In this document: in pieces, positions 1 through 64,000 of the stretch | How positions within the stretch are numbered: position 1 is the first letter of the stretch | Layout of the letters: each line of letters starts with the position of its first letter | From: Mucilaginibacter sp. PAMC 26640 | GTDB lineage: Bacteria > Bacteroidota > Bacteroidia > Sphingobacteriales > Sphingobacteriaceae | Length of the DNA stretch: 64,000 nt | Assembly: GCA_001596135.1 (NCBI GenBank) | Contig: CP014773.1 | Location: forward strand, 2,728,001-2,792,000 | Direction of reading: 5' to 3' | Notes under the pieces: model-generated | What the model was told of the DNA's origin: nothing | The model's database searches: none | The model's input: only the letters and a program-made list of their open reading frames with translations | Program-made: the position numbers and the translations under genes

Positions 1-400
1 AACTAAATAGGTTAAATAACAAGTTTAAATAGTAACATTTAAACTTATTGCTACACTATGTTTGTACTGGAACTTTGCCTGATAAAAAAAATTCCATCAT
101 TATTTCAGCGCATGGATAGTGTTATTAGTTACCTTTAGTTGTTGCCTGGTTGTTAACTGCCAAAATTAAATGACCATATTAATTAGTAAGTCACTAAACA
201 GCTGTATATTGTCAACACGATTTGAAATTTAAGAAATAAGTTTAAGGAGTGCCTAACAAACTTTAGAACCAATTTTAGCTGATATAAGTTATTCCGATGT
301 TCTAAACTATGTTAACACAATCAGGCAATACAACTTCTCCCATTAATTGTAGTACTTTATCAACCTTTTTTACCAAATTTGCACCTTATTATCAAGGGGT
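1..400. other. AT-rich stretch with no recognised gene
   Basis: I see no convincing coding region, RNA gene or repeat here. The stretch is rich in A and T with many stops in all frames. It ends in an AAGGGG run (395-399 area) that can serve as ribosome binding site for the TTG-started gene that follows, so it probably holds that operon's promoter, which I cannot place with confidence. Confidence 0.4.
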
Positions 401-1519
401 TTGGAAGCTTATATTCAAGAGGCATTATTTGTTATATTTCAGCTTTGTTTTATTGTTCAACTGTATTATTTAGTAGGCAACCATAGCAGGCTTGCGGGTT
501 ACGTACCTTTAAAAGTTTTACCCGAACCGAGCGTACCTGTTTCTGTGATCATTAGTGCTCGGAACGAGGCGCGTAATCTTACCGAGAACCTTCCTTATAT
601 ACTTCAGCAAAAGTATCCTGATTATGAAGTGGTAGTGATCAATGACTGCTCAACCGATAATTCAGATGAAGTATTGCTGGACATTCAGCGCGAGTTTCCG
701 CACCTTAAAATTGTTACCATTACCGAGCATGCCCGATATAAAACAGGTAAAAAGTTTGCGCTTACCCTGGGTATAAAGGCTGCAAAGAACGAATACTTAT
801 TATTTACAGATGCAGATTGTAAGCCGGCCACCCTATATTGGATCACCCGGATGGCAGCAAATTTTACCAATTCCGCACAAATCGTGTTAGGCTATTCACC
901 CTATTACCGCACTGCTAACTTTTTGAATCCGTTTATCAGGTTCGAGACTCTTAAAACTGGTATCAATTACCTTTCTTCGGCATTAAAGGGCGACGCTTAT
1001 ATGGGAATTGGCCGTAACCTCGGCTATACTAAATCTTTGTTTTTTAGGTCGAAAGGCTTTGCGGCCCACATGCACCTCATGAGCGGAGATGATGATCTCT
1101 TCGTAAACCAAAATGCAACTGCTGAAAATACAGTTATTGAGATACACCCGGATACCTTTACTCATACTGAAGCAAAGACAACGCTAAGCAGCTGGTTTCG
1201 CCAGAAAAGACGGCATATGGGAGTTGGTAAAGAATATAGTAACGAGCACCGCCGTATGTTAAGTTTTGATGCGGTTAGTGGCCTTTTGTTTTATGTTTTA
1301 TTTATATTGTGCCTGGTATTTAAATTTGAACCATTATTAGCCGCCGGGATGCTCGCATTCAGATTGCTATTACAGATTATAATTTACCGTAAAATATTTA
1401 ATAAGCTGGAAGCCAGCGACATGTTATGGTGGTTGCTGTTTTTTGACGCGATTTACTATATTTATTTAAATGTGTTTGGATTGATAGGAACTTTTATAAA
1501 AACCACCCGATGGAAGTAA
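401..1519 (+). CDS. Membrane-anchored family 2 glycosyltransferase
   Basis: A 372-residue GT-A fold glycosyltransferase that should transfer a sugar from a nucleotide-sugar donor at the inner face of the cytoplasmic membrane; acceptor unknown. An N-terminal hydrophobic helix (about residues 7-25) precedes the GT2 core, with the donor-site SARNEARN at 52-59, the DAD metal motif at 137-139, an SGDDDLF segment near 228 and an RQKRRHMG motif near 265 like the Q/RxxRW of processive synthases. Two or three hydrophobic helices close the protein (about 285-360). The start is a TTG preceded by AAGGGG; no ATG fits before the conserved domain. It overlaps the sigma factor downstream by 10 bases, so the two are translationally linked. 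Family assignment is firm, substrate is not. Confidence 0.85.
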   Translation: MEAYIQEALFVIFQLCFIVQLYYLVGNHSRLAGYVPLKVLPEPSVPVSVIISARNEARNLTENLPYILQQKYPDYEVVVINDCSTDNSDEVLLDIQREFPHLKIVTITEHARYKTGKKFALTLGIKAAKNEYLLFTDADCKPATLYWITRMAANFTNSAQIVLGYSPYYRTANFLNPFIRFETLKTGINYLSSALKGDAYMGIGRNLGYTKSLFFRSKGFAAHMHLMSGDDDLFVNQNATAENTVIEIHPDTFTHTEAKTTLSSWFRQKRRHMGVGKEYSNEHRRMLSFDAVSGLLFYVLFILCLVFKFEPLLAAGMLAFRLLLQIIIYRKIFNKLEASDMLWWLLFFDAIYYIYLNVFGLIGTFIKTTRWK

Positions 1520-2115
1520 ACGCAAATTTCACCGAAAACGCCAAGAACGATTTTCACCTGGTGGTGAAGGCAAGAGATGGTAGCCAAAAAGCATACGCCG
1601 ACCTGATGCACCGATATAAAGATTCGATTTACTTTATGGTGCTGAAGATGGTGAATAACAAGGAGGATGCTATGGACCTTACTGTTGAAACCTTTGCTAA
1701 AGCCTTTGAGAAACTTGACAAATACCAGCCGGAGTACGCTTTTAGTACCTGGTTATTTAGAGTTGCTACCAATAATTGTATCGATTTTATCCGTAAAAAG
1801 AAGCTAAACACCCAATCTATCCACGGTATGCTGGATGAGGATGGTGAGGAAATGCCTTTGCAGATTAAAGCGGATGTACTAAACCCCGAAGAAAGTTCGA
1901 TCAAAAAGCAGCAAACTGAGGAACTTAAATTGCTGATAGAAAGTTTACCATTGCGATACCGTAACCTCATTACCCTGCGCTATTTCGACGAGCTATCGTA
2001 CGAGGAAATTGCCCAGCAGCTGGACTTGCCACTCGGTACTGTAAAAGCGCAATTGTTTAGGGGCAGGTATCTTTTAGGCAATATCATCAACCGTTATAAC
2101 AAGGATGACATCTGA
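1510..2115 (+). CDS. ECF-type RNA polymerase sigma factor
   Basis: A 201-residue sigma-70 family protein with only regions 2 and 4, as in extracytoplasmic-function sigma factors. Region 2 (about residues 22-95) contains the DAMDLTVETFAKAFEKLDKY core-binding segment and the STWLFRVATNNCIDFIRKK promoter-melting helix. Region 4 (about 135-190) ends in a helix-turn-helix with LSYEEIAQQLDLPLGTVKAQ. It starts inside the preceding glycosyltransferase gene and its last 11 bases overlap rsmG. No anti-sigma factor gene is adjacent, which is unusual for classical ECF groups but common for SigW-like housekeeping ECFs of Bacteroidota. Its target promoters cannot be read from this locus. Confidence 0.9.
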   Translation: MEVNANFTENAKNDFHLVVKARDGSQKAYADLMHRYKDSIYFMVLKMVNNKEDAMDLTVETFAKAFEKLDKYQPEYAFSTWLFRVATNNCIDFIRKKKLNTQSIHGMLDEDGEEMPLQIKADVLNPEESSIKKQQTEELKLLIESLPLRYRNLITLRYFDELSYEEIAQQLDLPLGTVKAQLFRGRYLLGNIINRYNKDDI

Positions 2116-2731
2116 TCTGGTCCTGAAATATTTCCCGGAAATTACCCCGGTACAGCAGGAGCAGTTTGCCCGCCTGCAGGAACTTTATACCTTTTGGAAC
2201 GCGCAGATCAATGTGGTATCCCGCAAAGATATCGACTTGCTTTACGAGCGCCACGTTTTGCATTCCCTCGGGATTGCCAAAGTAATATCGTTTGCGCACG
2301 GTAGCCATGTGCTGGATGTTGGTACTGGCGGTGGTTTCCCCGGAATACCGTTGGCGATTTTATTTCCAGAAACCACATTCCACCTTGTAGACTCTATAGG
2401 AAAGAAGATAAAAGTAGTCAACGAAGTGGCCATGGCTTTGGGTTTGCAAAACGTTATGGGCACTCATTCGCGGGCCGAAGACATAAAAGATAAATTTGAT
2501 TTTGTGGTTTCGCGGGCCGTAACCCAGTTAAAAGACTTTTATCCCTGGGTAAAAGGCAAATTCCGTAAAGAACAAAGTAACGAATTGCCTAACGGAATAC
2601 TCTATTTAAAAGGTGGGGACCTTACACAAGAAATTGCCGACGCGGGTTTAGCCGTTCAGCAATTCTATCTCAAAAACTATTTTGAGGAGGAATTTTTCGA
2701 CACCAAGCAGGTGATCTACGTAAAGGGATAA
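2105..2731 (+). CDS. rsmG: 16S rRNA (guanine-527-N7)-methyltransferase RsmG
   Basis: A 208-residue class I SAM-dependent methyltransferase of the GidB/RsmG family, which methylates N7 of G527 in the 530 loop of 16S rRNA; loss confers low-level streptomycin resistance in other bacteria. The SAM-binding signature HVLDVGTGGGFPGIPLAILF spans about residues 66-85, and the family VSRAV motif is near residue 138. Length is normal. The ATG lies within the last codons of the sigma factor gene (11-base overlap), making it the third member of a coupled operon. Confidence 0.95.
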   Translation: MTSDLVLKYFPEITPVQQEQFARLQELYTFWNAQINVVSRKDIDLLYERHVLHSLGIAKVISFAHGSHVLDVGTGGGFPGIPLAILFPETTFHLVDSIGKKIKVVNEVAMALGLQNVMGTHSRAEDIKDKFDFVVSRAVTQLKDFYPWVKGKFRKEQSNELPNGILYLKGGDLTQEIADAGLAVQQFYLKNYFEEEFFDTKQVIYVKG

Positions 2732-2736
2732 TAGTT

Positions 2737-4818
2737 TTATAAATAACTCATCAACACAACTTCGCTTAGCATAATTTTGTGGTTATTGATAACTGATTTG
2801 TCAACAAATTCTTTGTCAATACCGGCAAGGGTGTTAAACACAATTTTGCCATCTGCTTTAGTGATTTTAAAAGCAATAGGAATTTCGTAGCTGCCTGCTT
2901 TTAATCTTACTGTTGGGGAGTAGTCTACCAGTGCCCTTTTTGCTTCTGCATCTAAAGCATTACTTACACCTCTTGTTACCGCCACGTTACCTATCTTGTT
3001 GTATTTTACAGTAAATGCGATGAATAGCTTCCCGGTTGTTTGGTTGTCGTGTTCTCTTGCTGGATATCTGATAGTTCTGGCCAATTCCTTATTAAAACTA
3101 CTTATAAAAGTTTGATTGTTGGCACCTATTGGCAAGGGTGGTTTAACTGCTGGTGGCGGAAATTTAATGACTTTAACTTTTGGTGGCGCCACGCCAACTT
3201 TTGGGGGTGCCGGTGGAGGAGGGGGCTGGTTATAGATTTTTCGCTGTGCTGCAATTATCCCTATCACTTGCATTTCTCCTATATAATTTGCTGTTTTTAA
3301 GCTTTTGGGCGTTGCGAAGAATACGGAATTTTCGCCAAGGATAAAAAACTTGACCCCCATTTTATGATACCCGGCTTTGTCTTTAATCGGATACGCAAAT
3401 TTTTCAAGTTCTGCTTTCAAAACGTCGCCAAATATATTTGCATTGTTACCGGCTACTGCTACATCGCTAATACGGCCATTTTCATTCAGTTTAAAATTAA
3501 CTATCAATGAGGCCTTTAATTTTTTACTTAGTGCCACGGTAGGATACTTTACCGACCGACTAATAAACTGGGCCAGTTGCAAATATGGTTCATTAAGGGG
3601 TACAGGGGGCGGTGGTGGAGGTAATTGTGGGTTGTTACTAAAGGCTTCGTTAGATTTTGATGTCATTTTAAGATATGCCATCATCTCCGCTTTTTTAAAT
3701 TGATAGCCGTATTTATCCTTTAGTAATTTACGGTCGGCATTGGTTGCTGAACTACTGTTGAAAAGTTGCTGATGACCGCTTTTACTGGTGATAGTTACTG
3801 TAATGTAAGGGGCTTTTTTATCTATAAGGTAGCAGTTTTCCTGTAAGGAGAAGTCTTTACCGAACACGGTGGGAGGTCGCATGGCAAAAGCAGTGTCTCT
3901 CAACTCTGCAACGGGTCGCTTTGGCGACAGATCGATTAATGCATAATCTTTACTAAACACGAGTGTGGATGCGCACAGCATACCCGCACATAGCGGTACT
4001 GCGGCCAGGTATTTTAGCCTTGCTAATCTGCCTGATCTTTTTTGGTTTAACATGATAATTCTCTTTTTTAGAAGGTTATAATTAAAGAAAGAATGTGCAA
4101 TAGGCGATCCCTGAATGCCGTAAGCGTTACTAAGCAAAAAGGATGAGTAAGTAAGTGCATCGCTCTCTTTAGCCGCTGTTTGCTCATCGGCTATATATTC
4201 GTGAATGGTGCGCAGACTGCGTTGCAGCAGGTAAATGAAGGGGTTAAACCAGCTGACTACCTTGATCAGTTCTATAAAAATGATATCCGCAGAATGCTTT
4301 TGGCGAATGTGTACCAATTCGTGCGCAATGATGGTTTCCGACTGTGGTACCGCCGTGCCAATGAAAAGGTAATTAAAGAAAGAAAAAGCGGTATTTTCCC
4401 CGTTGAGCTGAATTATTTTATAATTGGAATTGGTTAGTGTACTTTCTGTACGGGTTAATAAAAATAAGCGGAATAAACGATAACAAAGAACAATCAAAGA
4501 TAATACCGCCCCTATGATATAGATGTAGAGCAGTGCATCCTGTAAGGTAAATTGGGGAGCAGGTTCCTCAATAATGATCTCGGGTATTGGCGCATTATGA
4601 TAAACCGGGGCTGTATATGCCACCTGTTGAATTTGCGGTTCGGCATGCTTTAAAATGCTCAGTTGTGTTACCGGCAAAACAAATGCTGCCAGGCAGCTAA
4701 AAAGCAGGTAGGCGCGGCCCAGCACGTAGTACGTTTCGTTATTTAAAAACAAGCAATAGCATAAATAAAATACCCCCAGGTAAATATTCGCTTCAACAAG
4801 GTAGTGTAGCCAGTTCAT
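2737..4818 (-). CDS. BlaR1/MecR1-like M56 metallopeptidase with TonB-type C-termini
   Basis: A 693-residue inner-membrane sensor peptidase. Hydrophobic helices lie at about 5-25, 33-52, 95-120 and 275-292. The zinc site HELVH is at 166-170, with HEYIADE (206-212) as the downstream ligand region, as in M56 peptidases. The periplasmic part carries two proline stretches, each followed by a region resembling a TonB C-terminal domain (around residues 410-500 and 590-660, for example KLFIAFTVKYNKIGNVAV). In the Bla/Mec paradigm such a protein cleaves the BlaI partner on sensing a periplasmic signal; the ligand here is unknown, no penicillin-binding sensor domain is present, and no beta-lactamase lies nearby. 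It overlaps blaI by 4 bases. Confidence 0.85.
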   Translation of the reverse strand: MNWLHYLVEANIYLGVFYLCYCLFLNNETYYVLGRAYLLFSCLAAFVLPVTQLSILKHAEPQIQQVAYTAPVYHNAPIPEIIIEEPAPQFTLQDALLYIYIIGAVLSLIVLCYRLFRLFLLTRTESTLTNSNYKIIQLNGENTAFSFFNYLFIGTAVPQSETIIAHELVHIRQKHSADIIFIELIKVVSWFNPFIYLLQRSLRTIHEYIADEQTAAKESDALTYSSFLLSNAYGIQGSPIAHSFFNYNLLKKRIIMLNQKRSGRLARLKYLAAVPLCAGMLCASTLVFSKDYALIDLSPKRPVAELRDTAFAMRPPTVFGKDFSLQENCYLIDKKAPYITVTITSKSGHQQLFNSSSATNADRKLLKDKYGYQFKKAEMMAYLKMTSKSNEAFSNNPQLPPPPPPVPLNEPYLQLAQFISRSVKYPTVALSKKLKASLIVNFKLNENGRISDVAVAGNNANIFGDVLKAELEKFAYPIKDKAGYHKMGVKFFILGENSVFFATPKSLKTANYIGEMQVIGIIAAQRKIYNQPPPPPAPPKVGVAPPKVKVIKFPPPAVKPPLPIGANNQTFISSFNKELARTIRYPAREHDNQTTGKLFIAFTVKYNKIGNVAVTRGVSNALDAEAKRALVDYSPTVRLKAGSYEIPIAFKITKADGKIVFNTLAGIDKEFVDKSVINNHKIMLSEVVLMSYL

Positions 4819-5192
4819 TGTTTTTTGTTTTTAAGGTTATTTATGAAGTCAGTAAGCTCGTCGAGTTCCTTTAGTCCAAGGTTTTTTTCGTCGGCTATGA
4901 ACGATACCAGGCTTTTGTACGAATCGCTGAAGTAGTTCTTCATCAGTTTATCGAAAGTGAATTTCTTATAGTCGTCCTCGCTAATAACCGGGAAGTATAC
5001 GTGCGAATTCCCGTAAGCCTTGTGATCGATGAATCCCTTACCTTCCAACACCCTTACCACAGTAGATACCGTATTGTAAGCAGGCTTAGGTTCGGGGATT
5101 TTTTCAAGAATGTCCTTTATTATACCCTTGTTTAACTGCCAGAGGATCTGCATGATCTGCTCTTCAGCTTTCGTCAGCTCTTTAACTTTCAT
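4815..5192 (-). CDS. blaI: BlaI/MecI-family transcriptional repressor
   Basis: A 125-residue winged-helix repressor. The N-terminal half shows the family signature LTKAEEQIMQILWQLNKG followed by PAYNTVSTVVRVLEGKGFI, the recognition helix and wing; the C-terminal helices form the dimer and protease-sensitive region. The paired M56 peptidase (4-base overlap, same operon) is the presumed inactivator. Three AACTAT-N4-RTAGTT dyads lie directly upstream and overlap its promoter, so autorepression is very likely. The symbol names the family, not a proven role in beta-lactam resistance. Confidence 0.9.
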   Translation of the reverse strand: MKVKELTKAEEQIMQILWQLNKGIIKDILEKIPEPKPAYNTVSTVVRVLEGKGFIDHKAYGNSHVYFPVISEDDYKKFTFDKLMKNYFSDSYKSLVSFIADEKNLGLKELDELTDFINNLKNKKQ

Positions 5193-5196
5193 AGTA

Positions 5197-5260
5197 AACT
5201 ATTTTTATAGTTAGGCTAAGGTATAACTATTTTAATAGTTTGCAAACTATTTTTGTAGTT
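5197..5260 (-). promoter_or_regulatory. Three BlaI-type operator dyads over the blaI promoter
   Basis: Three 16-bp dyads share the form AACTAT-N4-(A/G)TAGTT: 5197-5212, 5225-5240 and 5245-5260. On the minus strand a TTTG at 5246-5243, a 19-bp spacer and TACCTTAG at 5223-5216 match the Bacteroidota TTTG-N19-TAnnTTTG promoter with one mismatch. The middle dyad fills the spacer, the upstream one touches the TTTG, and the third covers the predicted start of transcription and ends four bases before the blaI ATG. That geometry is what an autorepressed operon should show. The sequence match is direct; binding by BlaI is inferred. Confidence 0.75.
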
Positions 5261-5598
5261 TGTTAAAAAAATTTGATGGGTGTTCAAAATGAGCTAATCG
5301 ACAATTTAACTTGACACGAATTTTAGCTTCGTCATGGCGGTGAAGAAAGGTGACCGGTAAAGAAAAATTGGTACTACTTCAATTTATTCGTGCCGACTCA
5401 ATACTAAAGGCTTTTTAAGTTCCCGCTGATAAGCGTACGGTAGGGATTGTAAACCAAGGACTAACCATCACGATTTGTTTTCTATTCGTTTTATCAGTGC
5501 AATTCGTGTTTACTCAACACTAATCCATAATAGTCTCCATAATTCATAATAATTGCTAATAATTTTGGTATTTATTTATATTTTAGGGCCACAATATT
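5261..5598. other. Intergenic region with a short direct repeat and the dprA promoter element
   Basis: No gene is evident. Two related 22-base segments, ATTCGTG-N3-ACTCAA-N-ACTAA, occur at 5386-5407 and 5502-5523. A TAATTTTG at 5560-5567 fits the TAnnTTTG element and would start transcription about 25 bases before the dprA ATG, though no TTTG lies 19 bases further up. Confidence 0.4.
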
Positions 5599-6699
5599 AT
5601 GGCCTTACAACACCAGATCGCATTAACATTCATTAAAAAAATAGGCCCCGTGCTGGCAAAATCTATGCTGCGCGAATTTGGAGACGCGGAACAGATCTTT
5701 CGCCTATCCAAAACTGCCCTCACCAGGGCAAGGGGTATAGGCGTAAAGAGATTAGATCTGGCCGATTTTGATGAGGCGCTCCGCCGTGCAGAAACCGAAT
5801 TGACATTCATCGAAAAGAATAATATCGACGTGTTTTTTTATACCGATCCGCGCTATCCTAAACGACTAAAAAATTGCCACGACTCGCCATTACTGTTGTA
5901 TTCCAGGGGGAATGCTAACTTAAACATGCAGAGGGTTATCAGTATTGTTGGCACCCGCAATGCTACCGAATATGGCCGGCACTTATGCAAGCAACTGGTA
6001 GAAGAGTTGCAGGAATACAATATCTTAATAGCAAGCGGTTTGGCCCTGGGCATTGATGTTGCCGCACACAAGGAGTGCATTAGGGTGGGGGTACCTACTA
6101 TAGGAGTGCTTGGTCATGGGTTCGACAGGATGTATCCAAGCCAGAACCGAGGCACGGCAGAAAAGATGCTGGAAAACGGCGGCCTGCTCACAGAATATCC
6201 ATCGGGCACCAATCCGGATAGGGAAAATTTTCCGCAGCGTAACCGAATCGTTGCCGGCATGGCTGATGCGACAGTGGTGGTGGAAGCAGGTTTAAAAGGA
6301 GGCGCTTTGATTACCGCGGAAATTGCCAATAGCTATAACCGTGATGTGTTTGCTTTCCCTGGCAGGCTAAATGATGAATATTCGGAAGGTTGCAACTTTC
6401 TGATCAGGAACAACAAGGCTTCGCTGCTTACGTGCATGGCAGATCTTGCTTATAGCCTTGGTTGGGAAAAAACTACTGAATTAAAAAACACACCCGAGCA
6501 ATTGATCATGCCAATAGATCTTTCGGATGGAGAGCGGGCAATTTATGATATAATAAGGGAGCATAAAATGCCATTGGCTATTGATGATCTCAGCATAAAA
6601 ACCAATATGCCCACGAGTCAGTTGGCTATGACTTTATTGGATATGGAATTACAGGGTTTTATCCGGTCGTTGCCGGGTAAAACCTACTGTATCAATTAA
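5599..6699 (+). CDS. dprA: DNA-processing protein DprA (Smf)
   Basis: A 366-residue DprA, the loader of RecA onto incoming single-stranded DNA in natural transformation. An N-terminal helix-hairpin-helix/SAM-like part (1-65) precedes the Rossmann-like DNA-binding core with VGTRNATEYG (about 114-123), SGLALGIDVAAH (about 145-156) and the GGALITAEIANSYNR segment near 240. A C-terminal winged helix (about 310-366) is present, as in full-length forms. The ATG is preceded by a TAATTTTG promoter element at 5560. It stands alone, convergent with sixA, whose stop overlaps its own by 4 bases. Confidence 0.95.
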   Translation: MALQHQIALTFIKKIGPVLAKSMLREFGDAEQIFRLSKTALTRARGIGVKRLDLADFDEALRRAETELTFIEKNNIDVFFYTDPRYPKRLKNCHDSPLLLYSRGNANLNMQRVISIVGTRNATEYGRHLCKQLVEELQEYNILIASGLALGIDVAAHKECIRVGVPTIGVLGHGFDRMYPSQNRGTAEKMLENGGLLTEYPSGTNPDRENFPQRNRIVAGMADATVVVEAGLKGGALITAEIANSYNRDVFAFPGRLNDEYSEGCNFLIRNNKASLLTCMADLAYSLGWEKTTELKNTPEQLIMPIDLSDGERAIYDIIREHKMPLAIDDLSIKTNMPTSQLAMTLLDMELQGFIRSLPGKTYCIN

Positions 6700-7172
6700 A
6701 GCTTTGGGTTATCATAATAAATTAACTTGCCGGAGTCCTCATAAATCTCCTGCCAGCTATTCAGTTCAAATTCTATTAAGGATACCGTACCGGGCGGCAC
6801 TTCTTTTATTTGGCCACTTAGCAGGTACAATACTTGCGCTACAGCCGGGTTGTGGCCTACAACTGCTACAAAATCTCGATCATCGGGCAGCTCATTTATT
6901 ACCCTGACCAGCGTGGGTTCGCCCGCATCGTAAATGGCTTTGTTGATATCGGCGGGAGGCAAAGCCAGTGTGTCCGCGAAAATATTCGCTGTAGTATGGG
7001 TGCGTAATGCCGGGCTGCTCACAAATAGTTGTGGCACAATGCCTTGTTCTTTTAAATGTTGGGCCATAGTGGTGGCATCAGCAATACCCGTCTCGGTTAA
7101 AGGGCGTTCAAAATCAGAATAGCCGGATTCTTGCGTGGCTTTTGCGTGGCGAATGAGGAGCAGTTTTTTCAT
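6696..7172 (-). CDS. sixA: SixA-type histidine phosphatase
   Basis: A 158-residue member of the histidine phosphatase (phosphoglycerate-mutase-like) branch 1. The catalytic RHAKA motif is at residues 8-12 and the second catalytic histidine lies in VVGHNPAV (about 103-110). SixA acts on phosphohistidine of phosphotransfer proteins in Escherichia coli; the substrate in Bacteroidota is not established. Convergent with dprA, overlapping it by 4 bases at the 3 prime ends. Confidence 0.85.
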   Translation of the reverse strand: MKKLLLIRHAKATQESGYSDFERPLTETGIADATTMAQHLKEQGIVPQLFVSSPALRTHTTANIFADTLALPPADINKAIYDAGEPTLVRVINELPDDRDFVAVVGHNPAVAQVLYLLSGQIKEVPPGTVSLIEFELNSWQEIYEDSGKLIYYDNPKL

Positions 7173-7235
7173 CGGTTTAATTAAAGCAAAGAGGAAGCAA
7201 AAACTGCTCCGTCTTTGTTTTGAACAGCTTTTTTG

Positions 7236-7328
7236 TTAAAATGTGAATCCAACAGAAATGCCGAATACACGAGTTTTGATATCCCCCTCAGTCGTGTTGT
7301 TTGAAATGTCTGTTAAACAAAACGGTAT
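7236..7328 (-). pseudogene. Possible remnant of an outer-membrane beta-barrel C-terminus
   Basis: On the minus strand the frame from 7328 down to the TAA at 7238-7236 reads 30 codons ending in TRVFGISVGFTF-stop. Alternating hydrophobic residues and a terminal phenylalanine are the signature of the last strand of an outer-membrane barrel. The fragment follows the stop of the glycosyltransferase gene in the same frame and has no start of its own, so it looks like the tail of a deleted gene. The resemblance is to a short motif only and could be chance. Confidence 0.3.
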
Positions 7329-8297
7329 TTAACTTTTATTGATAAACGCAGTAACCAATTCTTCGGGTAATTCGGTCATACATTTAAAATGGCCTAGCGG
7401 GCATTTTTCCAAGCCAAATTTCGAGCAGGGTCTGCAAGAAATATCGCTGCCGACAACCGAAAACTCCTTAACCATGTAGGGTTTTACACCAAGCAGTTCG
7501 GGTACGGTGCCGCCCCAGATAGATAAAATAGGTTTGTCAAATGCTTCAGCGATGTGTGTAAGCCCTGTATCGAAACCAATAATACTTTGCGCCTTTGATA
7601 CCAGAAAAACTGATTCATCCAACGTTGTTATTCCGCATGCATTATAGATTTTGTCGCCTAAAGCATTAGATACATTTTCCCCATTGGCTTTAACATCCTT
7701 ACCCCCCAGGAGCACAACAGGTAAATTCAATTTACGGCAAATGCTAATGATCTTGTCATTCGGCAGCCGTTTGGTAAAGTGAGTGGCACCTATAATAAAA
7801 GCAACAAAGCCATTTTGGTGTGATACCGGGAGTAATTTATTGAGTTGATATCCGGCATTTACGTAATAATCTATTGGTTGCCCGTCATTTGTAACCCCCA
7901 GGAATTCTACAGCTTTTAAGTATCGGTCTACCAAATGCGTGTTGAGCACCAGCTTTAAATTGAATTTTAAGCTCAGCCATTTGCGAATAGTATATTTTTT
8001 ATAGCTAGATGCTTTGACGCCCGTTCGCAGCTTAATTATACTGGTGCGCAGGTTGTTATGCAGATCAATAATGCAGTCGTAATTTTCAGCTTTAATGTCG
8101 GATATGGTGTCCGAAAGGCTGGGCTTAAGCAATATTAATTTATCTAGATGCGGGTTATTATTGTAAATATATTGAAACGCAGGTTTGGTTAAAAAGTGCA
8201 CCTCTGCGTTGGCTACCTGCATTTTTAAACAGCGCACAACAGGGGTTGTATAAATAATATCACCCATGGAACTGAACCGGATAACCAATATTTTCAT
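7329..8297 (-). CDS. Family 9 glycosyltransferase (heptosyltransferase-like)
   Basis: A 322-residue GT-B glycosyltransferase of family 9, which adds ADP-activated heptose to lipopolysaccharide core. The N-terminus MKILVIRFSSMGDIIYTTPV is the family hallmark, GFDTGLTHIAEAFDKPILSIWG near residues 245-266 forms the nucleotide-sugar site, and a cysteine-rich CRPCSKFGLEKCPLGHFKC stretch near 285-303 is the usual C-terminal metal-binding-like feature. It lies 17 bases downstream of the heptose-1-phosphate adenylyltransferase gene in the same direction, supporting ADP-heptose as donor. Confidence 0.88.
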   Translation of the reverse strand: MKILVIRFSSMGDIIYTTPVVRCLKMQVANAEVHFLTKPAFQYIYNNNPHLDKLILLKPSLSDTISDIKAENYDCIIDLHNNLRTSIIKLRTGVKASSYKKYTIRKWLSLKFNLKLVLNTHLVDRYLKAVEFLGVTNDGQPIDYYVNAGYQLNKLLPVSHQNGFVAFIIGATHFTKRLPNDKIISICRKLNLPVVLLGGKDVKANGENVSNALGDKIYNACGITTLDESVFLVSKAQSIIGFDTGLTHIAEAFDKPILSIWGGTVPELLGVKPYMVKEFSVVGSDISCRPCSKFGLEKCPLGHFKCMTELPEELVTAFINKS

Positions 8298-8314
8298 TGG
8301 GCGATCTGTCCGTT

Positions 8315-8818
8315 TCAGGATATTTGTCCCCGTATTTTGTTGATAATGGATGTAGAGGAGTAGCCATCCACCAGCGTAATCGTTTTCACTTCGCCGCCAT
8401 TGGCTAAAACCTCTTTGGCACCAGCAATTTGATCTACGGTATAATCGGCACCTTTAACCAGCACATCCGGCATCAGGGTAACGATCAGATCGCGGGGGGT
8501 ATCATCTTCAAAAATCACCACCCCATCTATAAAAAACAAGGCGGCCAGCAAGGCTGCACGATTGCTTTGGTCATTAACAGGGCGACTTTCGCCTTTCAAC
8601 CTTTTAACAGATGCATCCGAATTTAAGCCGATCACCAGTTTGTCACCCAATTCTGCGGCTTTGGCCATATAGGTAATATGCCCTAAATGCAGCAGATCGA
8701 AAACACCGTTAGTGAATACGATCTTTTTACCTTCCGATTTCCATTCACGGATTTTTTCCGCCAGGGTGGGCGTGTCGGCTATTTTATTTAAAAGGGTTTG
8801 TTCGAGATTATTTCGCAT
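8315..8818 (-). CDS. rfaE2: D-glycero-beta-D-manno-heptose 1-phosphate adenylyltransferase
   Basis: A 167-residue nucleotidyltransferase equal to the C-terminal half of HldE. It makes ADP-D-beta-D-heptose from heptose 1-phosphate and ATP. The signature FTNGVFDLLHLGHITYM (about 35-51) contains the HLGH active-site histidines, and the YSSTSII motif near residue 155 is typical. It is the stand-alone form, so the kinase must be encoded elsewhere. It forms a two-gene unit with the GT9 transferase. Confidence 0.92.
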   Translation of the reverse strand: MRNNLEQTLLNKIADTPTLAEKIREWKSEGKKIVFTNGVFDLLHLGHITYMAKAAELGDKLVIGLNSDASVKRLKGESRPVNDQSNRAALLAALFFIDGVVIFEDDTPRDLIVTLMPDVLVKGADYTVDQIAGAKEVLANGGEVKTITLVDGYSSTSIINKIRGQIS

Positions 8819-8879
8819 ATTATAAAATTAAAATTCCTTTATCGGGAGGTAAGGGCCGAATCGAGCGCCTAGGGCTTTT

Positions 8880-10556
8880 TTACTTTGGCCTTTTCTTTTC
8901 AAAAACTTTGGTAATGTCCTCCAAAGATAAGGCATTCAAACACATTTCTTTTGTTAAGCCGCCTTTACGGGCAATATTTACGCCATACTCCATATCCAGA
9001 AATCCACTTTTGCGGTGGGCATCCGGGTTTATTGAGAGCATTACACCTTTTTCCAGGGCGTACTGATGCCAGCGCCAGTCGAGGTCCAATCGTACTGGGT
9101 TGGCGTTGATCTCTATAACCACGTTATTAGCGGCGCAAGCATCTATTACCATTTTATAGTCGATATCGTAGCCTTTTCTGCTTAGAAGTAAACGGCCGGT
9201 TGGGTGCCCCAGTATGGTAGTGTAAGGGTTTTCTATTGCCTTTATCAACCTCGCGGTAGCTTTCTCTTCAGGCATTTTCAGGTTTGAGTGTACCGAAGCC
9301 ACTATAAAATCAAATTTCTTAAGGATCTCGTCGGGGTAATCCAATGCACCGTCATTCAATATATCTGATTCAATCCCTTTAAACACCTTAAACCCGTTGA
9401 GTTTTTTATTGAGATGGTCTATTTCTTCCTGCTGCTGTAACACCCTTTCGATGCTGAGTCCTTTGGCGTAAAATGCACTTTTACTGTGATCGCACATGCC
9501 TAAATATTCCAATTTGAGGTCATCGCGGCAGTAAAGGGCCATATCCTCAACCGAATGCACACCATCGCTCCAGGTGCTGTGATTATGTAGTGTGCCCTTC
9601 AAATCGTGGTAGGAGATTAGCGTTGGAAGGTTATTGTTAGTAGCACGCTCAATAAATGTATCACCTTCCCGTAGTTCGGGTTGTATCCAGCTGAGATTGG
9701 CTTTTGAGTAGATCAGTTCCTCGCTGCTTGGCTGCTCCAGCCCGTTACCTATGCGCTCCATCACTTCAGCTACATGTTCGTCGTTACCGGTTTGCACAAA
9801 TAGTTCCTGATAATAATCGGCTTTGCTTACGCAGATGATATCAACAAGCAGCCCGTTCGTTAGCTCGCCGCCAATATGATGGCCATTGAGGCTTACATTT
9901 TGCAGGATCTGCGAATTGGCCAGCGCATTGAAGGCAATATCCTGATCAAGACTGCCGATAACGATGACAATCTCCGATATGATCTCACACATCCGGCGAT
10001 ATTCACCAGCCACATGTTTCAATGCATCCGGGAATACTCCCCTTATCTCTTCCATCAGCGCCTTTACTTCTTCCTCCACTTGTGCGTAAAGGAATTTACC
10101 GTTACCCGCCATCCGGAATTCAATTAGCTTGCGGATCTCGTCCTGTGTTTTTAATCCGAAACCCTTAGCTTCCACCAGGCGGTTCTCGTTACAGGCATAA
10201 TACAGCTCGCCAATGTTTTCTATTCCGAGTTCCTTCCATATTACAGCAACCTTTTTAGCACCGATTCCCTTGATGCCCATCATCTCCACTACACCTTCAG
10301 GGGTTTTGTCAAGCATATCCTGAAGATCGGTCATTGTGCCGGTTTCAAGCAGTTCAGCAATTTTAAATGCAAGGCTCTTGCCGATGCCGTCGATCTTTTC
10401 CAATTCCTCCACCGTTTTACCGGCAATAGGGAAGGGGAGTTTATCTACCTTTAAGGCAGCATTGGCTATCGCTTTTATTTTGAACGGGTTAACGTTGTGC
10501 AATTCCATCAATTGCGAGAGCAGGCGAAGCGTACGGGATATGGGCTTGTTTTCCAT
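8880..10556 (-). CDS. polX: DNA polymerase X with PHP exonuclease domain
   Basis: A 558-residue bacterial family X polymerase/PHP protein for repair and gap filling. Helix-hairpin-helix motifs occupy roughly 1-130 (EKIDGIGKSLAFKIAELL; MGIKGIGAKKVAVIW), the degenerate palm-domain nucleotidyltransferase core about 130-310 (IGSLDQDIAFNA), and the PHP domain about 330-550 with HNHSTWSDG, CDHS and INPDAHR metal-binding motifs. The usual GS-D-D catalytic pair looks altered (SLDQDIAFN), so polymerase activity may be weak or lost; this is my reading and needs alignment. The open frame extends 137 codons upstream, but the ATG at 10556 matches the family N-terminus and is preceded by TACTTTTA at 10578-10571. 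Confidence 0.9.
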   Translation of the reverse strand: MENKPISRTLRLLSQLMELHNVNPFKIKAIANAALKVDKLPFPIAGKTVEELEKIDGIGKSLAFKIAELLETGTMTDLQDMLDKTPEGVVEMMGIKGIGAKKVAVIWKELGIENIGELYYACNENRLVEAKGFGLKTQDEIRKLIEFRMAGNGKFLYAQVEEEVKALMEEIRGVFPDALKHVAGEYRRMCEIISEIVIVIGSLDQDIAFNALANSQILQNVSLNGHHIGGELTNGLLVDIICVSKADYYQELFVQTGNDEHVAEVMERIGNGLEQPSSEELIYSKANLSWIQPELREGDTFIERATNNNLPTLISYHDLKGTLHNHSTWSDGVHSVEDMALYCRDDLKLEYLGMCDHSKSAFYAKGLSIERVLQQQEEIDHLNKKLNGFKVFKGIESDILNDGALDYPDEILKKFDFIVASVHSNLKMPEEKATARLIKAIENPYTTILGHPTGRLLLSRKGYDIDYKMVIDACAANNVVIEINANPVRLDLDWRWHQYALEKGVMLSINPDAHRKSGFLDMEYGVNIARKGGLTKEMCLNALSLEDITKVFEKKRPK

Positions 10557-10570
10557 AAATTGGTTTGCAG

Positions 10571-10578
10571 TAAAAGTA
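10571..10578 (-). promoter_or_regulatory. Candidate polX -7 promoter element
   Basis: TACTTTTA on the minus strand matches TAnnTTTG except for the last base, 14 bases before the chosen polX ATG. It would place transcription start next to the ATG and argues against the longer upstream open frame. Confidence 0.35.
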
Positions 10579-10742
10579 CAAAAGGCGGGGGTATTTCGCC
10601 GGTTTATTTGTAATGCAACAAGGCGAGGGATGAAGTGTTTTTTAGCCGCAGAGAAAACGGAGCAGAAGCGGAGGGGCACAGAGCGTGAAAAATTAAAGAA
10701 GATTTGATAAGGAAGTTTCATATTTAGAACCGTAATTGCAAA

Positions 10743-10973
10743 ATGTTTATTATCGATAACGAAGAATTTGAACGAAACCTGTTCTTGACGCAGGCTTATC
10801 GCGAAATACAGCTGGCGAACACCTACAAATCTTCTGCTGAGATTTTGAGGGATTTTAATCCGATGTATAATGAGCAGCTTATCTTTTCTTTTATTAAAGG
10901 ACAATATTCGAATACGGAATTCAACTTCAAGTCGGCTGGTTGGAATATTTATCCTTTTCCCTACCATGGGTAA
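10743..10973 (+). CDS. Small hypothetical protein, possibly a gene remnant
   Basis: An open frame of 76 residues beginning MFIIDNEEFERNLFLTQAY, rich in charged and aromatic residues and without a signal peptide or membrane segment. I recognise no family. It lies divergent from polX and ends just before the terminator of the PQQ lipoprotein gene. Amino acid composition looks protein-like, but no ribosome binding site is obvious and the frame may be a fragment. Confidence 0.35.
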   Translation: MFIIDNEEFERNLFLTQAYREIQLANTYKSSAEILRDFNPMYNEQLIFSFIKGQYSNTEFNFKSAGWNIYPFPYHG

Positions 10974-11032
10974 GGAGAATAATTGTAATTATACTATTTT
11001 GGCTGGCGTATTCCTGTTATAAATACTGATAC

Positions 11033-11063
11033 AAAAAAAGCCGCCTTTTTCAAGGCAGCTTTC
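11033..11063 (-). terminator. Rho-independent terminator of the PQQ-propeller gene
   Basis: A stem AAGCTGCCTT / AAGGCGGCTT (one G-T type mismatch) on the minus strand followed by seven T. It lies about 30 bases after the stop at 11096. Confidence 0.75.
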
Positions 11064-11095
11064 AAACCTATCAAGGTTATGCTTTTTATTGCTGA

Positions 11096-12184
11096 TTATT
11101 TTGTGTTTACAATCAATGGTTTCGATGTAGTTAGGCTATTCGGTAAAGGATATTTCCATTTTTCGTCACCGGATACACTGTTAAGTACATAAAAGAGGCT
11201 CGAACCTCCTCCACCTGCAAAGATATTCTCCTTAAACACCGTGGGTACCGCACCGTTGGCAATGATAGGTTTCTGCCATAATGTTTCACCTGTTAATGCA
11301 TTAACCGCGTATAAATTATTATCATCTGCATTGATAAAAAGCTTACCATTTGCATAAGCGGGTCCGGACGAGAATCCCTTTTCTTGTAACCCCGTCCAAA
11401 TAGCTGTACCATCGGTTTCTTTAATGGCATAAAGGTTTCCAACTGCCTTGGTATCTAAATTATACCAGCTCGAAAAATAGATCACTCCGTTATTCACGAT
11501 AAGTTTTGACTGCTCTAAAGATATGCCGTCGATATTTATTTTCCATTTAAGTTTCCCGGTAAATTGGTTAACAGCGATAAGATCACCTTGGCGATTACCT
11601 ATAAATACTACTTGATTGGAGATGACTGGGCTGGATTGCACAATAACGGCACCAGTATAGTATTTCCATTCTAAAGTACCGCTGTTAGCATTTAAAGCGT
11701 ACAGGTATCCGTCGGTGCTGCCGAAATATACTATACCATTTGCTACAACCGGGCTGCTATCTATATTGGAACTGGTTACATATTTCCATTTTAATAAGCC
11801 GGTATTGCTATCGATAGCGTAAAAGTTATGATCATCGCTACCGAAATAAATAATTTTACCAGTCACCGCCGGGCTGGATATGATGGTACTGGCAGCGGTA
11901 AATTTCCATTTTAAAATTCCGGAACTGGCATTAACTGCGTACAAATTATTGTCGGTATTGGTTGAGTAAATTGTTCCATCGGCGTAAACTGGTGTAGAAT
12001 AAGCAAAATCTCCGTTGGCCTCAAACTTCCAATTTAATATCCCCTCATTGGTAAAAGAATATAAATTTTTGTCATTTGCACCCACATATACATTGTAACC
12101 TTCGGGAGCAGGATTGTCGTTTTTCTTGCAAGATGTACTGACAATGACGAGCAAGATGGTGCCAATTTTCAGTAAATTTCGCAT
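11096..12184 (-). CDS. PQQ-like beta-propeller lipoprotein
   Basis: A 362-residue exported protein made of repeated quinoprotein-type blades. The start at 12184 gives a lipoprotein signal MRNLLKIGTILLVIVSTSC with the lipid cysteine at 19; an upstream in-frame ATG would put 21 residues before it. Seven or eight repeats follow with LYA(V/I/L)NA..G.L.WK-type strands, as in PQQ-binding-like and BamB-like propellers. No dehydrogenase catalytic residues are evident, so it is more likely a structural or scaffold protein than an alcohol dehydrogenase. Monocistronic, flanked by terminators on both sides. Confidence 0.8.
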   Translation of the reverse strand: MRNLLKIGTILLVIVSTSCKKNDNPAPEGYNVYVGANDKNLYSFTNEGILNWKFEANGDFAYSTPVYADGTIYSTNTDNNLYAVNASSGILKWKFTAASTIISSPAVTGKIIYFGSDDHNFYAIDSNTGLLKWKYVTSSNIDSSPVVANGIVYFGSTDGYLYALNANSGTLEWKYYTGAVIVQSSPVISNQVVFIGNRQGDLIAVNQFTGKLKWKINIDGISLEQSKLIVNNGVIYFSSWYNLDTKAVGNLYAIKETDGTAIWTGLQEKGFSSGPAYANGKLFINADDNNLYAVNALTGETLWQKPIIANGAVPTVFKENIFAGGGGSSLFYVLNSVSGDEKWKYPLPNSLTTSKPLIVNTK

Positions 12185-12270
12185 AGTAATAAAGTTAGAT
12201 TTATGCATGTGATATATGGTTTGAGAGATTTTTGCTTTTCGACTCACTATTAAGTAACAGGTTTAATTTC

Positions 12271-12307
12271 AAAAAATAAAAAAGCCGCCTTTTCCAAGGC
12301 GGCTTTT
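12271..12307 (-). terminator. Rho-independent terminator of sppA
   Basis: A strong perfect stem AAAGCCGCCTT / AAGGCGGCTTT with loop TTCC or similar, followed on the minus strand by a T-rich run (complement of 12271-12280). It closes the sppA transcript about 20 bases after its stop. Its stem is nearly the same sequence as that at 11033-11063. Confidence 0.8.
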
Positions 12308-12326
12308 CAAAATATTCAAAATCAAA

Positions 12327-14123
12327 TTATCTGATCACAATATCATAAGGCATCCGTGCCTGCGGGGTGCGCATCATTTGCGTTACGCCTTTTATTTGCT
12401 GGTAGTACTTGTAGTTTTCGCCAAGTTCTGATTTTAAAAACTGCGCTTTTATTTGTGCCGAAAATCCCTGGCCAAATTTGCTTAAAATGCTTTTTTGCTC
12501 GGGATAACTCACTAATTGATACTCTTTCAAGTTCGCTTTTCTAGCGGCAGATGCTACAGCATCGCTAATGTTGCCCAATTTATCTACCAGGCCGATTTTT
12601 ATCGCTTGTTCGCCTGTCCACACCCGGCCCTGGCCAATAGAATTGATGTAGGCCCGGGTTTTATGGCGGCCTTCGGCAACTGCTTTGGTAAAGGTATCAT
12701 AGCCGTGGTCAACACTCTTTTGCAAAATAGCGCGTTCCTCTGGTGTTAACGGTCTGCTGACATCTCCCAAATCGGCATACTTCCCGGTTTTCACACCATC
12801 GAAGGTTACGCCTAGTTTATCGTTGAAAAATTTCTGCATGTTCGGCAGGATAGCAAAGATGCCAATCGAGCCGGTGATGGTATTTGGTTCAGCATAAATG
12901 CTGTCGGCCGCACAGGCAATATAATACCCGCCAGATGCTGCAACATCGCCCATTGAAACGATTACCGGCTTCGCTTTTTTAGCCAGCACCACTTCGCGCC
13001 AGATAATGGCAGAGGCCAGGGAACCACCACCCGGTGAATTCACTCTTAAAACAATGGCTTTAACTTTATCGTCTGTACGTGCCTTGCGGATAGCTTTCGA
13101 GATCTTTTCAGATCCGATGGTATTATCGTCGCCGTCTCCGCCGGCAATGTCTCCCGATGCATAAATTACTGCGATACGGTTTTTTGAATATGATTTGCTG
13201 TCGTCATCATTATCCTTATCGTCTTTCGGCGCACTTTTAACATAATCAGCCAGTTCAACGCTTTGAAGGTCGTCTTTCTGATTTGTATTGGTGCGGTTCT
13301 TTAGATCGCTCAGTATTTCGTCTTTATACTTCAATCCGTCAACCAATTTATACTTCACGGCATCTTCCGGCTCCTGGATCAAACCGTTGTTGGCGTAATT
13401 AAACAATGAGTCTTTACTGATATGGCGCTGCGCGCTGATCCCGGTTAAAAAGTGATTGTATAACGAACCAAGGTAGGAGGTAACCTGCAGGCGGTTAGGG
13501 TCGCTCATTTTGGTAAGTGTGTATTGTTCTGCATAGCTTTTGTAGGTGCCTACTTTTATAACCTGTGCCTCTATCCCCAATTTATCCAAAGCACCTTTCA
13601 GGAACATGGTTTCGGAACTAAACCCCTTAAACTCAATGATACCTTTTGGGTTAAGGTAAACTTTATTGGCAACGGAAGCGAGGTAATAAAACCCCTGCGT
13701 GTAGATCTCTGAGTAAGCAACTACAAATTTGCCCGATTTTTTAAAATCGATAAGCGCATTGCGCACCTCTTCAGTTGTCGCCTGGCCGGCTAACATATAG
13801 CTTTCATCCAAAAAAATACCTTTAATGTTGCTGTCGCTTTTAGCCTTTTTAATGCTTGCCAAAATTTGATTGAGTCCGATAGCCTTTTCACCATCCAGGC
13901 CTAAAAAGCTTAAACCTGCAAAAGGATTATTTGCGGTACGTTCGGCAATGTTATAGTCTATTTTAATATGTAAAATGGAATTAGCTTCAACGTCAGCGCC
14001 TTTGTCCGAACCTGCTGATGCGACGATGCCGGCGATGAGTGCGAAAAATAATAGGCCAAGAACGACGGTAGAAAGCACGATGCCAACTATTGTGGCCAGA
14101 ACATATTTGAAGAATTGTTTCAT
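12327..14123 (-). CDS. sppA: Signal peptide peptidase SppA, 67K type
   Basis: A 598-residue long-form SppA, a membrane-bound serine protease that degrades cleaved signal peptides on the periplasmic side. A single N-terminal transmembrane helix (about 7-35) precedes two tandem S49 domains. The catalytic serine is in MGDVAASGGYYIACAAD (about 392-408), with the general-base lysine expected in the N-terminal half near YTQGFYYLAS/VGTYKSYAE. An acidic, low-complexity linker (KDDKDNDDDSKS near 305) joins the domains. Divergent from folK with about 90 bases between the starts. Confidence 0.93.
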   Translation of the reverse strand: MKQFFKYVLATIVGIVLSTVVLGLLFFALIAGIVASAGSDKGADVEANSILHIKIDYNIAERTANNPFAGLSFLGLDGEKAIGLNQILASIKKAKSDSNIKGIFLDESYMLAGQATTEEVRNALIDFKKSGKFVVAYSEIYTQGFYYLASVANKVYLNPKGIIEFKGFSSETMFLKGALDKLGIEAQVIKVGTYKSYAEQYTLTKMSDPNRLQVTSYLGSLYNHFLTGISAQRHISKDSLFNYANNGLIQEPEDAVKYKLVDGLKYKDEILSDLKNRTNTNQKDDLQSVELADYVKSAPKDDKDNDDDSKSYSKNRIAVIYASGDIAGGDGDDNTIGSEKISKAIRKARTDDKVKAIVLRVNSPGGGSLASAIIWREVVLAKKAKPVIVSMGDVAASGGYYIACAADSIYAEPNTITGSIGIFAILPNMQKFFNDKLGVTFDGVKTGKYADLGDVSRPLTPEERAILQKSVDHGYDTFTKAVAEGRHKTRAYINSIGQGRVWTGEQAIKIGLVDKLGNISDAVASAARKANLKEYQLVSYPEQKSILSKFGQGFSAQIKAQFLKSELGENYKYYQQIKGVTQMMRTPQARMPYDIVIR

Positions 14124-14214
14124 TAACTGTTATAAATCATTTATATATGCAAACTTACTAAATAGGGGCGGTTTATATGTTATTAAGAGCCCTAACCCCG
14201 ATATTTGTTACAAC

Positions 14215-14694
14215 ATGATTAACGTTTTTTTGCTGTTAGGAAGTAACCTGGGAAACCGGCAACTGTTTTTGCAGGAAGCTATCCGGCAGATTCAAAAAGA
14301 GATTACGCCGGTATTGAAATTATCATCGGTTTACGAGACGCAGTCATGGGGTAAAACCAATCTGCCCGATTACCTGAACCAGGTTATATTACTGCAAACA
14401 AGTCTAACCGCTCGCGCACTATTAAATAAGATACTGGCTATTGAGACTGAACTTGGCCGGCTGCGCGAAGAAAAATGGGGATCGCGCACGATAGATATCG
14501 ATATATTATTTTACGGTGATGACGTGGTTAACGAGCCCGGCCTCATTATACCGCATCCTGAATTACATAACAGGAGCTTTACATTGGCACCACTTGCAGA
14601 AATTGCGCCTGAATTAGTTCACCCACTATTAAACAGCAGTATTTTAACCCTCAAATTAGCTTTAAAAGACGATTTGATGGTAAAAAAGTTATAA
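14215..14694 (+). CDS. folK: 2-amino-4-hydroxy-6-hydroxymethyldihydropteridine pyrophosphokinase
   Basis: A 159-residue HPPK of folate synthesis; it pyrophosphorylates 6-hydroxymethyl-7,8-dihydropterin with ATP. Family features are LLGSNLGNR near the start, SSVYETQSWG (about 40-49), and the signature WGSRTIDIDILFYGD (about 88-102) with IPHPELHNRSFTLAPLAEI following. The frame is open 80 codons further upstream into sppA, but the ATG at 14215 matches the normal start. Followed after 22 bases by an Hpt-domain gene. Confidence 0.95.
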   Translation: MINVFLLLGSNLGNRQLFLQEAIRQIQKEITPVLKLSSVYETQSWGKTNLPDYLNQVILLQTSLTARALLNKILAIETELGRLREEKWGSRTIDIDILFYGDDVVNEPGLIIPHPELHNRSFTLAPLAEIAPELVHPLLNSSILTLKLALKDDLMVKKL

Positions 14695-14716
14695 TTTTGA
14701 CGTATAACCCGATACG

Positions 14717-15094
14717 ATGGCTGATAGCATACCTGCACAAGACCTTGATCTTGCTTTTTTATACGAAATTGCCGATGGCAGTGATGAATTCATTGTGGAT
14801 TCTATAGGCATGTTTTTAGACCAAACGCCGCAGTTGCTGGCCAGTATCAACACTGCTATCAACGCACAGGATTGGGTAACGGCTGCACAGGCAGCGCACA
14901 AACTGAAACCAAATCTTGGCTTTTTTGGAATGCCCTGGAGCCAGGCAACTATACAGGACGTAGAAATTGCCTGCAAGACAGAAGGACAAGATCAGGCCGC
15001 CATCATCGAGAAATTTATGCAGGTACAAACCATGGTCAGTAATAACCTGGTAGCGCTTCAAAAAATTAAAATTGAAAAGGAAGGAAATCTATAG
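14717..15094 (+). CDS. Histidine phosphotransfer (Hpt) domain protein
   Basis: A 125-residue single-domain Hpt protein. The phosphoacceptor histidine lies in AAQAAHKLKPNLGFFGM (about residues 54-70), with the usual glycine-rich turn and following helix. Such proteins relay phosphoryl groups between receiver domains of hybrid kinases and response regulators; the hybrid kinase at 51822-55091 is the only candidate partner in the window and the link is speculative. Probably cotranscribed with folK and ended by the stem at 15153-15192. Confidence 0.85.
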   Translation: MADSIPAQDLDLAFLYEIADGSDEFIVDSIGMFLDQTPQLLASINTAINAQDWVTAAQAAHKLKPNLGFFGMPWSQATIQDVEIACKTEGQDQAAIIEKFMQVQTMVSNNLVALQKIKIEKEGNL

Positions 15095-15152
15095 GAAATT
15101 GATCCGTATGAACGACCGGGTGACTGAATAGCTGGTAAATCCGAAAAAGTAT

Positions 15153-15192
15153 AAAAGCAGAAAGCAATCCCTTGGGATTGCTTTCTGCTTTT
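15153..15192. terminator. Bidirectional terminator between Hpt and purS genes
   Basis: A long perfect stem, AAAAGCAGAAAGCAATCCC paired with its complement, flanked by A on one side and T on the other, so it can end transcription from the Hpt gene on the plus strand and from purS on the minus strand. Confidence 0.8.
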
Positions 15193-15249
15193 ATATCGTA
15201 CGATAGTCGGGCGTTTCTTTCAGACTTTCCTTCTATCCGGACTTACAGA

Positions 15250-15507
15250 CTAAGCAACTTCTTCCAACTTGAAGCTATAGCTTTCCATAATCAGGTTAGC
15301 TAAAAGATTTTTACAGGCTTCATCAACTTTGGCGCTGGCGGCCTCTGTACTGTCGGCTTCTATTTCCAAAGAAATATGCTTTCCGATGCGTACGTTTTGA
15401 ATTTCGGCGAGGCCAAGATTTTTCATACTGCCGGTTACGGCTTTACCCTGCGGATCAAGGATTTCTTTTTTTGGCATTACATCTATTTCGGCCAGGAATT
15501 TTTTCAT
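15250..15507 (-). CDS. purS: Phosphoribosylformylglycinamidine synthase subunit PurS
   Basis: An 85-residue PurS, the small subunit bridging PurL and PurQ in the fourth step of purine synthesis. FLAEIDVMPKKEILDPQGKA at the start and VRIGKHISLEIEA in the middle are the family pattern, and length is normal. purL and purQ are not in the window. It lies 38 bases downstream of pssA in the same direction. Confidence 0.92.
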   Translation of the reverse strand: MKKFLAEIDVMPKKEILDPQGKAVTGSMKNLGLAEIQNVRIGKHISLEIEADSTEAASAKVDEACKNLLANLIMESYSFKLEEVA

Positions 15508-15545
15508 TACTCTTTTTGTGTTAGGTACGATAGCGTATTGACGGA

Positions 15546-16283
15546 CTATTTTCTGTGAGAACCGCTGATTACCGTATCGTTTGCGAATTTTAGTTGAATT
15601 AATGACAAGGTGATATACATTATGATAACCACCGGAACTGCCGCAAATTTAAAAAATAGTATGAGTATTGCAGAAACCAGCAATAATAAATAGCGGTAAA
15701 AGTTTTTGTTAAAGTCGCTGTTCTTAAATTTAAGAGACATTAATGGAATCTCTGCTACGAGTAGGATACACATCACAATGATGAAGCAAACCAAACCATA
15801 AGGATTTAAAATAAAACGTTTCAGGTCCTCGTACTGCAATAGTATTAAGGGGATAGAAGCGATCAATATCGCATTTGCAGGTGTTGGCAGGCCAATAAAG
15901 CTTTCAGCCTGGCGGGTATCAGTGTTGAACTTAGCCAACCTTAAAGCAGAGAATACCGGGATGAGAAAGGCAACAAAGTTGAGCCATTCGCTAACACCGC
16001 TGATCTGGGGTGCCTCCAGTAACAATTCATACATGATTGCCGAAGGCAGTACGCCAAAGCTTACCATATCGGCAAGTGAATCCAGATCTTTACCTATACA
16101 TGATTGTGAATTTAATACCCTTGATGCAAAGCCATCAAAAAAATCAAAAATGGCAGCTAAAAAAATGGCATAAGCAGCTACGATCAGGTTGCCCTGAAAC
16201 GCAAAAAGAATTCCGATACATCCGCTAAACAAGTTTGCGCAGGTAATGGCATTTGGAAGGTGTTTTCTAACTCGCCGCCTCAT
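15546..16283 (-). CDS. pssA: CDP-diacylglycerol-serine O-phosphatidyltransferase
   Basis: A 245-residue integral membrane enzyme making phosphatidylserine, precursor of phosphatidylethanolamine. The CDP-alcohol phosphatidyltransferase signature D-G-x2-A-R-x8-G-x3-D-x3-D is recognisable in FDGFASRVLNSQSCIGKDLDSLAD (about residues 48-71). Six or so hydrophobic helices cover the rest. It heads a probable two-gene unit with purS and begins about 30 bases from the rho terminator. Confidence 0.92.
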   Translation of the reverse strand: MRRRVRKHLPNAITCANLFSGCIGILFAFQGNLIVAAYAIFLAAIFDFFDGFASRVLNSQSCIGKDLDSLADMVSFGVLPSAIMYELLLEAPQISGVSEWLNFVAFLIPVFSALRLAKFNTDTRQAESFIGLPTPANAILIASIPLILLQYEDLKRFILNPYGLVCFIIVMCILLVAEIPLMSLKFKNSDFNKNFYRYLLLLVSAILILFFKFAAVPVVIIMYITLSLIQLKFANDTVISGSHRK

Positions 16284-16312
16284 AATGGGTATGAAGGTAT
16301 TAATATTTTTAT

Positions 16313-16357
16313 AAAAAAACGGAGTTATAAAATAACCGCTGTTAAATTATAACTCCG
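16313..16357 (-). terminator. Terminator of rho
   Basis: An 11-base perfect stem CGGAGTTATAA / TTATAACTCCG with a 16-base loop, followed on the minus strand by seven T. It lies 15 bases after the rho stop. Confidence 0.75.
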
Positions 16358-16371
16358 CATATCTAAATATA

Positions 16372-18021
16372 TTATGAGTTCATCGAGATAAGGAACTCCT
16401 CGTTGGTTTTCGTGCCGCGGATCTGTGCCTGCAAAAATTCCATACTTTCCTGTGAATTCATATCCGCCAGGTGATTACGAAGAATCCAGATTCTTTGTAA
16501 AGTTTCACGATCAAGCAACAAGTCATCACGACGGGTGCTTGATGCAGTAATATCGATAGCAGGGAAGATTCTTTTGTTGGATAATTTACGATCCAGTTGC
16601 AGCTCCATATTACCGGTACCCTTAAATTCTTCAAAGATCACCTCATCCATTTTAGAACCGGTTTCTGTTAATGCAGTTGCGATAATGGTTAAGCTGCCGC
16701 CATCCTCAATGTTACGGGCCGCACCAAAAAAGCGTTTTGGTTTGTGCAATGCGTTGGCATCAACACCACCCGATAAGATCTTACCGGATGCAGGTGCCAC
16801 CGTATTGTAAGCACGTGCTAAACGGGTTATAGAATCCAGCAGAATAACCACGTCATGACCACACTCTACCATGCGTTTGGCTTTCTCTAAAACGATATTG
16901 GCGATTTTTACGTGGCGCTCTGCAGGCTCATCAAAAGTAGATGAAACCACTTCGGCGCGTACGCTGCGTGCCATATCGGTCACCTCTTCCGGGCGCTCAT
17001 CAATCAGTAAGATAATGAGGTAAACTTCCGGGTGGTTTTTAGCTATCGCGTTTGCAACATCTTTAAGCAGCATGGTTTTACCTGTTTTAGGCTGAGCCAC
17101 AATTAAACCACGCTGGCCTTTACCTATCGGCGAAAACAGGTCCATAATACGGGTAGAGTAGTTACCGGCATCCGTAAACAGGTTCAGTTTCTCCGATGGG
17201 AACAGCGGAGTTAAGTGATCGAAAGGTACACGGTCGCGCACTTCTGCCGGGATGCGGCCGTTGATTGCTTCCACGCGTACCAGCGGGAAATATTTTTCAC
17301 CTTCCTTTGGCGGGCGGATACTACCGCGAACGGTGTCGCCAGTTTTTAAGCCGAAAAGTTTAATCTGGCTCTGAGATACATAAATGTCATCAGGAGATGT
17401 TAAATAGTTATAGTCAGATGAGCGCAGAAATCCGTAACCATCGGGCATGATTTCTAATACGCCTTCGTTTACAATAACGTTATCAAAATCAAGGTTGATA
17501 GCAGGCTCCTGATTTTTTTGCTGTTTTTCATTTCCGTTACCGGTATTGTTTACGCGGCGCTCAAATTTTTGCGGGCGGCTTTCGGCTGGTAATTGTTCTG
17601 CCCTTATGGCCTGCTCTTCTTCGGTAGGGTTGCTGCTTGCAGAAACCGCTTCGGTATTGTTACCGCGGTTATTATTTTCTGCTTCGTCTTCTTCCTGCTC
17701 AAATAAGTTGGTATCTCTTAAAGGTACTTCAACCCTTGGTTCGTTCTTAGCGGCTTTGGTTACGCGGGTTCTTTTGCGTGTTTTTTCGCCATCGGCGGCT
17801 GGGGCAGCTTCTTCTGTTTCTGCGGGAGCAGTTTTAGGAGCGTAGTTGCTTTCTACGATGCTCTGTTGGGTCCTGGCGGCTTCAATTAGCTGTTGCTGCT
17901 CGGTAATGGTGGTGATCAGTTGTGCTTTTCTTAGCTCATCCGCCGCCGCAATACCTAAACTTTTAGCAATTTCACGCAACTCAGACACGAGCTTGTCGTT
18001 CAATTCGATTGTATCAGACAT
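16372..18021 (-). CDS. rho: Transcription termination factor Rho
   Basis: A 549-residue Rho helicase, longer than the roughly 420 residues of the Escherichia coli protein. Residues 1-50 form the N-terminal helical domain ([11 protein letters not shown]). A low-complexity acidic/asparagine-rich insertion (about 60-175) follows, then the RNA-binding cold-shock-like domain with [11 protein letters not shown]-type sequence ([18 protein letters not shown], about 192-210). The ATPase core has Walker [13 protein letters not shown] (about 308-319), the Walker B region [17 protein letters not shown], and the Q- and R-loop segments. Such insertions are typical of Bacteroidota Rho. Confidence 0.96.
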
Positions 18022-18132
18022 GATATGAATTATAGTTCAAAAGGATTTTTTAGTTGAAAGATGTTCTGCAACCTGCATATGCAATATTTAAGCCAGGTAA
18101 GTATTAGAAATAAATGCGTGGTGATAAAAATT

Positions 18133-18150
18133 GTTCTTGTGTTCAAGAAC
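18133..18150. other. Perfect dyad in the rho-pyrF intergenic region
   Basis: GTTCTTG-TGTT-CAAGAAC is a 7-base perfect dyad about 112 bases upstream of the rho ATG and 117 bases upstream of pyrF. It could be an operator or a leader hairpin of rho. No regulator is assigned. Confidence 0.4.
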
Positions 18151-18266
18151 ATGCAAGGGAAAACAATGCAATTTTAATGAAAATATTGTAAAATGCAAAT
18201 TTAATAAAAAAATAACACTAAGTGTTTAATTTTTTAGATTTTTGGGGCTAAATTAAACACCCCGCT

Positions 18267-19100
18267 ATGATATCCCGCCAGCAACTGATCGGTCAGATAA
18301 AACAAAAAAAATCTTTTTTATGCGTTGGACTGGATACCGATATAGATAAAATCCCCGGGTTTTTAAAGGCATATCCTGATCCTGTTTTTGAATTTAATAA
18401 ACGAATCATTGATGCTACCAAAGATTTGTGTATAGCTTATAAACCCAATGCTGCGTTTTACGAATGCCGCGGGTTAAAAGGATTACAAAGCCTTATTTCC
18501 ACCTATGAATACCTCCCGAAAGATGTTCTTAGTATTATAGATGCGAAGCGTGGCGATATTGGAAATACATCGGATAATTATGCAAGGGCATTTTTTGATG
18601 AAGAAAACAGCGGTATGGGCTTCGATGCGATCACAGTGACACCTTATATGGGGCACGATAGTGTTACTCCTTATTTAAAGTATGCTGGTAAGTGGATCAT
18701 TATATTGGCATTAACCTCATCTGTGGGCAGTAAAGACTTCCAGTATCTGGAAAACGGCGAAGGTTACCTTTACGAAACCGTGATACAGAAAGCGAATACC
18801 TGGGCGGGGGCCGACAGGCTGATGTTTGTCGTCGGGGCAACAAAAAGCACCGAATTCACTAATATCCGTAAGTATGCACCAGACAACTTTTTACTGGTCC
18901 CCGGCGTTGGTGCACAGGGTGGCAGTTTGGAAGAAGTTTGCAAATACGGCATGACGCCGGATTGCGGCCTTATCATTAACGCCTCCCGTTCTATCATCTA
19001 TGCCAGTAACGGCGAAGATTTTGCAGAAGCGGCCAGGGCTGAGGCGCTGAGTTTGCAGCAGCAGATGCAAGCCGAGTTGGAAAAGGCAGGAGTGCTTTAA
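18267..19100 (+). CDS. pyrF: Orotidine 5-prime-phosphate decarboxylase
   Basis: A 277-residue type 2 OMP decarboxylase, the last step of UMP synthesis. The catalytic segment [15 protein letters not shown] (about residues 92-106) contains the conserved Asp-Lys-Asp charge relay, and VGLDTD near residue 20 and VPGVGAQGG near 212 are substrate-phosphate contacts. Length agrees with the longer type 2 class found in Bacteroidota and actinobacteria. Stand-alone gene; rho lies divergent. Confidence 0.95.
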
Positions 19101-19105
19101 TTATC

Positions 19106-19396
19106 ATGAAAACAAAGCATATCACAGATTTTATTTAGATCTTTCATGGTGCCGATAGCAGATTTGCAGGCGGGGTTTTTACAGATGTAAAACTGGCAGA
19201 CGAGTGGATTAATAAGCATAAGTTGACAGGACTATTATCAAAATATCCTGTTAATAAAGGCGTATATGACTGGGCAATTGAAAATAGTCTTTTTGAAATG
19301 AAAAGGGAAAATCAAAAAGAGCCGTTGTTTATTTAAAATTTCAGCACAGCCAGTCAAGATCATTTTCATTATGAAGACGGAGAAAAAGACTATTAA
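19106..19396 (+). pseudogene. Small DUF7710-like gene broken by two in-frame stops
   Basis: One frame of 97 codons runs from ATG 19106 to TAA 19394-19396, interrupted by TAG at 19136-19138 and TAA at 19334-19336. The pieces read IFHGADSRFAGGVF, DEWINKHKLTGLLSKYP, KGVYDWAIENSLFEMK and FSTASQDHFHYEDGEKDY, which together resemble a small domain family I know as DUF7710 (name from memory, unverified). No frameshift is needed to join them, so decay is recent or the stops are read through. Function of the family is unknown to me. It starts 6 bases after pyrF. Confidence 0.7.
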
Positions 19397-19458
19397 AGTC
19401 GATCTGTTTAATGGCTTGCATCTTCAAACAAACATAGGTCCTTAGCAGTTGCAATTAA

Positions 19459-20001
19459 ATGAAGTTACAAAAGTGGCAAATAGGGCTTGCCGGGATAGCA
19501 GCGGCGGCTTTTATAGTGGGTTTCTCTTCCTGTGTATCTATCCCAAAAGGTGCAAAAGCAGTTAGTCCCTTTAATAAAGACAAATACCTGGGCAAATGGT
19601 ACGAGATCTGCCGGATGGATTTTAAATTCGAAAAGAACTTAAATAACGTTACCGCCAACTATACCCTTAAAAATAACGGCTCTATCCGCGTGGATAACCG
19701 GGGTTACAACTACGTTAAGAAAGAATGGAAGCAGAGCATAGGTAAAGCAAAGTTTGTTGATGGGGATGATGTTGCAAGGTTAAAGGTTTCATTCTTTGGT
19801 CCATTTTATGCCGGTTATAATGTGATCGCGATTGATAAAGACTATAAGTATGCCATGATTGCCGGAAACGATCTGGATTTTCTTTGGCTGTTGTCACGGG
19901 AAACTTCAATACCTCCGGCCATTGTTACCGATTACCTAAAACAGGCCCAGGCACTGGGCTACAACGTTAATAAATTAGTTTGGACAAAGCACGATCATTG
20001 A
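19459..20001 (+). CDS. Outer-membrane lipocalin (Blc-like)
   Basis: A 180-residue bacterial lipocalin. The hydrophobic leader ends in VGFSSCVS, a lipobox with cysteine near 25. The family signature YLGKWYEICRMDFKFEKNL (about 44-62) with the GxW triad is clear, followed by eight beta strands and DFLWLLSRE (about 139-147), the second conserved region. Blc binds lysophospholipids at the outer membrane in Escherichia coli. It lies 38 bases upstream of a flavin monooxygenase and may be cotranscribed. Confidence 0.9.
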   Translation: MKLQKWQIGLAGIAAAAFIVGFSSCVSIPKGAKAVSPFNKDKYLGKWYEICRMDFKFEKNLNNVTANYTLKNNGSIRVDNRGYNYVKKEWKQSIGKAKFVDGDDVARLKVSFFGPFYAGYNVIAIDKDYKYAMIAGNDLDFLWLLSRETSIPPAIVTDYLKQAQALGYNVNKLVWTKHDH

Positions 20002-20039
20002 AATCAGTCCAGCACGACGGATATTAATCACCTCAAATA

Positions 20040-21260
20040 ATGCAATCAAAAAAAGTATTGATATCCGGTGCCAGCATTGCTGGGCCCACGTTGGCTTATT
20101 GGCTACATAAATACGGCTTTGAAGTAACTGTAATTGAGCGGTCGCCGGAATTGCGGATGGGTGGCCAAAATATAGATATCAGGGATGCCGCCAGAAAGGT
20201 AACTGAAAAGATGGGCATCACCAATCAAATATTAGCTGCCAATACCGGGGAATTAGGGATTCAGTTTATTGATGACAAGAATGTAGTGCGCGCCTCCTTT
20301 CCGGCTACTGGTGCCGATAGCTTTACCAGCGAAATGGAGATCATCAGGGGCGACCTTGTCAATATCTTGTACCAGCAAACTAAAGACAATGTTAATTACA
20401 TCTTCGGCAAATATATTACCGCAATTGATGATCAGGTAAAAGGTGTAACGGTTACTTTCAGCGATGGGCAGCAGGCCGAGTTCCACCTGGTTATCGCTGC
20501 GGATGGGGTACGTTCTAAAACAAGGGAACTGATGTTTGGTACCGAAGCCGAACTAAAGTACATCGGTTTATACAATGCCTATCTCACCATCCCCAAAACA
20601 AAAACGGATACTAACTGGGCTCGCTGGTACAATGCGCCCGGATCTCGGGTCATACTGTTGCGCCCGGATAACGAGGGCAACACAAGGGCATCGTTCAGCT
20701 TTTTAGCCAAGGATGCCAATTATCGGAACTTATCCCGCGAAGATCAAAAAAAGTTTTTAATAATGAAGCTGACAGGCGCAGGCTGGGAAGCTCCCCGCCT
20801 CAGCGAGGCAATTGCCGATAGCAAAGATGTGTACTTTGATGCCGTAAGCCAGGTGAAAGCCCCGCGATGGTCAAAGGGCAGGCTGGCTATGATAGGGGAT
20901 GCTGCATATTGCCCAACGCCTATTAGCGGCATGGGTACATCGCTAGCTATACTTGGCGCCTATATGCTGGCAGGTGAACTAGCACAAAATGTGGATCATA
21001 GCAAAGCGTTCGAAGCATTTGAAACCAAACTGAGGCCCTACGTTACTACCGTACAAAAACTTCCGCCGGGAGCACCATGGATAGTTCATCCGAAATCGGC
21101 ATTTGGGGTGAAAGTAGTGAATATGATAGCAAGTATTGCTGCAAGCGAATTTGTAAAGCAGATTGGTAAGATCTTCAAAAGCAAAACGGAAAAACCAAAG
21201 AAGGAAGAATTTTTGCTACCGGATTACGATAGTTTAGTTTCGGTAAAATATCGTTACTAA
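20040..21260 (+). CDS. FAD-dependent aromatic-type monooxygenase
   Basis: A 406-residue group A flavin monooxygenase of the PHBH fold. The FAD-binding GxGxxG-type motif is VLISGASIAGPTLAYWL (about 6-22; the first glycine position is SGASIAG, as in TetX-like members), the DG motif is VIAADGVRSKTRE (about 151-163), and the GD motif is AMIGDAAYCPTPISGMGTSL (about 283-302). TetX-type tetracycline-inactivating enzymes share this pattern, but activity on any drug cannot be claimed. A basic tail (KSKTEKPKKEE) follows. Confidence 0.85.
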   Translation: MQSKKVLISGASIAGPTLAYWLHKYGFEVTVIERSPELRMGGQNIDIRDAARKVTEKMGITNQILAANTGELGIQFIDDKNVVRASFPATGADSFTSEMEIIRGDLVNILYQQTKDNVNYIFGKYITAIDDQVKGVTVTFSDGQQAEFHLVIAADGVRSKTRELMFGTEAELKYIGLYNAYLTIPKTKTDTNWARWYNAPGSRVILLRPDNEGNTRASFSFLAKDANYRNLSREDQKKFLIMKLTGAGWEAPRLSEAIADSKDVYFDAVSQVKAPRWSKGRLAMIGDAAYCPTPISGMGTSLAILGAYMLAGELAQNVDHSKAFEAFETKLRPYVTTVQKLPPGAPWIVHPKSAFGVKVVNMIASIAASEFVKQIGKIFKSKTEKPKKEEFLLPDYDSLVSVKYRY

Positions 21261-21371
21261 AATTACGCAGCGGTTAACATCATCTTTTATGTAACTCCAT
21301 TGAAAATTTCATAACTATTGGCATAATTGACTCGTATTTTACTAAATTACCGCCCAATTAATGCTGTACTT

Positions 21372-23351
21372 ATGAAAAAATGCCTTACTCTGCTTGTTGT
21401 TACGTCGTTTGTCGCCACAGCTTTCGCCCAAAGCGATAAAAAACATTTTCAGCCCAAAGATTTTTATAAGATACCAACTGTAAGCGACCCACAGGTTTCA
21501 CCGGATGGTAAATGGGTGGCTTATGGCGTATCTGAAGTAGATACAGCTAAGGATAAGCGGGTATCGCACCTGTGGATGCAAAGCTGGGATGGCAAAACTT
21601 CCATCCAACTAACCCACGGCCCAGAAGCCGCAGCTAAAGCACGCTGGAGCCCCGATGGCCTGTACCTGGCCTTCTTATCATCGCGCGAATCAAAAAACGG
21701 GTCGCAGGTATGGCTCCTGGACCGCCGGGGCGGGGAAGCCAAAAAGCTAACCGACATAAAAGGTGATCTGAGTGATTATGATTGGAGCCCCGACGGTAAA
21801 AAGATGGTGCTGGTGATCCAGGATCCGGAAAATAAGGGGAAGGAAGCACCTAAAACGCCCAAGCCTATTGTTGTTGACCGTTACCATTTTAAGCAGGATT
21901 ATGAGGGTTACCTGGAACACCTGCGCAACCACTTATATGTATTGGATATTAATACTAAAAAACTGGATACGTTAACCAAAGGGGAGTTCGAAGAAAAATC
22001 GCCTGTATGGTCGCCTAATGGTACGCGCATAGCATTTGTAAGCAACCACGACCAGGATCCCGACCGGAGCGAGAACAGCGATATATTCACTATGGAACCA
22101 AAAGCAAATGCTACAGTAACTCAGCTCACTACCTGGAAAGGTCATGATGTTAGCCCGCAATGGAGCCCTGATGGAAAGCAAATAGCCTACCTGCGCCAGG
22201 ATAGTGAAGGTTATAATATGTATGCCGAAAATATTGTGTGTTTGATGAATGCTGATGGCAATAACAATAAACTGCTGACCAAAGAGCTGGACCGCACCGC
22301 AGACAACCTTGCCTGGGGCAAAGACGGAAAAGCGCTAGCTTTTACTGTTGATGATGACAGGGAACGATATTTGGCCACTTACAGTCTGCAAAATAAAAAG
22401 ATCAGTATCATACCAGCTACCCGCGGTAAAAGAAGCATGAACGATATCGTTGCGCAGGGGAAAAATAACTGGGCCGTAACCATGAGTACGCCTTATTTGC
22501 CTCATGAGATCTACGCGCTGGAAGATGGAAAGCTACGCCGCCTTACATTTCAGCAGCAGGATTGGGTAAGCAAAGTCACTCTATCCCAGGTAACGGGCTT
22601 TCGTTCTGTAAGTAAGGATGGGACGAAGATCTCGGGTGTGTTGTACCGCCCGGATAGTTCCAGTACCAAAAAGATGCCCTTCATCCTGTTTGTGCATGGG
22701 GGGCCTGTTGGGCAGGATGATTATAGTTTCGATCCAACCTGCCAGGCTTTGGCTAACGCCGGATATGCGGTGGCTACGGTAAACTACAGGGGCAGCTCTG
22801 GCAGGGGCATCGCCTTTACCAAGAGCATTGCAGCCGACTGGGGAAACCGCGAAGTTATTGATCTTCATGGCGCGGTGGATGAGTTGGTGAAGCAAGGAAT
22901 TGCGGACCCGGATAAATTGGGCGTAGGCGGCTGGAGCTACGGCGGTATCACTACCGATTTTCTAATCGCCAGCGATACCCGTTTCAAAGCAGCAGCAAGC
23001 GGTGCGGGCAGCGCACTGCAAATGGCCAATTACGGTATCGATCAATATATTTTGCAGTACGATAATGAACTGGGACAGCCCTGGAAGAATCCGGATATAT
23101 ATACCAAAATCTCTTACCCTTTTCTGCACGCCGACAGGATAAAAACGCCGGTGCTGTTTATGTCGGGATTGAAGGATTTTAACGTACCTACTGCCGGCAG
23201 CGAGCAAATGTACCAGGCACTAAAATCGCTGGGTGTACCTACAGAACTGATCCTTTATCCCAACCAGAATCATGGCATCAGTATCCCAAGCTACCAGGTG
23301 GATAGGGTGGAGCGGTATATCAAATGGTATGATAAGTATTTAAAGCAATAG
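21372..23351 (+). CDS. Secreted S9 family prolyl oligopeptidase-like peptidase
   Basis: A 659-residue exported serine peptidase. The start at 21372 gives a signal peptide MKKCLTLLVVTSFVATAFAQ cleaved near residue 20; an upstream in-frame start would bury it. WD40-like/TolB propeller repeats with (W)SPDGK motifs occupy about 35-400, and the alpha/beta hydrolase domain about 420-659. The nucleophile is in GGWSYGG (serine near 522), Asp in the MSGLKDFNVP region and His in PNQNHGIS near 637. Dipeptidyl or oligopeptidyl cleavage in the periplasm is expected. Terminated by the stem at 23377. Confidence 0.92.
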   Translation: MKKCLTLLVVTSFVATAFAQSDKKHFQPKDFYKIPTVSDPQVSPDGKWVAYGVSEVDTAKDKRVSHLWMQSWDGKTSIQLTHGPEAAAKARWSPDGLYLAFLSSRESKNGSQVWLLDRRGGEAKKLTDIKGDLSDYDWSPDGKKMVLVIQDPENKGKEAPKTPKPIVVDRYHFKQDYEGYLEHLRNHLYVLDINTKKLDTLTKGEFEEKSPVWSPNGTRIAFVSNHDQDPDRSENSDIFTMEPKANATVTQLTTWKGHDVSPQWSPDGKQIAYLRQDSEGYNMYAENIVCLMNADGNNNKLLTKELDRTADNLAWGKDGKALAFTVDDDRERYLATYSLQNKKISIIPATRGKRSMNDIVAQGKNNWAVTMSTPYLPHEIYALEDGKLRRLTFQQQDWVSKVTLSQVTGFRSVSKDGTKISGVLYRPDSSSTKKMPFILFVHGGPVGQDDYSFDPTCQALANAGYAVATVNYRGSSGRGIAFTKSIAADWGNREVIDLHGAVDELVKQGIADPDKLGVGGWSYGGITTDFLIASDTRFKAAASGAGSALQMANYGIDQYILQYDNELGQPWKNPDIYTKISYPFLHADRIKTPVLFMSGLKDFNVPTAGSEQMYQALKSLGVPTELILYPNQNHGISIPSYQVDRVERYIKWYDKYLKQ

Positions 23352-23376
23352 AGCCTTATTGCTGCTTATAACAGAC

Positions 23377-23407
23377 AAAGGCCAACTTACGATTCAAGTT
23401 GGCCTTT
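23377..23407 (+). terminator. Terminator after the S9 peptidase
   Basis: Twelve-base perfect stem AAAGGCCAACTT / AAGTTGGCCTTT with a 7-base loop, 26 bases after the stop. The trailing T tract is weak on either strand. Confidence 0.6.
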
Positions 23408-23427
23408 GCTGTAAAATTGAACAGCGC

Positions 23428-23452
23428 CAGACAGGTCATCAGAACCTGTCTG
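23428..23452. other. Second dyad between convergent genes
   Basis: CAGACAGGT-N7-ACCTGTCTG, a perfect 9-base dyad 36 bases upstream (in plus coordinates) of the end of the flavin-binding stress protein gene. It may be a terminator stem for that minus-strand gene, although no T tract follows. Confidence 0.4.
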
Positions 23453-23487
23453 ATCTGCGATACCCCGGCCGGATTGTTCAATAAAAT

Positions 23488-24024
23488 TTATACCTCTAGT
23501 TTACCCTCGATTGAATCATCTAAGGTTTTCCCTAGAGCTGCACCTGCCAATTGTTTTACAAAGGCTACTGCATTGCCATGTTTGTTATCCCAATAATAAG
23601 CCTGGGTCGGTTCAACCTTTACAACGGCTATGCGGTGGTCATCTTCACCTTCGGTAAACCAGGTTTTAAGGATAGGTTTCCAAAATTCTTTGATCTTTTC
23701 TTTGTCATCGCTTAATGTTACTACGCCGTATACGTCCAGATAATCTGAATATTTGGAGCCCTGGAAGAAAAGCTGCGCCAACGGTTCGGCTTGCAATTCG
23801 CTGTAGGTATGGCTATCATTAGCGATTAAAAACCATAAGTTACCTTCATCATCAACGTCCTGAACGGTCATTGGTCGTGCGGAGGCAGGTAAACCAGTTT
23901 TTATATTACTCAGGAAAAAGCAGGTTTTTGCATCTTCAGCAAGGCTTTTTAGCTTTTCTACAGCCTCAGTCCCGGCCAGGTTTTTAAAGTTATCTTCGGG
24001 TTGGTTTTGATTGATACTGTTCAT
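23488..24024 (-). CDS. Pyridoxamine 5-prime-phosphate oxidase-like stress protein
   Basis: A 178-residue split-barrel protein of the general stress protein 26 type. Features are the barrel strand SNIKTGLPASARPMTVQDVD (about 39-58), NLWFLIANDSHTYSEL (about 62-77) and the conserved VEPTQAYYWD near the end. These proteins bind FMN or FAD; the enzymatic role is not settled. Monocistronic; the palindromic repeat array lies just upstream of its start. Confidence 0.85.
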   Translation of the reverse strand: MNSINQNQPEDNFKNLAGTEAVEKLKSLAEDAKTCFFLSNIKTGLPASARPMTVQDVDDEGNLWFLIANDSHTYSELQAEPLAQLFFQGSKYSDYLDVYGVVTLSDDKEKIKEFWKPILKTWFTEGEDDHRIAVVKVEPTQAYYWDNKHGNAVAFVKQLAGAALGKTLDDSIEGKLEV

Positions 24025-24087
24025 GATAGATTATGTTATAATGATAATCTATTAACTTTTGGGAAAAGGAAATGTTTTTAATATTTA

Positions 24088-24620
24088 CATTGTCATCCTG
24101 AAGAACGAAGGATCTATTAAGGGCATACATTACGTGCCATTTCTGTCGGTTAACAGATGCTTCCTTCGTCAGCATGACACAGGCTGTTTGTAGTTATTTT
24201 ACATTGTCATCCTAAGGAACGAAGGATCTATTACGCGCCATGTATTTCGCGCCATTTCTGTCGGTTAACAGATGCTTCCTTCGTCAGCATGACACAGGCT
24301 GTTTTTAATATTTACATTGTCATCCTGAGAAACGAAGGATCTATTAAGGGCCATACATTACGTGCCATTTCTGTCGGTTAACAGATGCTTCCTTCGTCAG
24401 CATGACACAGGCTGTTTGTAGTTATTTTACATTGTCATCCTGAGGAACGAAGAATCTATTACGCGCCATGTATTTCGCGCCATTCCATCGGTTAACAGAT
24501 GGTTCCTACGTAGGTATGATTGTCATCCCGAAGAAGGAAGGATCTACTCAGGTTCATGCAATACGCGCGAATTCTGTCGGTTCTTTCAATTAACAGATGC
24601 ATCTTTCGTCAGCATGACAA
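24088..24620. repeat. Five-copy array of imperfect palindromic repeats
   Basis: Five units begin at GTCAT 24092, 24206, 24319, 24434 and 24522 and end near 24180, 24295, 24408, 24519 and 24619. Each runs from GTCATCCTGA-RGAACGAAGGATC to GGTTAACAGATGCTTCCTTC followed by GTCAGCATGAC; the ends are complementary, so each can fold into a long stem. Units 1+2 and 3+4 form a higher-order duplication of about 227 bases (the shared AATATTTACATTGTCAT leader precedes units 1 and 3). Units 4 and 5 are more diverged. The same family, inverted, forms the array at 59637-60436. Confidence 0.85.
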
Positions 24621-24623
24621 TTT

Positions 24624-25991
24624 TTACACAGCGAAACTTACCTTCCGCTCGGGGAACTTCGCAGCATAGCCGGTAACGATATTTTTGATATAGTCATTGC
24701 CGGGATAGGGGGTAAGGTAGTTCTTTAATTGCTGAATGTTATTGGCATCAAAGTAATGGGATATATAGCCCATGCCATAAAAGCGGCCTTCTTCTATCAG
24801 GATGCAGCTATGCTCATCGCCGGTGCGGCCTTCATCACGGATAGCAAAAGTAGGCAGGGCTTTCTTTAGTTCATCGATAGCTGCGGTTACTTTGATATTG
24901 TAATCATCGGGTGTTTCATGGCCCTCGCAGGCGCATGAATTTAAATTATTACCTGTGCAGGGCTGGTCGTTCTTTTGGATGAAACACATTTTTGGGCACA
25001 GGCTGAAGGTCTCTATCAGGCTATTGAGCAGATTGTAGCCCTCCAGCAGCGAATTGCAGGCATATACCGCGGGCATATGTTTCCGGTGCTTATCCACCGC
25101 CAGGCGAAGGTAACCACGCTGGTCCTCATAAGCATAAAGTCCGTAGGTATTCTCAAAGCGCTTTAAAGAGCGGTTGTATTTAGGCCACAAGCGTTTGATC
25201 TCCACTGCCTCCAGCACAAAAGCAATCAACTCGGTACCGCAAACCTGGTGACTAACGCGGTGAATGGTTTTCAAAAACTCCTGCCGCTGCGAGCCTGGGT
25301 TGTTACCCGAGAAATGACTGCAAACCCTTTTTTTAATATTCTTGGCCTTACCTACATATACCACTTTGCCTTTGTTATCATGGAAGTAGTATACCCCCGG
25401 TGCATTTGGCAAAGCTTCTATATCCGCCTTTGGCAGGTTGGCCGGCAGACGCTGTTCTTTTGAATTTTGTTTTAAGGCCTGGCCAATGTGGTTGACAGTA
25501 TCATTTTTTAGATATAGACTAAATAATTGAGCGGTTGCTTCCGCATCGCCCATAGCACGGTGGCGGCTGTTGTTGCCTATACCTAAGTGACTACACAATT
25601 TCCCCAGACTGTATGATAGCAGCCCGGGCATGATCTTGCGGCCCAGCCGAACTGTACAAAGTTTATTGGCATTAAGTTCGTAACCGGCGGCGTTTAAATG
25701 ATAACGTAAAAAAGAATAATCGAAGTTTACATTGTGTGCTACAAAGATCTGCCCTTTAAGCAGGTGATAGATCTCGTGCGCCACATCCTCAAATAAGGGG
25801 GCTGTGCTCACCATCTCGTTAGTGATGCCGGTTAAAGCACGGATATATACCGGGATATCGCGCTGCGGATTCACGAGCGTTTCAAAACGGCGCGTTACCT
25901 TTTTGCCATCGTGAATGCATATAGCAATCTCTGTAATGCCATTAGCGCTGGCATGCCCTCCCGTCGTCTCGATATCCACTATGGCGTACAT
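24624..25991 (-). CDS. DnaQ-like exonuclease fused to a GIY-YIG nuclease domain
   Basis: A 455-residue two-domain nuclease. Residues 1-165 are a DEDDh 3-prime exonuclease: VDIETTGG with the catalytic Asp/Glu at 6 and 8, HNVNFDYSFLR (about 90-100) and HRAMGDAEAT (about 142-151). Residues about 192-275 are a UvrC-type GIY-YIG domain (PGVYYFHDNKGKVVYVGKAK). The C-terminal third contains several cysteines (CPKMCFIQ, PCTGNNLNSCAC). Similar fusions in Bacteroidota and actinobacteria are annotated as PolIII epsilon-like or Cho-like; a role in nucleotide excision repair is inferred. The 3-prime end is 4 bases from the repeat array. Confidence 0.88.
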   Translation of the reverse strand: MYAIVDIETTGGHASANGITEIAICIHDGKKVTRRFETLVNPQRDIPVYIRALTGITNEMVSTAPLFEDVAHEIYHLLKGQIFVAHNVNFDYSFLRYHLNAAGYELNANKLCTVRLGRKIMPGLLSYSLGKLCSHLGIGNNSRHRAMGDAEATAQLFSLYLKNDTVNHIGQALKQNSKEQRLPANLPKADIEALPNAPGVYYFHDNKGKVVYVGKAKNIKKRVCSHFSGNNPGSQRQEFLKTIHRVSHQVCGTELIAFVLEAVEIKRLWPKYNRSLKRFENTYGLYAYEDQRGYLRLAVDKHRKHMPAVYACNSLLEGYNLLNSLIETFSLCPKMCFIQKNDQPCTGNNLNSCACEGHETPDDYNIKVTAAIDELKKALPTFAIRDEGRTGDEHSCILIEEGRFYGMGYISHYFDANNIQQLKNYLTPYPGNDYIKNIVTGYAAKFPERKVSFAV

Positions 25992-26160
25992 AATTCAAAT
26001 GTACTATATTTTTGCTAATTATTTTAGTTAAAAAATGAAAAAAAAATCAGGGTTGTGATAGGTTGGAAGGGCTGAGTTGTAAGAAATCTTGTCCAATTAT
26101 TATTCGCATGTAATAAACCTTTTTTAACATCTTTTCCCTCTCGGGGGGGCATTAATTCAC

Positions 26161-26192
26161 AAAAAAAGCCTGGCAGTAAAACTACCAGGCTT
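26161..26192 (-). terminator. Terminator of yidC
   Basis: Stem AAGCCTGGTAG / CTGCCAGGCTT (one mismatch) followed on the minus strand by seven T, about 50 bases after the yidC stop. Confidence 0.75.
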
Positions 26193-26243
26193 AAAATCTA
26201 TCTTTCGGGCTTTCGGTCATCCGACTGTCGGACTCCCAAAAAC

Positions 26244-28067
26244 CTACTTTTTCTTCGTCTGCACTTGTTGCTGCTGGCGCATCATTTCTTCCAGCTTTGC
26301 GCTGAAACCGGTTTTCTTTTTAGTATCCTCAGGTTTCTTTTTGTTCTCCTGGATCTGGGCGTGGATCTTTTTATCATCTACCATGAACTTGATCAGGTAC
26401 TGCTGTAAAAAGGTTAGCATATTGGCCAGGAAGTAGTAATAGTTCAAACCTGAAGGGTAGTTGTTCAGCGTGATGAGGAAAATCAGCGGGGTAATGTACC
26501 CTATGTATTTCATCTGCCCGGTTGCACCCGAGATCTGGTTATTGAAGTACGTATAGATCAACGTAGAGATCGTCATCAACAAACACATCAAGCTGATGTG
26601 CGATACACCAAATATAGGAGAGAACGTAATTACCGCATCGTAAGTCGACAAATCATGCATCCATAAAAAACTCTGTCCGCGCAGTTCAAACAAACTTGGG
26701 AAAAAACGGAAGAATGCAATTACAATTGGCATCTGTATCACCAGTGGCAAACAGCCTCCCAGTGGGTTTACACCGGCTTTTTTGTAAAGCTTCAGGTACT
26801 CCTGTTGTAACAGGGTAGGATTATCTTCGCCAACCTTAGTTTTGATCTCATCCATCTCCGGCTTTAGCACCCGCATCTTAGCCATAGATAAGTACGACTT
26901 ATAAGTAAGCGGCGATAACACCAGTTTAAGAATAATGGTCAATACCAGGATGATAATCCCGTAGTTCCAGTTAAATTTATTCAGGATATTAAAAATGGGT
27001 AACGTGGCAAACTGGTTAATATATTTTAACGGACCCGGGCCCAGGTTAACAATCTTTTGCAGATCATAACCCTGATCTTTTAAAGTAGAATAACGGTTTG
27101 GGCCGAAGTAAAACTGCAAAGGTGTTGCACCGGCAGCATCGCGGCCAAAGGCTAAATTAGCCTTCATTTGTTTTACGTCTGTAGTATCATTTACATCAAC
27201 ACTTACCGCCAGGCTCGATTTGCTGATGCCGCTGGTAGCGATTAATCCGTTAGAGAAGAAGTGCTGTTTAAACACTACCCACTGCAGTTTTTTGTCATTA
27301 ATGTCTTTAGCATCGTCTTTACCTTCGCTCAGGTAATCAACATCGTTCTCTGTGTTTTTATAGTAAACAGTAGAATACTGGCGCTCTTGCTTGATATCTT
27401 TTTCCTGTTTGTGAAGGCTTGCAGACCAGCTTACGTTTACCGTGCCGCTGTTAGCTATCACCTGGTCTAACCCTACCGGTTTAATGGTGAGACCCAGTTT
27501 AAATCCGGTACCTTTTAAGGTATAAATATAATCAATGTATTGGGTAGGGCTGTAACTAAGGCGCATGGTAAGCGATGATGAATCGCTGCCGGTAACTTTA
27601 AGTGTTTGTGTGCTTGGCTTAAAGTACAGGTCGTTGGTATTGATCTGCTTGCCGGCTGCATTAAAGTTGAGGCCAAAGCTATTGTTGGCACCACTAAACA
27701 AGATCAGTGGTTTTTTATCGAAGGTTTTAAATTTCTTCAGTTCAGCCTCAGCAACGCGGCCGCCTTTTGTTGAAATTTTTAGGCTAAGCTCATCGTTTTC
27801 GATGGTCACAAACTGATCGGCACCTACGGTTGCAGCGCCAAACGGGCTTTTTAAAACAGCCGAATCAACAGTAGCAGTCTTTTTTGTGGTATCAAATTTG
27901 GCTGTTGTGGCAGCTGCGGCAGGTTTGACGCCTGCTTTTTTCATCGAATCCAGGTGAACTCTTTCTTTCTCTTTTTTTATGTCAGCCTCGCTCGGCTTCA
28001 TAAAGTATATAGAGGCGCCCATGATGAGCATGATCAGGAATAATCCTGTAAACGTATTTCTATCCAT
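26244..28067 (-). CDS. yidC: Membrane protein insertase YidC
   Basis: A 607-residue long-form YidC of the Gram-negative type. An N-terminal helix (about 5-22) anchors a large periplasmic beta-supersandwich domain (about 75-340), followed by the conserved five-helix core from IFNILNKFNWNYGIIILVL onward, with the hydrophilic-groove arginine region SPLTYKSYLSMAKMRVLKPE and the GGCLPLVIQMPIVIAFFRFF segment. A basic, glutamine-rich tail ends the protein. It inserts membrane proteins with or after SecYEG. It lies 87 bases downstream of pyrG. The upstream region contains GTAAC-N16-GGTC (28109-28085, minus), a weak ECF-like match. Confidence 0.96.
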   Translation of the reverse strand: MDRNTFTGLFLIMLIMGASIYFMKPSEADIKKEKERVHLDSMKKAGVKPAAAATTAKFDTTKKTATVDSAVLKSPFGAATVGADQFVTIENDELSLKISTKGGRVAEAELKKFKTFDKKPLILFSGANNSFGLNFNAAGKQINTNDLYFKPSTQTLKVTGSDSSSLTMRLSYSPTQYIDYIYTLKGTGFKLGLTIKPVGLDQVIANSGTVNVSWSASLHKQEKDIKQERQYSTVYYKNTENDVDYLSEGKDDAKDINDKKLQWVVFKQHFFSNGLIATSGISKSSLAVSVDVNDTTDVKQMKANLAFGRDAAGATPLQFYFGPNRYSTLKDQGYDLQKIVNLGPGPLKYINQFATLPIFNILNKFNWNYGIIILVLTIILKLVLSPLTYKSYLSMAKMRVLKPEMDEIKTKVGEDNPTLLQQEYLKLYKKAGVNPLGGCLPLVIQMPIVIAFFRFFPSLFELRGQSFLWMHDLSTYDAVITFSPIFGVSHISLMCLLMTISTLIYTYFNNQISGATGQMKYIGYITPLIFLITLNNYPSGLNYYYFLANMLTFLQQYLIKFMVDDKKIHAQIQENKKKPEDTKKKTGFSAKLEEMMRQQQQVQTKKK

Positions 28068-28154
28068 TATCTAATATATCGTATGACCAAAGCCTGCAGG
28101 TTTTGTTACAACCGTAGGAGGGGTCAGCACACTTTTTTTATTGTTTTTACCGTA

Positions 28155-29765
28155 CTAATTCTTGCGGGCATAAGCCATCGAAGCGGCGACAAAGTTAATA
28201 AAAAGTGGATGCGGATTAGCAACTGTTGATTTTAATTCCGGGTGGAACTGTGCGCCCACAAAAAACGGGTGATTTTTCAACTCAACTACCTCAACCAAAC
28301 CGTTTTCCGGGTTGATGCCCGATGGCAGCAGGCCAGCCGTTTCGTATTGTTTCAGGTACTCGTTATTAAACTCGTAACGGTGGCGGTGCCGTTCGGTGAT
28401 ATGCGTGGTACCGTAAGCCAGTGCCGCTTTGCTGCCTTTTCTTAAATCGCATGGGTAAGATCCCAAACGCATGGTGCCACCTTTATTCACTACATGTTTT
28501 TGGTCCTCCATCATGGCGATAACCGGGTTAGGGGTATCAGGATTCATCTCTGTACTGCTCGCATCCTTTAAACTCAGCACATGGCGGCCAAATTCTACAA
28601 CTGCGCATTGCATGCCCAGGCAGATGCCGAAGAATGGAATATTATTTTCGCGCACATAGCGGATCGCCTCAATTTTACCCTCAAAACCGCGCTCGCCAAA
28701 ACCAGGTGCAACCAGTACGCCGTGCAGGCCTTTCAGTTTTTCAACCGCATTCTCCACTGTTAAGGCTTCGGATGGGATGTATTGTACTTTTACCTTGCAC
28801 TCGTTTTTAGCGCCGGCATGGATAAAAGATTCGATGATAGACTTGTAAGCGTCCGGCAGTTCCACATATTTACCTACCAGGCCAATGCGTACCTCTGAGG
28901 TAGGGTTTTTTAAACGACCAAGAAAATCTTTCCAGTTATCCAGGTTTGGCTCATTCTTGTGCGAGAGTTTCAATTTGGTTAATACCGTTTTATCCAGCTG
29001 TTCTTTCAGCATTAGCAACGGCACATCATATATAGTTGATGCATCCATGCTTTCGATCACTGCATTGATATTCACGTTACAAAACAGCGCAATTTTCTTT
29101 CTAATGTCGGCGTTGATATGGTGCTCGGTACGGCAAACCAAAATATCCGGCTGAATACCATACTCCAAAAGCATTTTTACCGAGTGCTGCGTAGGCTTGG
29201 TTTTCAATTCGCCTGCAGCAGCTAAATAAGGGATCAGCGTAAGGTGGATAACCAGTGCATTACCGCTGCCGGCTTCCCATTTAAACTGACGTACAGCTTC
29301 CACAAAGGGAAGGGACTCGATATCGCCCACCGTACCGCCAATTTCTGTAATTACGATGTCGTAGTCGCCGGTTTCGCCCAGGATACGCATATTGCGTTTG
29401 ATCTCGTCGGTAATATGGGGTACAACCTGTACGGTTTTACCTAAAAAAGCGCCTTCGCGTTCGCGGTTGATCACATTCTGGTAAATACGACCGGTTGTGA
29501 TGTTATTGGCTTTTGAGGTTGGGGTGTTTAAAAACCGCTCGTAATGACCAAGGTCCAGGTCGGTTTCTGCACCATCTTCAGTAACATAGCATTCGCCATG
29601 CTCGTAAGGGTTAAGCGTTCCCGGGTCAATGTTAATATAAGGGTCGAACTTTTGGATGGTAACGCGGTAACCGCGGGCCTGGAGGAGTTTAGCTAATGAG
29701 GCAGAAATAATGCCCTTGCCTAATGACGAGGTAACGCCACCCGTAACAAAAATGTATTTAGTCAT
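28155..29765 (-). CDS. pyrG: CTP synthase
   Basis: A 536-residue CTP synthase, aminating UTP with glutamine-derived ammonia. The synthetase domain begins [18 protein letters not shown] with the P-loop, and [19 protein letters not shown]-like sequence follows. The class I glutamine amidotransferase domain starts near 290, with the nucleophile in [11 protein letters not shown] (Cys near 384) and a terminal HPELKS (His near 516). Full length. A TACTTTTG promoter element lies about 60 bases upstream. Confidence 0.97.
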
Positions 29766-29826
29766 GAGATTTTTTGAAATCCCGGCAGTGCAAATGCGCC
29801 CCTTGCCGATGTTTGTGTACGGGGTA

Positions 29827-29834
29827 CAAAAGTA
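29827..29834 (-). promoter_or_regulatory. Candidate pyrG -7 promoter element
   Basis: TACTTTTG on the minus strand matches TAnnTTTG fully. Transcription would begin near 29820, giving a leader of about 55 bases; I see no attenuator stem in it. Confidence 0.5.
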
Positions 29835-29847
29835 GGAAAAAAAGCGG

Positions 29848-29905
29848 GATTTGCAGCCTAGAAATGTAAATGTGGAAAAGCAGGAGACGTGGACTGGCCT
29901 TACCT
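29848..29905. repeat. Copy A of a roughly 58-bp dispersed direct repeat
   Basis: GGATTTGCAGCC...AAATGTAAATGTGGAAAAGC...GACGTGG is repeated with about 85 percent identity at 31386-31443. In the frame that reads GFAAYKCECGNAGDVD at copy B, this copy reads GFAA[15 protein letters not shown]. It lies in the 442-base region between pyrG and the NHL lipoprotein; the rest of that region holds no gene I can support. Confidence 0.55.
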
Positions 29906-30207
29906 TAATAAACCGCTAGTAGGATGAACATTTAGCCCCTGTTTAGCATTTTCACTGTGCCATTATCGTAAAATGCCTGAACCAATATAAGAATCTTCTG
30001 CTAAATTATCTGTTCTGCGATGAACACCGACTGTAAACTCACACTGCGTGCGAGGCGCGGTAAAAGCAAATGTTTACACGTTTTAGGATACAATTTTAAA
30101 ATGTGCTTATGAGTGTTGAAGGCATGTTATAACTTGGTGCTATTCAGTACCATACCTGCCAGGGTGTAGTTGCCTATATAATTGCTCACATACCGATTAC
30201 TACTCAT

Positions 30208-31248
30208 ATGAAAAAAGCTATTTACAAATCAATTGCCGTGTTGTTGATAACAAGCATCATCTTAATTTACCCGGCATGCAGAAAAGATGAATTGATTAAG
30301 CCCGCCAGCACAGAAGTTGCAGACCCGGTACTGAAGAATGCGAAGCAGGCATCGCTTATCATCAGTAATCCAATCATTGTAAGCACGTTTGTAAAAAATG
30401 CATTTGGTAACAGGATCTGTAGCGATGGAACTGGTAATTTGTATACTACTATATCTAATGAAGGTGTATTTAAAATTAGCCCAACAGGCGTAGTAACTCC
30501 TTTTTATATTAAAAGAGCAAATTTTTTCGGTATTAAGGCAGCAAAGAACGGCGATATCTACGTAACAATGGGGGCCGAAAATATGGTAGCAAAAATATCA
30601 CAGAAGGGTGTTTTTACCCCTATCAATGTAAGTGTGGGGCTGCAATCGCCGTATGATTTGGCAGTGGCGCCTGACAATACTTTGTACATAGCGGATACAG
30701 GCCATAACAGAATTGTCAAAGTTACCCCAGACGGTATATCATCTGTGCTTGCCGGAGCCGGCGTTGAAGGCTTACGCGATGGTTTAGGCACTGCCGCAAC
30801 CTTTAATAATTTAACCACCATAAAGCTTTCTGCAGATGGTTTTCTTTGGGTAATAAACGGAAATGTCACCAGGCCGTACAAAAGTGTAAGGCGGGTAACA
30901 CTGCAGGGTGCAGTAACTACCATTAAAGTGATTCCCTTTGTATTTGGTAATGACGAAATTCAAAATACGCTCATAACTGATGTGGCGATTGCAAAAAGGG
31001 ACAAAAATTTTAACAGGTCGCCTCAGGAGAACTTGTTTTTGACTTACCTGATTGCCAAAGTAACGCACATGACCACAACTGGCGTGGAGACACCGATATC
31101 TCAAAATACTGTTTTTCAAGTTACGGATGGCCCAATTGAAACGGCAGAATTCGGCGGTAGTTCGGGCATTTGTCTTAACGATAATAAAATGTATATTCTT
31201 GACAATCATTTCAATGTGATTAGAAAATTAATCAAAACCGATAAGTAA
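30208..31248 (+). CDS. NHL-repeat beta-propeller lipoprotein
   Basis: A 346-residue exported protein. The leader MKKAIYKSIAVLLITSIILI is followed by YPAC, a lipobox with cysteine at 24. The body holds NHL-type blades such as LYIADTGHNRIVKVTPDG (about 151-168) and SPYDLAVAPDNTLYIAD. Such propellers are binding modules on the Bacteroidota cell surface, often near polysaccharide-use genes; no SusCD pair is present here, so no ligand is proposed. Flanked on both sides by copies of the repeat at 29848 and 31386. Confidence 0.82.
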   Translation: MKKAIYKSIAVLLITSIILIYPACRKDELIKPASTEVADPVLKNAKQASLIISNPIIVSTFVKNAFGNRICSDGTGNLYTTISNEGVFKISPTGVVTPFYIKRANFFGIKAAKNGDIYVTMGAENMVAKISQKGVFTPINVSVGLQSPYDLAVAPDNTLYIADTGHNRIVKVTPDGISSVLAGAGVEGLRDGLGTAATFNNLTTIKLSADGFLWVINGNVTRPYKSVRRVTLQGAVTTIKVIPFVFGNDEIQNTLITDVAIAKRDKNFNRSPQENLFLTYLIAKVTHMTTTGVETPISQNTVFQVTDGPIETAEFGGSSGICLNDNKMYILDNHFNVIRKLIKTDK

Positions 31249-31292
31249 GGCGGATTTAAGCAATTAGTCGGTGCAGTGGAAATATCAACCAG

Positions 31293-31460
31293 ATGCCGGT
31301 TTCAGAGTTTTACAGTGAAACACCGGATATATGCCAACACAATCAGGAGTGGTGCGGTGAAAACACCGACCACAGGCTGGAAACGGGATTTGCGGCCTAT
31401 AAATGTGAATGTGGAAATGCAGGGGACGTGGATCTGCCTTGCCTGGAAAACCAATCATAG
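31293..31460 (+). other. Short cysteine-containing open frame carrying repeat copy B
   Basis: A 55-residue open frame, MPVSEFYSETPDICQHNQEW at its start and CECGNAGDVDLPCLENQS at its end, lies between the NHL gene and the acyltransferase. Its last 25 codons coincide with repeat copy B (31386-31443). Several of the differences from copy A fall in third codon positions without changing the residue (gcg/gca, ggg/gga, gat/gac, ctg/ctt), which hints at coding ancestry. I recognise no family; it may be a gene fragment. Confidence 0.3.
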
Positions 31461-31513
31461 GCTTATAGAATTGCTTAGTTAATAACTATATTGCTGATCA
31501 ATAAGCCACCACT

Positions 31514-32077
31514 ATGAGCAAACATATTTTTGATCGGCTAAAGGCCGGAGAGCTGGTCATGCTGGATGATCCGGAAATACATAAGGTTAATGCGATTTTT
31601 ACGCGGACCCTAGCCTTAATACCATCACTAAATGCAGCAACCAGTAATGAAGAAGTTCGGAATAAGTTTAGCGGGATAATTTGCAGCGATATAGATGAAA
31701 GTACGGTATTGATTGCTCCGATATATACCAATTTCGGCCGTTTTATTAAGCTTGGCAAGGATGTATTTATTAATCATGCCTGCTCATTTCTCGATCTGGG
31801 CAGCATCACGCTGGAAGACCACGTTCTGATCGGCCCCAAAGTGAACTTGATCACTGAAAACCATCCCATGGACCCCGCAACAAGAAGAGGCTTAGTTTGC
31901 AAACCTATATTGATCAAAAGAAAAGCCTGGATTGGGGCCGGTGCTACAATACTGCCGGGAGTCACGGTTGGCGAAAATGCCATTGTTGCCGCAGGGGCGG
32001 TAGTAAGTAAAGATGTGCCCGATAACACGGTGGTTGGCGGGGTTCCTGCGAAAGTTATTAAGGTAATTGATGCCTAA
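31514..32077 (+). CDS. Hexapeptide-repeat acyltransferase (maltose O-acetyltransferase type)
   Basis: A 187-residue left-handed beta-helix acyltransferase. It has an N-terminal helical cap, hexapeptide turns from about residue 75, the substrate-loop motif [11 protein letters not shown] (about 115-125) with the catalytic histidine, and the typical end [24 protein letters not shown]...GGVPAKVIK. CoA-dependent acetylation of a sugar or similar small hydroxyl compound is expected; the substrate is unknown. Convergent with the M23 peptidase gene. Confidence 0.88.
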
Positions 32078-32118
32078 CGTGATCGATCAAAGCTTCAAAT
32101 ATTAGCAGGATGGTGCGT

Positions 32119-32152
32119 GAAATGCGGTATGAAAAATTTAATGCCGCATTTC
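32119..32152. terminator. Stem between convergent acyltransferase and M23 genes
   Basis: GAAATGCGG and CCGCATTTC form a perfect 9-base stem around a 16-base AT-rich loop. It lies 42 bases after one stop and 7 bases after the other, so it may stop both transcripts, though the T tracts are poor. Confidence 0.5.
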
Positions 32153-32158
32153 ATTACG

Positions 32159-33475
32159 CTACTGTTCTATCCAACCCGTTTCCTCCTTATTTTTCACCAA
32201 GGCATATTTTCCATAGGTAGCTAGAAGGCTTACTTTTTCACCAGCATTTAATGTTTTTTTGCTTGGTGCGTTGGCGCTGTCGGGTGCATCATAGAGCTGC
32301 TGATTGCCTTTAAGGGTGATGATGCGAATATTACTTGCTTCGGTAACCAGTTTGCTGCTGATGAAGCCCATTTGTCCGTCGGGCAGGGCAATTTTATACC
32401 AACCCGCTGTGGCGGCATCTACTTTTAAGGCAGTGTTAAGTGCAAGCGTTTGCAAGACTACGGCCTTGTCGGATGGTATGCTATACAGCCTGGTGCTTTT
32501 AGCGTTGGTACGTACGGTGGCATTCAGGTTTTCCAGGTTGGCAGCTATTGGGAGCGGTTGCCTGGTTTCTTTATTTATAAACACGAACGGGTCGATAGCG
32601 CCACCGTTTGTATAAATCCCGAAATGCAGGTGCGGCGGCGTAGTGCGGGCATTCCCGGTATTACCCACCAGGCCAAGCGTATCACCAATGGAAACTGTTT
32701 GTCCGTTTTGCACCAGCTGCACATCCAGATGGGCGTAATACAAATTGTAGTCGGCATTGTCTGGCCGCATGAATACTACATTACCACCAAGGTTGTTAAC
32801 GCCAACATTGGTCACCGTTCCATTTGCGGCTGCAATGGCCGGTGTGCGTTTGGGGGCAAAAATGTCTATCCCTTCATGCTTGCGGCCGCCTTCGTCGCGG
32901 CCGTCGCCCCAAAAACTGCCGATGTTTGGCTTGCCGGATGCCGCTACCGGGAAACCCAACGAAGGACCGGCAGTCACGGTGAGCGTATACTCCCCGCTGC
33001 GCAACAACTCCGGCTGGAGGCGCAGGATGTACTTACTGGTTTGCTTTACTTCAAATTCAAGCACAGCGCCAAGGGTATCTGCCGATGTTGCCAATTTTGA
33101 CTGATCGGGCAGGTTTTCCAGGAACAGATCGAGATAGATGTTGAAATTGGTAGCTGGTTTTTTGGTGATGGCGATGCGCAGTTTTTGCCCCCTTTTGGCT
33201 TCGAAGCGTAATGCCGTGCCACCTGCTTTTTCATCAGAGAAGTAGCCGGTCTCTTTGTAAGGGATATTGATATTAAGCGGCTTGCTGATAACTGCATCCG
33301 CATACTGCAGCCAGGCGTTGCCCAATGCAGTATTGGCTAATCCAGCATCTTTAAGCTTTTGGCCATACGCATCATGTGGCGAAAGTTTTTTAAATAAGGC
33401 CAATGGGCCACGTTTGCTGCAGGAGCTTGCCACGACAGATAAAAGGAAGATGGCTGCGAGTTTGCTTTTTAACAT
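32159..33475 (-). CDS. M23 metallopeptidase lipoprotein with SH3-like domain
   Basis: A 438-residue cell-wall hydrolase candidate. The leader MLKSKLAAIFLLSVVASSC ends in a lipobox cysteine at 19. A middle domain of unknown type precedes the M23 domain (about 185-300) with the zinc ligands in HEGIDIFAP (H and D), YYAHLD and PHLHFGIY. Residues about 320-438 resemble bacterial SH3 modules (LYSIPSDKAVVLQTL, GWYKIALPDGQMGFI), which bind peptidoglycan. All metal ligands are present, so it should be an active endopeptidase rather than an EnvC-like scaffold. Confidence 0.9.
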   Translation of the reverse strand: MLKSKLAAIFLLSVVASSCSKRGPLALFKKLSPHDAYGQKLKDAGLANTALGNAWLQYADAVISKPLNINIPYKETGYFSDEKAGGTALRFEAKRGQKLRIAITKKPATNFNIYLDLFLENLPDQSKLATSADTLGAVLEFEVKQTSKYILRLQPELLRSGEYTLTVTAGPSLGFPVAASGKPNIGSFWGDGRDEGGRKHEGIDIFAPKRTPAIAAANGTVTNVGVNNLGGNVVFMRPDNADYNLYYAHLDVQLVQNGQTVSIGDTLGLVGNTGNARTTPPHLHFGIYTNGGAIDPFVFINKETRQPLPIAANLENLNATVRTNAKSTRLYSIPSDKAVVLQTLALNTALKVDAATAGWYKIALPDGQMGFISSKLVTEASNIRIITLKGNQQLYDAPDSANAPSKKTLNAGEKVSLLATYGKYALVKNKEETGWIEQ

Positions 33476-33935
33476 AATGGTTTGTTATTTAAGCAAACCT
33501 GTTGTAGGGTGGAAAGTTTTAGCGGATAGAACATTGGGGGCAGTCTTGAACCTTCTCAATAAGCTGTAATGCATCAAACGCATATTTGCAACCTGGTTTG
33601 AGTTGCTGCCGGGTCAGCAGTATGCCTGATTTTTTTGCGTTGTTTGGATTTATTTCTACAGTTGCGTTCGAACAATCAGATCATGCTATCGGCGAGCAGT
33701 CTGGCAGGGTTAACGTGTTTACTTTTGATTGTAATTAGTTTACTTATTATCAACTGTTTATGAAAGGTTAATATTAAATTAGGTTAAGTTGTTAATCCTG
33801 TTGTCGGTTTAATATGATATTATATTGCTCCGGACGGCCAGAGGTGCAGCCACGGGCTGGACCCATATTCAGGAAAATGTTTATATTTATCCCGGGCTCA
33901 ATGCAAGCCGAAATTCACATCCGTTATTTGCAACA
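33476..33935. other. Intergenic region with no supported gene
   Basis: This 460-base stretch between divergent genes has no protein-like frame. The open frame before 33936 in frame with the glycosyltransferase reads MLRTARGAATGWTHIQ, which looks like non-coding sequence. AGGTTAA occurs twice at about 33765 and 33781. Confidence 0.4.
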
Positions 33936-34832
33936 ATGGCCAAAATTGGTTTAGTTACCGTTTTATTTAAAAGCGACGATGTTTTAAAGGATTTTCTGGA
34001 GAGCTTGTCGATCCAGTCGTTTAAAGATTACCACCTCTACATTATTGATAACTCTGTAAGTGCCGGCACGGACAGCTTATTAAGCGTGCTATTAAAGCAA
34101 TACCCTATTCCGGCATACACCCATATTAAGAATGAAGGGAACGCCGGTGTGGCTGCTGCCAATAACCAGGGTATGCGCTTAAGCATGCAGCAGGGTGACG
34201 ATTTTGTTTTGTTGTTGAATAATGATATTGCCTTTTCGCAATCGTTCCTGTTGGAGCGGCTGGTGGGGTATGCTGCGGAGCGAAAGGAGGACATGGTGAT
34301 CCCCAAAATACTTTATTACGGCACCCGGAAGATCTGGCTGGCCGGAGGTGAGTTTATCCATTGGAAAGGCACTTCTATCACGATAGGCGATAAGGAGGAG
34401 GATGCGGAGATCTATAACCGGGAACATTATTTCGATTATGCACCAACCTGTTTTATGCTGTTGAGCCGAAAGGTGATAGCAGCAGTTGGCTATATGGATG
34501 AGGCCTATTTTGTGTATTATGATGACAATGACTACGTGATGCGGGCCATTCGTAAAGGCTTCAGGATATTTTACATGCCGGATATCGAGGTGTTCCACAA
34601 GGTCTCATTCAGCACGGGTGGCTCGGAATCTTTGTTCTCCATTTATTACCTCAACCGTAACCGCATCTACTTTATCCGTAAGTTTTATAAGTTCCCTATC
34701 CGGCAGATCGCATTAGGGCAGATGATCCTCAGCAAGTTCATCCGGTATGTGTTCTATTACAATAAAGATAGAAAGCAACAATTGGCCAGGGCGGTGAAAG
34801 AAGGCTTTTCGATCACAGTGCCAGGCAAATAA
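33936..34832 (+). CDS. Family 2 glycosyltransferase (rhamnosyl/galactosyl type)
   Basis: A 298-residue cytoplasmic GT2. The start at 33936 gives MAKIGLVTVLFKSDDVLKDF, the usual beginning; an earlier in-frame start adds 37 unlikely residues. Motifs are the donor-site VTVLFKSDD, LLLNNDIAF (about 93-101) as the DxD equivalent, and FDYAPTCFMLLSR...MDEAYFVYYDDNDYVMRA (about 167-205), as in WcaE/RfbN-like enzymes. The C-terminal third (SIYYLNRNRIYFIRKFYKF) is typical of this subfamily. Role in surface polysaccharide is inferred; no polysaccharide cluster surrounds it. Confidence 0.88.
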   Translation: MAKIGLVTVLFKSDDVLKDFLESLSIQSFKDYHLYIIDNSVSAGTDSLLSVLLKQYPIPAYTHIKNEGNAGVAAANNQGMRLSMQQGDDFVLLLNNDIAFSQSFLLERLVGYAAERKEDMVIPKILYYGTRKIWLAGGEFIHWKGTSITIGDKEEDAEIYNREHYFDYAPTCFMLLSRKVIAAVGYMDEAYFVYYDDNDYVMRAIRKGFRIFYMPDIEVFHKVSFSTGGSESLFSIYYLNRNRIYFIRKFYKFPIRQIALGQMILSKFIRYVFYYNKDRKQQLARAVKEGFSITVPGK

Positions 34833-34876
34833 TTTCCGCCATAGTTAACATTTTGTTCCCCTTCAGGGGCAGGGAG

Positions 34877-35491
34877 CTAAAATAATCCGTTGATCTCGCG
34901 CTCAATTTTTTCTACAATGCTGGCCATATCTTCCGTGTTGTTAGCAAAATCAAGGTTGTCTTTATCGAGCACCAGCAGTTTACCCAGCTTATAACCTTTT
35001 ATCCACTTGTCGTATTTCTCGTTAAGTTTAGAAAGGTAATCTATCCGGATACCAATCTCATATTCCCGGCCCCGACGCTGAATATTATTGACCAGGGTGG
35101 GAACCGATGCTTTCAGATAAACCAGCAAATCCGGCGGTTTGATGAACTCGGTGATGTTATCGAACATGGCCTCATAATTTTCATAATCGCGGGTAGTCAT
35201 CAGTCCCATATCATGAAGGTTTTCCGCAAAGATGTAGGCATCCTCGTAAATGGTACGGTCCTGGATAATGTTGCGGCCGCTGCGCTGAATTTCCACAATC
35301 TGGCGGTATCGGCTATTTAAGAAATAGATCTGGAGGTTAAAGCTCCACCGTTTCATTTCGCTATAAAAATCTTCCAGATAGGGGTTATTATCCACCGCCT
35401 CGTACAGGGGTTCCCATCCGTAATTTTTCGCCAGCATCTCGGTAAGTGTAGTTTTACCAGCGCCAATATTTCCTACAATAGCTATGTGCAT
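34877..35491 (-). CDS. Deoxynucleoside kinase
   Basis: A 204-residue dNK-family kinase salvaging purine or pyrimidine deoxynucleosides. The P-loop is GNIGAGKTT (7-15), the substrate segment is EAVDNNPYLEDFY (about 36-48), the DRx motif is QDRTIYEDA (about 77-85) and the lid is QRRGREYE (about 138-145). Specificity (dA, dG or dC) cannot be read by eye. It lies about 120 bases downstream of trpS. Confidence 0.9.
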   Translation of the reverse strand: MHIAIVGNIGAGKTTLTEMLAKNYGWEPLYEAVDNNPYLEDFYSEMKRWSFNLQIYFLNSRYRQIVEIQRSGRNIIQDRTIYEDAYIFAENLHDMGLMTTRDYENYEAMFDNITEFIKPPDLLVYLKASVPTLVNNIQRRGREYEIGIRIDYLSKLNEKYDKWIKGYKLGKLLVLDKDNLDFANNTEDMASIVEKIEREINGLF

Positions 35492-35612
35492 GTGATATTT
35501 TGTCTGAATCAGAATTTTCCGAATTTACAGAATTAGCAGAATGTTTTGTGAAGCCTTGCCTGAATTCTGAAAATTTTCTAATTCTGAAAATTCCGAATCA
35601 GACTTCCGACCT

Positions 35613-36608
35613 TTAAAACTTCCTGAAACCAATAATTTCCCTTATTTCCCTAATGGTTTTTTGTGCGCTTTCGCGGGCTTTGGCGGCACCATAAATGGCA
35701 ACCTGCCTCAGATATGGGGCATCATTGGCAATATCATTTATCTTTTCGCGAATAGGGGTAGTAGCGATGATCATGTCTTCTGCCAGCTGCTTTTTCAGAT
35801 CTCCGTAACGGATAGCCATGGTGTTATACAGGTTGTCGAAATGAACCAGCGTATCGGGTGCTGATACCACTTTCATCAAATCGAACAGATTCTGGATCTC
35901 CTGTGGTTTGGTTTGGTTTTCTTCGGTTGGCCCGCCATCGCTAACAGCGCGCATTACTTTTTTACGGATAACTTCCGGCGAATCTGAAAGGAAGATGGCA
36001 TTGCCTTCACTTTCGCTTTTGCCCATTTTGCCTTTACCGTCTAACCCGGGGATCTTTATCAAACTTTCGCCCATGCTAAAAGCATAAGGCTCTGGGAAAT
36101 ACTCGTTGTTGTACAGTCTGTTGAAGCGGTTGCCAAACGTTCGCGCCATTTCCAAATGTTGCTCCTGGTCTTTGCCCACGGGCACCTTGGTTGCCTTGTG
36201 GATCAGGATATCGGCAGCCATCAGCACAGGGTAGGTCAACAGACCCGCATTTACGTTATCGGGATTCGCGCGTACTTTATCTTTAAAGGACGTACTGCGT
36301 TCCAATTCGCCCATGTAGGCATTCATGTTGAGGTACAGGTACAATTCGGCAATTTCGGGTACATCACTCTGTACGTAAATAGTAGCTTTCTCCGGGTCGA
36401 TGCCGGCGGCTAAGTACTCCACCAAAACCTGTTTTACCGCACCGTGCAGATTGGCGGGGGTAGGGTGGGTAGTTAGGGAATGCAGATCGGCAATAAAAAA
36501 ATAGCAGTTATATTCACTCTGCATTTTTACGAAATTTTGTATAGCTCCGTAATAATTACCCAGGTGCAGATTTCCGGTAGATCTGATACCACTAACAACA
36601 GTTTCCAT
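35613..36608 (-). CDS. trpS: Tryptophanyl-tRNA synthetase
   Basis: A 331-residue class I synthetase of normal length. The HIGH-type motif is GNLHLGNYYGA (12-22) and the KMSKS-type motif is GKMGKSE (about 193-199). SGIRSTGN at the start is characteristic. TACTTTCG (36624-36617, minus) near the start resembles the TAnnTTTG promoter with one mismatch. Divergent from plsC, the starts being only 35 bases apart. Confidence 0.96.
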   Translation of the reverse strand: METVVSGIRSTGNLHLGNYYGAIQNFVKMQSEYNCYFFIADLHSLTTHPTPANLHGAVKQVLVEYLAAGIDPEKATIYVQSDVPEIAELYLYLNMNAYMGELERSTSFKDKVRANPDNVNAGLLTYPVLMAADILIHKATKVPVGKDQEQHLEMARTFGNRFNRLYNNEYFPEPYAFSMGESLIKIPGLDGKGKMGKSESEGNAIFLSDSPEVIRKKVMRAVSDGGPTEENQTKPQEIQNLFDLMKVVSAPDTLVHFDNLYNTMAIRYGDLKKQLAEDMIIATTPIREKINDIANDAPYLRQVAIYGAAKARESAQKTIREIREIIGFRKF

Positions 36609-36635
36609 ATAGGGGGCGAAAGTAAGGATTTTTTA

Positions 36636-36643
36636 TATTTTTG
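36636..36643 (+). promoter_or_regulatory. Candidate plsC -7 promoter element
   Basis: TATTTTTG matches TAnnTTTG fully but abuts the first ATG (36644). If real, transcription begins about seven bases later and the message would start at or inside the coding sequence, favouring an ATG at 36650 or 36656. Confidence 0.35.
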
Positions 36644-37390
36644 ATGCGGATGAAAATGATATTGAGAAAACTGCACCTGTACCTTTATGTGTTTAGTGTT
36701 GCGTTCTCATATGCCGTACTTTACCCTTTTTTTTACTTCTTTTCGCGTAAAACATCGCGATATAAATATATGAATGCCCTTCGGCGGGTTTGGGGCTTCA
36801 TTAGTTCTTTGTTAGTGGGGATTATCTACAGGTTTGATATCGAGCAGCCTATCGACTGGAGTAAAACCTATATTATTTGCCCAAACCATACCTCCAACCT
36901 TGATATTACAGCCATGAGCATCTTTGTTAAAACCAATGATTGCTGTTTTATGGGCAAGCAGGAACTGGCTGATTTTTTTGTGACGGCCCTTTTTTTCCGC
37001 ACAGTTGATGTTCCGGTTGACCGGCAGAGTAAAATAGCTTCTTTCCGGGCGTTTAAAAAGGTAATGGAACGTTTGGCAAGCGGCGTTACCACTATCATTT
37101 TTCCGGAGGCTACTATCCAGGATGTCTACCCACCGCAATTAAAAGATTTTAAAAACGGGCCGTTTCGTATGGCTATCGAATTGAAGGTCCCTATTATTCC
37201 AGTTACTTCCCTCAATACCTGGAAAGTTTTATGGGACGATGGATTAAAATACGGCTCTAAGCCAGGGATATGTAATATATTTGTACATAAGCCGATTGAG
37301 ACGGCACACTTAACCCTTGATGATGCCGATGCCCTGCGTGATGAAGTGCACGCCATCATCAGCCAAAAATTAGCAGAACATGACCATTGA
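36644..37390 (+). CDS. plsC: 1-acyl-sn-glycerol-3-phosphate acyltransferase
   Basis: A roughly 248-residue PlsC making phosphatidic acid. An N-terminal membrane helix (about 8-28) precedes the acyltransferase domain with NHTSNLD (the HxxxxD motif, near 81-87) and FPEATIQD (near 153-160). Start codons in frame are TTG 36641 and ATG 36644, 36650 and 36656; I use 36644, the choice among the last three being uncertain. It overlaps gatC by 11 bases. Confidence 0.9.
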   Translation: MRMKMILRKLHLYLYVFSVAFSYAVLYPFFYFFSRKTSRYKYMNALRRVWGFISSLLVGIIYRFDIEQPIDWSKTYIICPNHTSNLDITAMSIFVKTNDCCFMGKQELADFFVTALFFRTVDVPVDRQSKIASFRAFKKVMERLASGVTTIIFPEATIQDVYPPQLKDFKNGPFRMAIELKVPIIPVTSLNTWKVLWDDGLKYGSKPGICNIFVHKPIETAHLTLDDADALRDEVHAIISQKLAEHDH

Positions 37391-37667
37391 TGAGCAAACA
37401 GTTGATAAAATAGCCCATTTGGCCCGCCTGGAACTCAACGCCGGCGAAAAGGCGGAAATGATAGTTGATATGAACAAAATCCTCGGCTTTATGGATAAGC
37501 TGAACGAGGTGGATACTACCGGTGTAGAACCATTGGTGTACATGACTGATGAACCCAATACCCTGCGCGAAGACGTAGTTAAGCAACTCATTACTACCGA
37601 AGAAGCGCTTGAAAATGCTCCGGAGCACGATGGTAGTCATTTTTTGGTGGCGAAGGTGATCAAGTAA
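37380..37667 (+). CDS. gatC: Asp-tRNA(Asn)/Glu-tRNA(Gln) amidotransferase subunit GatC
   Basis: A 95-residue GatC, the small belt subunit that stabilises GatA and GatB in the transamidation route to Gln-tRNA or Asn-tRNA. IDEQTVDKIAHLARLELN at the start and VEPLVYMTDEPNTLREDVV in the middle are the family pattern. GatA and GatB are not in the window. Translationally coupled to plsC by an 11-base overlap. Confidence 0.92.
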   Translation: MTIDEQTVDKIAHLARLELNAGEKAEMIVDMNKILGFMDKLNEVDTTGVEPLVYMTDEPNTLREDVVKQLITTEEALENAPEHDGSHFLVAKVIK

Positions 37668-37743
37668 CTCCTTTTTAAAATTTCTCTTTTTGGGAAGGCT
37701 CAAAAGCAGGTCAAGGCATATTTCTTATATTTAATAAGATTTG

Positions 37744-37751
37744 TAAATTTG
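37744..37751 (+). promoter_or_regulatory. Promoter of the toxin-antitoxin pair
   Basis: TAAATTTG matches TAnnTTTG, and TTTC at 37721-37724 lies exactly 19 bases upstream, one mismatch from TTTG. The predicted transcript starts at or next to the antitoxin ATG. Confidence 0.5.
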
Positions 37752-37756
37752 TTATT

Positions 37757-37993
37757 ATGACTACACTCACTGTAAATATAAATAATAAAAAATCTGAGAA
37801 AGCCGTCAAGGCTGTTTTGGATGCCTTGGGTTTAGATTATAGTCTCCAGACCAATAAAGACGAAACCCGGCCTTTGAATAGAGCAGAGCAGCGTGTCTAT
37901 AAAAATTTAAAAAGCTCACTTGAGGATATAAAGAAACATCAACGTGGCGAAATTGAATTGAAAGACGCAAGCAAATTACTTGATGAATTATAG
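37757..37993 (+). CDS. Antitoxin of a RelE-type pair
   Basis: A 78-residue protein, MTTLTVNINNKKSEKAVKAV at the start and DASKLLDEL at the end. The beta strand followed by charged helices matches DUF2683-like antitoxins of Bacteroidota. It overlaps the toxin gene by 11 bases, the usual antitoxin-first arrangement, and it should bind both toxin and its own promoter. Confidence 0.75.
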   Translation: MTTLTVNINNKKSEKAVKAVLDALGLDYSLQTNKDETRPLNRAEQRVYKNLKSSLEDIKKHQRGEIELKDASKLLDEL

Positions 37994-38315
37994 GATAGTA
38001 GCAACCCCGGATTTTGACCGGGAACTTAAGAAAATTGTAAAAAAACATAAAGGAATTAAGGCTGATCTCGCCAAGCTTATAAATTTGTTAAAAACAGAAC
38101 CCACTATGGGCGATGATCTCGGCGGGAATCTTTACAAAATCCGACTTTCAATTGCAAATACCAATAAAGGAAAATCAGGTGGTGCACGAGTAATTACATT
38201 CGTTGTTTTTGTTGAAGAAGTAGTATACCTGGCAGATATATATTTAAAAAGTGATGTAGATACCGTTGACGTAAAAGTTATCAATCAACATTTGAAAAAT
38301 GATGGATTAAGATAG
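37983..38315 (+). CDS. RelE/ParE-family toxin
   Basis: A 110-residue toxin of the RelE fold. YRIVATPDFDRELKKIVKKH at the start is typical, then GDDLGGNLYKIRLSI, the basic/aromatic strand GGARVITFVVFV, and VYLADIYLKSD. It is a likely ribosome-dependent mRNA interferase or relative. A TTG three bases earlier is possible, but ATG 37983 is preferred. The pair sits between gatC and an ABC ATPase and is not part of the plsC-gatC operon. Confidence 0.8.
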   Translation: MNYRIVATPDFDRELKKIVKKHKGIKADLAKLINLLKTEPTMGDDLGGNLYKIRLSIANTNKGKSGGARVITFVVFVEEVVYLADIYLKSDVDTVDVKVINQHLKNDGLR

Positions 38316-38348
38316 TTTCTTTCATGTAATCTTTTCTACCTTCCTAAT

Positions 38349-38374
38349 GTAACATTTCTTACCTCCTTACTGTC
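38349..38374 (+). promoter_or_regulatory. Weak ECF-like promoter upstream of the ABC ATPase
   Basis: GTAAC (38349-38353), 17 bases, then TGTC (38371-38374) with AAA following. This resembles the GTAAC-N17-CGTCAAA upstream of the third GIN-domain gene, with one mismatch, and lies 17 bases before the ATG. Confidence 0.3.
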
Positions 38375-38390
38375 AAAGTAACAAAAACGG

Positions 38391-39155
38391 ATGATACCAC
38401 TTACCAAGACTAAGGAAGAGCCTTTAATAACGATAAAAGACATCGGCCGCAAATATGTTATCGGCTCGGAAATTATCCATGCCATTAAATCGGTATCGCT
38501 TATCATTAATAAAGGTGAATTTGTTGCATTGATGGGGCCTTCCGGTTCGGGCAAATCCACTCTTATGAACATCCTTGGCTGTTTGGATACGCCCACTAAA
38601 GGTGAATATATCCTCAACGGTATCAACGTAAGCCACATGACGGATAATGAACTGGCCGAAGTGCGTAATTCTGAGATCGGTTTCGTTTTCCAAACCTTTA
38701 ACCTTTTACCACGCAACAGTGCGCTGGATAATGTGGCCCTGCCGCTGGTTTATGCCGGCATTAGCAAGGAGAAAAGACAGGCACGCGCCAAAGCCGCTTT
38801 AGAAAATGTGGGTTTGGGTAACCGTACCGATCACCGCCCTAACGAGCTATCCGGCGGGCAGCGCCAGCGTGTGGCTGTAGCCCGGGCGCTGATCAATGAT
38901 CCATCCATCATACTGGCCGATGAGCCGACAGGTAACCTGGATACCAAAACCTCTATAGAAATTATGGGCCTGATGGAAGATATCCACGCCAAAGGCAACA
39001 CCATCATATTAGTTACGCACGAGGAAGATATTGCCATGCATGCTCACCGTATTGTGCGCATGCGCGACGGCCTGGTAGAGAATGATTATGTTAATACGAA
39101 TATCCAAACCGTACGCCAGCACAGCGCCGCTGCAGGCATCAATTTGGAGAAGTAA
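38391..39155 (+). CDS. ABC transporter ATP-binding protein (MacB/LolD type)
   Basis: A 254-residue ATPase. Walker A is GPSGSGKST (about 50-58), the Q-loop [12 protein letters not shown] (about 97-108), the signature [15 protein letters not shown] (about 148-162) and Walker [13 protein letters not shown] (about 168-179). Sequence is closest to MacB/LolD-type ATPases that pair with FtsX-like permeases. No permease is adjacent; the MacB-like permease at 50541 is the nearest candidate partner. Confidence 0.9.
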
Positions 39156-39199
39156 CGCAACGATATAGCACACGGTATAATAAGGCCATAGCCTCACGG

Positions 39200-40015
39200 A
39201 TGGAAAATTTAACAACCGGCACGTTTTATGGCCAAACAAATACAACCATTCACCTGGATTTTGCAACACTTACCGATACTGAGTATACGCATGACAAGGT
39301 TGACTGGCACTACCATGATAACGCTTACTTCACGTTTATTTTGGATGGCCGGGTAACCGAGGGAAATAAAAAAGAAGTATACAATTGCACGCCAGGTAGC
39401 TTGCTTTTCCATAACTGGCAGGAAGCGCATTACAATATCAAACCAAAAGGCTTTACGCGCGGCTTCCATATTGAGCTGAAAGAAGACTGGTTTAAGCAGA
39501 TGCCACTGAAATACCAAAACCTACAAGGCAGTTTTGCCGTTACAAATCCCGATATTATATTCCTGTTTTACCATCTCTTTAAGGAATCAAAAATAAATGA
39601 CAACTTAACTTCATTATGTGCCGAAACATTTCTGTTAAAGGCTTTGGCGCAAATGCATGAGGAGCAAATACCAGCAAGAGGCGCATCTCCCTTGTGGGTC
39701 AATGAGTTGCGATCTGTGCTTAACGATGACGTTGGCCATAAATTCACGCTTACCCAACTGGCAACGCTGCTAAATATTCATCCCGCGCATTTATCCAGGG
39801 ATTTCTCCAAATACTTCCATTGTAATTTAGGCGAATACATCCGCAAGCTTCGGGTGCAAAAGGCGCTTACTTTACTGCCGGATAAAGACCGCTCGTTAAC
39901 AGGTATTGCCCTGGAATGCGGTTTTGCAGATCAAAGCCATTTCCTGCGCTGCTTCAAAAGCTTTAATGAGGGCAATCCTTCATTGTATCGTAAGCTTTTA
40001 ATTAACGCATGTTAA
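39200..40015 (+). CDS. AraC-family transcriptional regulator
   Basis: A 271-residue regulator. The N-terminal half (about 30-110) is cupin-like with WHYHDNAYFTFILDG and SLLFHNWQEAHYN, a sensor for a small ligand. The C-terminal half holds two helix-turn-helix motifs (FTLTQLATLLNIHPAHLSRD and LTGIALECGFADQSHFLRCF). The serine hydrolase gene starts 61 bases downstream in the same direction and is the likeliest target or operon partner. Confidence 0.9.
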   Translation: MENLTTGTFYGQTNTTIHLDFATLTDTEYTHDKVDWHYHDNAYFTFILDGRVTEGNKKEVYNCTPGSLLFHNWQEAHYNIKPKGFTRGFHIELKEDWFKQMPLKYQNLQGSFAVTNPDIIFLFYHLFKESKINDNLTSLCAETFLLKALAQMHEEQIPARGASPLWVNELRSVLNDDVGHKFTLTQLATLLNIHPAHLSRDFSKYFHCNLGEYIRKLRVQKALTLLPDKDRSLTGIALECGFADQSHFLRCFKSFNEGNPSLYRKLLINAC

Positions 40016-40076
40016 TTCTGTTCTATTTTGCCGTTTGGCGTTAGTGCATCTTTGCTTTTCGAAATCAAATAAGAAA

Positions 40077-41735
40077 ATGCATCTCCATAAAATAAAATAC
40101 TTTTTACTAGCCTTAGCTATTTTTTGCCGTTTTACCGTAACTGCACAAACAACCGATATTGTAAAAGCTAACCCGGTTACCTCCCCAATAGAAATGGAAA
40201 ACGTTGGCCGCATCGTTTTTATGCCGGATACTATTCCGCTTGCGCAAACGCGGCAATCGGACGTGTTAAAGGAATTTGTTCTTCAGCCGCAAAATAACCT
40301 CAGCATGCGCGCTTTCCTGGGCAACTCTTTAACAAATATTCAGCACCAGATGAATCCGGCACTTACCGTAGCGCAGCTTAATGAGGGTAATTTTCAGTTC
40401 GCTTTTTATGTGGATGATCAGCTGATCTATAAAGAGAACCTGCACAAAGGTGCCGGGTATGCTTATTTAAAAAATAGCCGTACGGTACTAACCATTAAAC
40501 TCATCAGTAACCTGCACGAGGATATGTGGAGCCGGTATTTGTTCAGCCGTTTTATGATGCGGGGCGGAGAAGATGCTTTTACAACAGGCACCCATAAATT
40601 GCGGGTAGAGCTACGGCCCTACATTTCCATCCCCGAGGTGAAGGTTGGGGAGATCATAGCCAGCGGCGAAATCAAAGTAATTATGCCGGCAGTGAGCGCG
40701 GCCCGGGCCGGTATCCAGGCGATCAAACCTAATAGTGGCTGGCAGGTATCAGCAGAGCCATATAATACGAAGTTGATTACGCAAATGAACACCAGTATAG
40801 CTCAAAATAAGTTTAAAAACATCAGCAGTATCGTGGTGATTAAAAACGGAAAGCTGCTGATTGAGGAGTACTTTAACGGTGAGGGGCGCGATACCCTGCA
40901 TGATCCGCGGTCGGTGGGAAAAACTTTTGCCGGTGCGGTAATGGGGATAGCGATAAAAGATGGTTTCATTAAATCGGAACAGCAAACCCTTGGTGAGTTT
41001 TATAACCTTAAAAACTACCAGAACTACTCGCCAAAAAAGGATAGTGTGACACTTAAAAGCCTGCTTACCATGAGTTCAGTATTTGATGCAAACGATAACG
41101 ATGACGATTCGCCTGGCAATGAAAATAATATGTATCCCACGCCTAATTGGGTAAAGTTTGCACTTGACTTGAAAATAGACAGTAATAAAAAAGCCTATGG
41201 CGCATGGAACTACTTTACAGCAGGGATCGTAGTGCTTGGAGATATTCTGAATCAAAAAGTAACGGGCGGACTAGAGAAATATGCTGATGCCAAACTATTT
41301 AAGCCCCTAGGCATTACCAAATATCAATGGCCCTATACACCACAGCACGTAGCCGGTACAGCCGGGGGCCTCAAATTGCGTGCTTTGGATTTTGCCAAAT
41401 TTGGTCAATTGTATAAGAACGAGGGCATTTGGAACGGCAGACAGATCATCCCGAAAAGCTGGGTGCAACAATCATTCACTAAGCATATGGCACTGCCTGC
41501 AGATGTGGTTGGCCCAGGTTTTTATGGTTATCTTTTCTGGAATAAAATTTACACAGTTAGTGGTAAAGATTACGAAACCTGGTATTGCACCGGCAATGGT
41601 GGCAATAAGATCTTCATTTTTAAAGATCAACCACTGGTGGTAGTTATCACCGCTAAAGCCTATAACGAAGCTTACGCGCACCCGCAAGCAGACAAAATAA
41701 TGCAGAATTATATTCTTCCGGCAGTGGTAAATTGA
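40077..41735 (+). CDS. Secreted serine hydrolase of the class C beta-lactamase family
   Basis: A 552-residue exported enzyme. The start at 40077 gives a signal peptide MHLHKIKYFLLALAIFCRFT ending at TAQ near 24. An N-terminal domain of about 210 residues that I do not recognise precedes the serine hydrolase domain (about 235-550), with the SxxK catalytic motif SVGK (in DPRSVGKTF, about 281-284) and WNYFTAG standing for the YxN motif. HVAGTAGGLKLRALDFAKFG is typical of the esterase/DD-peptidase branch. Antibiotic hydrolysis should not be assumed. Confidence 0.85.
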   Translation: MHLHKIKYFLLALAIFCRFTVTAQTTDIVKANPVTSPIEMENVGRIVFMPDTIPLAQTRQSDVLKEFVLQPQNNLSMRAFLGNSLTNIQHQMNPALTVAQLNEGNFQFAFYVDDQLIYKENLHKGAGYAYLKNSRTVLTIKLISNLHEDMWSRYLFSRFMMRGGEDAFTTGTHKLRVELRPYISIPEVKVGEIIASGEIKVIMPAVSAARAGIQAIKPNSGWQVSAEPYNTKLITQMNTSIAQNKFKNISSIVVIKNGKLLIEEYFNGEGRDTLHDPRSVGKTFAGAVMGIAIKDGFIKSEQQTLGEFYNLKNYQNYSPKKDSVTLKSLLTMSSVFDANDNDDDSPGNENNMYPTPNWVKFALDLKIDSNKKAYGAWNYFTAGIVVLGDILNQKVTGGLEKYADAKLFKPLGITKYQWPYTPQHVAGTAGGLKLRALDFAKFGQLYKNEGIWNGRQIIPKSWVQQSFTKHMALPADVVGPGFYGYLFWNKIYTVSGKDYETWYCTGNGGNKIFIFKDQPLVVVITAKAYNEAYAHPQADKIMQNYILPAVVN

Positions 41736-41750
41736 TCATTTTTAAATATT

Positions 41751-42176
41751 TTATATCCCGGGCTTCTTTGCGGTCGCAATCAAATTAACGTCAACTAGTT
41801 CAAGCGCCTTCACCATATGCTGTACGGTTTCCTTATACTTTTTGAAGTGTGGGGTTTCTATATGTAATTTGTAAGCAGCTGTATCTGCATAAATTTCAAG
41901 AATAGTTATGTGTGATGCGTTATTTTTATCGGCAACTGCATAATAGGTAAGTACACCTGGTTCCAATTTAACGGCGGTTGTCATTTGTTCCTTTAAAGCA
42001 GCATTATACTTATCCAGTTGTAACGGATCTATTTGAATTTTGGCAATCCTAACCATTTGTTCTTTTTGCTGCGCCATAACGGTTTGATTTGAAAAGATTG
42101 TTAATATGAAAGAGGTTGTCGCCAAGATGAACATTAATACGCTACCCGGGGACTTACATTTAGTTGTTATTTTCAT
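41751..42176 (-). CDS. Exported ABM-family monooxygenase-like protein
   Basis: A 141-residue protein with an N-terminal export signal (LMFILATTSFILTIFS...VMA, cleavage near 35) and an antibiotic-biosynthesis-monooxygenase ferredoxin-like domain: VRIAKIQIDPLQLDKYNAAL, EPGVLTYYAV and LEIYADTAAYKLHIETPHFKKY. Quinol monooxygenase YgiN is the best-studied relative; export to the periplasm is the unusual point. It follows the unknown gene upstream by 20 bases and is probably its operon partner. Confidence 0.82.
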   Translation of the reverse strand: MKITTKCKSPGSVLMFILATTSFILTIFSNQTVMAQQKEQMVRIAKIQIDPLQLDKYNAALKEQMTTAVKLEPGVLTYYAVADKNNASHITILEIYADTAAYKLHIETPHFKKYKETVQHMVKALELVDVNLIATAKKPGI

Positions 42177-42196
42177 TTTGTGTTTGATAATTGTTT

Positions 42197-42811
42197 TTAC
42201 AATGCCGCTAACCTGCTAATAAATTCTGCCAGGTACACCGCCCGCTCCGGCGATATGGGCTTTTTGTTACCGATTATTAAAGTGTGGTTTACAATTTCAA
42301 TCACGAAATCGTCTTCCCGGATATCCATCACAGCGTTACGGAAATGGCGATCCATACAGGCAACTGCCTTAGCATGATCGTTTACTAAAACATAAAATGT
42401 ATCGCTAAATGCCTTATCTTCTTTAAAATCCAGTTCTATGGGGTGGATCAGTTCACCAATTTTATCCAACATCGTTTCCGGGCGAATCTTGACGCGACCA
42501 AAATCCTGTTTCAGGTAGGCAAGTGCCCAGGTTTGGTATTCGTAATGATCGGTTATTTTACCTTCATGCGCTTTTTTAGTGTGCGTATCTGCAAACAGCA
42601 TGTAGCAATCACTTTTATTGTTCTTGATTACGTAAGATCCCAGCAGGTTGTAATCATGATATTGGTTAAAGGCATCAAAATCTTCCAGGTGAAAGTTGAT
42701 ATGCCCGGTTAGCTGCACGTTGAAATGTGCCCGCAGTTCATTATAAGTTAAAAGAAACCTTTCTAAAGCTTCGGTAGTGAGCCCTTTAGTATCAAATAGA
42801 AAATCGCCCAT
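42197..42811 (-). CDS. Protein of unknown function
   Basis: A 204-residue, acidic, soluble protein without signal peptide or membrane helix. Visible features are an N-terminal helix (LTTEALERFLLTYNELRAHF), histidines in HINFHLEDFDAF, YHDYN and MDRHFRN, and an end DFVIEIVNHTLIIGNKKPIS. I recognise no family. It lies between the cyanophycinase-like gene (44 bases) and the ABM gene (20 bases) on the same strand, which suggests one operon. Confidence 0.75.
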   Translation of the reverse strand: MGDFLFDTKGLTTEALERFLLTYNELRAHFNVQLTGHINFHLEDFDAFNQYHDYNLLGSYVIKNNKSDCYMLFADTHTKKAHEGKITDHYEYQTWALAYLKQDFGRVKIRPETMLDKIGELIHPIELDFKEDKAFSDTFYVLVNDHAKAVACMDRHFRNAVMDIREDDFVIEIVNHTLIIGNKKPISPERAVYLAEFISRLAAL

Positions 42812-42855
42812 TGGTGTGGTTTAAAACAGGCTAAATATAGCAATAGGTTTTATAA

Positions 42856-43896
42856 CTATTGGTGTAAAACACCATCCTGCACCCACCACCATTGCCATTT
42901 GCCACCGCTTGCTTTTCCCAGCTTAAATTTTGCAAGGTCAAAATGACCCGCGCCTTCATCAGTACCCTGGATCTCGTAAACTTTTATCGCTTTATGGTTC
43001 AGGTTAAAAGTAAGGGGCTTACCAGGCACCAATACTTCCGGTTGTTTTTTGCTGGCAGGGATCAAAAAGTAAGCTTTACTACTACCGAATACCGTCGCCT
43101 CTCCGCGCTCATCCATGCAAACAGCTGTACGTTCATCAGCAGCTATGCCTTTAGCGGTTATCTGCCAGTCTTTGGCTATACGGCTTAAAAATACTACGTG
43201 GCGGCCCTGCCGGTTACGTGTAACATAATGCTGGTCTGTTATTACGTTTTGGAGAAATGGGGCCTGCAGAAAGTCGTTATCGTAGAGTGTAACCAGTTTA
43301 TGGTAAGGATTAGCGAGGGCAGTATCTGCCGTGAGGCTGGCGATTTCGCCGCTATAGTAAAAGCCACCTAAAATGGCGCAACCTGCGCTGGTACCGCCAA
43401 CAGGGACATGCTTTTTGTTGAGCAGGTAATTGATGGCCTCCATGGTTTTGGTGCCCTTCCAATACTTCATGTAATTGCTTTGGTCGCCGCCGGCAATAAA
43501 AAGCATTTCGGCGTTACGGATGATGTTCGCCACGGTATCATTATTAGCCAGCTCGCGCGAATCGATCTTCAGCGTTTCCACCGAGTTGACTTTACCAAGA
43601 TGGTAGATGTAGGGGTTATAGGCAGCCGTACCCGATGCCCTGATGATCACTACATCGCCGCCACCGCTAAGTTTGATCATCCATTTAAAGGCAGCATCCA
43701 CATCCTTGCCGCCGCCCATCATTACAATACCGGCGGTAGTTGATGTATTTAAATCAGCCGAATCGCCGATGATGCCGAGGGAGGCGGGCCTATTGGAATA
43801 CAGTTTGGTAGTATCGGTTTTTAAGGCGCCGAAGGAAAGGGTGTTTAGCGTCAATACGTGAATGATAAAAACGGAGCGGAAGAGAGTGTAAAACAT
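42856..43896 (-). CDS. Exported cyanophycinase-like S51 peptidase
   Basis: A 346-residue protein with a signal peptide (residues 1 to about 24, FIIHVLTLNTLSFGALK) and a peptidase S51/class I glutamine-amidotransferase-like fold. The nucleophile serine is in GGTSAGCAILGG (about 170-181), and MMGGGKDVDAAFKWMI and FIAGGDQSNYMKYW are the conserved glycine-rich loops of cyanophycinases. The organism is not known to make cyanophycin, so a general aspartyl-peptide peptidase is as likely. Confidence 0.87.
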   Translation of the reverse strand: MFYTLFRSVFIIHVLTLNTLSFGALKTDTTKLYSNRPASLGIIGDSADLNTSTTAGIVMMGGGKDVDAAFKWMIKLSGGGDVVIIRASGTAAYNPYIYHLGKVNSVETLKIDSRELANNDTVANIIRNAEMLFIAGGDQSNYMKYWKGTKTMEAINYLLNKKHVPVGGTSAGCAILGGFYYSGEIASLTADTALANPYHKLVTLYDNDFLQAPFLQNVITDQHYVTRNRQGRHVVFLSRIAKDWQITAKGIAADERTAVCMDERGEATVFGSSKAYFLIPASKKQPEVLVPGKPLTFNLNHKAIKVYEIQGTDEGAGHFDLAKFKLGKASGGKWQWWWVQDGVLHQ

Positions 43897-44260
43897 TTTG
43901 ATCAGTGATATCTTTTGGCCATAAACGAATGTTTGAATTTAGTGTATAAATTCTTAGATTTATTGTAAATCAATACATTGCCATTATTTGGAGGCAAAAT
44001 TAGCGTAAAGTTATTGAAGCAAGTAGGGATATAAATATGATGGCTGCATAAAGGGTTATTTATTAAATAAACAGGTAAAGATTTACTTCCCAAAGCGATG
44101 GAAAAGAAGAACTAATGGCACTGCTCCTACCAAAACTTAATTCAATCTTTAGAAAAGAACATAATCATCTGTTTATTCCATGTTAATAGTTGTCAACAAA
44201 TCTATGCTACACTACGCACATGAATTTTATCAAATAAATATTTCGAAAGGTATTAAAGTC
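43897..44260. other. Divergent intergenic region, nothing recognised
   Basis: A 364-base AT-rich stretch between two divergent genes. It contains no frame that looks like protein, no strong dyad and no clear promoter beyond scattered A/T. A GAAAGG at 44245-44250 precedes the chosen ATG of the next gene. Confidence 0.4.
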
Positions 44261-45742
44261 ATGATTTTATCATGGGTTTTAACTTTATTTTTTTCGCTAA
44301 ACAGCTTTGCCAGGAATGCGGTAGTGCACATTACTATTAAAAATTTACGAGGCTCTGCTTTGTTATACGACCCGCAATTCCGTTACGATTTGTCAAAACG
44401 AACACAATTGCTAAAATTAGATGCTGATCAATCGGTAACATATACCATGTTTCTTGATCATCCCGACTATTTGATCTTGTTATTTTCTGAGAAACTCTCC
44501 AAATATAGCCTGTTTCTTTGTCCAGGCGATGAGCTTTTTTTATCAGCAGATATGAGTGCAAAAAATGACAATATCAAAGTGACAGGAAAAGGTAGCAACA
44601 ATAATCAACCCGAAATTTTTGCGTTGATTAATATGGATGTAAAATCGTTTGATAACGACACAGATCCGAACCGTGTTATTACCGCTATTAACAGGCGATT
44701 TTTAGTAAATAAATCTATATTGTTAGATTATATTAGAGTATATAAACCATCACCGGAGTTTATAAAAGCGGCAAATTACAATCTGCAATACTTTGCTCCT
44801 ATGGCCTTTTATGAATCGAGCCACAATAATGTTTTCGGTAAACCTTATGCGCAAAAGGTGAAATGGAAAAATATTCAGGACAGTCTATTTTCCAACGCCC
44901 GAATTAATAATGGTAGTGCGTTAACTGCATATAATTATACCAGGTTAGTTGATGACTTTTTGTTGAGAGGAGAGTTGTCCGATCTGATGGATGAATACCG
45001 AACCAACCCTAAATTATTCTTTAAAAAATGGTTTCATACCGATCAAATTCATGGTAAGGAGCTTTTTAATTATGCGCAGGTAGGAATGCTAAATAAATTT
45101 ATCATTGACAAATATTTTACCGGGACAACAGCCGAATATAGTTTTGGTCAGGCAATAAAATATTTATTTAATAAAGCAGATTATTCATCTGCCGCTTTTT
45201 TGTTTGATCATTTTAAAAAGAAATTCCCGGCAAACGTATATATCGAGAGATTTAGCCCTCAGATGACTGAAGTGTACAGCAAGCAAAAACAGGTATTTAA
45301 CCATAAAACCGTTTTTGTTTCAGATAATGGCGCAAAGCTAAATACGCTTAATGAAGTTATTGCGTTAAACAAAAGTAAAGCTGTTTTTATAGATATGTGG
45401 GGCACTTGGTGTGGCCCCTGCAGAGAAGAAATTCAGAAAAATGCATCCAGCCTAAGAGCCCATTTTCAAGGTAAGGATGTAGTCTTTTTGTATATCGCTA
45501 ATATGGACTCAGGACGGGAAAGAGAGTGGAAAAAACAAATTGCCTTTTTCAATATTGAGGGGAAGCATATATTAGCCAATGCCAATTTAACAAAAGATAT
45601 TATGAGAAAAGTTGTGGCTACCGGATATCCAACATACATAATTATTAAAAAAGATGGCAGCTACAAACAAACCATCACAAAATACCCGGTAAATTTAAAT
45701 ATCTTGATAAAAGAAATTGAAACTGCGTCGAATAACAAGTAA
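44261..45742 (+). CDS. TlpA-like exported thioredoxin-fold protein
   Basis: A 493-residue periplasmic protein. The start at 44261 gives a signal peptide MILSWVLTLFFSLNSFA, with a GAAAGG ribosome site upstream; a longer frame from 44180 would hide it. An N-terminal region of about 340 residues (the DUF-type domain often found ahead of Bacteroidota TlpA) precedes the thioredoxin domain with DMWGTWCGPCREE (CxxC with G-P) and the cis-proline loop ATGYPTYII. It is likely to keep exported cysteines or haem-ligating partners reduced. AT content is higher than in the neighbouring genes. Confidence 0.85.
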   Translation: MILSWVLTLFFSLNSFARNAVVHITIKNLRGSALLYDPQFRYDLSKRTQLLKLDADQSVTYTMFLDHPDYLILLFSEKLSKYSLFLCPGDELFLSADMSAKNDNIKVTGKGSNNNQPEIFALINMDVKSFDNDTDPNRVITAINRRFLVNKSILLDYIRVYKPSPEFIKAANYNLQYFAPMAFYESSHNNVFGKPYAQKVKWKNIQDSLFSNARINNGSALTAYNYTRLVDDFLLRGELSDLMDEYRTNPKLFFKKWFHTDQIHGKELFNYAQVGMLNKFIIDKYFTGTTAEYSFGQAIKYLFNKADYSSAAFLFDHFKKKFPANVYIERFSPQMTEVYSKQKQVFNHKTVFVSDNGAKLNTLNEVIALNKSKAVFIDMWGTWCGPCREEIQKNASSLRAHFQGKDVVFLYIANMDSGREREWKKQIAFFNIEGKHILANANLTKDIMRKVVATGYPTYIIIKKDGSYKQTITKYPVNLNILIKEIETASNNK

Positions 45743-45815
45743 GGATCTCTTTGGTAAGTAACAGCGTGCTAATTATTTTGTTATACCTTATAGTTATTAG
45801 ATTCGTTTTAGGAGT

Positions 45816-46820
45816 CTAATAACTATACGGTGCCATCTTCCCGCAACTGCACATGCAATTATTGTCGCTGCTGCCTAGCTTCTTTAAAAAGAACTGATAA
45901 AAACCAATGCGATCGTTCATGCTATAATTGTCGCCTTTGTTGCACTCCAGGGATCCGTTTACAATCATGATAGTCATTCCGAAGCCGGGTATACGGCCGG
46001 CTGCTTTGTCCCTGGTATTTGGCTGCCATTTGCCTATCATCACATCATGTGCAGATGGTTTGTGCGTTTCTGGTGTCATCCAAAAATAAATGGCAGTTTT
46101 AAACGATACTACGGGGTCGGTTTCTACCAACGCCGGGTTATCCAGCAGGATGTGTTTGTTACCGAAGATACAGTCTGAAGCATAGCCATAATTGCCATTG
46201 TAACTTAGTTGCATAGGCCCGCGGCCATAATATTTCTGGCCCTTAACCGATGGGTATTCATCGCTGTCGCTGGTATATTCCAGGCTGGTGTTCTCCTCAT
46301 GCAACGCCATCAGTCCGTCTGTGTAGCTGCCATTCATTCCGTGGCGGGTTTCGTGAGCGATGTGTGCAAAAAAGGCCGCCAGCTCGCGCTTATTGGTAAG
46401 GGCATCTTTTTCGGTGCAAAAGCCGCCATAATCTACTGTGTAGACACTATCGCCTTTATCCTTCGCCCATTGCTCGTTCCAATCGCCATCCTGGCGCACC
46501 GTGGTAGCCTTTCCTGTACGTTTATCCGTACGAATGAACTGGTATACCGAAACCGCCCTGCGCGTTACCTTCACTTTTATTTGCGCCAGTTCATCCACCG
46601 CTTTGATAAAAGCTTTGTAGGTATAGAATTTATTACGCTCGGGGAACAAGTCGTTAAACTCCTTTTCGGTTAAAAATTTGCTGAATGATGGGGCAGGTGC
46701 AGGCGCGGCTGAAACGGCGGGAGCCGTTTTAACGCCATTGCCGCCGCAGCTAAAACTTAAGAGGGATATGGTGCATAAACTGGCAATAGCCATTTTTGCC
46801 GTTGATTTAATAAGTTTCAT
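45816..46820 (-). CDS. Exported GH19 chitinase-like lipoprotein
   Basis: A 334-residue protein. The start at 46820 gives the leader MKLIKSTAKMAIASLCTISL ending in LLSFSC, a lipobox with cysteine near 25. The GH19 domain covers about 55-330: FFAHIAHETRHG contains the catalytic glutamate, and YYGRGPMQLSYNGNYG and DPVVSFKTAIYFWM are signature segments. GH19 enzymes cleave chitin or related beta-1,4-GlcNAc polymers with inversion. The cysteine-rich end CNCMCSCGK-like sequence (NNCMCSCGKMAPYSY) is unusual. Confidence 0.88.
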   Translation of the reverse strand: MKLIKSTAKMAIASLCTISLLSFSCGGNGVKTAPAVSAAPAPAPSFSKFLTEKEFNDLFPERNKFYTYKAFIKAVDELAQIKVKVTRRAVSVYQFIRTDKRTGKATTVRQDGDWNEQWAKDKGDSVYTVDYGGFCTEKDALTNKRELAAFFAHIAHETRHGMNGSYTDGLMALHEENTSLEYTSDSDEYPSVKGQKYYGRGPMQLSYNGNYGYASDCIFGNKHILLDNPALVETDPVVSFKTAIYFWMTPETHKPSAHDVMIGKWQPNTRDKAAGRIPGFGMTIMIVNGSLECNKGDNYSMNDRIGFYQFFLKKLGSSDNNCMCSCGKMAPYSY

Positions 46821-46932
46821 GATGGCTGAACGATATATTTCTGATTTAAACACGATCTGCAAGTTTAAGTTTAAATTCGCTTTACTATTAACCGTAAAAC
46901 GCACAAAGAATTGCTAACCGTTTATGATACAA

Positions 46933-47026
46933 AGGTCACAAAGTTTTTTATGATCCTGCCAAAACAATAAAATCTTTGTGCGCTTTGTGATTTTTCTTTG
47001 TGTTCTTTGTGGTTGAATTATCGGCT
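46933..47026. repeat. Heptamer CTTTGTG repeats in inverted and direct order
   Basis: CACAAAG or related at about 46937 faces CTTTGTGCGCTTTGTG at 46974-46989 and CTTTGTGTTCTTTGTGG at 46997-47013. These can fold into alternative stems. Similar A/G-rich runs (CAGAG...GCACAGAGCG) lie at about 10645-10690. No known function. Confidence 0.45.
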
Positions 47027-47032
47027 AACTAC

Positions 47033-47581
47033 ATGAAGATATATACCAAAACCGGAGACAAAGGCTACACCTCATTAATAGGAGGTACCCGGGTGCCTAA
47101 ACATCACCTTCGCATTGAGAGCTATGGCACCGTTGATGAATTGAACAGCTACATTGGTTTGATTCGCGATCAGTCGATAAATATACATCATCAGGATATT
47201 TTAAAAGAGATCCAGGACAGGTTGTTTACCATAGGATCATCGCTGGCGGCAGATCCGGAAAAGTCGCGGATGGCTATTCCCGACCTCACCATCGCTGATA
47301 TACAATTGCTGGAACAGGAAATTGACCTGATGAACGAATCTTTGCCCGAATTGCGACATTTTATTTTGCCAGGCGGAAGTAATTTTATATCTTACTGCCA
47401 TATAGCGCGATGTGTTTGTCGCAGGGCCGAAAGGATTACGGTTCACCTTGCTGAAGAAAGTTTTGTCGAGCCGAATGTGACAGTGTATTTAAACAGGCTT
47501 AGCGACTATCTTTTTACACTGGCCCGAAAGGTGGCTCAGGACGATAAGGTGACTGAAAATCAATGGATCCCGAGGTTATAA
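47033..47581 (+). CDS. PduO-type cob(I)alamin adenosyltransferase
   Basis: A 182-residue enzyme transferring adenosyl from ATP to cob(I)alamin. The start at 47033 gives MKIYTKTGDKGYTSLIGGTR, the ATP-binding N-terminus; an earlier in-frame GTG/TTG start adds no family residues. Other motifs are YGTVDELNSYIG (about 29-40) and ARCVCRRAERITVHL (about 124-138). No other cobalamin gene is in the window. Confidence 0.92.
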   Translation: MKIYTKTGDKGYTSLIGGTRVPKHHLRIESYGTVDELNSYIGLIRDQSINIHHQDILKEIQDRLFTIGSSLAADPEKSRMAIPDLTIADIQLLEQEIDLMNESLPELRHFILPGGSNFISYCHIARCVCRRAERITVHLAEESFVEPNVTVYLNRLSDYLFTLARKVAQDDKVTENQWIPRL

Positions 47582-47622
47582 AAAAATTACATTAAATAGT
47601 AATAATCAATTTAAAAATATAA

Positions 47623-47630
47623 TACTTTTG
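47623..47630 (+). promoter_or_regulatory. Candidate promoter element of the DUF2795 gene
   Basis: TACTTTTG matches TAnnTTTG fully, 34 bases before the ATG at 47665. TAnnTTTG elements recur upstream of dprA, pyrG, gltA, queA and tig in this window. Confidence 0.45.
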
Positions 47631-47664
47631 CGAAAAAGGAAATTTACCCAATTAATATAAAAAC

Positions 47665-47886
47665 ATGTATTGGACACTTGAACTAGCATCGCATTTAGAA
47701 GATGCGCCATGGCCGGCAACTAAAGATGAGTTAATTGATTACGCTATACGTTCCGGAGCGCCGGTAGAGGTGATAGAAAACCTGCAGGCACTTGAAGATG
47801 ATGGTGAGCCATATGAGAATATTGAGGAAATCTGGCCGGACTACCCGACTAAGGATGACTTCTTCTTTAATGAAGACGAATATTAA
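47665..47886 (+). CDS. DUF2795 domain protein
   Basis: A 73-residue acidic protein. MYWTLELASHLEDAPWPATK at the start and DELIDYAIRSGAPVEVIENL in the middle match the DUF2795 fold, conserved across Bacteroidota as a single-copy housekeeping gene of unknown role. It is bracketed by its own promoter and terminator. Confidence 0.88.
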   Translation: MYWTLELASHLEDAPWPATKDELIDYAIRSGAPVEVIENLQALEDDGEPYENIEEIWPDYPTKDDFFFNEDEY

Positions 47887-47910
47887 TTGTATTAAACCAT
47901 AAGTTAATGT

Positions 47911-47940
47911 AAGAGCTCCCTTAATAGGGAGCTTTTTTTT
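47911..47940 (+). terminator. Terminator of the DUF2795 gene
   Basis: Stem AGCTCCCT / AGGGAGCT with a TAAT loop, followed by eight T. Confidence 0.85.
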
Positions 47941-47949
47941 TAACCCTTT

Positions 47950-47966
47950 TTGGAATGATTTTGGTA
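47950..47966 (+). promoter_or_regulatory. Sigma-54-like promoter of the first small membrane protein
   Basis: TTGGAATGATTTTGGTA has GG at 47952-47953, ten bases, then GT at 47964-47965. The -24 GG and spacing match; the -12 has GT instead of GC. It lies about 57 bases before the ATG. The same element precedes the second copy. Confidence 0.45.
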
Positions 47967-48022
47967 TGGCAAAGGTGTAAACATTTATTTATTACTTAAA
48001 CACATACTAAAAACACAACATT

Positions 48023-48169
48023 ATGAGAGGCTTGTTATACATCATTGCCGTTATCCTTGTTATCGGATGGGCATTCGGATTTTTTTACGCAGGTAGCGGT
48101 GGCATAATCCACATCCTATTAGTGATCGCTATTATAGCTTTAATTTTAGGTGTTATCCGCCGGGCGTAA
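48023..48169 (+). CDS. Small membrane protein, lmo0937/DUF5670-like, copy 1
   Basis: A 48-residue protein. It has two hydrophobic helices: LLYIIAVILVIGWAFGFFYA and IHILLVIAIIALILGVI, and ends in RRA. This is the pattern of the lmo0937 family, small membrane proteins induced by stress in some bacteria; function unknown. It is one of two adjacent copies differing at about seven of 48 positions, each with its own upstream element. Confidence 0.85.
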   Translation: MRGLLYIIAVILVIGWAFGFFYAGSGGIIHILLVIAIIALILGVIRRA

Positions 48170-48218
48170 TGTTGTTTGATCAATAAAGCTCTAATACATT
48201 TAAAGTCAATGCCTTTTC

Positions 48219-48236
48219 TTGGAATGATCTTCGCAT
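48219..48236 (+). promoter_or_regulatory. Sigma-54-like promoter of the second small membrane protein
   Basis: TTGGAATGATCTTCGCAT has GG at 48221-48222, ten bases, then GC at 48233-48234, the defining -24/-12 spacing of RpoN promoters. It shares TTGGAATGAT with the element of copy 1. Confidence 0.55.
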
Positions 48237-48282
48237 TGATTCAGCACAATCAACTCAAACTTTAACATTTAATCTACTAAAC

Positions 48283-48429
48283 ATGAGAAACTTATTGTAC
48301 ATCGTCGCCGTTATCCTTGTCATAGGATGGATCTTTGGATTTTTCGTAAACCACGCAGGCGGTTTAATCCACATTTTATTGGTAATTGCTATTATAGCGC
48401 TACTATTAGGTGTTATAAGACGAGCCTAA
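48283..48429 (+). CDS. Small membrane protein, lmo0937/DUF5670-like, copy 2
   Basis: A 48-residue near-copy of the protein at 48023: MRNLLYIVAVILVIGWIFGF with two membrane helices and the same VIRRA end. The central turn is FVNHAGG instead of FYAGSGG. Tandem duplication followed by retention of both copies and both promoters suggests a dosage or conditional role. Confidence 0.85.
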   Translation: MRNLLYIVAVILVIGWIFGFFVNHAGGLIHILLVIAIIALLLGVIRRA

Positions 48430-48461
48430 CTCAACAAATATTAATTATTAAGCCGCTGGTA

Positions 48462-49181
48462 TTATGCCTGCGGCTTTTTATTTATAATAGCTTCCGCAAT
48501 CGCAATATCTTCAGGGAACGTGATCTTTATATTACTGTGATGCCCCTGTACAATGGTTATTTGCGCACCATTTCGCTCAACTACTGATGCATCGTCTGTA
48601 AAATAAGGGTCGAAAGTTTGCTCGTAAGCAAGCCTCAATATTTCGGACTTAAATGTTTGCGGGGTTTGTACCAGGTAAATATTATCTCTGTTCAAACTTT
48701 CCGATCTTTCTCCGAAAGTCTGCCTTACAGAATCGCGACTTTTTACGGCTACTACAGCTGAACCTTGAGTTTCTGCACAACGAAAAGCCTCGTCAATTAT
48801 TGTGGGTGAGATCAAAGGTCGTACGGCGTCATGTACAGCAATTAGCACATTTTTTTCGGTAATATAGTCAATTGCGTTCTTCACTGAATGAAATCTGGTT
48901 TGGCCTCCCGCAATTAATTTATGTTTTATGACGAAATTATGTTCTTCGCACAACTGTTTCCAAAAGGAATGATAATCGGTGTGTAATACCAAAACCAGTT
49001 CAGGTTGAGCTGTGCAGGCCCTGAAAGCCTCCATTGTGTGCATAAGTACAGGTCGCCCGTTCAAAAGGATAAACTGCTTGGGCATTACCGATTGCATGCG
49101 CGTGCCGGAACCGCCGGCAACAATAACGGCGTAGGTTTTTGAGGTGAGATTTGGGATAGACGATGTGGGTTTAGAATCCAT
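48462..49181 (-). CDS. ispD: 2-C-methyl-D-erythritol 4-phosphate cytidylyltransferase
   Basis: A 239-residue IspD, the third step of the non-mevalonate isoprenoid route. VIVAGGSGTRMQSVMPKQFI (about 18-37) is the CTP-binding loop, and VAVHDAVRPLI (about 116-126) is the family signature. Normal length. It lies about 100 bases downstream of nothing on its strand: queA ends further right and has its own terminator at 49211-49245. Confidence 0.94.
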   Translation of the reverse strand: MDSKPTSSIPNLTSKTYAVIVAGGSGTRMQSVMPKQFILLNGRPVLMHTMEAFRACTAQPELVLVLHTDYHSFWKQLCEEHNFVIKHKLIAGGQTRFHSVKNAIDYITEKNVLIAVHDAVRPLISPTIIDEAFRCAETQGSAVVAVKSRDSVRQTFGERSESLNRDNIYLVQTPQTFKSEILRLAYEQTFDPYFTDDASVVERNGAQITIVQGHHSNIKITFPEDIAIAEAIINKKPQA

Positions 49182-49210
49182 TTAGCAAGCTTGAGCGTCA
49201 AATCTAAAAC

Positions 49211-49245
49211 AAAAAAAAGAGATACCAGCTTTTTGCAGGTATCTC
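49211..49245 (-). terminator. Terminator of queA
   Basis: Stem GAGATACC / GGTATCTC with an 11-base loop, followed on the minus strand by eight T (complement of 49211-49218). Confidence 0.8.
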
Positions 49246-49283
49246 CATTTTATGTGAAACTTAGTTTGTTTAATATCTAAGTC

Positions 49284-50333
49284 TTAGATGATCAGCATGG
49301 CATCGCCGTAACTGTAAAAGCGGTATTTCTCTTTAACTGCAACCTCATAGGCATTCATCACATGCTCGTAACCTCCAAATGCACTAACCATCATCAATAG
49401 GGTAGACTCAGGGGTATGAAAGTTAGTAATCATAGAATTCGCTATGCTGAATTCGTAAGGAGGGAAGATGAATTTGCTGGTCCAATCATTAGCAGACTTT
49501 AAAGTTTTGCCAGCTGATACAGCAGATTCTATAGTACGCATAGAAGTAGTACCTACAGCGCAAATCCGGCTTTTTCTTTCAATAGCGCGGTTTACAATTC
49601 TAGCCTGTTTTTCTTCTATAATAAATTGCTCAGAATCCATTTTGTGTTTGGTCAGATCCTCTACCTCAACCGGGCGAAAAGTACCTAAACCTACATGCAG
49701 TGTAACCTCGGCAAATTCCACACCTTTCAGTTCCAGGCGTTTCATTAGCTCGCGGCTGAAGTGCAAGCCTGCGGTAGGGGCGGCAACCGCACCTTCGTGC
49801 TTAGCGAAAATGGTTTGATAGCGCTCTTTGTCGTCGGCAGTGGCTTTGCGTTTAATATATTTTGGCAGTGGTGTTTCACCTAGGATCTCCACATTGCGGC
49901 GAAATTCCTCATCGGTACCATCAAACAAAAAGCGAATGGTGCGGCCACGTGAGGTAGTATTATCTACAACCTCAGCAATCAGCAGGTCGTCATCGCCAAA
50001 ATAAAGTTTGTTACCAACGCGGATCTTACGGGCCGGATCAACCAATACATCCCAAAGACGTAACTCTTTATTTAGTTCGCGCAACAAAAACACTTCAATG
50101 GTAGCGCCTGTTTTTTCTTTATTGCCGTACATACGGGCAGGGAATACTTTGGTATTGTTAAGGATCATTACATCCTTGTCATCAAAATAATCCAGTATAT
50201 CTTTGAATATTTTATGCTCAATTTTGCCCGAATCGCGGTGCAGGACCATTAAACGCGACTCATCGCGAATATCTGAAGGTGAATGCGCAATTAATGACTC
50301 TGGTAAATTGAATTTAAACTGGGATAATTTCAT
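49284..50333 (-). CDS. queA: S-adenosylmethionine:tRNA ribosyltransferase-isomerase
   Basis: A 349-residue QueA, which moves the ribosyl of SAM onto 7-aminomethyl-7-deazaguanine in tRNA to give epoxyqueuosine. [20 protein letters not shown] at the start, [15 protein letters not shown] (about 63-77) and the [14 protein letters not shown] segment (about 181-194) are the family signatures. Monocistronic with its own promoter and terminator. Confidence 0.95.
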
Positions 50334-50358
50334 CTTTAATATAAGAAATTTTAGGGCG

Positions 50359-50366
50359 CAAATGTA
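50359..50366 (-). promoter_or_regulatory. Candidate queA -7 promoter element
   Basis: TACATTTG on the minus strand matches TAnnTTTG fully, 25 bases before the ATG. Confidence 0.45.
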
Positions 50367-50540
50367 CGCTTTTTTTGTTTACATTAACCGATTTTTTTGC
50401 ATTTCGTTTTGATTATTAGAAAAATACTTTTATGGAGAACACTGTAACTTAAGTTCTCGATAGCAGTCTAACCTTTAAATTTACCCAGGATATGCCATCG
50501 TGTAACTCCCGGAACAGCCATTTAGATCAGAATCATTATC

Positions 50541-51788
50541 ATGATAATTTTAAAACTTATCCGCGAAAGTTTTCTCTTTGCCTATGATGCTCTTAGGCAA
50601 AACAAACTGCGTACGCTGCTTTCGCTATTGGGGGTAACGATTGGTATTTTTACGATCATTGCCGTTTTTTCCGCAGTGGATACTTTGCGTAATAACCTGC
50701 AGAAAAGCGTGAATAAATTGGGCAGCAATAGTATTTATATCCAAAAATGGCCCTGGGTGGGTGAGGATAATTTCCCCTGGTGGAAATATTTGCAAAGACC
50801 TGTACCTAAGCTGCGCGACTTTGAACAATTACAGCGCCGAAGCCAAACGGCCAAGGCTATATCCTACGAAATTGGGATAGACAATCGCACCGTTAAATAT
50901 TTAAGTAATACAGTAGATGGTGCACAGATAGATGCCGTTTCGCAGGATCATGACAAAACCTGGAACTTCAATTTTGATGACGGACGCTACTTTACCGATA
51001 TAGAGTCGCGTACTGGGGCGCCCGTAGCAATGATTGGTGCTGATATTGCATCAAACCTTTTTCCGGATGGTGGGGCTGTAGGTAAACAAATTAAAATAAT
51101 GGGCCGGAAGGTTACCATTATCGGCGTATTTACCAAAGAAGGGAAGGATATGCTGGGCATCACAAATGATAGCCGGATCCTGCTACCCTTAAATTTTGCT
51201 AAGAATATCATCGATATTGAGAACGAAAAGTATAATCCGGAAATTGATGTAAGAGGACTTGATAACTTAAACGATTTAGAGGTAGAGAGTGAAGTTCGTG
51301 GTTTAATGCGTTCCATCAGAAGTATCCGCCCGGGTGTGGAGGATAATTTTTCGCTTAATAAATCTACTATCTTATCAAACCAGTTAGATCAGTTGTTCGG
51401 CATTGTAAATGTCGCGGGCCTTATTATCGGCGGTTTTTCCATATTGGTGGGTGGGTTCGGGATCGCCAATATCATGTTCGTATCGGTAAAAGAGCGTACT
51501 AATATTATCGGCATCCAAAAATCACTTGGCGCAAAAAACTACTTCATCCTACTTCAGTTTCTGATCGAATCTATCGTATTATGCCTCATGGGCGGTTTGA
51601 TTGGTTTGCTACTGGTTTGGGGTGGCACTTTCTTGGTAAAGGCTGCGGCCGATGTTGAAGTTGTGCTCGATTTGGCCAATATCATTTTTGGGATCAGCAT
51701 TTCAATAGGCATTGGTATCATATCAGGCATTGTTCCTGCATGGTTTGCCTCGAGGCTAGATCCGGTTGAGGCAATTCGCACTAACTAA
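50541..51788 (+). CDS. MacB/FtsX-like ABC transporter permease
   Basis: A 415-residue permease. The first membrane helix is LLSLLGVTIGIFTIIAVFSA (about 27-46), a large MacB-type periplasmic domain follows (about 50-270), and three helices close the protein, the first being VAGLIIGGFSILVGGFGIAN. ERTNIIGIQKSLGAKN is the cytoplasmic coupling loop. No ATPase is adjacent; the ATPase at 38391 could serve it. GTAAC-N16-AGTC at 50444-50468 resembles the ECF-like promoters of the GIN genes, with one mismatch. Confidence 0.9.
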   Translation: MIILKLIRESFLFAYDALRQNKLRTLLSLLGVTIGIFTIIAVFSAVDTLRNNLQKSVNKLGSNSIYIQKWPWVGEDNFPWWKYLQRPVPKLRDFEQLQRRSQTAKAISYEIGIDNRTVKYLSNTVDGAQIDAVSQDHDKTWNFNFDDGRYFTDIESRTGAPVAMIGADIASNLFPDGGAVGKQIKIMGRKVTIIGVFTKEGKDMLGITNDSRILLPLNFAKNIIDIENEKYNPEIDVRGLDNLNDLEVESEVRGLMRSIRSIRPGVEDNFSLNKSTILSNQLDQLFGIVNVAGLIIGGFSILVGGFGIANIMFVSVKERTNIIGIQKSLGAKNYFILLQFLIESIVLCLMGGLIGLLLVWGGTFLVKAAADVEVVLDLANIIFGISISIGIGIISGIVPAWFASRLDPVEAIRTN

Positions 51789-51821
51789 GATCAGCTGCAA
51801 TAAAATAGCTCACCTGTTGAT

Positions 51822-54800
51822 TTATAAATTAAGATTACTGTCATCAGGAATGTTTGGCCTGCAGTGTTTGGAGATCTTTTCAAATAGCGATTCGGGCACA
51901 AAGGGTTTGGTAAGGTAATCGCACATGCCGTGCTCAAAGGCTTTGGCGTGCGTTTCGGGCATCGCATCAGCCGTAAAAGCAATAATAGGCGTTTCGGGGT
52001 GTTGCATTTTAATGAGGGATGCTGCTTCAAATCCATCCATAACCGGCATTTGTAGGTCCATGATAATTAGATCGTAAGACTTTTGAGACGCTTTATCCAC
52101 TGCAATTTGCCCGTTCATTGCTTCATCTACATTCGCCTGCCACTTTTTAAGAAATTTGGTGGCTATCATAATGTTCATCTTGTTATCATCTACTACCAAA
52201 ATATTCATACCAAATAAATTTGGCGGCAGCGGGTTATTTGCGATTTTATCTTGTTTTGCCACTGAAATATCAGCTGTTTCAAACAAAATAGAAAATGAAA
52301 ACTGTGTGCCTGCGCCTAATTTGCTCGTTACCGATATTGTACTATTATACAACTCTACCAAACGTTTGGTTATGGCAAGCCCGAGGCCGGTGCCGCCATA
52401 TTCGTCATTGATTACTCTTTCTTCCTGAATAAAAGGGTCAAAGATGATAGCTAAACTCTCGGGGGCGATACCAATGCCTGTATCCGTAACCTTAAATGTA
52501 AGCATACTATTATCACCAGCGGAGTGTTCTTTTTCTATCGCGATTGTAACTTTGCCCTTTTTAGTAAACTTAACAGCATTATTTACCAGGTTAATAAGAA
52601 TCTGGCCCAGGCGGGTTTGATCGCCGATAACATATTGAGGAATTCCTTCAGCGGTAAGCAGTTCTATCTCCAGGTTTTTTTCAACAGCTTTTGAATAGAA
52701 CGACTGCCTTACGTTTTGCACAAGATGATGGAGGTCAAATGGAGCTTTGTTTAAAACAAGTTTGCCGGCTTCTATTTTATTATAATCCAATATGTCGTTG
52801 ATAATTGCCAGCAGATTTTCGCCCGAAAATTTTAATGTATTTAGATACTCTAGCTGCTCCGGGCGTGGATTTTCAGAAAGCAGCAGGTTGGTAGTGCCAA
52901 TAACTGCATTCATCGGCGTGCGTATCTCATGACTCATCATAGATAAAAACTCCGATTTAAAATGCGATGAGCGTTCGGCTTGCTCCTTTGCTTTTATCAA
53001 TTCCTGCCTGGCCTTTTGTTGAAGGGTAATGTCTTCCCCTACGCTGGTTGTGCTTTGTAAGCGCCCGTCGTTATCATAGCTAATGGTATTTTGCCAGCTA
53101 ATTGTACGCAGGTGACCGTCGCGGCAAACAACAGGGTTAATAAAGTGAGCCTTGACCGTGTTGTTGATAAACCAACCGGTCAGCATCTCGCGTAAATCTT
53201 CGGGCAAAAAGGTGTTCATCCAGTTTAACCCGAGTATTTCGCTTTGGCTGTAGCCTAGAAGGTTAGCCAGGTATTTATTGCAAAAAGTAACATTTCCGTT
53301 AGCATCCAGCGATACCGCAGCCAGCTTGATCGTTTCCAGTACCAGCCTGAATTTATTTTCGGTAGTCTTATAAGCTATTTCTGCCTGTTTACGTTGCGTT
53401 ATATCCTGCAATGTTCCAATCACCTTCCTTACCGTGCCGTCTGCGCGGTAAAGGAGTTTGCCGGTGATGATACAAATATGCTTTAACGTACCTTTTGGTG
53501 TAATCAGCCGATATTCCACCGTTGTACCTGCGGCTGAGGTAAACATGTTTTTGATCAGGCGCCTGTCGTGCGGATGGATGTATTTAATTAATGTTTTGCC
53601 GGATGATGACCTGGAAGAAACGTCATCATCAAGCTCGTAAATGGAATTTACCTCGTCGCTCCAGATGAGCTCTTTGCTGGCTGTATCGAATTTCCAGTTA
53701 CCAATTTTGGCTATCGCCTGGGCCTCCAGCAATTCCATTTGGCTTAATTTTACTGCTTTTTCAGCAAGACGGGCTTCGGTTACATCTTGTACAATACCAA
53801 CCACCCGTTTAAGTTTGCCTTCATCATTAAAATCAAGGTCACCGCGTAATACTTTAATGTATTTTATATTACCTTTTGGTGTGATTAGTCGGTGCTCGTG
53901 GCTGGTATCAGTAACCGATGAGATGTTGGCAAAGAATTGGCTTGTAGCGGCAAGATCGTTTGGATGCACCAGCTGCATAAAATACTCAAACTTTGATGTT
54001 CCTTCCGGGATAGCATCTACCTCCAGTAAGGCAAACAAATTGTCTGACCAGTAATTTTCCTTTGTGGTAGCATCAAACCACCAGTTGCCGGTTTTGGCTA
54101 TGGCGTGCGCCTGTTGCAGCAGCTTCTCGCTTTCTGCCAGTTGATCTGCCCGTAACTTTTGCTCGGTGATATCTGAGATAGATACTGATATGCGATGGAT
54201 ATAGTTGCCGTCAATATCAAAAACAGGTGCTGCTTTGGCGGTAAACCATTTAGGTGGCCCATATAGAGAAGGGAAGTCAAAGGAGGAAGCTTTTCTATTT
54301 TTAATTACATAATCGTATACTTTAGCAAGAGGCTCTGCCTGTTCGGTTCCCAGTACCTCGAAAAGGTGCTTATGCAGAAATTGCTTACGTTTCAAATAGG
54401 AAGGGCTTTCCGGCCCGAACCAAACGTTCAGGCAAATGATGTTCTCATCCAATTCAAAAATGGTATCGTTTACCGAACTGATAAGCGCGTGGAGCTGTTG
54501 GCGGCTGTTCCGCAGATGTTCATCGTTCTGTGTCAATGATTCGTTCAGCGCCAGTACTTCGTTCAGCGCTTTTTTAAATTGAGCCTGGTAGGTAAGCATT
54601 ACGTAGAAGGATACGTAAGCGATCAGCGTAAAAACAAAAAGCATTACAATTAGTACAGCGCCGGATATTGCTAAATGCGGTGAGGCGTAGTAGGCGGTTA
54701 GTACTACTGCCAGGTTGATCATACAAACAGCAACAAATTCCCATCGCCGTTTGCAGAATAAGGTAACGGAGATGAAAACGGTAACAGAGCTGAAAACGTA

Positions 54801-55091
54801 AACATGTTCGAAGCCGTTAGCGCCTAACAGAATGCCATTATTTATAATTACATAGGTTAATATGGTTAAATAGACCAGAGACTTAAAGGCAGATTTGTAA
54901 TTGGTAAAAGAAAGACCGAAAGTTATAGCGCAAATAACAAAGCTTACACCGCGCAGCCATAAAGGATCATAGGAATTGTAATAGCACAAATAGTGAAGTG
55001 CGGGCGCCGCAATCGATAATCCTAACAATAGCAGCCTATGAATAGTATAGTCGTTTTCGATCAATAAAACAGCTCTGTCCTTAAATGACAT
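51822..55091 (-). CDS. Hybrid sensor histidine kinase with four PAS domains
   Basis: A 1089-residue hybrid kinase. Six or so N-terminal membrane helices (about 15-180), then four PAS-like domains beginning near 200, 325, 450 and 575; the second and third are internal duplicates (both contain AIAK-GNW-FD and WSDE/WSDN). The phosphoacceptor histidine is in FLSMMSHEIRTPMNAVIG (near 720). HATPase motifs DTGIGIAPESL and YGGTGLGLAI follow, then a receiver with VVDDNKMN and the acceptor aspartate in LIIMDLQMPVMDG (near 1012). It lacks an Hpt and an output domain, so it needs a phosphotransfer partner. Signal unknown. Confidence 0.93.
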   Translation of the reverse strand: MSFKDRAVLLIENDYTIHRLLLLGLSIAAPALHYLCYYNSYDPLWLRGVSFVICAITFGLSFTNYKSAFKSLVYLTILTYVIINNGILLGANGFEHVYVFSSVTVFISVTLFCKRRWEFVAVCMINLAVVLTAYYASPHLAISGAVLIVMLFVFTLIAYVSFYVMLTYQAQFKKALNEVLALNESLTQNDEHLRNSRQQLHALISSVNDTIFELDENIICLNVWFGPESPSYLKRKQFLHKHLFEVLGTEQAEPLAKVYDYVIKNRKASSFDFPSLYGPPKWFTAKAAPVFDIDGNYIHRISVSISDITEQKLRADQLAESEKLLQQAHAIAKTGNWWFDATTKENYWSDNLFALLEVDAIPEGTSKFEYFMQLVHPNDLAATSQFFANISSVTDTSHEHRLITPKGNIKYIKVLRGDLDFNDEGKLKRVVGIVQDVTEARLAEKAVKLSQMELLEAQAIAKIGNWKFDTASKELIWSDEVNSIYELDDDVSSRSSSGKTLIKYIHPHDRRLIKNMFTSAAGTTVEYRLITPKGTLKHICIITGKLLYRADGTVRKVIGTLQDITQRKQAEIAYKTTENKFRLVLETIKLAAVSLDANGNVTFCNKYLANLLGYSQSEILGLNWMNTFLPEDLREMLTGWFINNTVKAHFINPVVCRDGHLRTISWQNTISYDNDGRLQSTTSVGEDITLQQKARQELIKAKEQAERSSHFKSEFLSMMSHEIRTPMNAVIGTTNLLLSENPRPEQLEYLNTLKFSGENLLAIINDILDYNKIEAGKLVLNKAPFDLHHLVQNVRQSFYSKAVEKNLEIELLTAEGIPQYVIGDQTRLGQILINLVNNAVKFTKKGKVTIAIEKEHSAGDNSMLTFKVTDTGIGIAPESLAIIFDPFIQEERVINDEYGGTGLGLAITKRLVELYNSTISVTSKLGAGTQFSFSILFETADISVAKQDKIANNPLPPNLFGMNILVVDDNKMNIMIATKFLKKWQANVDEAMNGQIAVDKASQKSYDLIIMDLQMPVMDGFEAASLIKMQHPETPIIAFTADAMPETHAKAFEHGMCDYLTKPFVPESLFEKISKHCRPNIPDDSNLNL

Positions 55092-55203
55092 TAGATAGGT
55101 TTTTTATTTGCGGCAAACAATATAGGGGTAAACGCTGTAAAAAGCATTAACAATTTTACAAAGAGTTAATTTATCTTAGCAGATATTAATACGCATATTT
55201 ACT

Positions 55204-55211
55204 TACATTTG
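55204..55211 (+). promoter_or_regulatory. Candidate gltA -7 promoter element
   Basis: TACATTTG matches TAnnTTTG fully, 20 bases before the citrate synthase ATG, giving a very short leader. Confidence 0.45.
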
Positions 55212-55231
55212 TTGCAAATACTATTTCTTCT

Positions 55232-56518
55232 ATGTCTGATACTGCACAACTAAAAATTGGTGATAAAACATACGATCTGCCTGTAATAGAGGGTACTGAG
55301 GGTGAAAGAGCAATTGATATTTCCAAGCTGCGCGATCAAAGCGGATATGTTACGCTTGATGTTGGTTACAAAAATACAGGGGCCACAAAAAGCGCAATTA
55401 CGTTTTTAGATGGTGAGGTTGGTATATTAAAATACAGGGGATATCCTATTGAGCAGTTGGCTGAGAACTCAACTTTTATAGAAGTTGCTTACCTGCTTAT
55501 TTACGGTGATTTACCAACTGCCGACCAGCTTAAATCTTTTGAGCTGGAGATTAGCCGCCATACGCTGGTGCACGAGGATATGAAGAAGTTCTTTGATGGG
55601 TTTCCGTCAGGATCACATCCGATGGGGCAATTATCATCACTGATTGGTGCTTTGGCGGCCTTTAATCCGGCCTCATTAAAGCAAGGCTTATCAGCAGAAG
55701 AGGTGAACCTGGAGATCATTAAACTGATCGCCAAGATGAGTACCATAGTATCATGGATCTACAAAAAATCTCTGGGCCACCCGGTGATCTACCCTAAAAA
55801 TAAGTTCGATTACGTTACCAACTTCCTGCACATGACCTTTGGGCAGCGCACCGAAGAGGTGGAGATAGACCCGGTTGTGGTAAGCGCGATGAATAAGCTG
55901 CTGATCCTGCATGCAGATCATGAACAGAATTGTTCTACGTCAACTGTACGCATTGTAGGCTCGTCGGATGCTAATTTATATGCCTCTATTTCTGCCGGGA
56001 TCTCTGCATTATGGGGCCCGCTGCATGGCGGTGCAAACCAGGCAGTGATTGAAATGCTGCAGCAGATAAAAGAAGATGGCGGCGATACGGATAAGTGGAT
56101 AGCAAAAGCTAAAGACAAGAACGATCCCTTCCGCTTAATGGGTTTTGGTCACCGCGTTTATAAAAACTTCGATCCAAGAGCCAAGATCATTAAAAAAGCT
56201 TGCGACGATATTTTAGAGAAATTACACATACAGGACGAAACACTGGAAATTGCTAAAAAGCTGGAAGAAGTTGCCCTGAACGATCCATACTTTGTAGAGC
56301 GTAAGCTGTACCCTAACGTGGATTTCTATTCGGGTATTATTTACACTGCGCTGGGCTTCCCTACAGAAATGTTCACCGTGCTGTTTGCCTTAGGCCGCCT
56401 GCCCGGATGGATTGCCCAGTGGAAAGAGATGAAGACCAACAAAGAACCTATCGGTCGCCCGCGCCAAATTTATGTGGGTGCTGTTGATAGAGATTATACC
56501 GATATCGCAAGCAGATAA
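55232..56518 (+). CDS. gltA: Citrate synthase
   Basis: A 428-residue type II citrate synthase, condensing acetyl-CoA and oxaloacetate. The catalytic residues lie in WGPLHGGANQAVIEML (His near 267), GFGHRVYKNFDPRA (His near 308) and NVDFYSGIIYTALGFP (Asp near 365). Length and N-terminal domain match the hexameric Gram-negative form, which is NADH-sensitive in Escherichia coli. Ended by the stem at 56568. Confidence 0.96.
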   Translation: MSDTAQLKIGDKTYDLPVIEGTEGERAIDISKLRDQSGYVTLDVGYKNTGATKSAITFLDGEVGILKYRGYPIEQLAENSTFIEVAYLLIYGDLPTADQLKSFELEISRHTLVHEDMKKFFDGFPSGSHPMGQLSSLIGALAAFNPASLKQGLSAEEVNLEIIKLIAKMSTIVSWIYKKSLGHPVIYPKNKFDYVTNFLHMTFGQRTEEVEIDPVVVSAMNKLLILHADHEQNCSTSTVRIVGSSDANLYASISAGISALWGPLHGGANQAVIEMLQQIKEDGGDTDKWIAKAKDKNDPFRLMGFGHRVYKNFDPRAKIIKKACDDILEKLHIQDETLEIAKKLEEVALNDPYFVERKLYPNVDFYSGIIYTALGFPTEMFTVLFALGRLPGWIAQWKEMKTNKEPIGRPRQIYVGAVDRDYTDIASR

Positions 56519-56567
56519 TGCTTAACAGGTAGCGACGGTTTTAAGACTAGCGCTATAAATCAATTGC

Positions 56568-56597
56568 AAAAAGCCCGCCATACGCCGGGCTTTTTTT
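56568..56597 (+). terminator. Terminator of gltA
   Basis: Stem AAAGCCCG / CGGGCTTT with an 8-base loop followed by a run of T, ending 11 bases before the recQ ATG. Confidence 0.85.
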
Positions 56598-56607
56598 ATA
56601 ACAGCCC

Positions 56608-58503
56608 ATGACTACACGCCAACTACTCAAACAATACTGGGGACATGATGCCTTCCGGCCGATGCAGGAAGAGATCATCGCATCGGTATTGCAGGGGAAT
56701 GATACCCTGGCCCTGCTACCAACGGGCGGCGGCAAATCGGTTTGTTTCCAGGTGCCTGCATTGGCGCGGGAAGGTATTTGCATTGTGGTTTCGCCGCTCA
56801 TCGCCCTGATGAAAGACCAGGTGGAGAACCTGAAAGCTAAAGGCATCGATGCCATATCCATTGTATCGGGCATGAGCAAACGGGAGGTGGATCTTGCGCT
56901 GGATAATTGTATCTACGGGTATATCAAATTCCTGTACCTGTCCCCCGAACGGTTATTGAGCGATTTGGTACGAGAGCGTATCAAGTATATGAATGTTAAT
57001 TTGTTTGCGGTAGATGAGGCACACTGCATTTCGCAGTGGGGGTATGATTTCCGGCCGCCGTATCTGCACATTGCCGATTTGCGCGAACTGCATCCCAAAG
57101 TACCTGTTTTGGCATTAACCGCAACGGCAACAGCCGAGGTGAGGGAGGACATTCAGCAAAAGTTACTTTTTAAACCCGGTAGTGTTGTTTACCAGCAAAG
57201 CTTTGCACGCAGCAATATTAGCTATGTGGTACAAAATACGGAGAATAAGGGCCGCAAACTGCTGGATATTGCTACCGGCATTGCAGGTACCGGTATTGTT
57301 TATGTACGCAGCCGGAAGGATACGGTTGAGATTGCCAAATTTTATAACCAAAACGGGATTAAGGCTGATTTTTACCATGCCGGCATAAGTGCCGATGAAA
57401 GATCTGAAAAGCAGGAAGCCTGGAAAAACAACCGTATGCGGATAATTGTGGCTACCAATGCCTTCGGGATGGGGATAGATAAAGCCGATGTGCGTTTTGT
57501 GATCCATAACGAAATGCCGGATAGCCTGGAGGCTTATTACCAGGAAGCCGGCAGGGGCGGTCGCGATGAGCAAAAGGCCTATGCCATATTGCTGTACAAC
57601 AGCAGCGATAGGTTACGGAAGGAGAAGATGTTCCTGCAAAACTTCCCTTCTGTAGAAGAGATTAAGCAGGTTTACCATTATTTGGCTAACTACTGCCAGG
57701 TGGCCTACGATACCGGCGAAGGGGCAAGCTTTGATTTGGATCTCGGCGAGTTCTGCACCCGCTTTAAGCTTGATGCCATCAAAACGCTGAATGCGCTCAA
57801 ATTCCTGGAGCAGAATGAATACATCGCCTTTAATGAGAGTGTGTTCCTGCCATCAAGGTTTCAGTTTATGGTACTGAATGAGGAACTGTATAACTTCCAG
57901 ATCCAGAACCCAGGCTGGGACCCGTTCATCAAAACCCTGCTCAGATCTTACGGCGGGGCGTTTGAAAATTACGTGCGTTTGAAAGAATTTGACCTTGCCC
58001 GCCGAACCGGCATGAACGTGCAGCAGGTGATAGAAGGGCTGAACCAATTGCAGGAATTTCGGCTGTTGAATTATCTGCCCCAAACAGATAAGCCGCAGGT
58101 AACTTGGATAAAGCCCCGGCAGCACGCCAATAATTTGTATATCAACAAACCTGATATAGAGAACAGGAAGAAGGCCTATCGCCAGAAGATGGAGGCCGTT
58201 TTTAATTATGCTGAGCACCGGCGCTGCCGTAGCCAGATATTGCTGGCCTACTTTGATGAGCCCAACGCCGCCAAATGTGGCGTGTGCGATATTTGCCTTG
58301 CCGAAAAGCGCCAAAGGAATGCCGCCGAAATAGGGGAGGACATCACCAATGCTTTAGTGCAACTGCTGTTGGTTGAGCATCAAAACCTGGAAGGTTTAAT
58401 AACCGGGATTAACATCGGTACCGAAAAAGAAAAGATAGCCACCATCCGCACCCTGCTGGATGCCGGTAAAATCAAAACCGACGGCGAAAACTACTACCTA
58501 TAG
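56608..58503 (+). CDS. recQ: RecQ-family ATP-dependent DNA helicase
   Basis: A 631-residue 3-prime to 5-prime helicase. Motif I is LLPTGGGKSVCFQVPAL (about 35-51), motif II VDEAHCISQWGYDFRP (about 135-150), and motif VI QEAGRGGRDEQ (about 314-324). A zinc-binding RQC part with the cysteines RRCRSQILLAYFDE...CGVCDIC near 535-560 follows. There is no clear HRDC domain, so this is the shorter Bacteroidota RecQ2-like form. The gltA terminator abuts its start, so its promoter is within or just before that stem. Confidence 0.94.
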   Translation: MTTRQLLKQYWGHDAFRPMQEEIIASVLQGNDTLALLPTGGGKSVCFQVPALAREGICIVVSPLIALMKDQVENLKAKGIDAISIVSGMSKREVDLALDNCIYGYIKFLYLSPERLLSDLVRERIKYMNVNLFAVDEAHCISQWGYDFRPPYLHIADLRELHPKVPVLALTATATAEVREDIQQKLLFKPGSVVYQQSFARSNISYVVQNTENKGRKLLDIATGIAGTGIVYVRSRKDTVEIAKFYNQNGIKADFYHAGISADERSEKQEAWKNNRMRIIVATNAFGMGIDKADVRFVIHNEMPDSLEAYYQEAGRGGRDEQKAYAILLYNSSDRLRKEKMFLQNFPSVEEIKQVYHYLANYCQVAYDTGEGASFDLDLGEFCTRFKLDAIKTLNALKFLEQNEYIAFNESVFLPSRFQFMVLNEELYNFQIQNPGWDPFIKTLLRSYGGAFENYVRLKEFDLARRTGMNVQQVIEGLNQLQEFRLLNYLPQTDKPQVTWIKPRQHANNLYINKPDIENRKKAYRQKMEAVFNYAEHRRCRSQILLAYFDEPNAAKCGVCDICLAEKRQRNAAEIGEDITNALVQLLLVEHQNLEGLITGINIGTEKEKIATIRTLLDAGKIKTDGENYYL

Positions 58504-58544
58504 CGCGTATTACCCTCTGTTTTTGTTCGCGTTCGCGCTGCGTG

Positions 58545-58634
58545 CATGTCGCGACCGGCCCGAACAAGCCCGAACAAGCCCGAACAAGCCCGAACACATA
58601 CCCGAAAGCGCCGCGGCGGGTGTTTTGCGACATG
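58545..58634 (+). other. Inverted repeat enclosing tandem 10-bp repeats after recQ
   Basis: CATGTCGC (58545-58552) pairs with GCGACATG (58627-58634), followed by TGTTTTTTT, a terminator-like arrangement with an unusually large loop. The loop holds CCCGAACAAG three times in a row plus a partial fourth copy (58559-58597). It lies 42 bases after the recQ stop. Whether it terminates transcription is inferred. Confidence 0.5.
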
Positions 58635-58648
58635 TGTTTTTTTGATTT

Positions 58649-58668
58649 GACAACTTGCAAAAGTTGTC
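58649..58668. other. Perfect dyad GACAACTT-N4-AAGTTGTC
   Basis: An 8-base perfect dyad (58649-58656 and 58661-58668) in the 400-base region between recQ and the first GIN-domain gene. It may be an operator; no regulator gene is nearby. Confidence 0.4.
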
Positions 58669-58823
58669 AGATTTGACGGTGCCCAAGACCTGTTGGCATG
58701 TAATAGTTGCAATTGCTATGCAAACTTTTTAAGCTGACCAATCTTGTTTCCGCTTTTTCACCGACTCCAATCTGCCGTTTACCGATATAAATCCGCCGTA
58801 CATCTATTAGGCCGGATCTGGCT

Positions 58824-58848
58824 GTAACGTTTCTCGTTTGAGGTCGTC
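58824..58848 (+). promoter_or_regulatory. ECF-type promoter of GIN-domain gene 1
   Basis: TGTAAC with GTAAC at 58824-58828, 16 bases, then CGTC at 58845-58848. The AAC / CGTC pair and spacing are those of ECF sigma promoters. Conserved with the paralog at 60611-60635. It lies 63 bases before the ATG. Confidence 0.6.
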
Positions 58849-58911
58849 ATATGGGTGTATTTAATAAATAGCGAAAACATAATAACACTCATAATCAAAA
58901 TATTAATCATC

Positions 58912-59517
58912 ATGAAAACTCAAATATTCACCATCGCCACCATCTTCACTTTAGCCTTAGGTACAGTAAGCAGCACCTTCGCCGGCACCAATGATAAAGC
59001 CAAAGAAGAAGTAACCACTTTAAACAATGTAAGCCAGATCAGCAGGATCGAGATCCGCGGTAATGTGCAGTTGTTCGTTTCAGACGGCAGCGCCGACCAG
59101 GTAAAGGTTTACAATAAATTCTATGCAGAAAATGCAGTAGTAAAAAGCGATAACGGCACATTGAGCATTGCCTCATACGACGCCAGAACTTTAGTAGTTT
59201 GGGTAACCGCTGCCGACCTGCGCACCATCAACGCATACGATAATGCAGAAGTTAAATCTTTCGGTAACCTGTCAAAGATCGATCTGGATGTTAACCTGTA
59301 TAACAATGCATCAGCCAAACTCAACCTGGATGCCTACAAAGCCAGCATTACGGTAAACGACCGGGCTAAAGCCGATGTAAGCGGTACCGTAACCGAGTAT
59401 AGCGTAACCCGCGACCAGTCGGCCAGTGTTAACGCCAGCACTTTAGCTGCTACTAACAAAACCGAAAAGGTGACCAACAAATTCACCCCGGCTAAAAACG
59501 AAGTAGCCACGCTATAA
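58912..59517 (+). CDS. Head-GIN-domain (DUF2807) protein 1
   Basis: A 201-residue exported protein. The start at 58912 gives a signal peptide MKTQIFTIATIFTLALGTVS ending near STFA (22-25). The rest is a right-handed beta-helix-like DUF2807 domain with SRIEIRGNVQLFVSDGSADQ near the start and repeats of short strands such as YNNASAKLNLDAYKA. The family is described as a head GIN domain of putative autotransporter adhesins; the cellular role is unproven. It is a close paralog of the gene at 60695, with the upstream region also conserved. Confidence 0.85.
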   Translation: MKTQIFTIATIFTLALGTVSSTFAGTNDKAKEEVTTLNNVSQISRIEIRGNVQLFVSDGSADQVKVYNKFYAENAVVKSDNGTLSIASYDARTLVVWVTAADLRTINAYDNAEVKSFGNLSKIDLDVNLYNNASAKLNLDAYKASITVNDRAKADVSGTVTEYSVTRDQSASVNASTLAATNKTEKVTNKFTPAKNEVATL

Positions 59518-59557
59518 GCATCTACTTTTGCAAAAGTTCAACATATAGTTCACCAGG

Positions 59558-59584
59558 AGCCATCGCGTAAGCGGTGGCTTTTTT
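59558..59584 (+). terminator. Terminator of GIN-domain gene 1
   Basis: Stem AGCCATCGC / GCGGTGGCT (one G-T pair) with loop GTAA, followed by TTTTTT. Confidence 0.8.
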
Positions 59585-59636
59585 GATTTAAAATCCTGGA
59601 ATGCGCTTACCAACTTATTATCCTGAAGCACCCCTC

Positions 59637-60436
59637 GTCGTGCTGAGGCACGAAGCCTCTGTTAACCGATAGGCATCACGCACAATGCAGGGCGTTTAAC
59701 AGATCCTTCCTTCGTCAGGATGACAATTGGGAAAAAAACAACCTTGTCATGCTGAGGCACGAAGCATCTGTTAACCGATAGGCATCACGCACAATGCAGG
59801 GCGTTTAACAGATCCTTCCTTCGTCAGGATGACAATTGGGAAAAAAACAACCTTGTCATGCTGAGGCACGAAGCATCTGTTAACCGATAGGCATCACGCA
59901 CAATGCAGGGCGTTTAACAGATCCTTCCTTCGTCAGGATGACAATTGGGAAAAAAACAACCTTGTCGTGCTGAGGCACGAAGCATCTGTTAACCGATAGG
60001 CAAACTAAGCATGGCGTTTAACAGATGCTTCCTTCGTCAGGATGACAATTGGGAAAAAAACAACCTTGTCATGCTGAGGCACGAAGCATCTGTTAACCGA
60101 TAGGCATCACGCACAATGCAGGGCGTTTAACAGATCCTTCCTTCGTCAGAATGACAATTGGGAAAAAAACAACCTTGTCATGCTGAGGCACGAAGCATCT
60201 GTTAACCGATAGGCAAACTAAGCATGGCGTTTAACAGATGCTTCCTTGCTGAAGCAACCCTTGTCGTGCTGAGGCACGAAGCATCTGTTTAACCGATAGG
60301 CAAACTAAGCATGGCGTTTAACAGATGCTTCCTTGCTGAAGCAACCCTTGTCGTGCTGAGGCACGAAGCATCTGTTTAACCGATAGGCAAACGTAAGCAT
60401 GGCGTTTAACAGATTCTTCCTTCGTCAGAATGACAA
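59637..60436. repeat. Eight-copy tandem array of a palindromic repeat
   Basis: Units begin at GTCRTGCTGAGGCAC 59637, 59746, 59855, 59964, 60068, 60177, 60263 and 60350, so periods are 109, 109, 109, 104, 109, 86 and 87 bases. Each unit's start (GTCATGCTGAGGCACGAAGC) and end (complement GTCATCCTGACGAAGGAAGG) are nearly complementary. Units 1-3 and 5 carry the centre GGCATCACGCACAATGCAGG, while 4 and 6-8 have GGCAAACTAAGCATGG. Copies are almost identical, implying recent expansion. An inverted, older array of the same family is at 24088-24620. Confidence 0.9.
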
Positions 60437-60610
60437 ATAGTACTTGTAAGGTTCACCAGCTTTCGCTTAAAGAAGCCCCCCGTCGCTGCCGCTTCCCCCG
60501 GGATGACAAATTGGTTTCCGCTAAACGCTTATTTTTTTCTCAATTCACCGCCCTCTTTATGCCCTTTACCGATAAAAACAGGCCGTGTATCTATTACACT
60601 GGGTTTGGCT

Positions 60611-60635
60611 GTAACGTTTCCCCGTTGGCTTCGTC
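60611..60635 (+). promoter_or_regulatory. ECF-type promoter of GIN-domain gene 2
   Basis: GTAAC at 60611-60615, 16 bases, then CGTC at 60632-60635, identical in form to the promoter of gene 1. The flanking sequence CTGTAACGTTTC is also shared. It lies 59 bases before the ATG. Confidence 0.6.
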
Positions 60636-60694
60636 TTATCTGTGTATTAAGTTATTAAACAGCATAAGTCATTAAAAATCAAAATATTAATACC

Positions 60695-61294
60695 ATGAAA
60701 ACAATATTCACAACCATCTTCGCTATCGTAGTATTAGCAGTGGTAAGCAACAATTCAACCTTTGCAGCAACAACTCATAACGGCAAAGAAGTAAGTACAA
60801 CTTTAACTAATGTAAGCCGCATCAGCAAAATAGAAGTTCACGGAAACGTGGAGCTTTACGTATCAGACGGCAGCGCCGACCAGGTAAAAGTTTACAATCA
60901 ATACTATGCAGAAAGCGCCCTCGTGCAGAGCCAGAACGGTGTGTTACGCATCTCCTCATATAAAGCAGAAAAATTGGTGGTATGGGTTACCGCTAACGAT
61001 CTGCGCGCAATTTCAGCATACGACAATGCTACTGTTAAATCATTCGGCAGCCTGTCAAAAATAGAATTTGACATCGATTTAAATAACAACGCAACCGCCC
61101 AGTTAAATTTGGATGCTTATAAAACCAGCCTTACTTTAAACGATAACGCAAAAGCAACCTTGAGCGGCAGTGTAAACGAGTACAGCTTACGGTATGCCGA
61201 CACCGCCAGCATTGTAAACGATAATTTCAGTACTGTAAACGAAACAAAAACCCAAACAAGCCGCAGAAATAATACCGATATTGCCGTTCTTTAA
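60695..61294 (+). CDS. Head-GIN-domain (DUF2807) protein 2
   Basis: A 199-residue exported paralog of the protein at 58912: signal peptide MKTIFTTIFAIVVLAVVSNN followed by TFAATT, then SKIEVHGNVELYVSDGSADQ and the same series of short beta strands. Identity to protein 1 is high in the N-terminal half and falls toward the end (TSRRNNTDIAVL here). Both keep an ECF-like promoter, so the duplication copied control region and gene together. Confidence 0.85.
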   Translation: MKTIFTTIFAIVVLAVVSNNSTFAATTHNGKEVSTTLTNVSRISKIEVHGNVELYVSDGSADQVKVYNQYYAESALVQSQNGVLRISSYKAEKLVVWVTANDLRAISAYDNATVKSFGSLSKIEFDIDLNNNATAQLNLDAYKTSLTLNDNAKATLSGSVNEYSLRYADTASIVNDNFSTVNETKTQTSRRNNTDIAVL

Positions 61295-61368
61295 TCCATA
61301 CCATTCTTTGTTAAGATATCACGTAAGCTGTTGCCAAATGCAATAGCTTTTTTATTTTTAGTTTTAGT

Positions 61369-61394
61369 GTAACTTCATACCGTTAAACCGCGTC
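61369..61394 (+). promoter_or_regulatory. ECF-type promoter of GIN-domain gene 3
   Basis: GTAAC at 61369-61373, 17 bases, then CGTC at 61391-61394, 23 bases before the ATG. Surrounding sequence differs from the other two, so this match arose independently of the duplication. Confidence 0.45.
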
Positions 61395-61417
61395 AAAAAA
61401 AACAAAACCCCATCCCA

Positions 61418-62146
61418 ATGAAAAGGACATATACTCAAATACTTTTACTGGCAGCCGTTTTATCAATTACCCTGTTATCGTCGTCCTGTAAAAGGTTTCG
61501 CCGGATCCACGGCTCGGGCAATGCTGCGACAGAAAAGCGCACGGTAGTTGATTTTACCCGCATCGATATCTCCGGAGGTTTTAAAGTAAATATAGTACAG
61601 GATAGCTCATCGGTGGTGACCGTATCTGCCGATGATAACCTGCTGAAGTACATCAAAACTAGCGTGGAAGGTGGTAAGCTGCGTTTATATACCAATCGTA
61701 ACCTGGATAGCCAAACAGAAATGACGGTTACCATAGGCGTAAAAAAACTGGAAGAGATCCACTCGTCAGGAGGGGTGGAGATAGTCTCGAAGGGGAAGAT
61801 CAACGCGGGCAATTTCAACTTCGATCTTTCCGGTTCAACTCATATTGATATGGATCTGAGCGCAGCCGATGTGCATACCTCCGGCAGCGGCAGCACAGAA
61901 CTGGTACTAAAAGGGCAGGCGGCATCGCATGATCTGGACATGAGCGGCAGCAGTGATATTGATGCGCTTGATTTTGTGGTCGGTAAATATAATATCGAAA
62001 CATCAGGTGCCAGCAAATGCAAAATTAATGTACTTAAATCTTTAAGTATTCACAGCAGCGGCTCATCCGAAGTGGTTTACCGGGGTAATCCATCAAACGT
62101 CAGCAATGATAAGTCGGGCTCGTCCTCATTAACCAAGATCGACTGA
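61418..62146 (+). CDS. Head-GIN-domain (DUF2807) lipoprotein 3
   Basis: A 242-residue exported protein. The leader MKRTYTQILLLAAVLSITLL ends in SSSC, a lipobox with cysteine near 24. The DUF2807 domain begins at RTVVDFTRIDISGGFKVNIV and contains repeated SG(S/G)S turns: ISGG, HSSGG, DLSGSTH, TSGSGST, DMSGSSD, SSGSSE, typical of the beta-helix. It is more distant from proteins 1 and 2, and more typical of the family. Confidence 0.87.
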   Translation: MKRTYTQILLLAAVLSITLLSSSCKRFRRIHGSGNAATEKRTVVDFTRIDISGGFKVNIVQDSSSVVTVSADDNLLKYIKTSVEGGKLRLYTNRNLDSQTEMTVTIGVKKLEEIHSSGGVEIVSKGKINAGNFNFDLSGSTHIDMDLSAADVHTSGSGSTELVLKGQAASHDLDMSGSSDIDALDFVVGKYNIETSGASKCKINVLKSLSIHSSGSSEVVYRGNPSNVSNDKSGSSSLTKID

Positions 62147-62252
62147 TAAGGTGCTGGCCTTGCTGCTATACCTGTTTGGCTTAAACAGGTAAGCAGCAAG
62201 TTTGTACCGTTCAAAAACAAATTGCCTTCCCGGTAAATTCAAAATAAATTCA

Positions 62253-62308
62253 TACTTTTGCGCCTCTAAAAAGCTGCCATCCGTTTTGATAATGCGCATG
62301 GCAGCTTT
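62253..62308 (+). promoter_or_regulatory. tig promoter element and leader stem
   Basis: TACTTTTG at 62253-62260 matches TAnnTTTG. The leader that follows contains AAAGCTGCCAT (62270-62280) and its perfect complement ATGGCAGCTTT (62298-62308), 30 bases before the trigger factor ATG. The stem is not followed by a T run, so it is more likely a stability or translation-control element than a terminator. Confidence 0.5.
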
Positions 62309-62338
62309 AGTATAGTTTTAAAATATCCGGTAAAAAAG

Positions 62339-63691
62339 ATGAATATATCACAGGAAAGAGTTGATGACCTTAACACGGTTGTAAAGATCAATTTAGCCCC
62401 GGCTGACTACCAGCCAAGGGTTGAGAAAGTTATTAAAGATCAAGCTAAAAAGGCTAAAATACCAGGGTTCCGCCCCGGGATGGTGCCGTCTGCACATATC
62501 AAAAGGATGTATGGCAAAAGCATTTTGGTTGATGAGATTAACAGCATGCTGAGCGATACGCTTAACAAATACCTGGAAGAAGAAAAACTGGAAGTGCTTG
62601 GCCAGCCTTTGCCGAAACGCGGCGACGAAAGCAAAGAATATAACTGGGATTTTGCTGACGATTTTGAGTTTAACTACGAAATTGGATTAGCCCCTGAGTT
62701 TGCGATTGACTTCACTTCTACCGACAAGCTTACCCAATATGTTATTAAAGTTGACGAAGATACTTTGGCCGAAAGGGTTAAAAATATCCGTCGTGCTTAT
62801 GGCAAAATGACAAATCCTGACGTATCGGCAGGTGATGACGTTCTTTATTCCGAATTAACACAGCTTTCTCCGGATGGTAGTGTTTTTGAGGATGGCATTA
62901 GTAACACGGCATCAGTTCGTTTAGATCAAATAAAAGATGAGGCGATAAAAGCTTCGTTAATAGGTTTAAAAAAGGGTGATGAAGTAACGCTGGATGTTCA
63001 GGCAGCTTTTGGTAACGACGCAGCTAAGGTTGCAGGTTTATTAAAAATTGATGAAGAAGCAGCGGCTGATTTGAAATCGAACTTTAAACTGACGGTAAAA
63101 AATGTAAACCGTTTGGAAGAAGGCGATTTAAACCAGGAGTTCTTTGACAAATTATTTGGTGAAGGTGTAGTGACTACCGAAGAAGGCTTCAGGGAAAAAA
63201 TTACCGAGGAGCTGGAAGGTATGATGAAGCAGGATAGCGAACGCAAACTGCAGAACGATATCTACAATTATAGCTTAAGCAAGGTAGATTTTAACCTGCC
63301 GGATGAGTTTTTAAAACGCTGGTTGAAAACAACCAACGAAAAACTATCAGACGAAGAGCTGGAAGGTGGTTACAATGATTTTGCAAAAAACCTGAAATGG
63401 ACACTGATTGCAAACAAGATCGTTAGAGATGGCAACATCGATATTAAATACGATGAGGTTTTTGCCTACGCAAAAGCTAGTTTAGATCAGCAGTTCCGTG
63501 CGTACAGCCAGCAATCGCTTCCTGAGGAGCAATTGGCCCAGTACACCGTTCAATACTTGCAAGAGAAAGAAAATGCGAACAAGATTTTTGAAGAAGTTAA
63601 AGCCGTAAAGGTTTTTGATTACATCAAAAGCATTATCACGCTCGACAAAAAAGAGATCCTGTTTACAGATTTTAATAAACTGGAAGACTAA
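62339..63691 (+). CDS. tig: Trigger factor
   Basis: A 450-residue ribosome-associated chaperone. The N-terminal ribosome-binding domain carries KAKIPGFRPGMVPSAHIKRM, the modified GFRxGKxP signature (here GFRPGMVP). The middle region (about 155-245) is a divergent peptidyl-prolyl isomerase domain, and the C-terminal helical arms follow. The stop is about 300 bases before the next start, consistent with the tig-clpP-clpX order of Bacteroidota. Confidence 0.94.
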   Translation: MNISQERVDDLNTVVKINLAPADYQPRVEKVIKDQAKKAKIPGFRPGMVPSAHIKRMYGKSILVDEINSMLSDTLNKYLEEEKLEVLGQPLPKRGDESKEYNWDFADDFEFNYEIGLAPEFAIDFTSTDKLTQYVIKVDEDTLAERVKNIRRAYGKMTNPDVSAGDDVLYSELTQLSPDGSVFEDGISNTASVRLDQIKDEAIKASLIGLKKGDEVTLDVQAAFGNDAAKVAGLLKIDEEAAADLKSNFKLTVKNVNRLEEGDLNQEFFDKLFGEGVVTTEEGFREKITEELEGMMKQDSERKLQNDIYNYSLSKVDFNLPDEFLKRWLKTTNEKLSDEELEGGYNDFAKNLKWTLIANKIVRDGNIDIKYDEVFAYAKASLDQQFRAYSQQSLPEEQLAQYTVQYLQEKENANKIFEEVKAVKVFDYIKSIITLDKKEILFTDFNKLED

Positions 63692-63696
63692 GCATA

Positions 63697-63763
63697 GCGC
63701 TCTTTAAAATACCCTTTACCAAAAGCATTTGCCAAAAGCAGGTGCTTTTGGCGTTTAGAGCGC
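63697..63763 (+). other. Nested inverted repeats after tig
   Basis: An outer pair GCGCTCT (63697-63703) and AGAGCGC (63757-63763) encloses an inner pair GCCAAAAGCA (63731-63740) and TGCTTTTGGC (63743-63752). No T run follows. It may stop transcription of tig or hold the tig-clpP message in a folded form. Confidence 0.45.
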
Positions 63764-63986
63764 AATTTAAATTCAGAGGAGGCGAAAGGTGCCGGAGCGC
63801 GACAGGTATAACGAGCTGTTTTTGTACTTCTTTGCTTCCCGGCACTTCATCCAACTCATAATTATTGAAAAATACAAACGGAGATAATTTTTACTTTACA
63901 AAAACTTTATATCACCAAATCTATTCAACTAACAACTATATTTAAGGCCGTTACCAAAAAGCATTAAATTCTATAAAACAAATATC

Positions 63987-64000
63987 ATGAGCAGTAATAT
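63987..64000 (+). CDS. clpP: Probable first codons of clpP, cut by the window edge
   Basis: An ATG at 63987 opens a frame MSSN that runs off the window. The call rests only on position: in Bacteroidota tig is usually followed by clpP and clpX. The sequence itself is too short to identify. Confidence 0.3.

Follow-up and report, generated by a model that had tools for sequence, protein, structure and literature searches.

Three conserved dyads interleaved with the predicted promoter of a blaI–M56 operon in Mucilaginibacter sp. PAMC 26640

The blaI–M56 operon and its promoter region

The window, a 64,000-nucleotide stretch of the Mucilaginibacter sp. PAMC 26640 chromosome, carries on its minus strand a gene for a BlaI-type repressor (4815..5192; 125 residues; Penicillinase_R family, PF03965) followed by a gene for an M56 metalloprotease (2737..4818; 693 residues) that overlaps it by 4 bases. 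Residues 6-118 of the repressor match the BlaI/MecI/CopY profile PF03965 at 98.2 bits, well above the cut-off of 22.6, and its nearest solved structure is that of MecI (1okr, E 2.7e-10). The M56 protein matches PF05569 (55.7 bits) and PF03544 (34.4 bits); its M56 domain contains the HExxH motif typical of BlaR1 and MecR1, in the form HELVH, and it has TonB_C-like domains. The divergent gene upstream of blaI is dprA.

M56 and TonB_C were the only Pfam domains above cut-off in the M56 protein, with no penicillin-binding (class D beta-lactamase-like) sensor among them, and the blaR1_generic profile reached 23.7 bits against a cut-off of 400. Because this sensor domain was not found, the protein is not classed as BlaR1. 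The dipeptide at which the S. aureus repressor is cleaved, Asn101-Phe102, aligns to Phe-Ile in the window's BlaI and so is not conserved. In BlaR1/MecR1–BlaI resistance systems the repressor controls a beta-lactamase or PBP2a gene; a genome search for class A beta-lactamases (PF13354) revealed no such arrangement here, the nearest matches lying about 1.2 and 2.8 Mb from blaI, in agreement with an earlier remark that no beta-lactamase gene is near the operon. The stretches fetched around both matches contain no dyad of the kind described below. Control of a class A beta-lactamase by the window's BlaI was rejected on account of this distance and of the dyad-free surroundings.

Three dyads (inverted repeats) precede blaI, at the places given in a first-pass annotation of this DNA, and share the word AACTAC/T-N4-RTAGTT. 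Dyad 1 (5245..5260, minus strand; AACTACAAAAATAGTT on that strand, AACTATTTTTGTAGTT on the plus strand) lies just upstream of, and overlaps, a -33 element TTTG (5243..5246, minus strand), the first two T of which are the last two bases of the dyad. Dyad 2 (5225..5240, minus strand; AACTATTAAAATAGTT, or AACTATTTTAATAGTT on the plus strand) is placed 20 bp from dyad 1 and fills the spacer between the promoter elements. Dyad 3 (5197..5212, minus strand; AACTATAAAAATAGTT, or AACTATTTTTATAGTT on the plus strand) covers the predicted start and leader and ends 4 nt before the blaI ATG at 5192. Read along the minus strand, the order is thus dyad 1 (5260-5245), TTTG, dyad 2 (5240-5225), the -7 element TACCTTAG (5216..5223), dyad 3 (5212-5197) and the ATG. 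The same annotation had described a minus-strand promoter, TTTG-N19-TACCTTAG, with the middle dyad inside its 19-base spacer (5242-5224), and this description holds.

TTTG and TAnnTTTG separated by about 19 bp form the promoter pattern of the Bacteroidota primary sigma factor, sigma-ABfr, and the pattern found here predicts the start. The last two bases of the window's -7 element do not match TAnnTTTG; the consensus in relatives is TACCTTTA (TAnnTTTG), and many orthologues have a fuller form, TACCTTTA, TACATTTG or TAAATTTG, at the equivalent place. A promoter study in F. johnsoniae gave the TAnnTTTG consensus and a numbering convention that places its G at -5 (PMC6847099). With that convention, the promoter spacing puts the transcript +1 near 5211, giving a predicted leader of about 19 nt before the ATG. 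On this numbering dyads 1, 2 and 3 would span, in order, roughly -49 to -34, -29 to -14 and -1 to +15.

These positions bear on whether the dyads work as hairpins in the leader or transcript RNA and not as DNA operators. The 83-nt stretch containing all three does fold better than its shuffles (z -2.8), as would be expected of any inverted repeats, but dyads 1 and 2, being upstream of the predicted start, would not be transcribed, and the dyad word also occurs before unrelated genes. Taken by itself, the leader shows no better folding than its shuffles (z -0.27), on which ground the hairpin reading was ruled out; it is scarcely credible.

Rarity and conservation of the dyads

The 5.6 Mb genome has five exact copies of the motif AACTAT-N4-RTAGTT, three of which are the window's dyads, while the other two (L001, L002) fall inside long open reading frames. 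A relaxed word, ACTAY-N4-RTAGT, has 21 places. Among the 15 whose surroundings were read, ten are inside open reading frames, three are again the window's dyads, one (L299) precedes a doubtful open reading frame, and one (L303) falls between genes, about 185-205 bp from its two neighbours. The exact and relaxed counts therefore indicate, for the places read, that the motif marks the blaI promoter and has no scattered regulon. The genome search that had been proposed to list the regulon thus showed the motif not to be randomly spread, and the predicted regulon is essentially the blaI promoter alone; the window's operon looks purely self-regulating.

The region was compared across 80 genome loci of relatives, together with further relatives' loci. 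An orthologue set was drawn up of 58 distinct upstream regions whose genes are at least 70% identical to the window's blaI. At least three exact AACTA-N6-TAGTT dyads are present in 56 of these 58 regions, consistent with the family's habit of keeping an inverted-repeat operator at its own promoter, and in 55 of the 58 a pair of dyads is spaced by exactly 20 bp. In the 40 regions that align without gaps, the mean information content is 1.83, 1.89 and 1.91 bits per base over dyads 1, 2 and 3, whereas the flanking stretch, from 60 to 20 bp ahead of dyad 1, averages 0.17. The promoter elements are kept in an identical interleaved arrangement with the dyads: in the orthologue alignment each T of TTTG carries 2.0 bits and its G 1.8 bits, and the T, A, T and T positions of the -7 element carry 2.0 bits. 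Chance clustering of the dyads was ruled out by the genome motif count and by this conservation. The sites, the predicted promoter, the gene order and their conservation can all be read directly from the sequences.

All 80 relatives have an M56 match downstream of blaI. In five loci (L021, L023, L034, L040 and L051) the best M56 match is well downstream and does not adjoin blaI, which suggests tandem M56 genes or a gene inserted in the operon. The N-terminal half of the M56 protein was found in 80 of 80 relatives, whereas the same search detected the C-terminal half, which is periplasmic and TonB-like, in 46; the latter's relative scarcity is as would be expected of a fast-changing sensor part.

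The three dyads do not behave alike. The 20-bp pair recurs ahead of blaI relatives from Pedobacter, Bacteroidales and Aminicenantes, its register thus being kept across phyla that are far apart, and most Pedobacter orthologues have dyads 1 and 2 and lack dyad 3. The distance between dyads 2 and 3 (n=55) is 28 bp in 39 orthologues, 29 bp in eight, 34 bp in five, 33 bp in two and 22 bp in one, and 49 of the 55 have dyad 3 at 4 nt from the ATG. Given this variable distance, with dyad 3 fixed by the ATG, dyad 3 is more probably a separate block at the start than a third element of one cooperative array. Taken with the Pedobacter pattern, the spacing also makes dyads 1 and 2 look register-locked and ancestral, and dyad 3 looks like a later, lineage-specific addition at the start site.

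The first-pass annotation had taken the three dyads to imply tight cooperativity, a conclusion that the varying distance between dyads 2 and 3 and the tie of dyad 3 to the ATG do not bear out. That all three form one cooperative array, as it proposed, would accord with their joint retention in 56 of 58 orthologues and with the dominance of the 28-bp spacing (39 of 55). The other spacings of 22, 29, 33 and 34 bp, the fixed 4-nt distance from the ATG in 49 of 55 and the absence of dyad 3 from most Pedobacter orthologues argue against it, and we consider it unlikely. A register-locked pair plus a start-site block fits the sequences better than three cooperating sites.

Four BlaI–M56 pairs and their operator words

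The genome contains three further PF03965 genes of the BlaI kind, each adjoining an M56 gene, so that there are four BlaI–M56 pairs. The M56 protein adjoining blaI-2 (L173 4166-6498, C2:780165-782497) combines TonB_C and a TonB-receptor Plug in one chain. Orthologues of BlaI-2 have the operator word AACTAA-N4-TTAGTT, while for BlaI-3 the word is TACGA-N5-TCGTA, in two dyads spaced by about 19-20 bp, and BlaI-4 has a pair of TACG-N8-CGTA dyads with a 24-bp spacing. The tandem dyads of the TACGA/TCGTA type at the two further BlaI–M56 pairs at L178 7059-9307 and L179 4068-6107 are conserved in relatives.

BlaI-2 is 55% identical to the window's BlaI (BlaI-1), the recognition helices of the two are almost the same, and the AACTA-N6-TAGTT frame is common to the sites of both. 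It is thus conceivable that the dyads are operators whose main repressor in the cell is another paralogue, BlaI-2 or a mixture, in cross-wired circuits. Against this, the inner position of the dyads differs cleanly between the groups: the form AACTAY...RTAGTT is found at 167 of 172 exact blaI-1 orthologue sites and at 1 of 49 blaI-2 and linked sites, a comparison left uncorrected for genome kinship (Fisher p about 1e-41, counting related species as independent). Residues 51, 58, 62 and 65, at the helix end and in the wing, also differ between the BlaI-1 and BlaI-2 groups and may have a role in operator specificity. Cross-wiring is accordingly regarded as improbable, and the window's own BlaI is preferred as the repressor of its operon.

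Further AACTA-N6-TAGTT dyads precede two GLPGLI genes, a TPR-protein gene and an FtsX/MacB-type permease gene (L153, L158, L156 and L154, each at 1501-1516; genome positions C2:1997972, 4895482, 4188775 and 2391059). One of the GLPGLI genes is followed by an outer-membrane receptor-like gene. In the 14 stretches of relatives chosen for tandem dyads away from blaI-1, these dyads always stand before members of the GLPGLI, TPR or FtsX families or before blaI-2. When the genes were taken first, an exact dyad was found upstream of 18 of 19 TPR and 8 of 22 GLPGLI homologues, with about 0.01-0.02 expected from shuffles. Most of the GLPGLI, TPR and permease dyads carry the BlaI-2 word, which makes these genes more likely targets of BlaI-2 than of the window's BlaI. 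Judged from their sites, the GLPGLI, TPR-protein and FtsX-permease genes are therefore likely to constitute a BlaI-2 envelope regulon.

A wider reading can be put forward tentatively, at somewhat less than even odds: the four BlaI–M56 pairs would be parallel circuits insulated from one another by slight differences between their operator words, with that of the window controlling only itself with the M56–TonB protein as its output, and BlaI-2 controlling an envelope regulon. If so, the M56–TonB output might, for example, adjust TonB-type energy transfer or receptor traffic, and the BlaI-2 envelope regulon would comprise the GLPGLI proteins, the TPR protein and the FtsX-type permease.

Proposed autorepression and comparison with known systems

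The three dyads, which dozens of related soil bacteria keep nearly unaltered, are very probably the sites at which the BlaI-type repressor shuts off its own operon; the earlier proposal that they are BlaI operators autorepressing the BlaI–M56 operon is supported by the conservation and the gene order. In the proposed mechanism, BlaI dimers would bind dyads 1 and 2, 20 bp apart, on one face of the DNA, so that the -33 element and the spacer would be covered and RNA polymerase kept off. Dyad 3 would take another dimer, which would block the start site and leader, and the resulting negative feedback loop would keep blaI–M56 expression low. A probability of about 0.88 is assigned to this reading, in which the dyads are operators of the adjoining BlaI, the pair excludes polymerase and dyad 3 blocks the start. 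Induction may follow the BlaR1 pattern: the M56 protein would perceive an envelope signal with its periplasmic, TonB-like part and switch on its HExxH protease, after which BlaI would be inactivated and the operon induced. Since no beta-lactam sensor was found and the cleavage dipeptide is not kept, this protease step is proposed by analogy only. From the arrangement of the locus we infer that BlaI binds and represses, as well as the part played by dyad 3, the signalling by the protease and the signal itself.

The analysis provides a precise operator and promoter map for a BlaI–M56 pair of the Bacteroidota, where such pairs are numerous, and indicates that the window's pair is not a beta-lactamase switch. 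The motifs also allow predictions of the genes bound by particular BlaI proteins, among them those of a possible envelope regulon under a sister repressor. In the literature searched, nothing direct was found on a published Bacteroidota BlaI operator, a BlaR1–TonB protein or a link between GLPGLI and BlaI. The window's system is nevertheless strongly supported, on comparative grounds, as a conserved autoregulatory BlaI switch of known kind.

The pair resembles S. aureus BlaI/MecI with BlaR1/MecR1 (PMC9834060; PDB 1okr/1sax) in its repressor family and in the adjoining M56 gene with an HExxH motif. It differs in that no beta-lactam sensor was detected, the cleavage dipeptide is not conserved and no resistance gene is linked. 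In the B. licheniformis bla divergon, blaP and blaI-blaR1 are controlled through the operators OP1-OP3 (PMC3305447). Inverted repeats for a dimeric BlaI, three operators per control region and an autoregulated operon of blaI and an M56 receptor are features that the window appears to share. The three B. licheniformis operators serve two divergent operons, including that of the beta-lactamase, whereas all three here would serve one promoter; the operator word is TTACATATGTAA-like there and AACTAY-N4-RTAGTT here, and TonB-like domains stand in place of the penicillin sensor.

Of the C. thermocellum repressors BlaI_0696 and BlaI_1845, the latter bound a GACTAT motif, and each regulates itself through two inverted-repeat pairs (PMC8457756). 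That system belongs to another phylum, has two dyads where three are found here, has partners described as BlaR1 and does not have a Bacteroidota promoter. Its words GACTAT and GTCTAT are nonetheless similar to that of the window's dyads, and the window's system, as predicted here, shares with BlaI_0696 and BlaI_1845 their autoregulation, small regulon and ordered pairs of inverted repeats.
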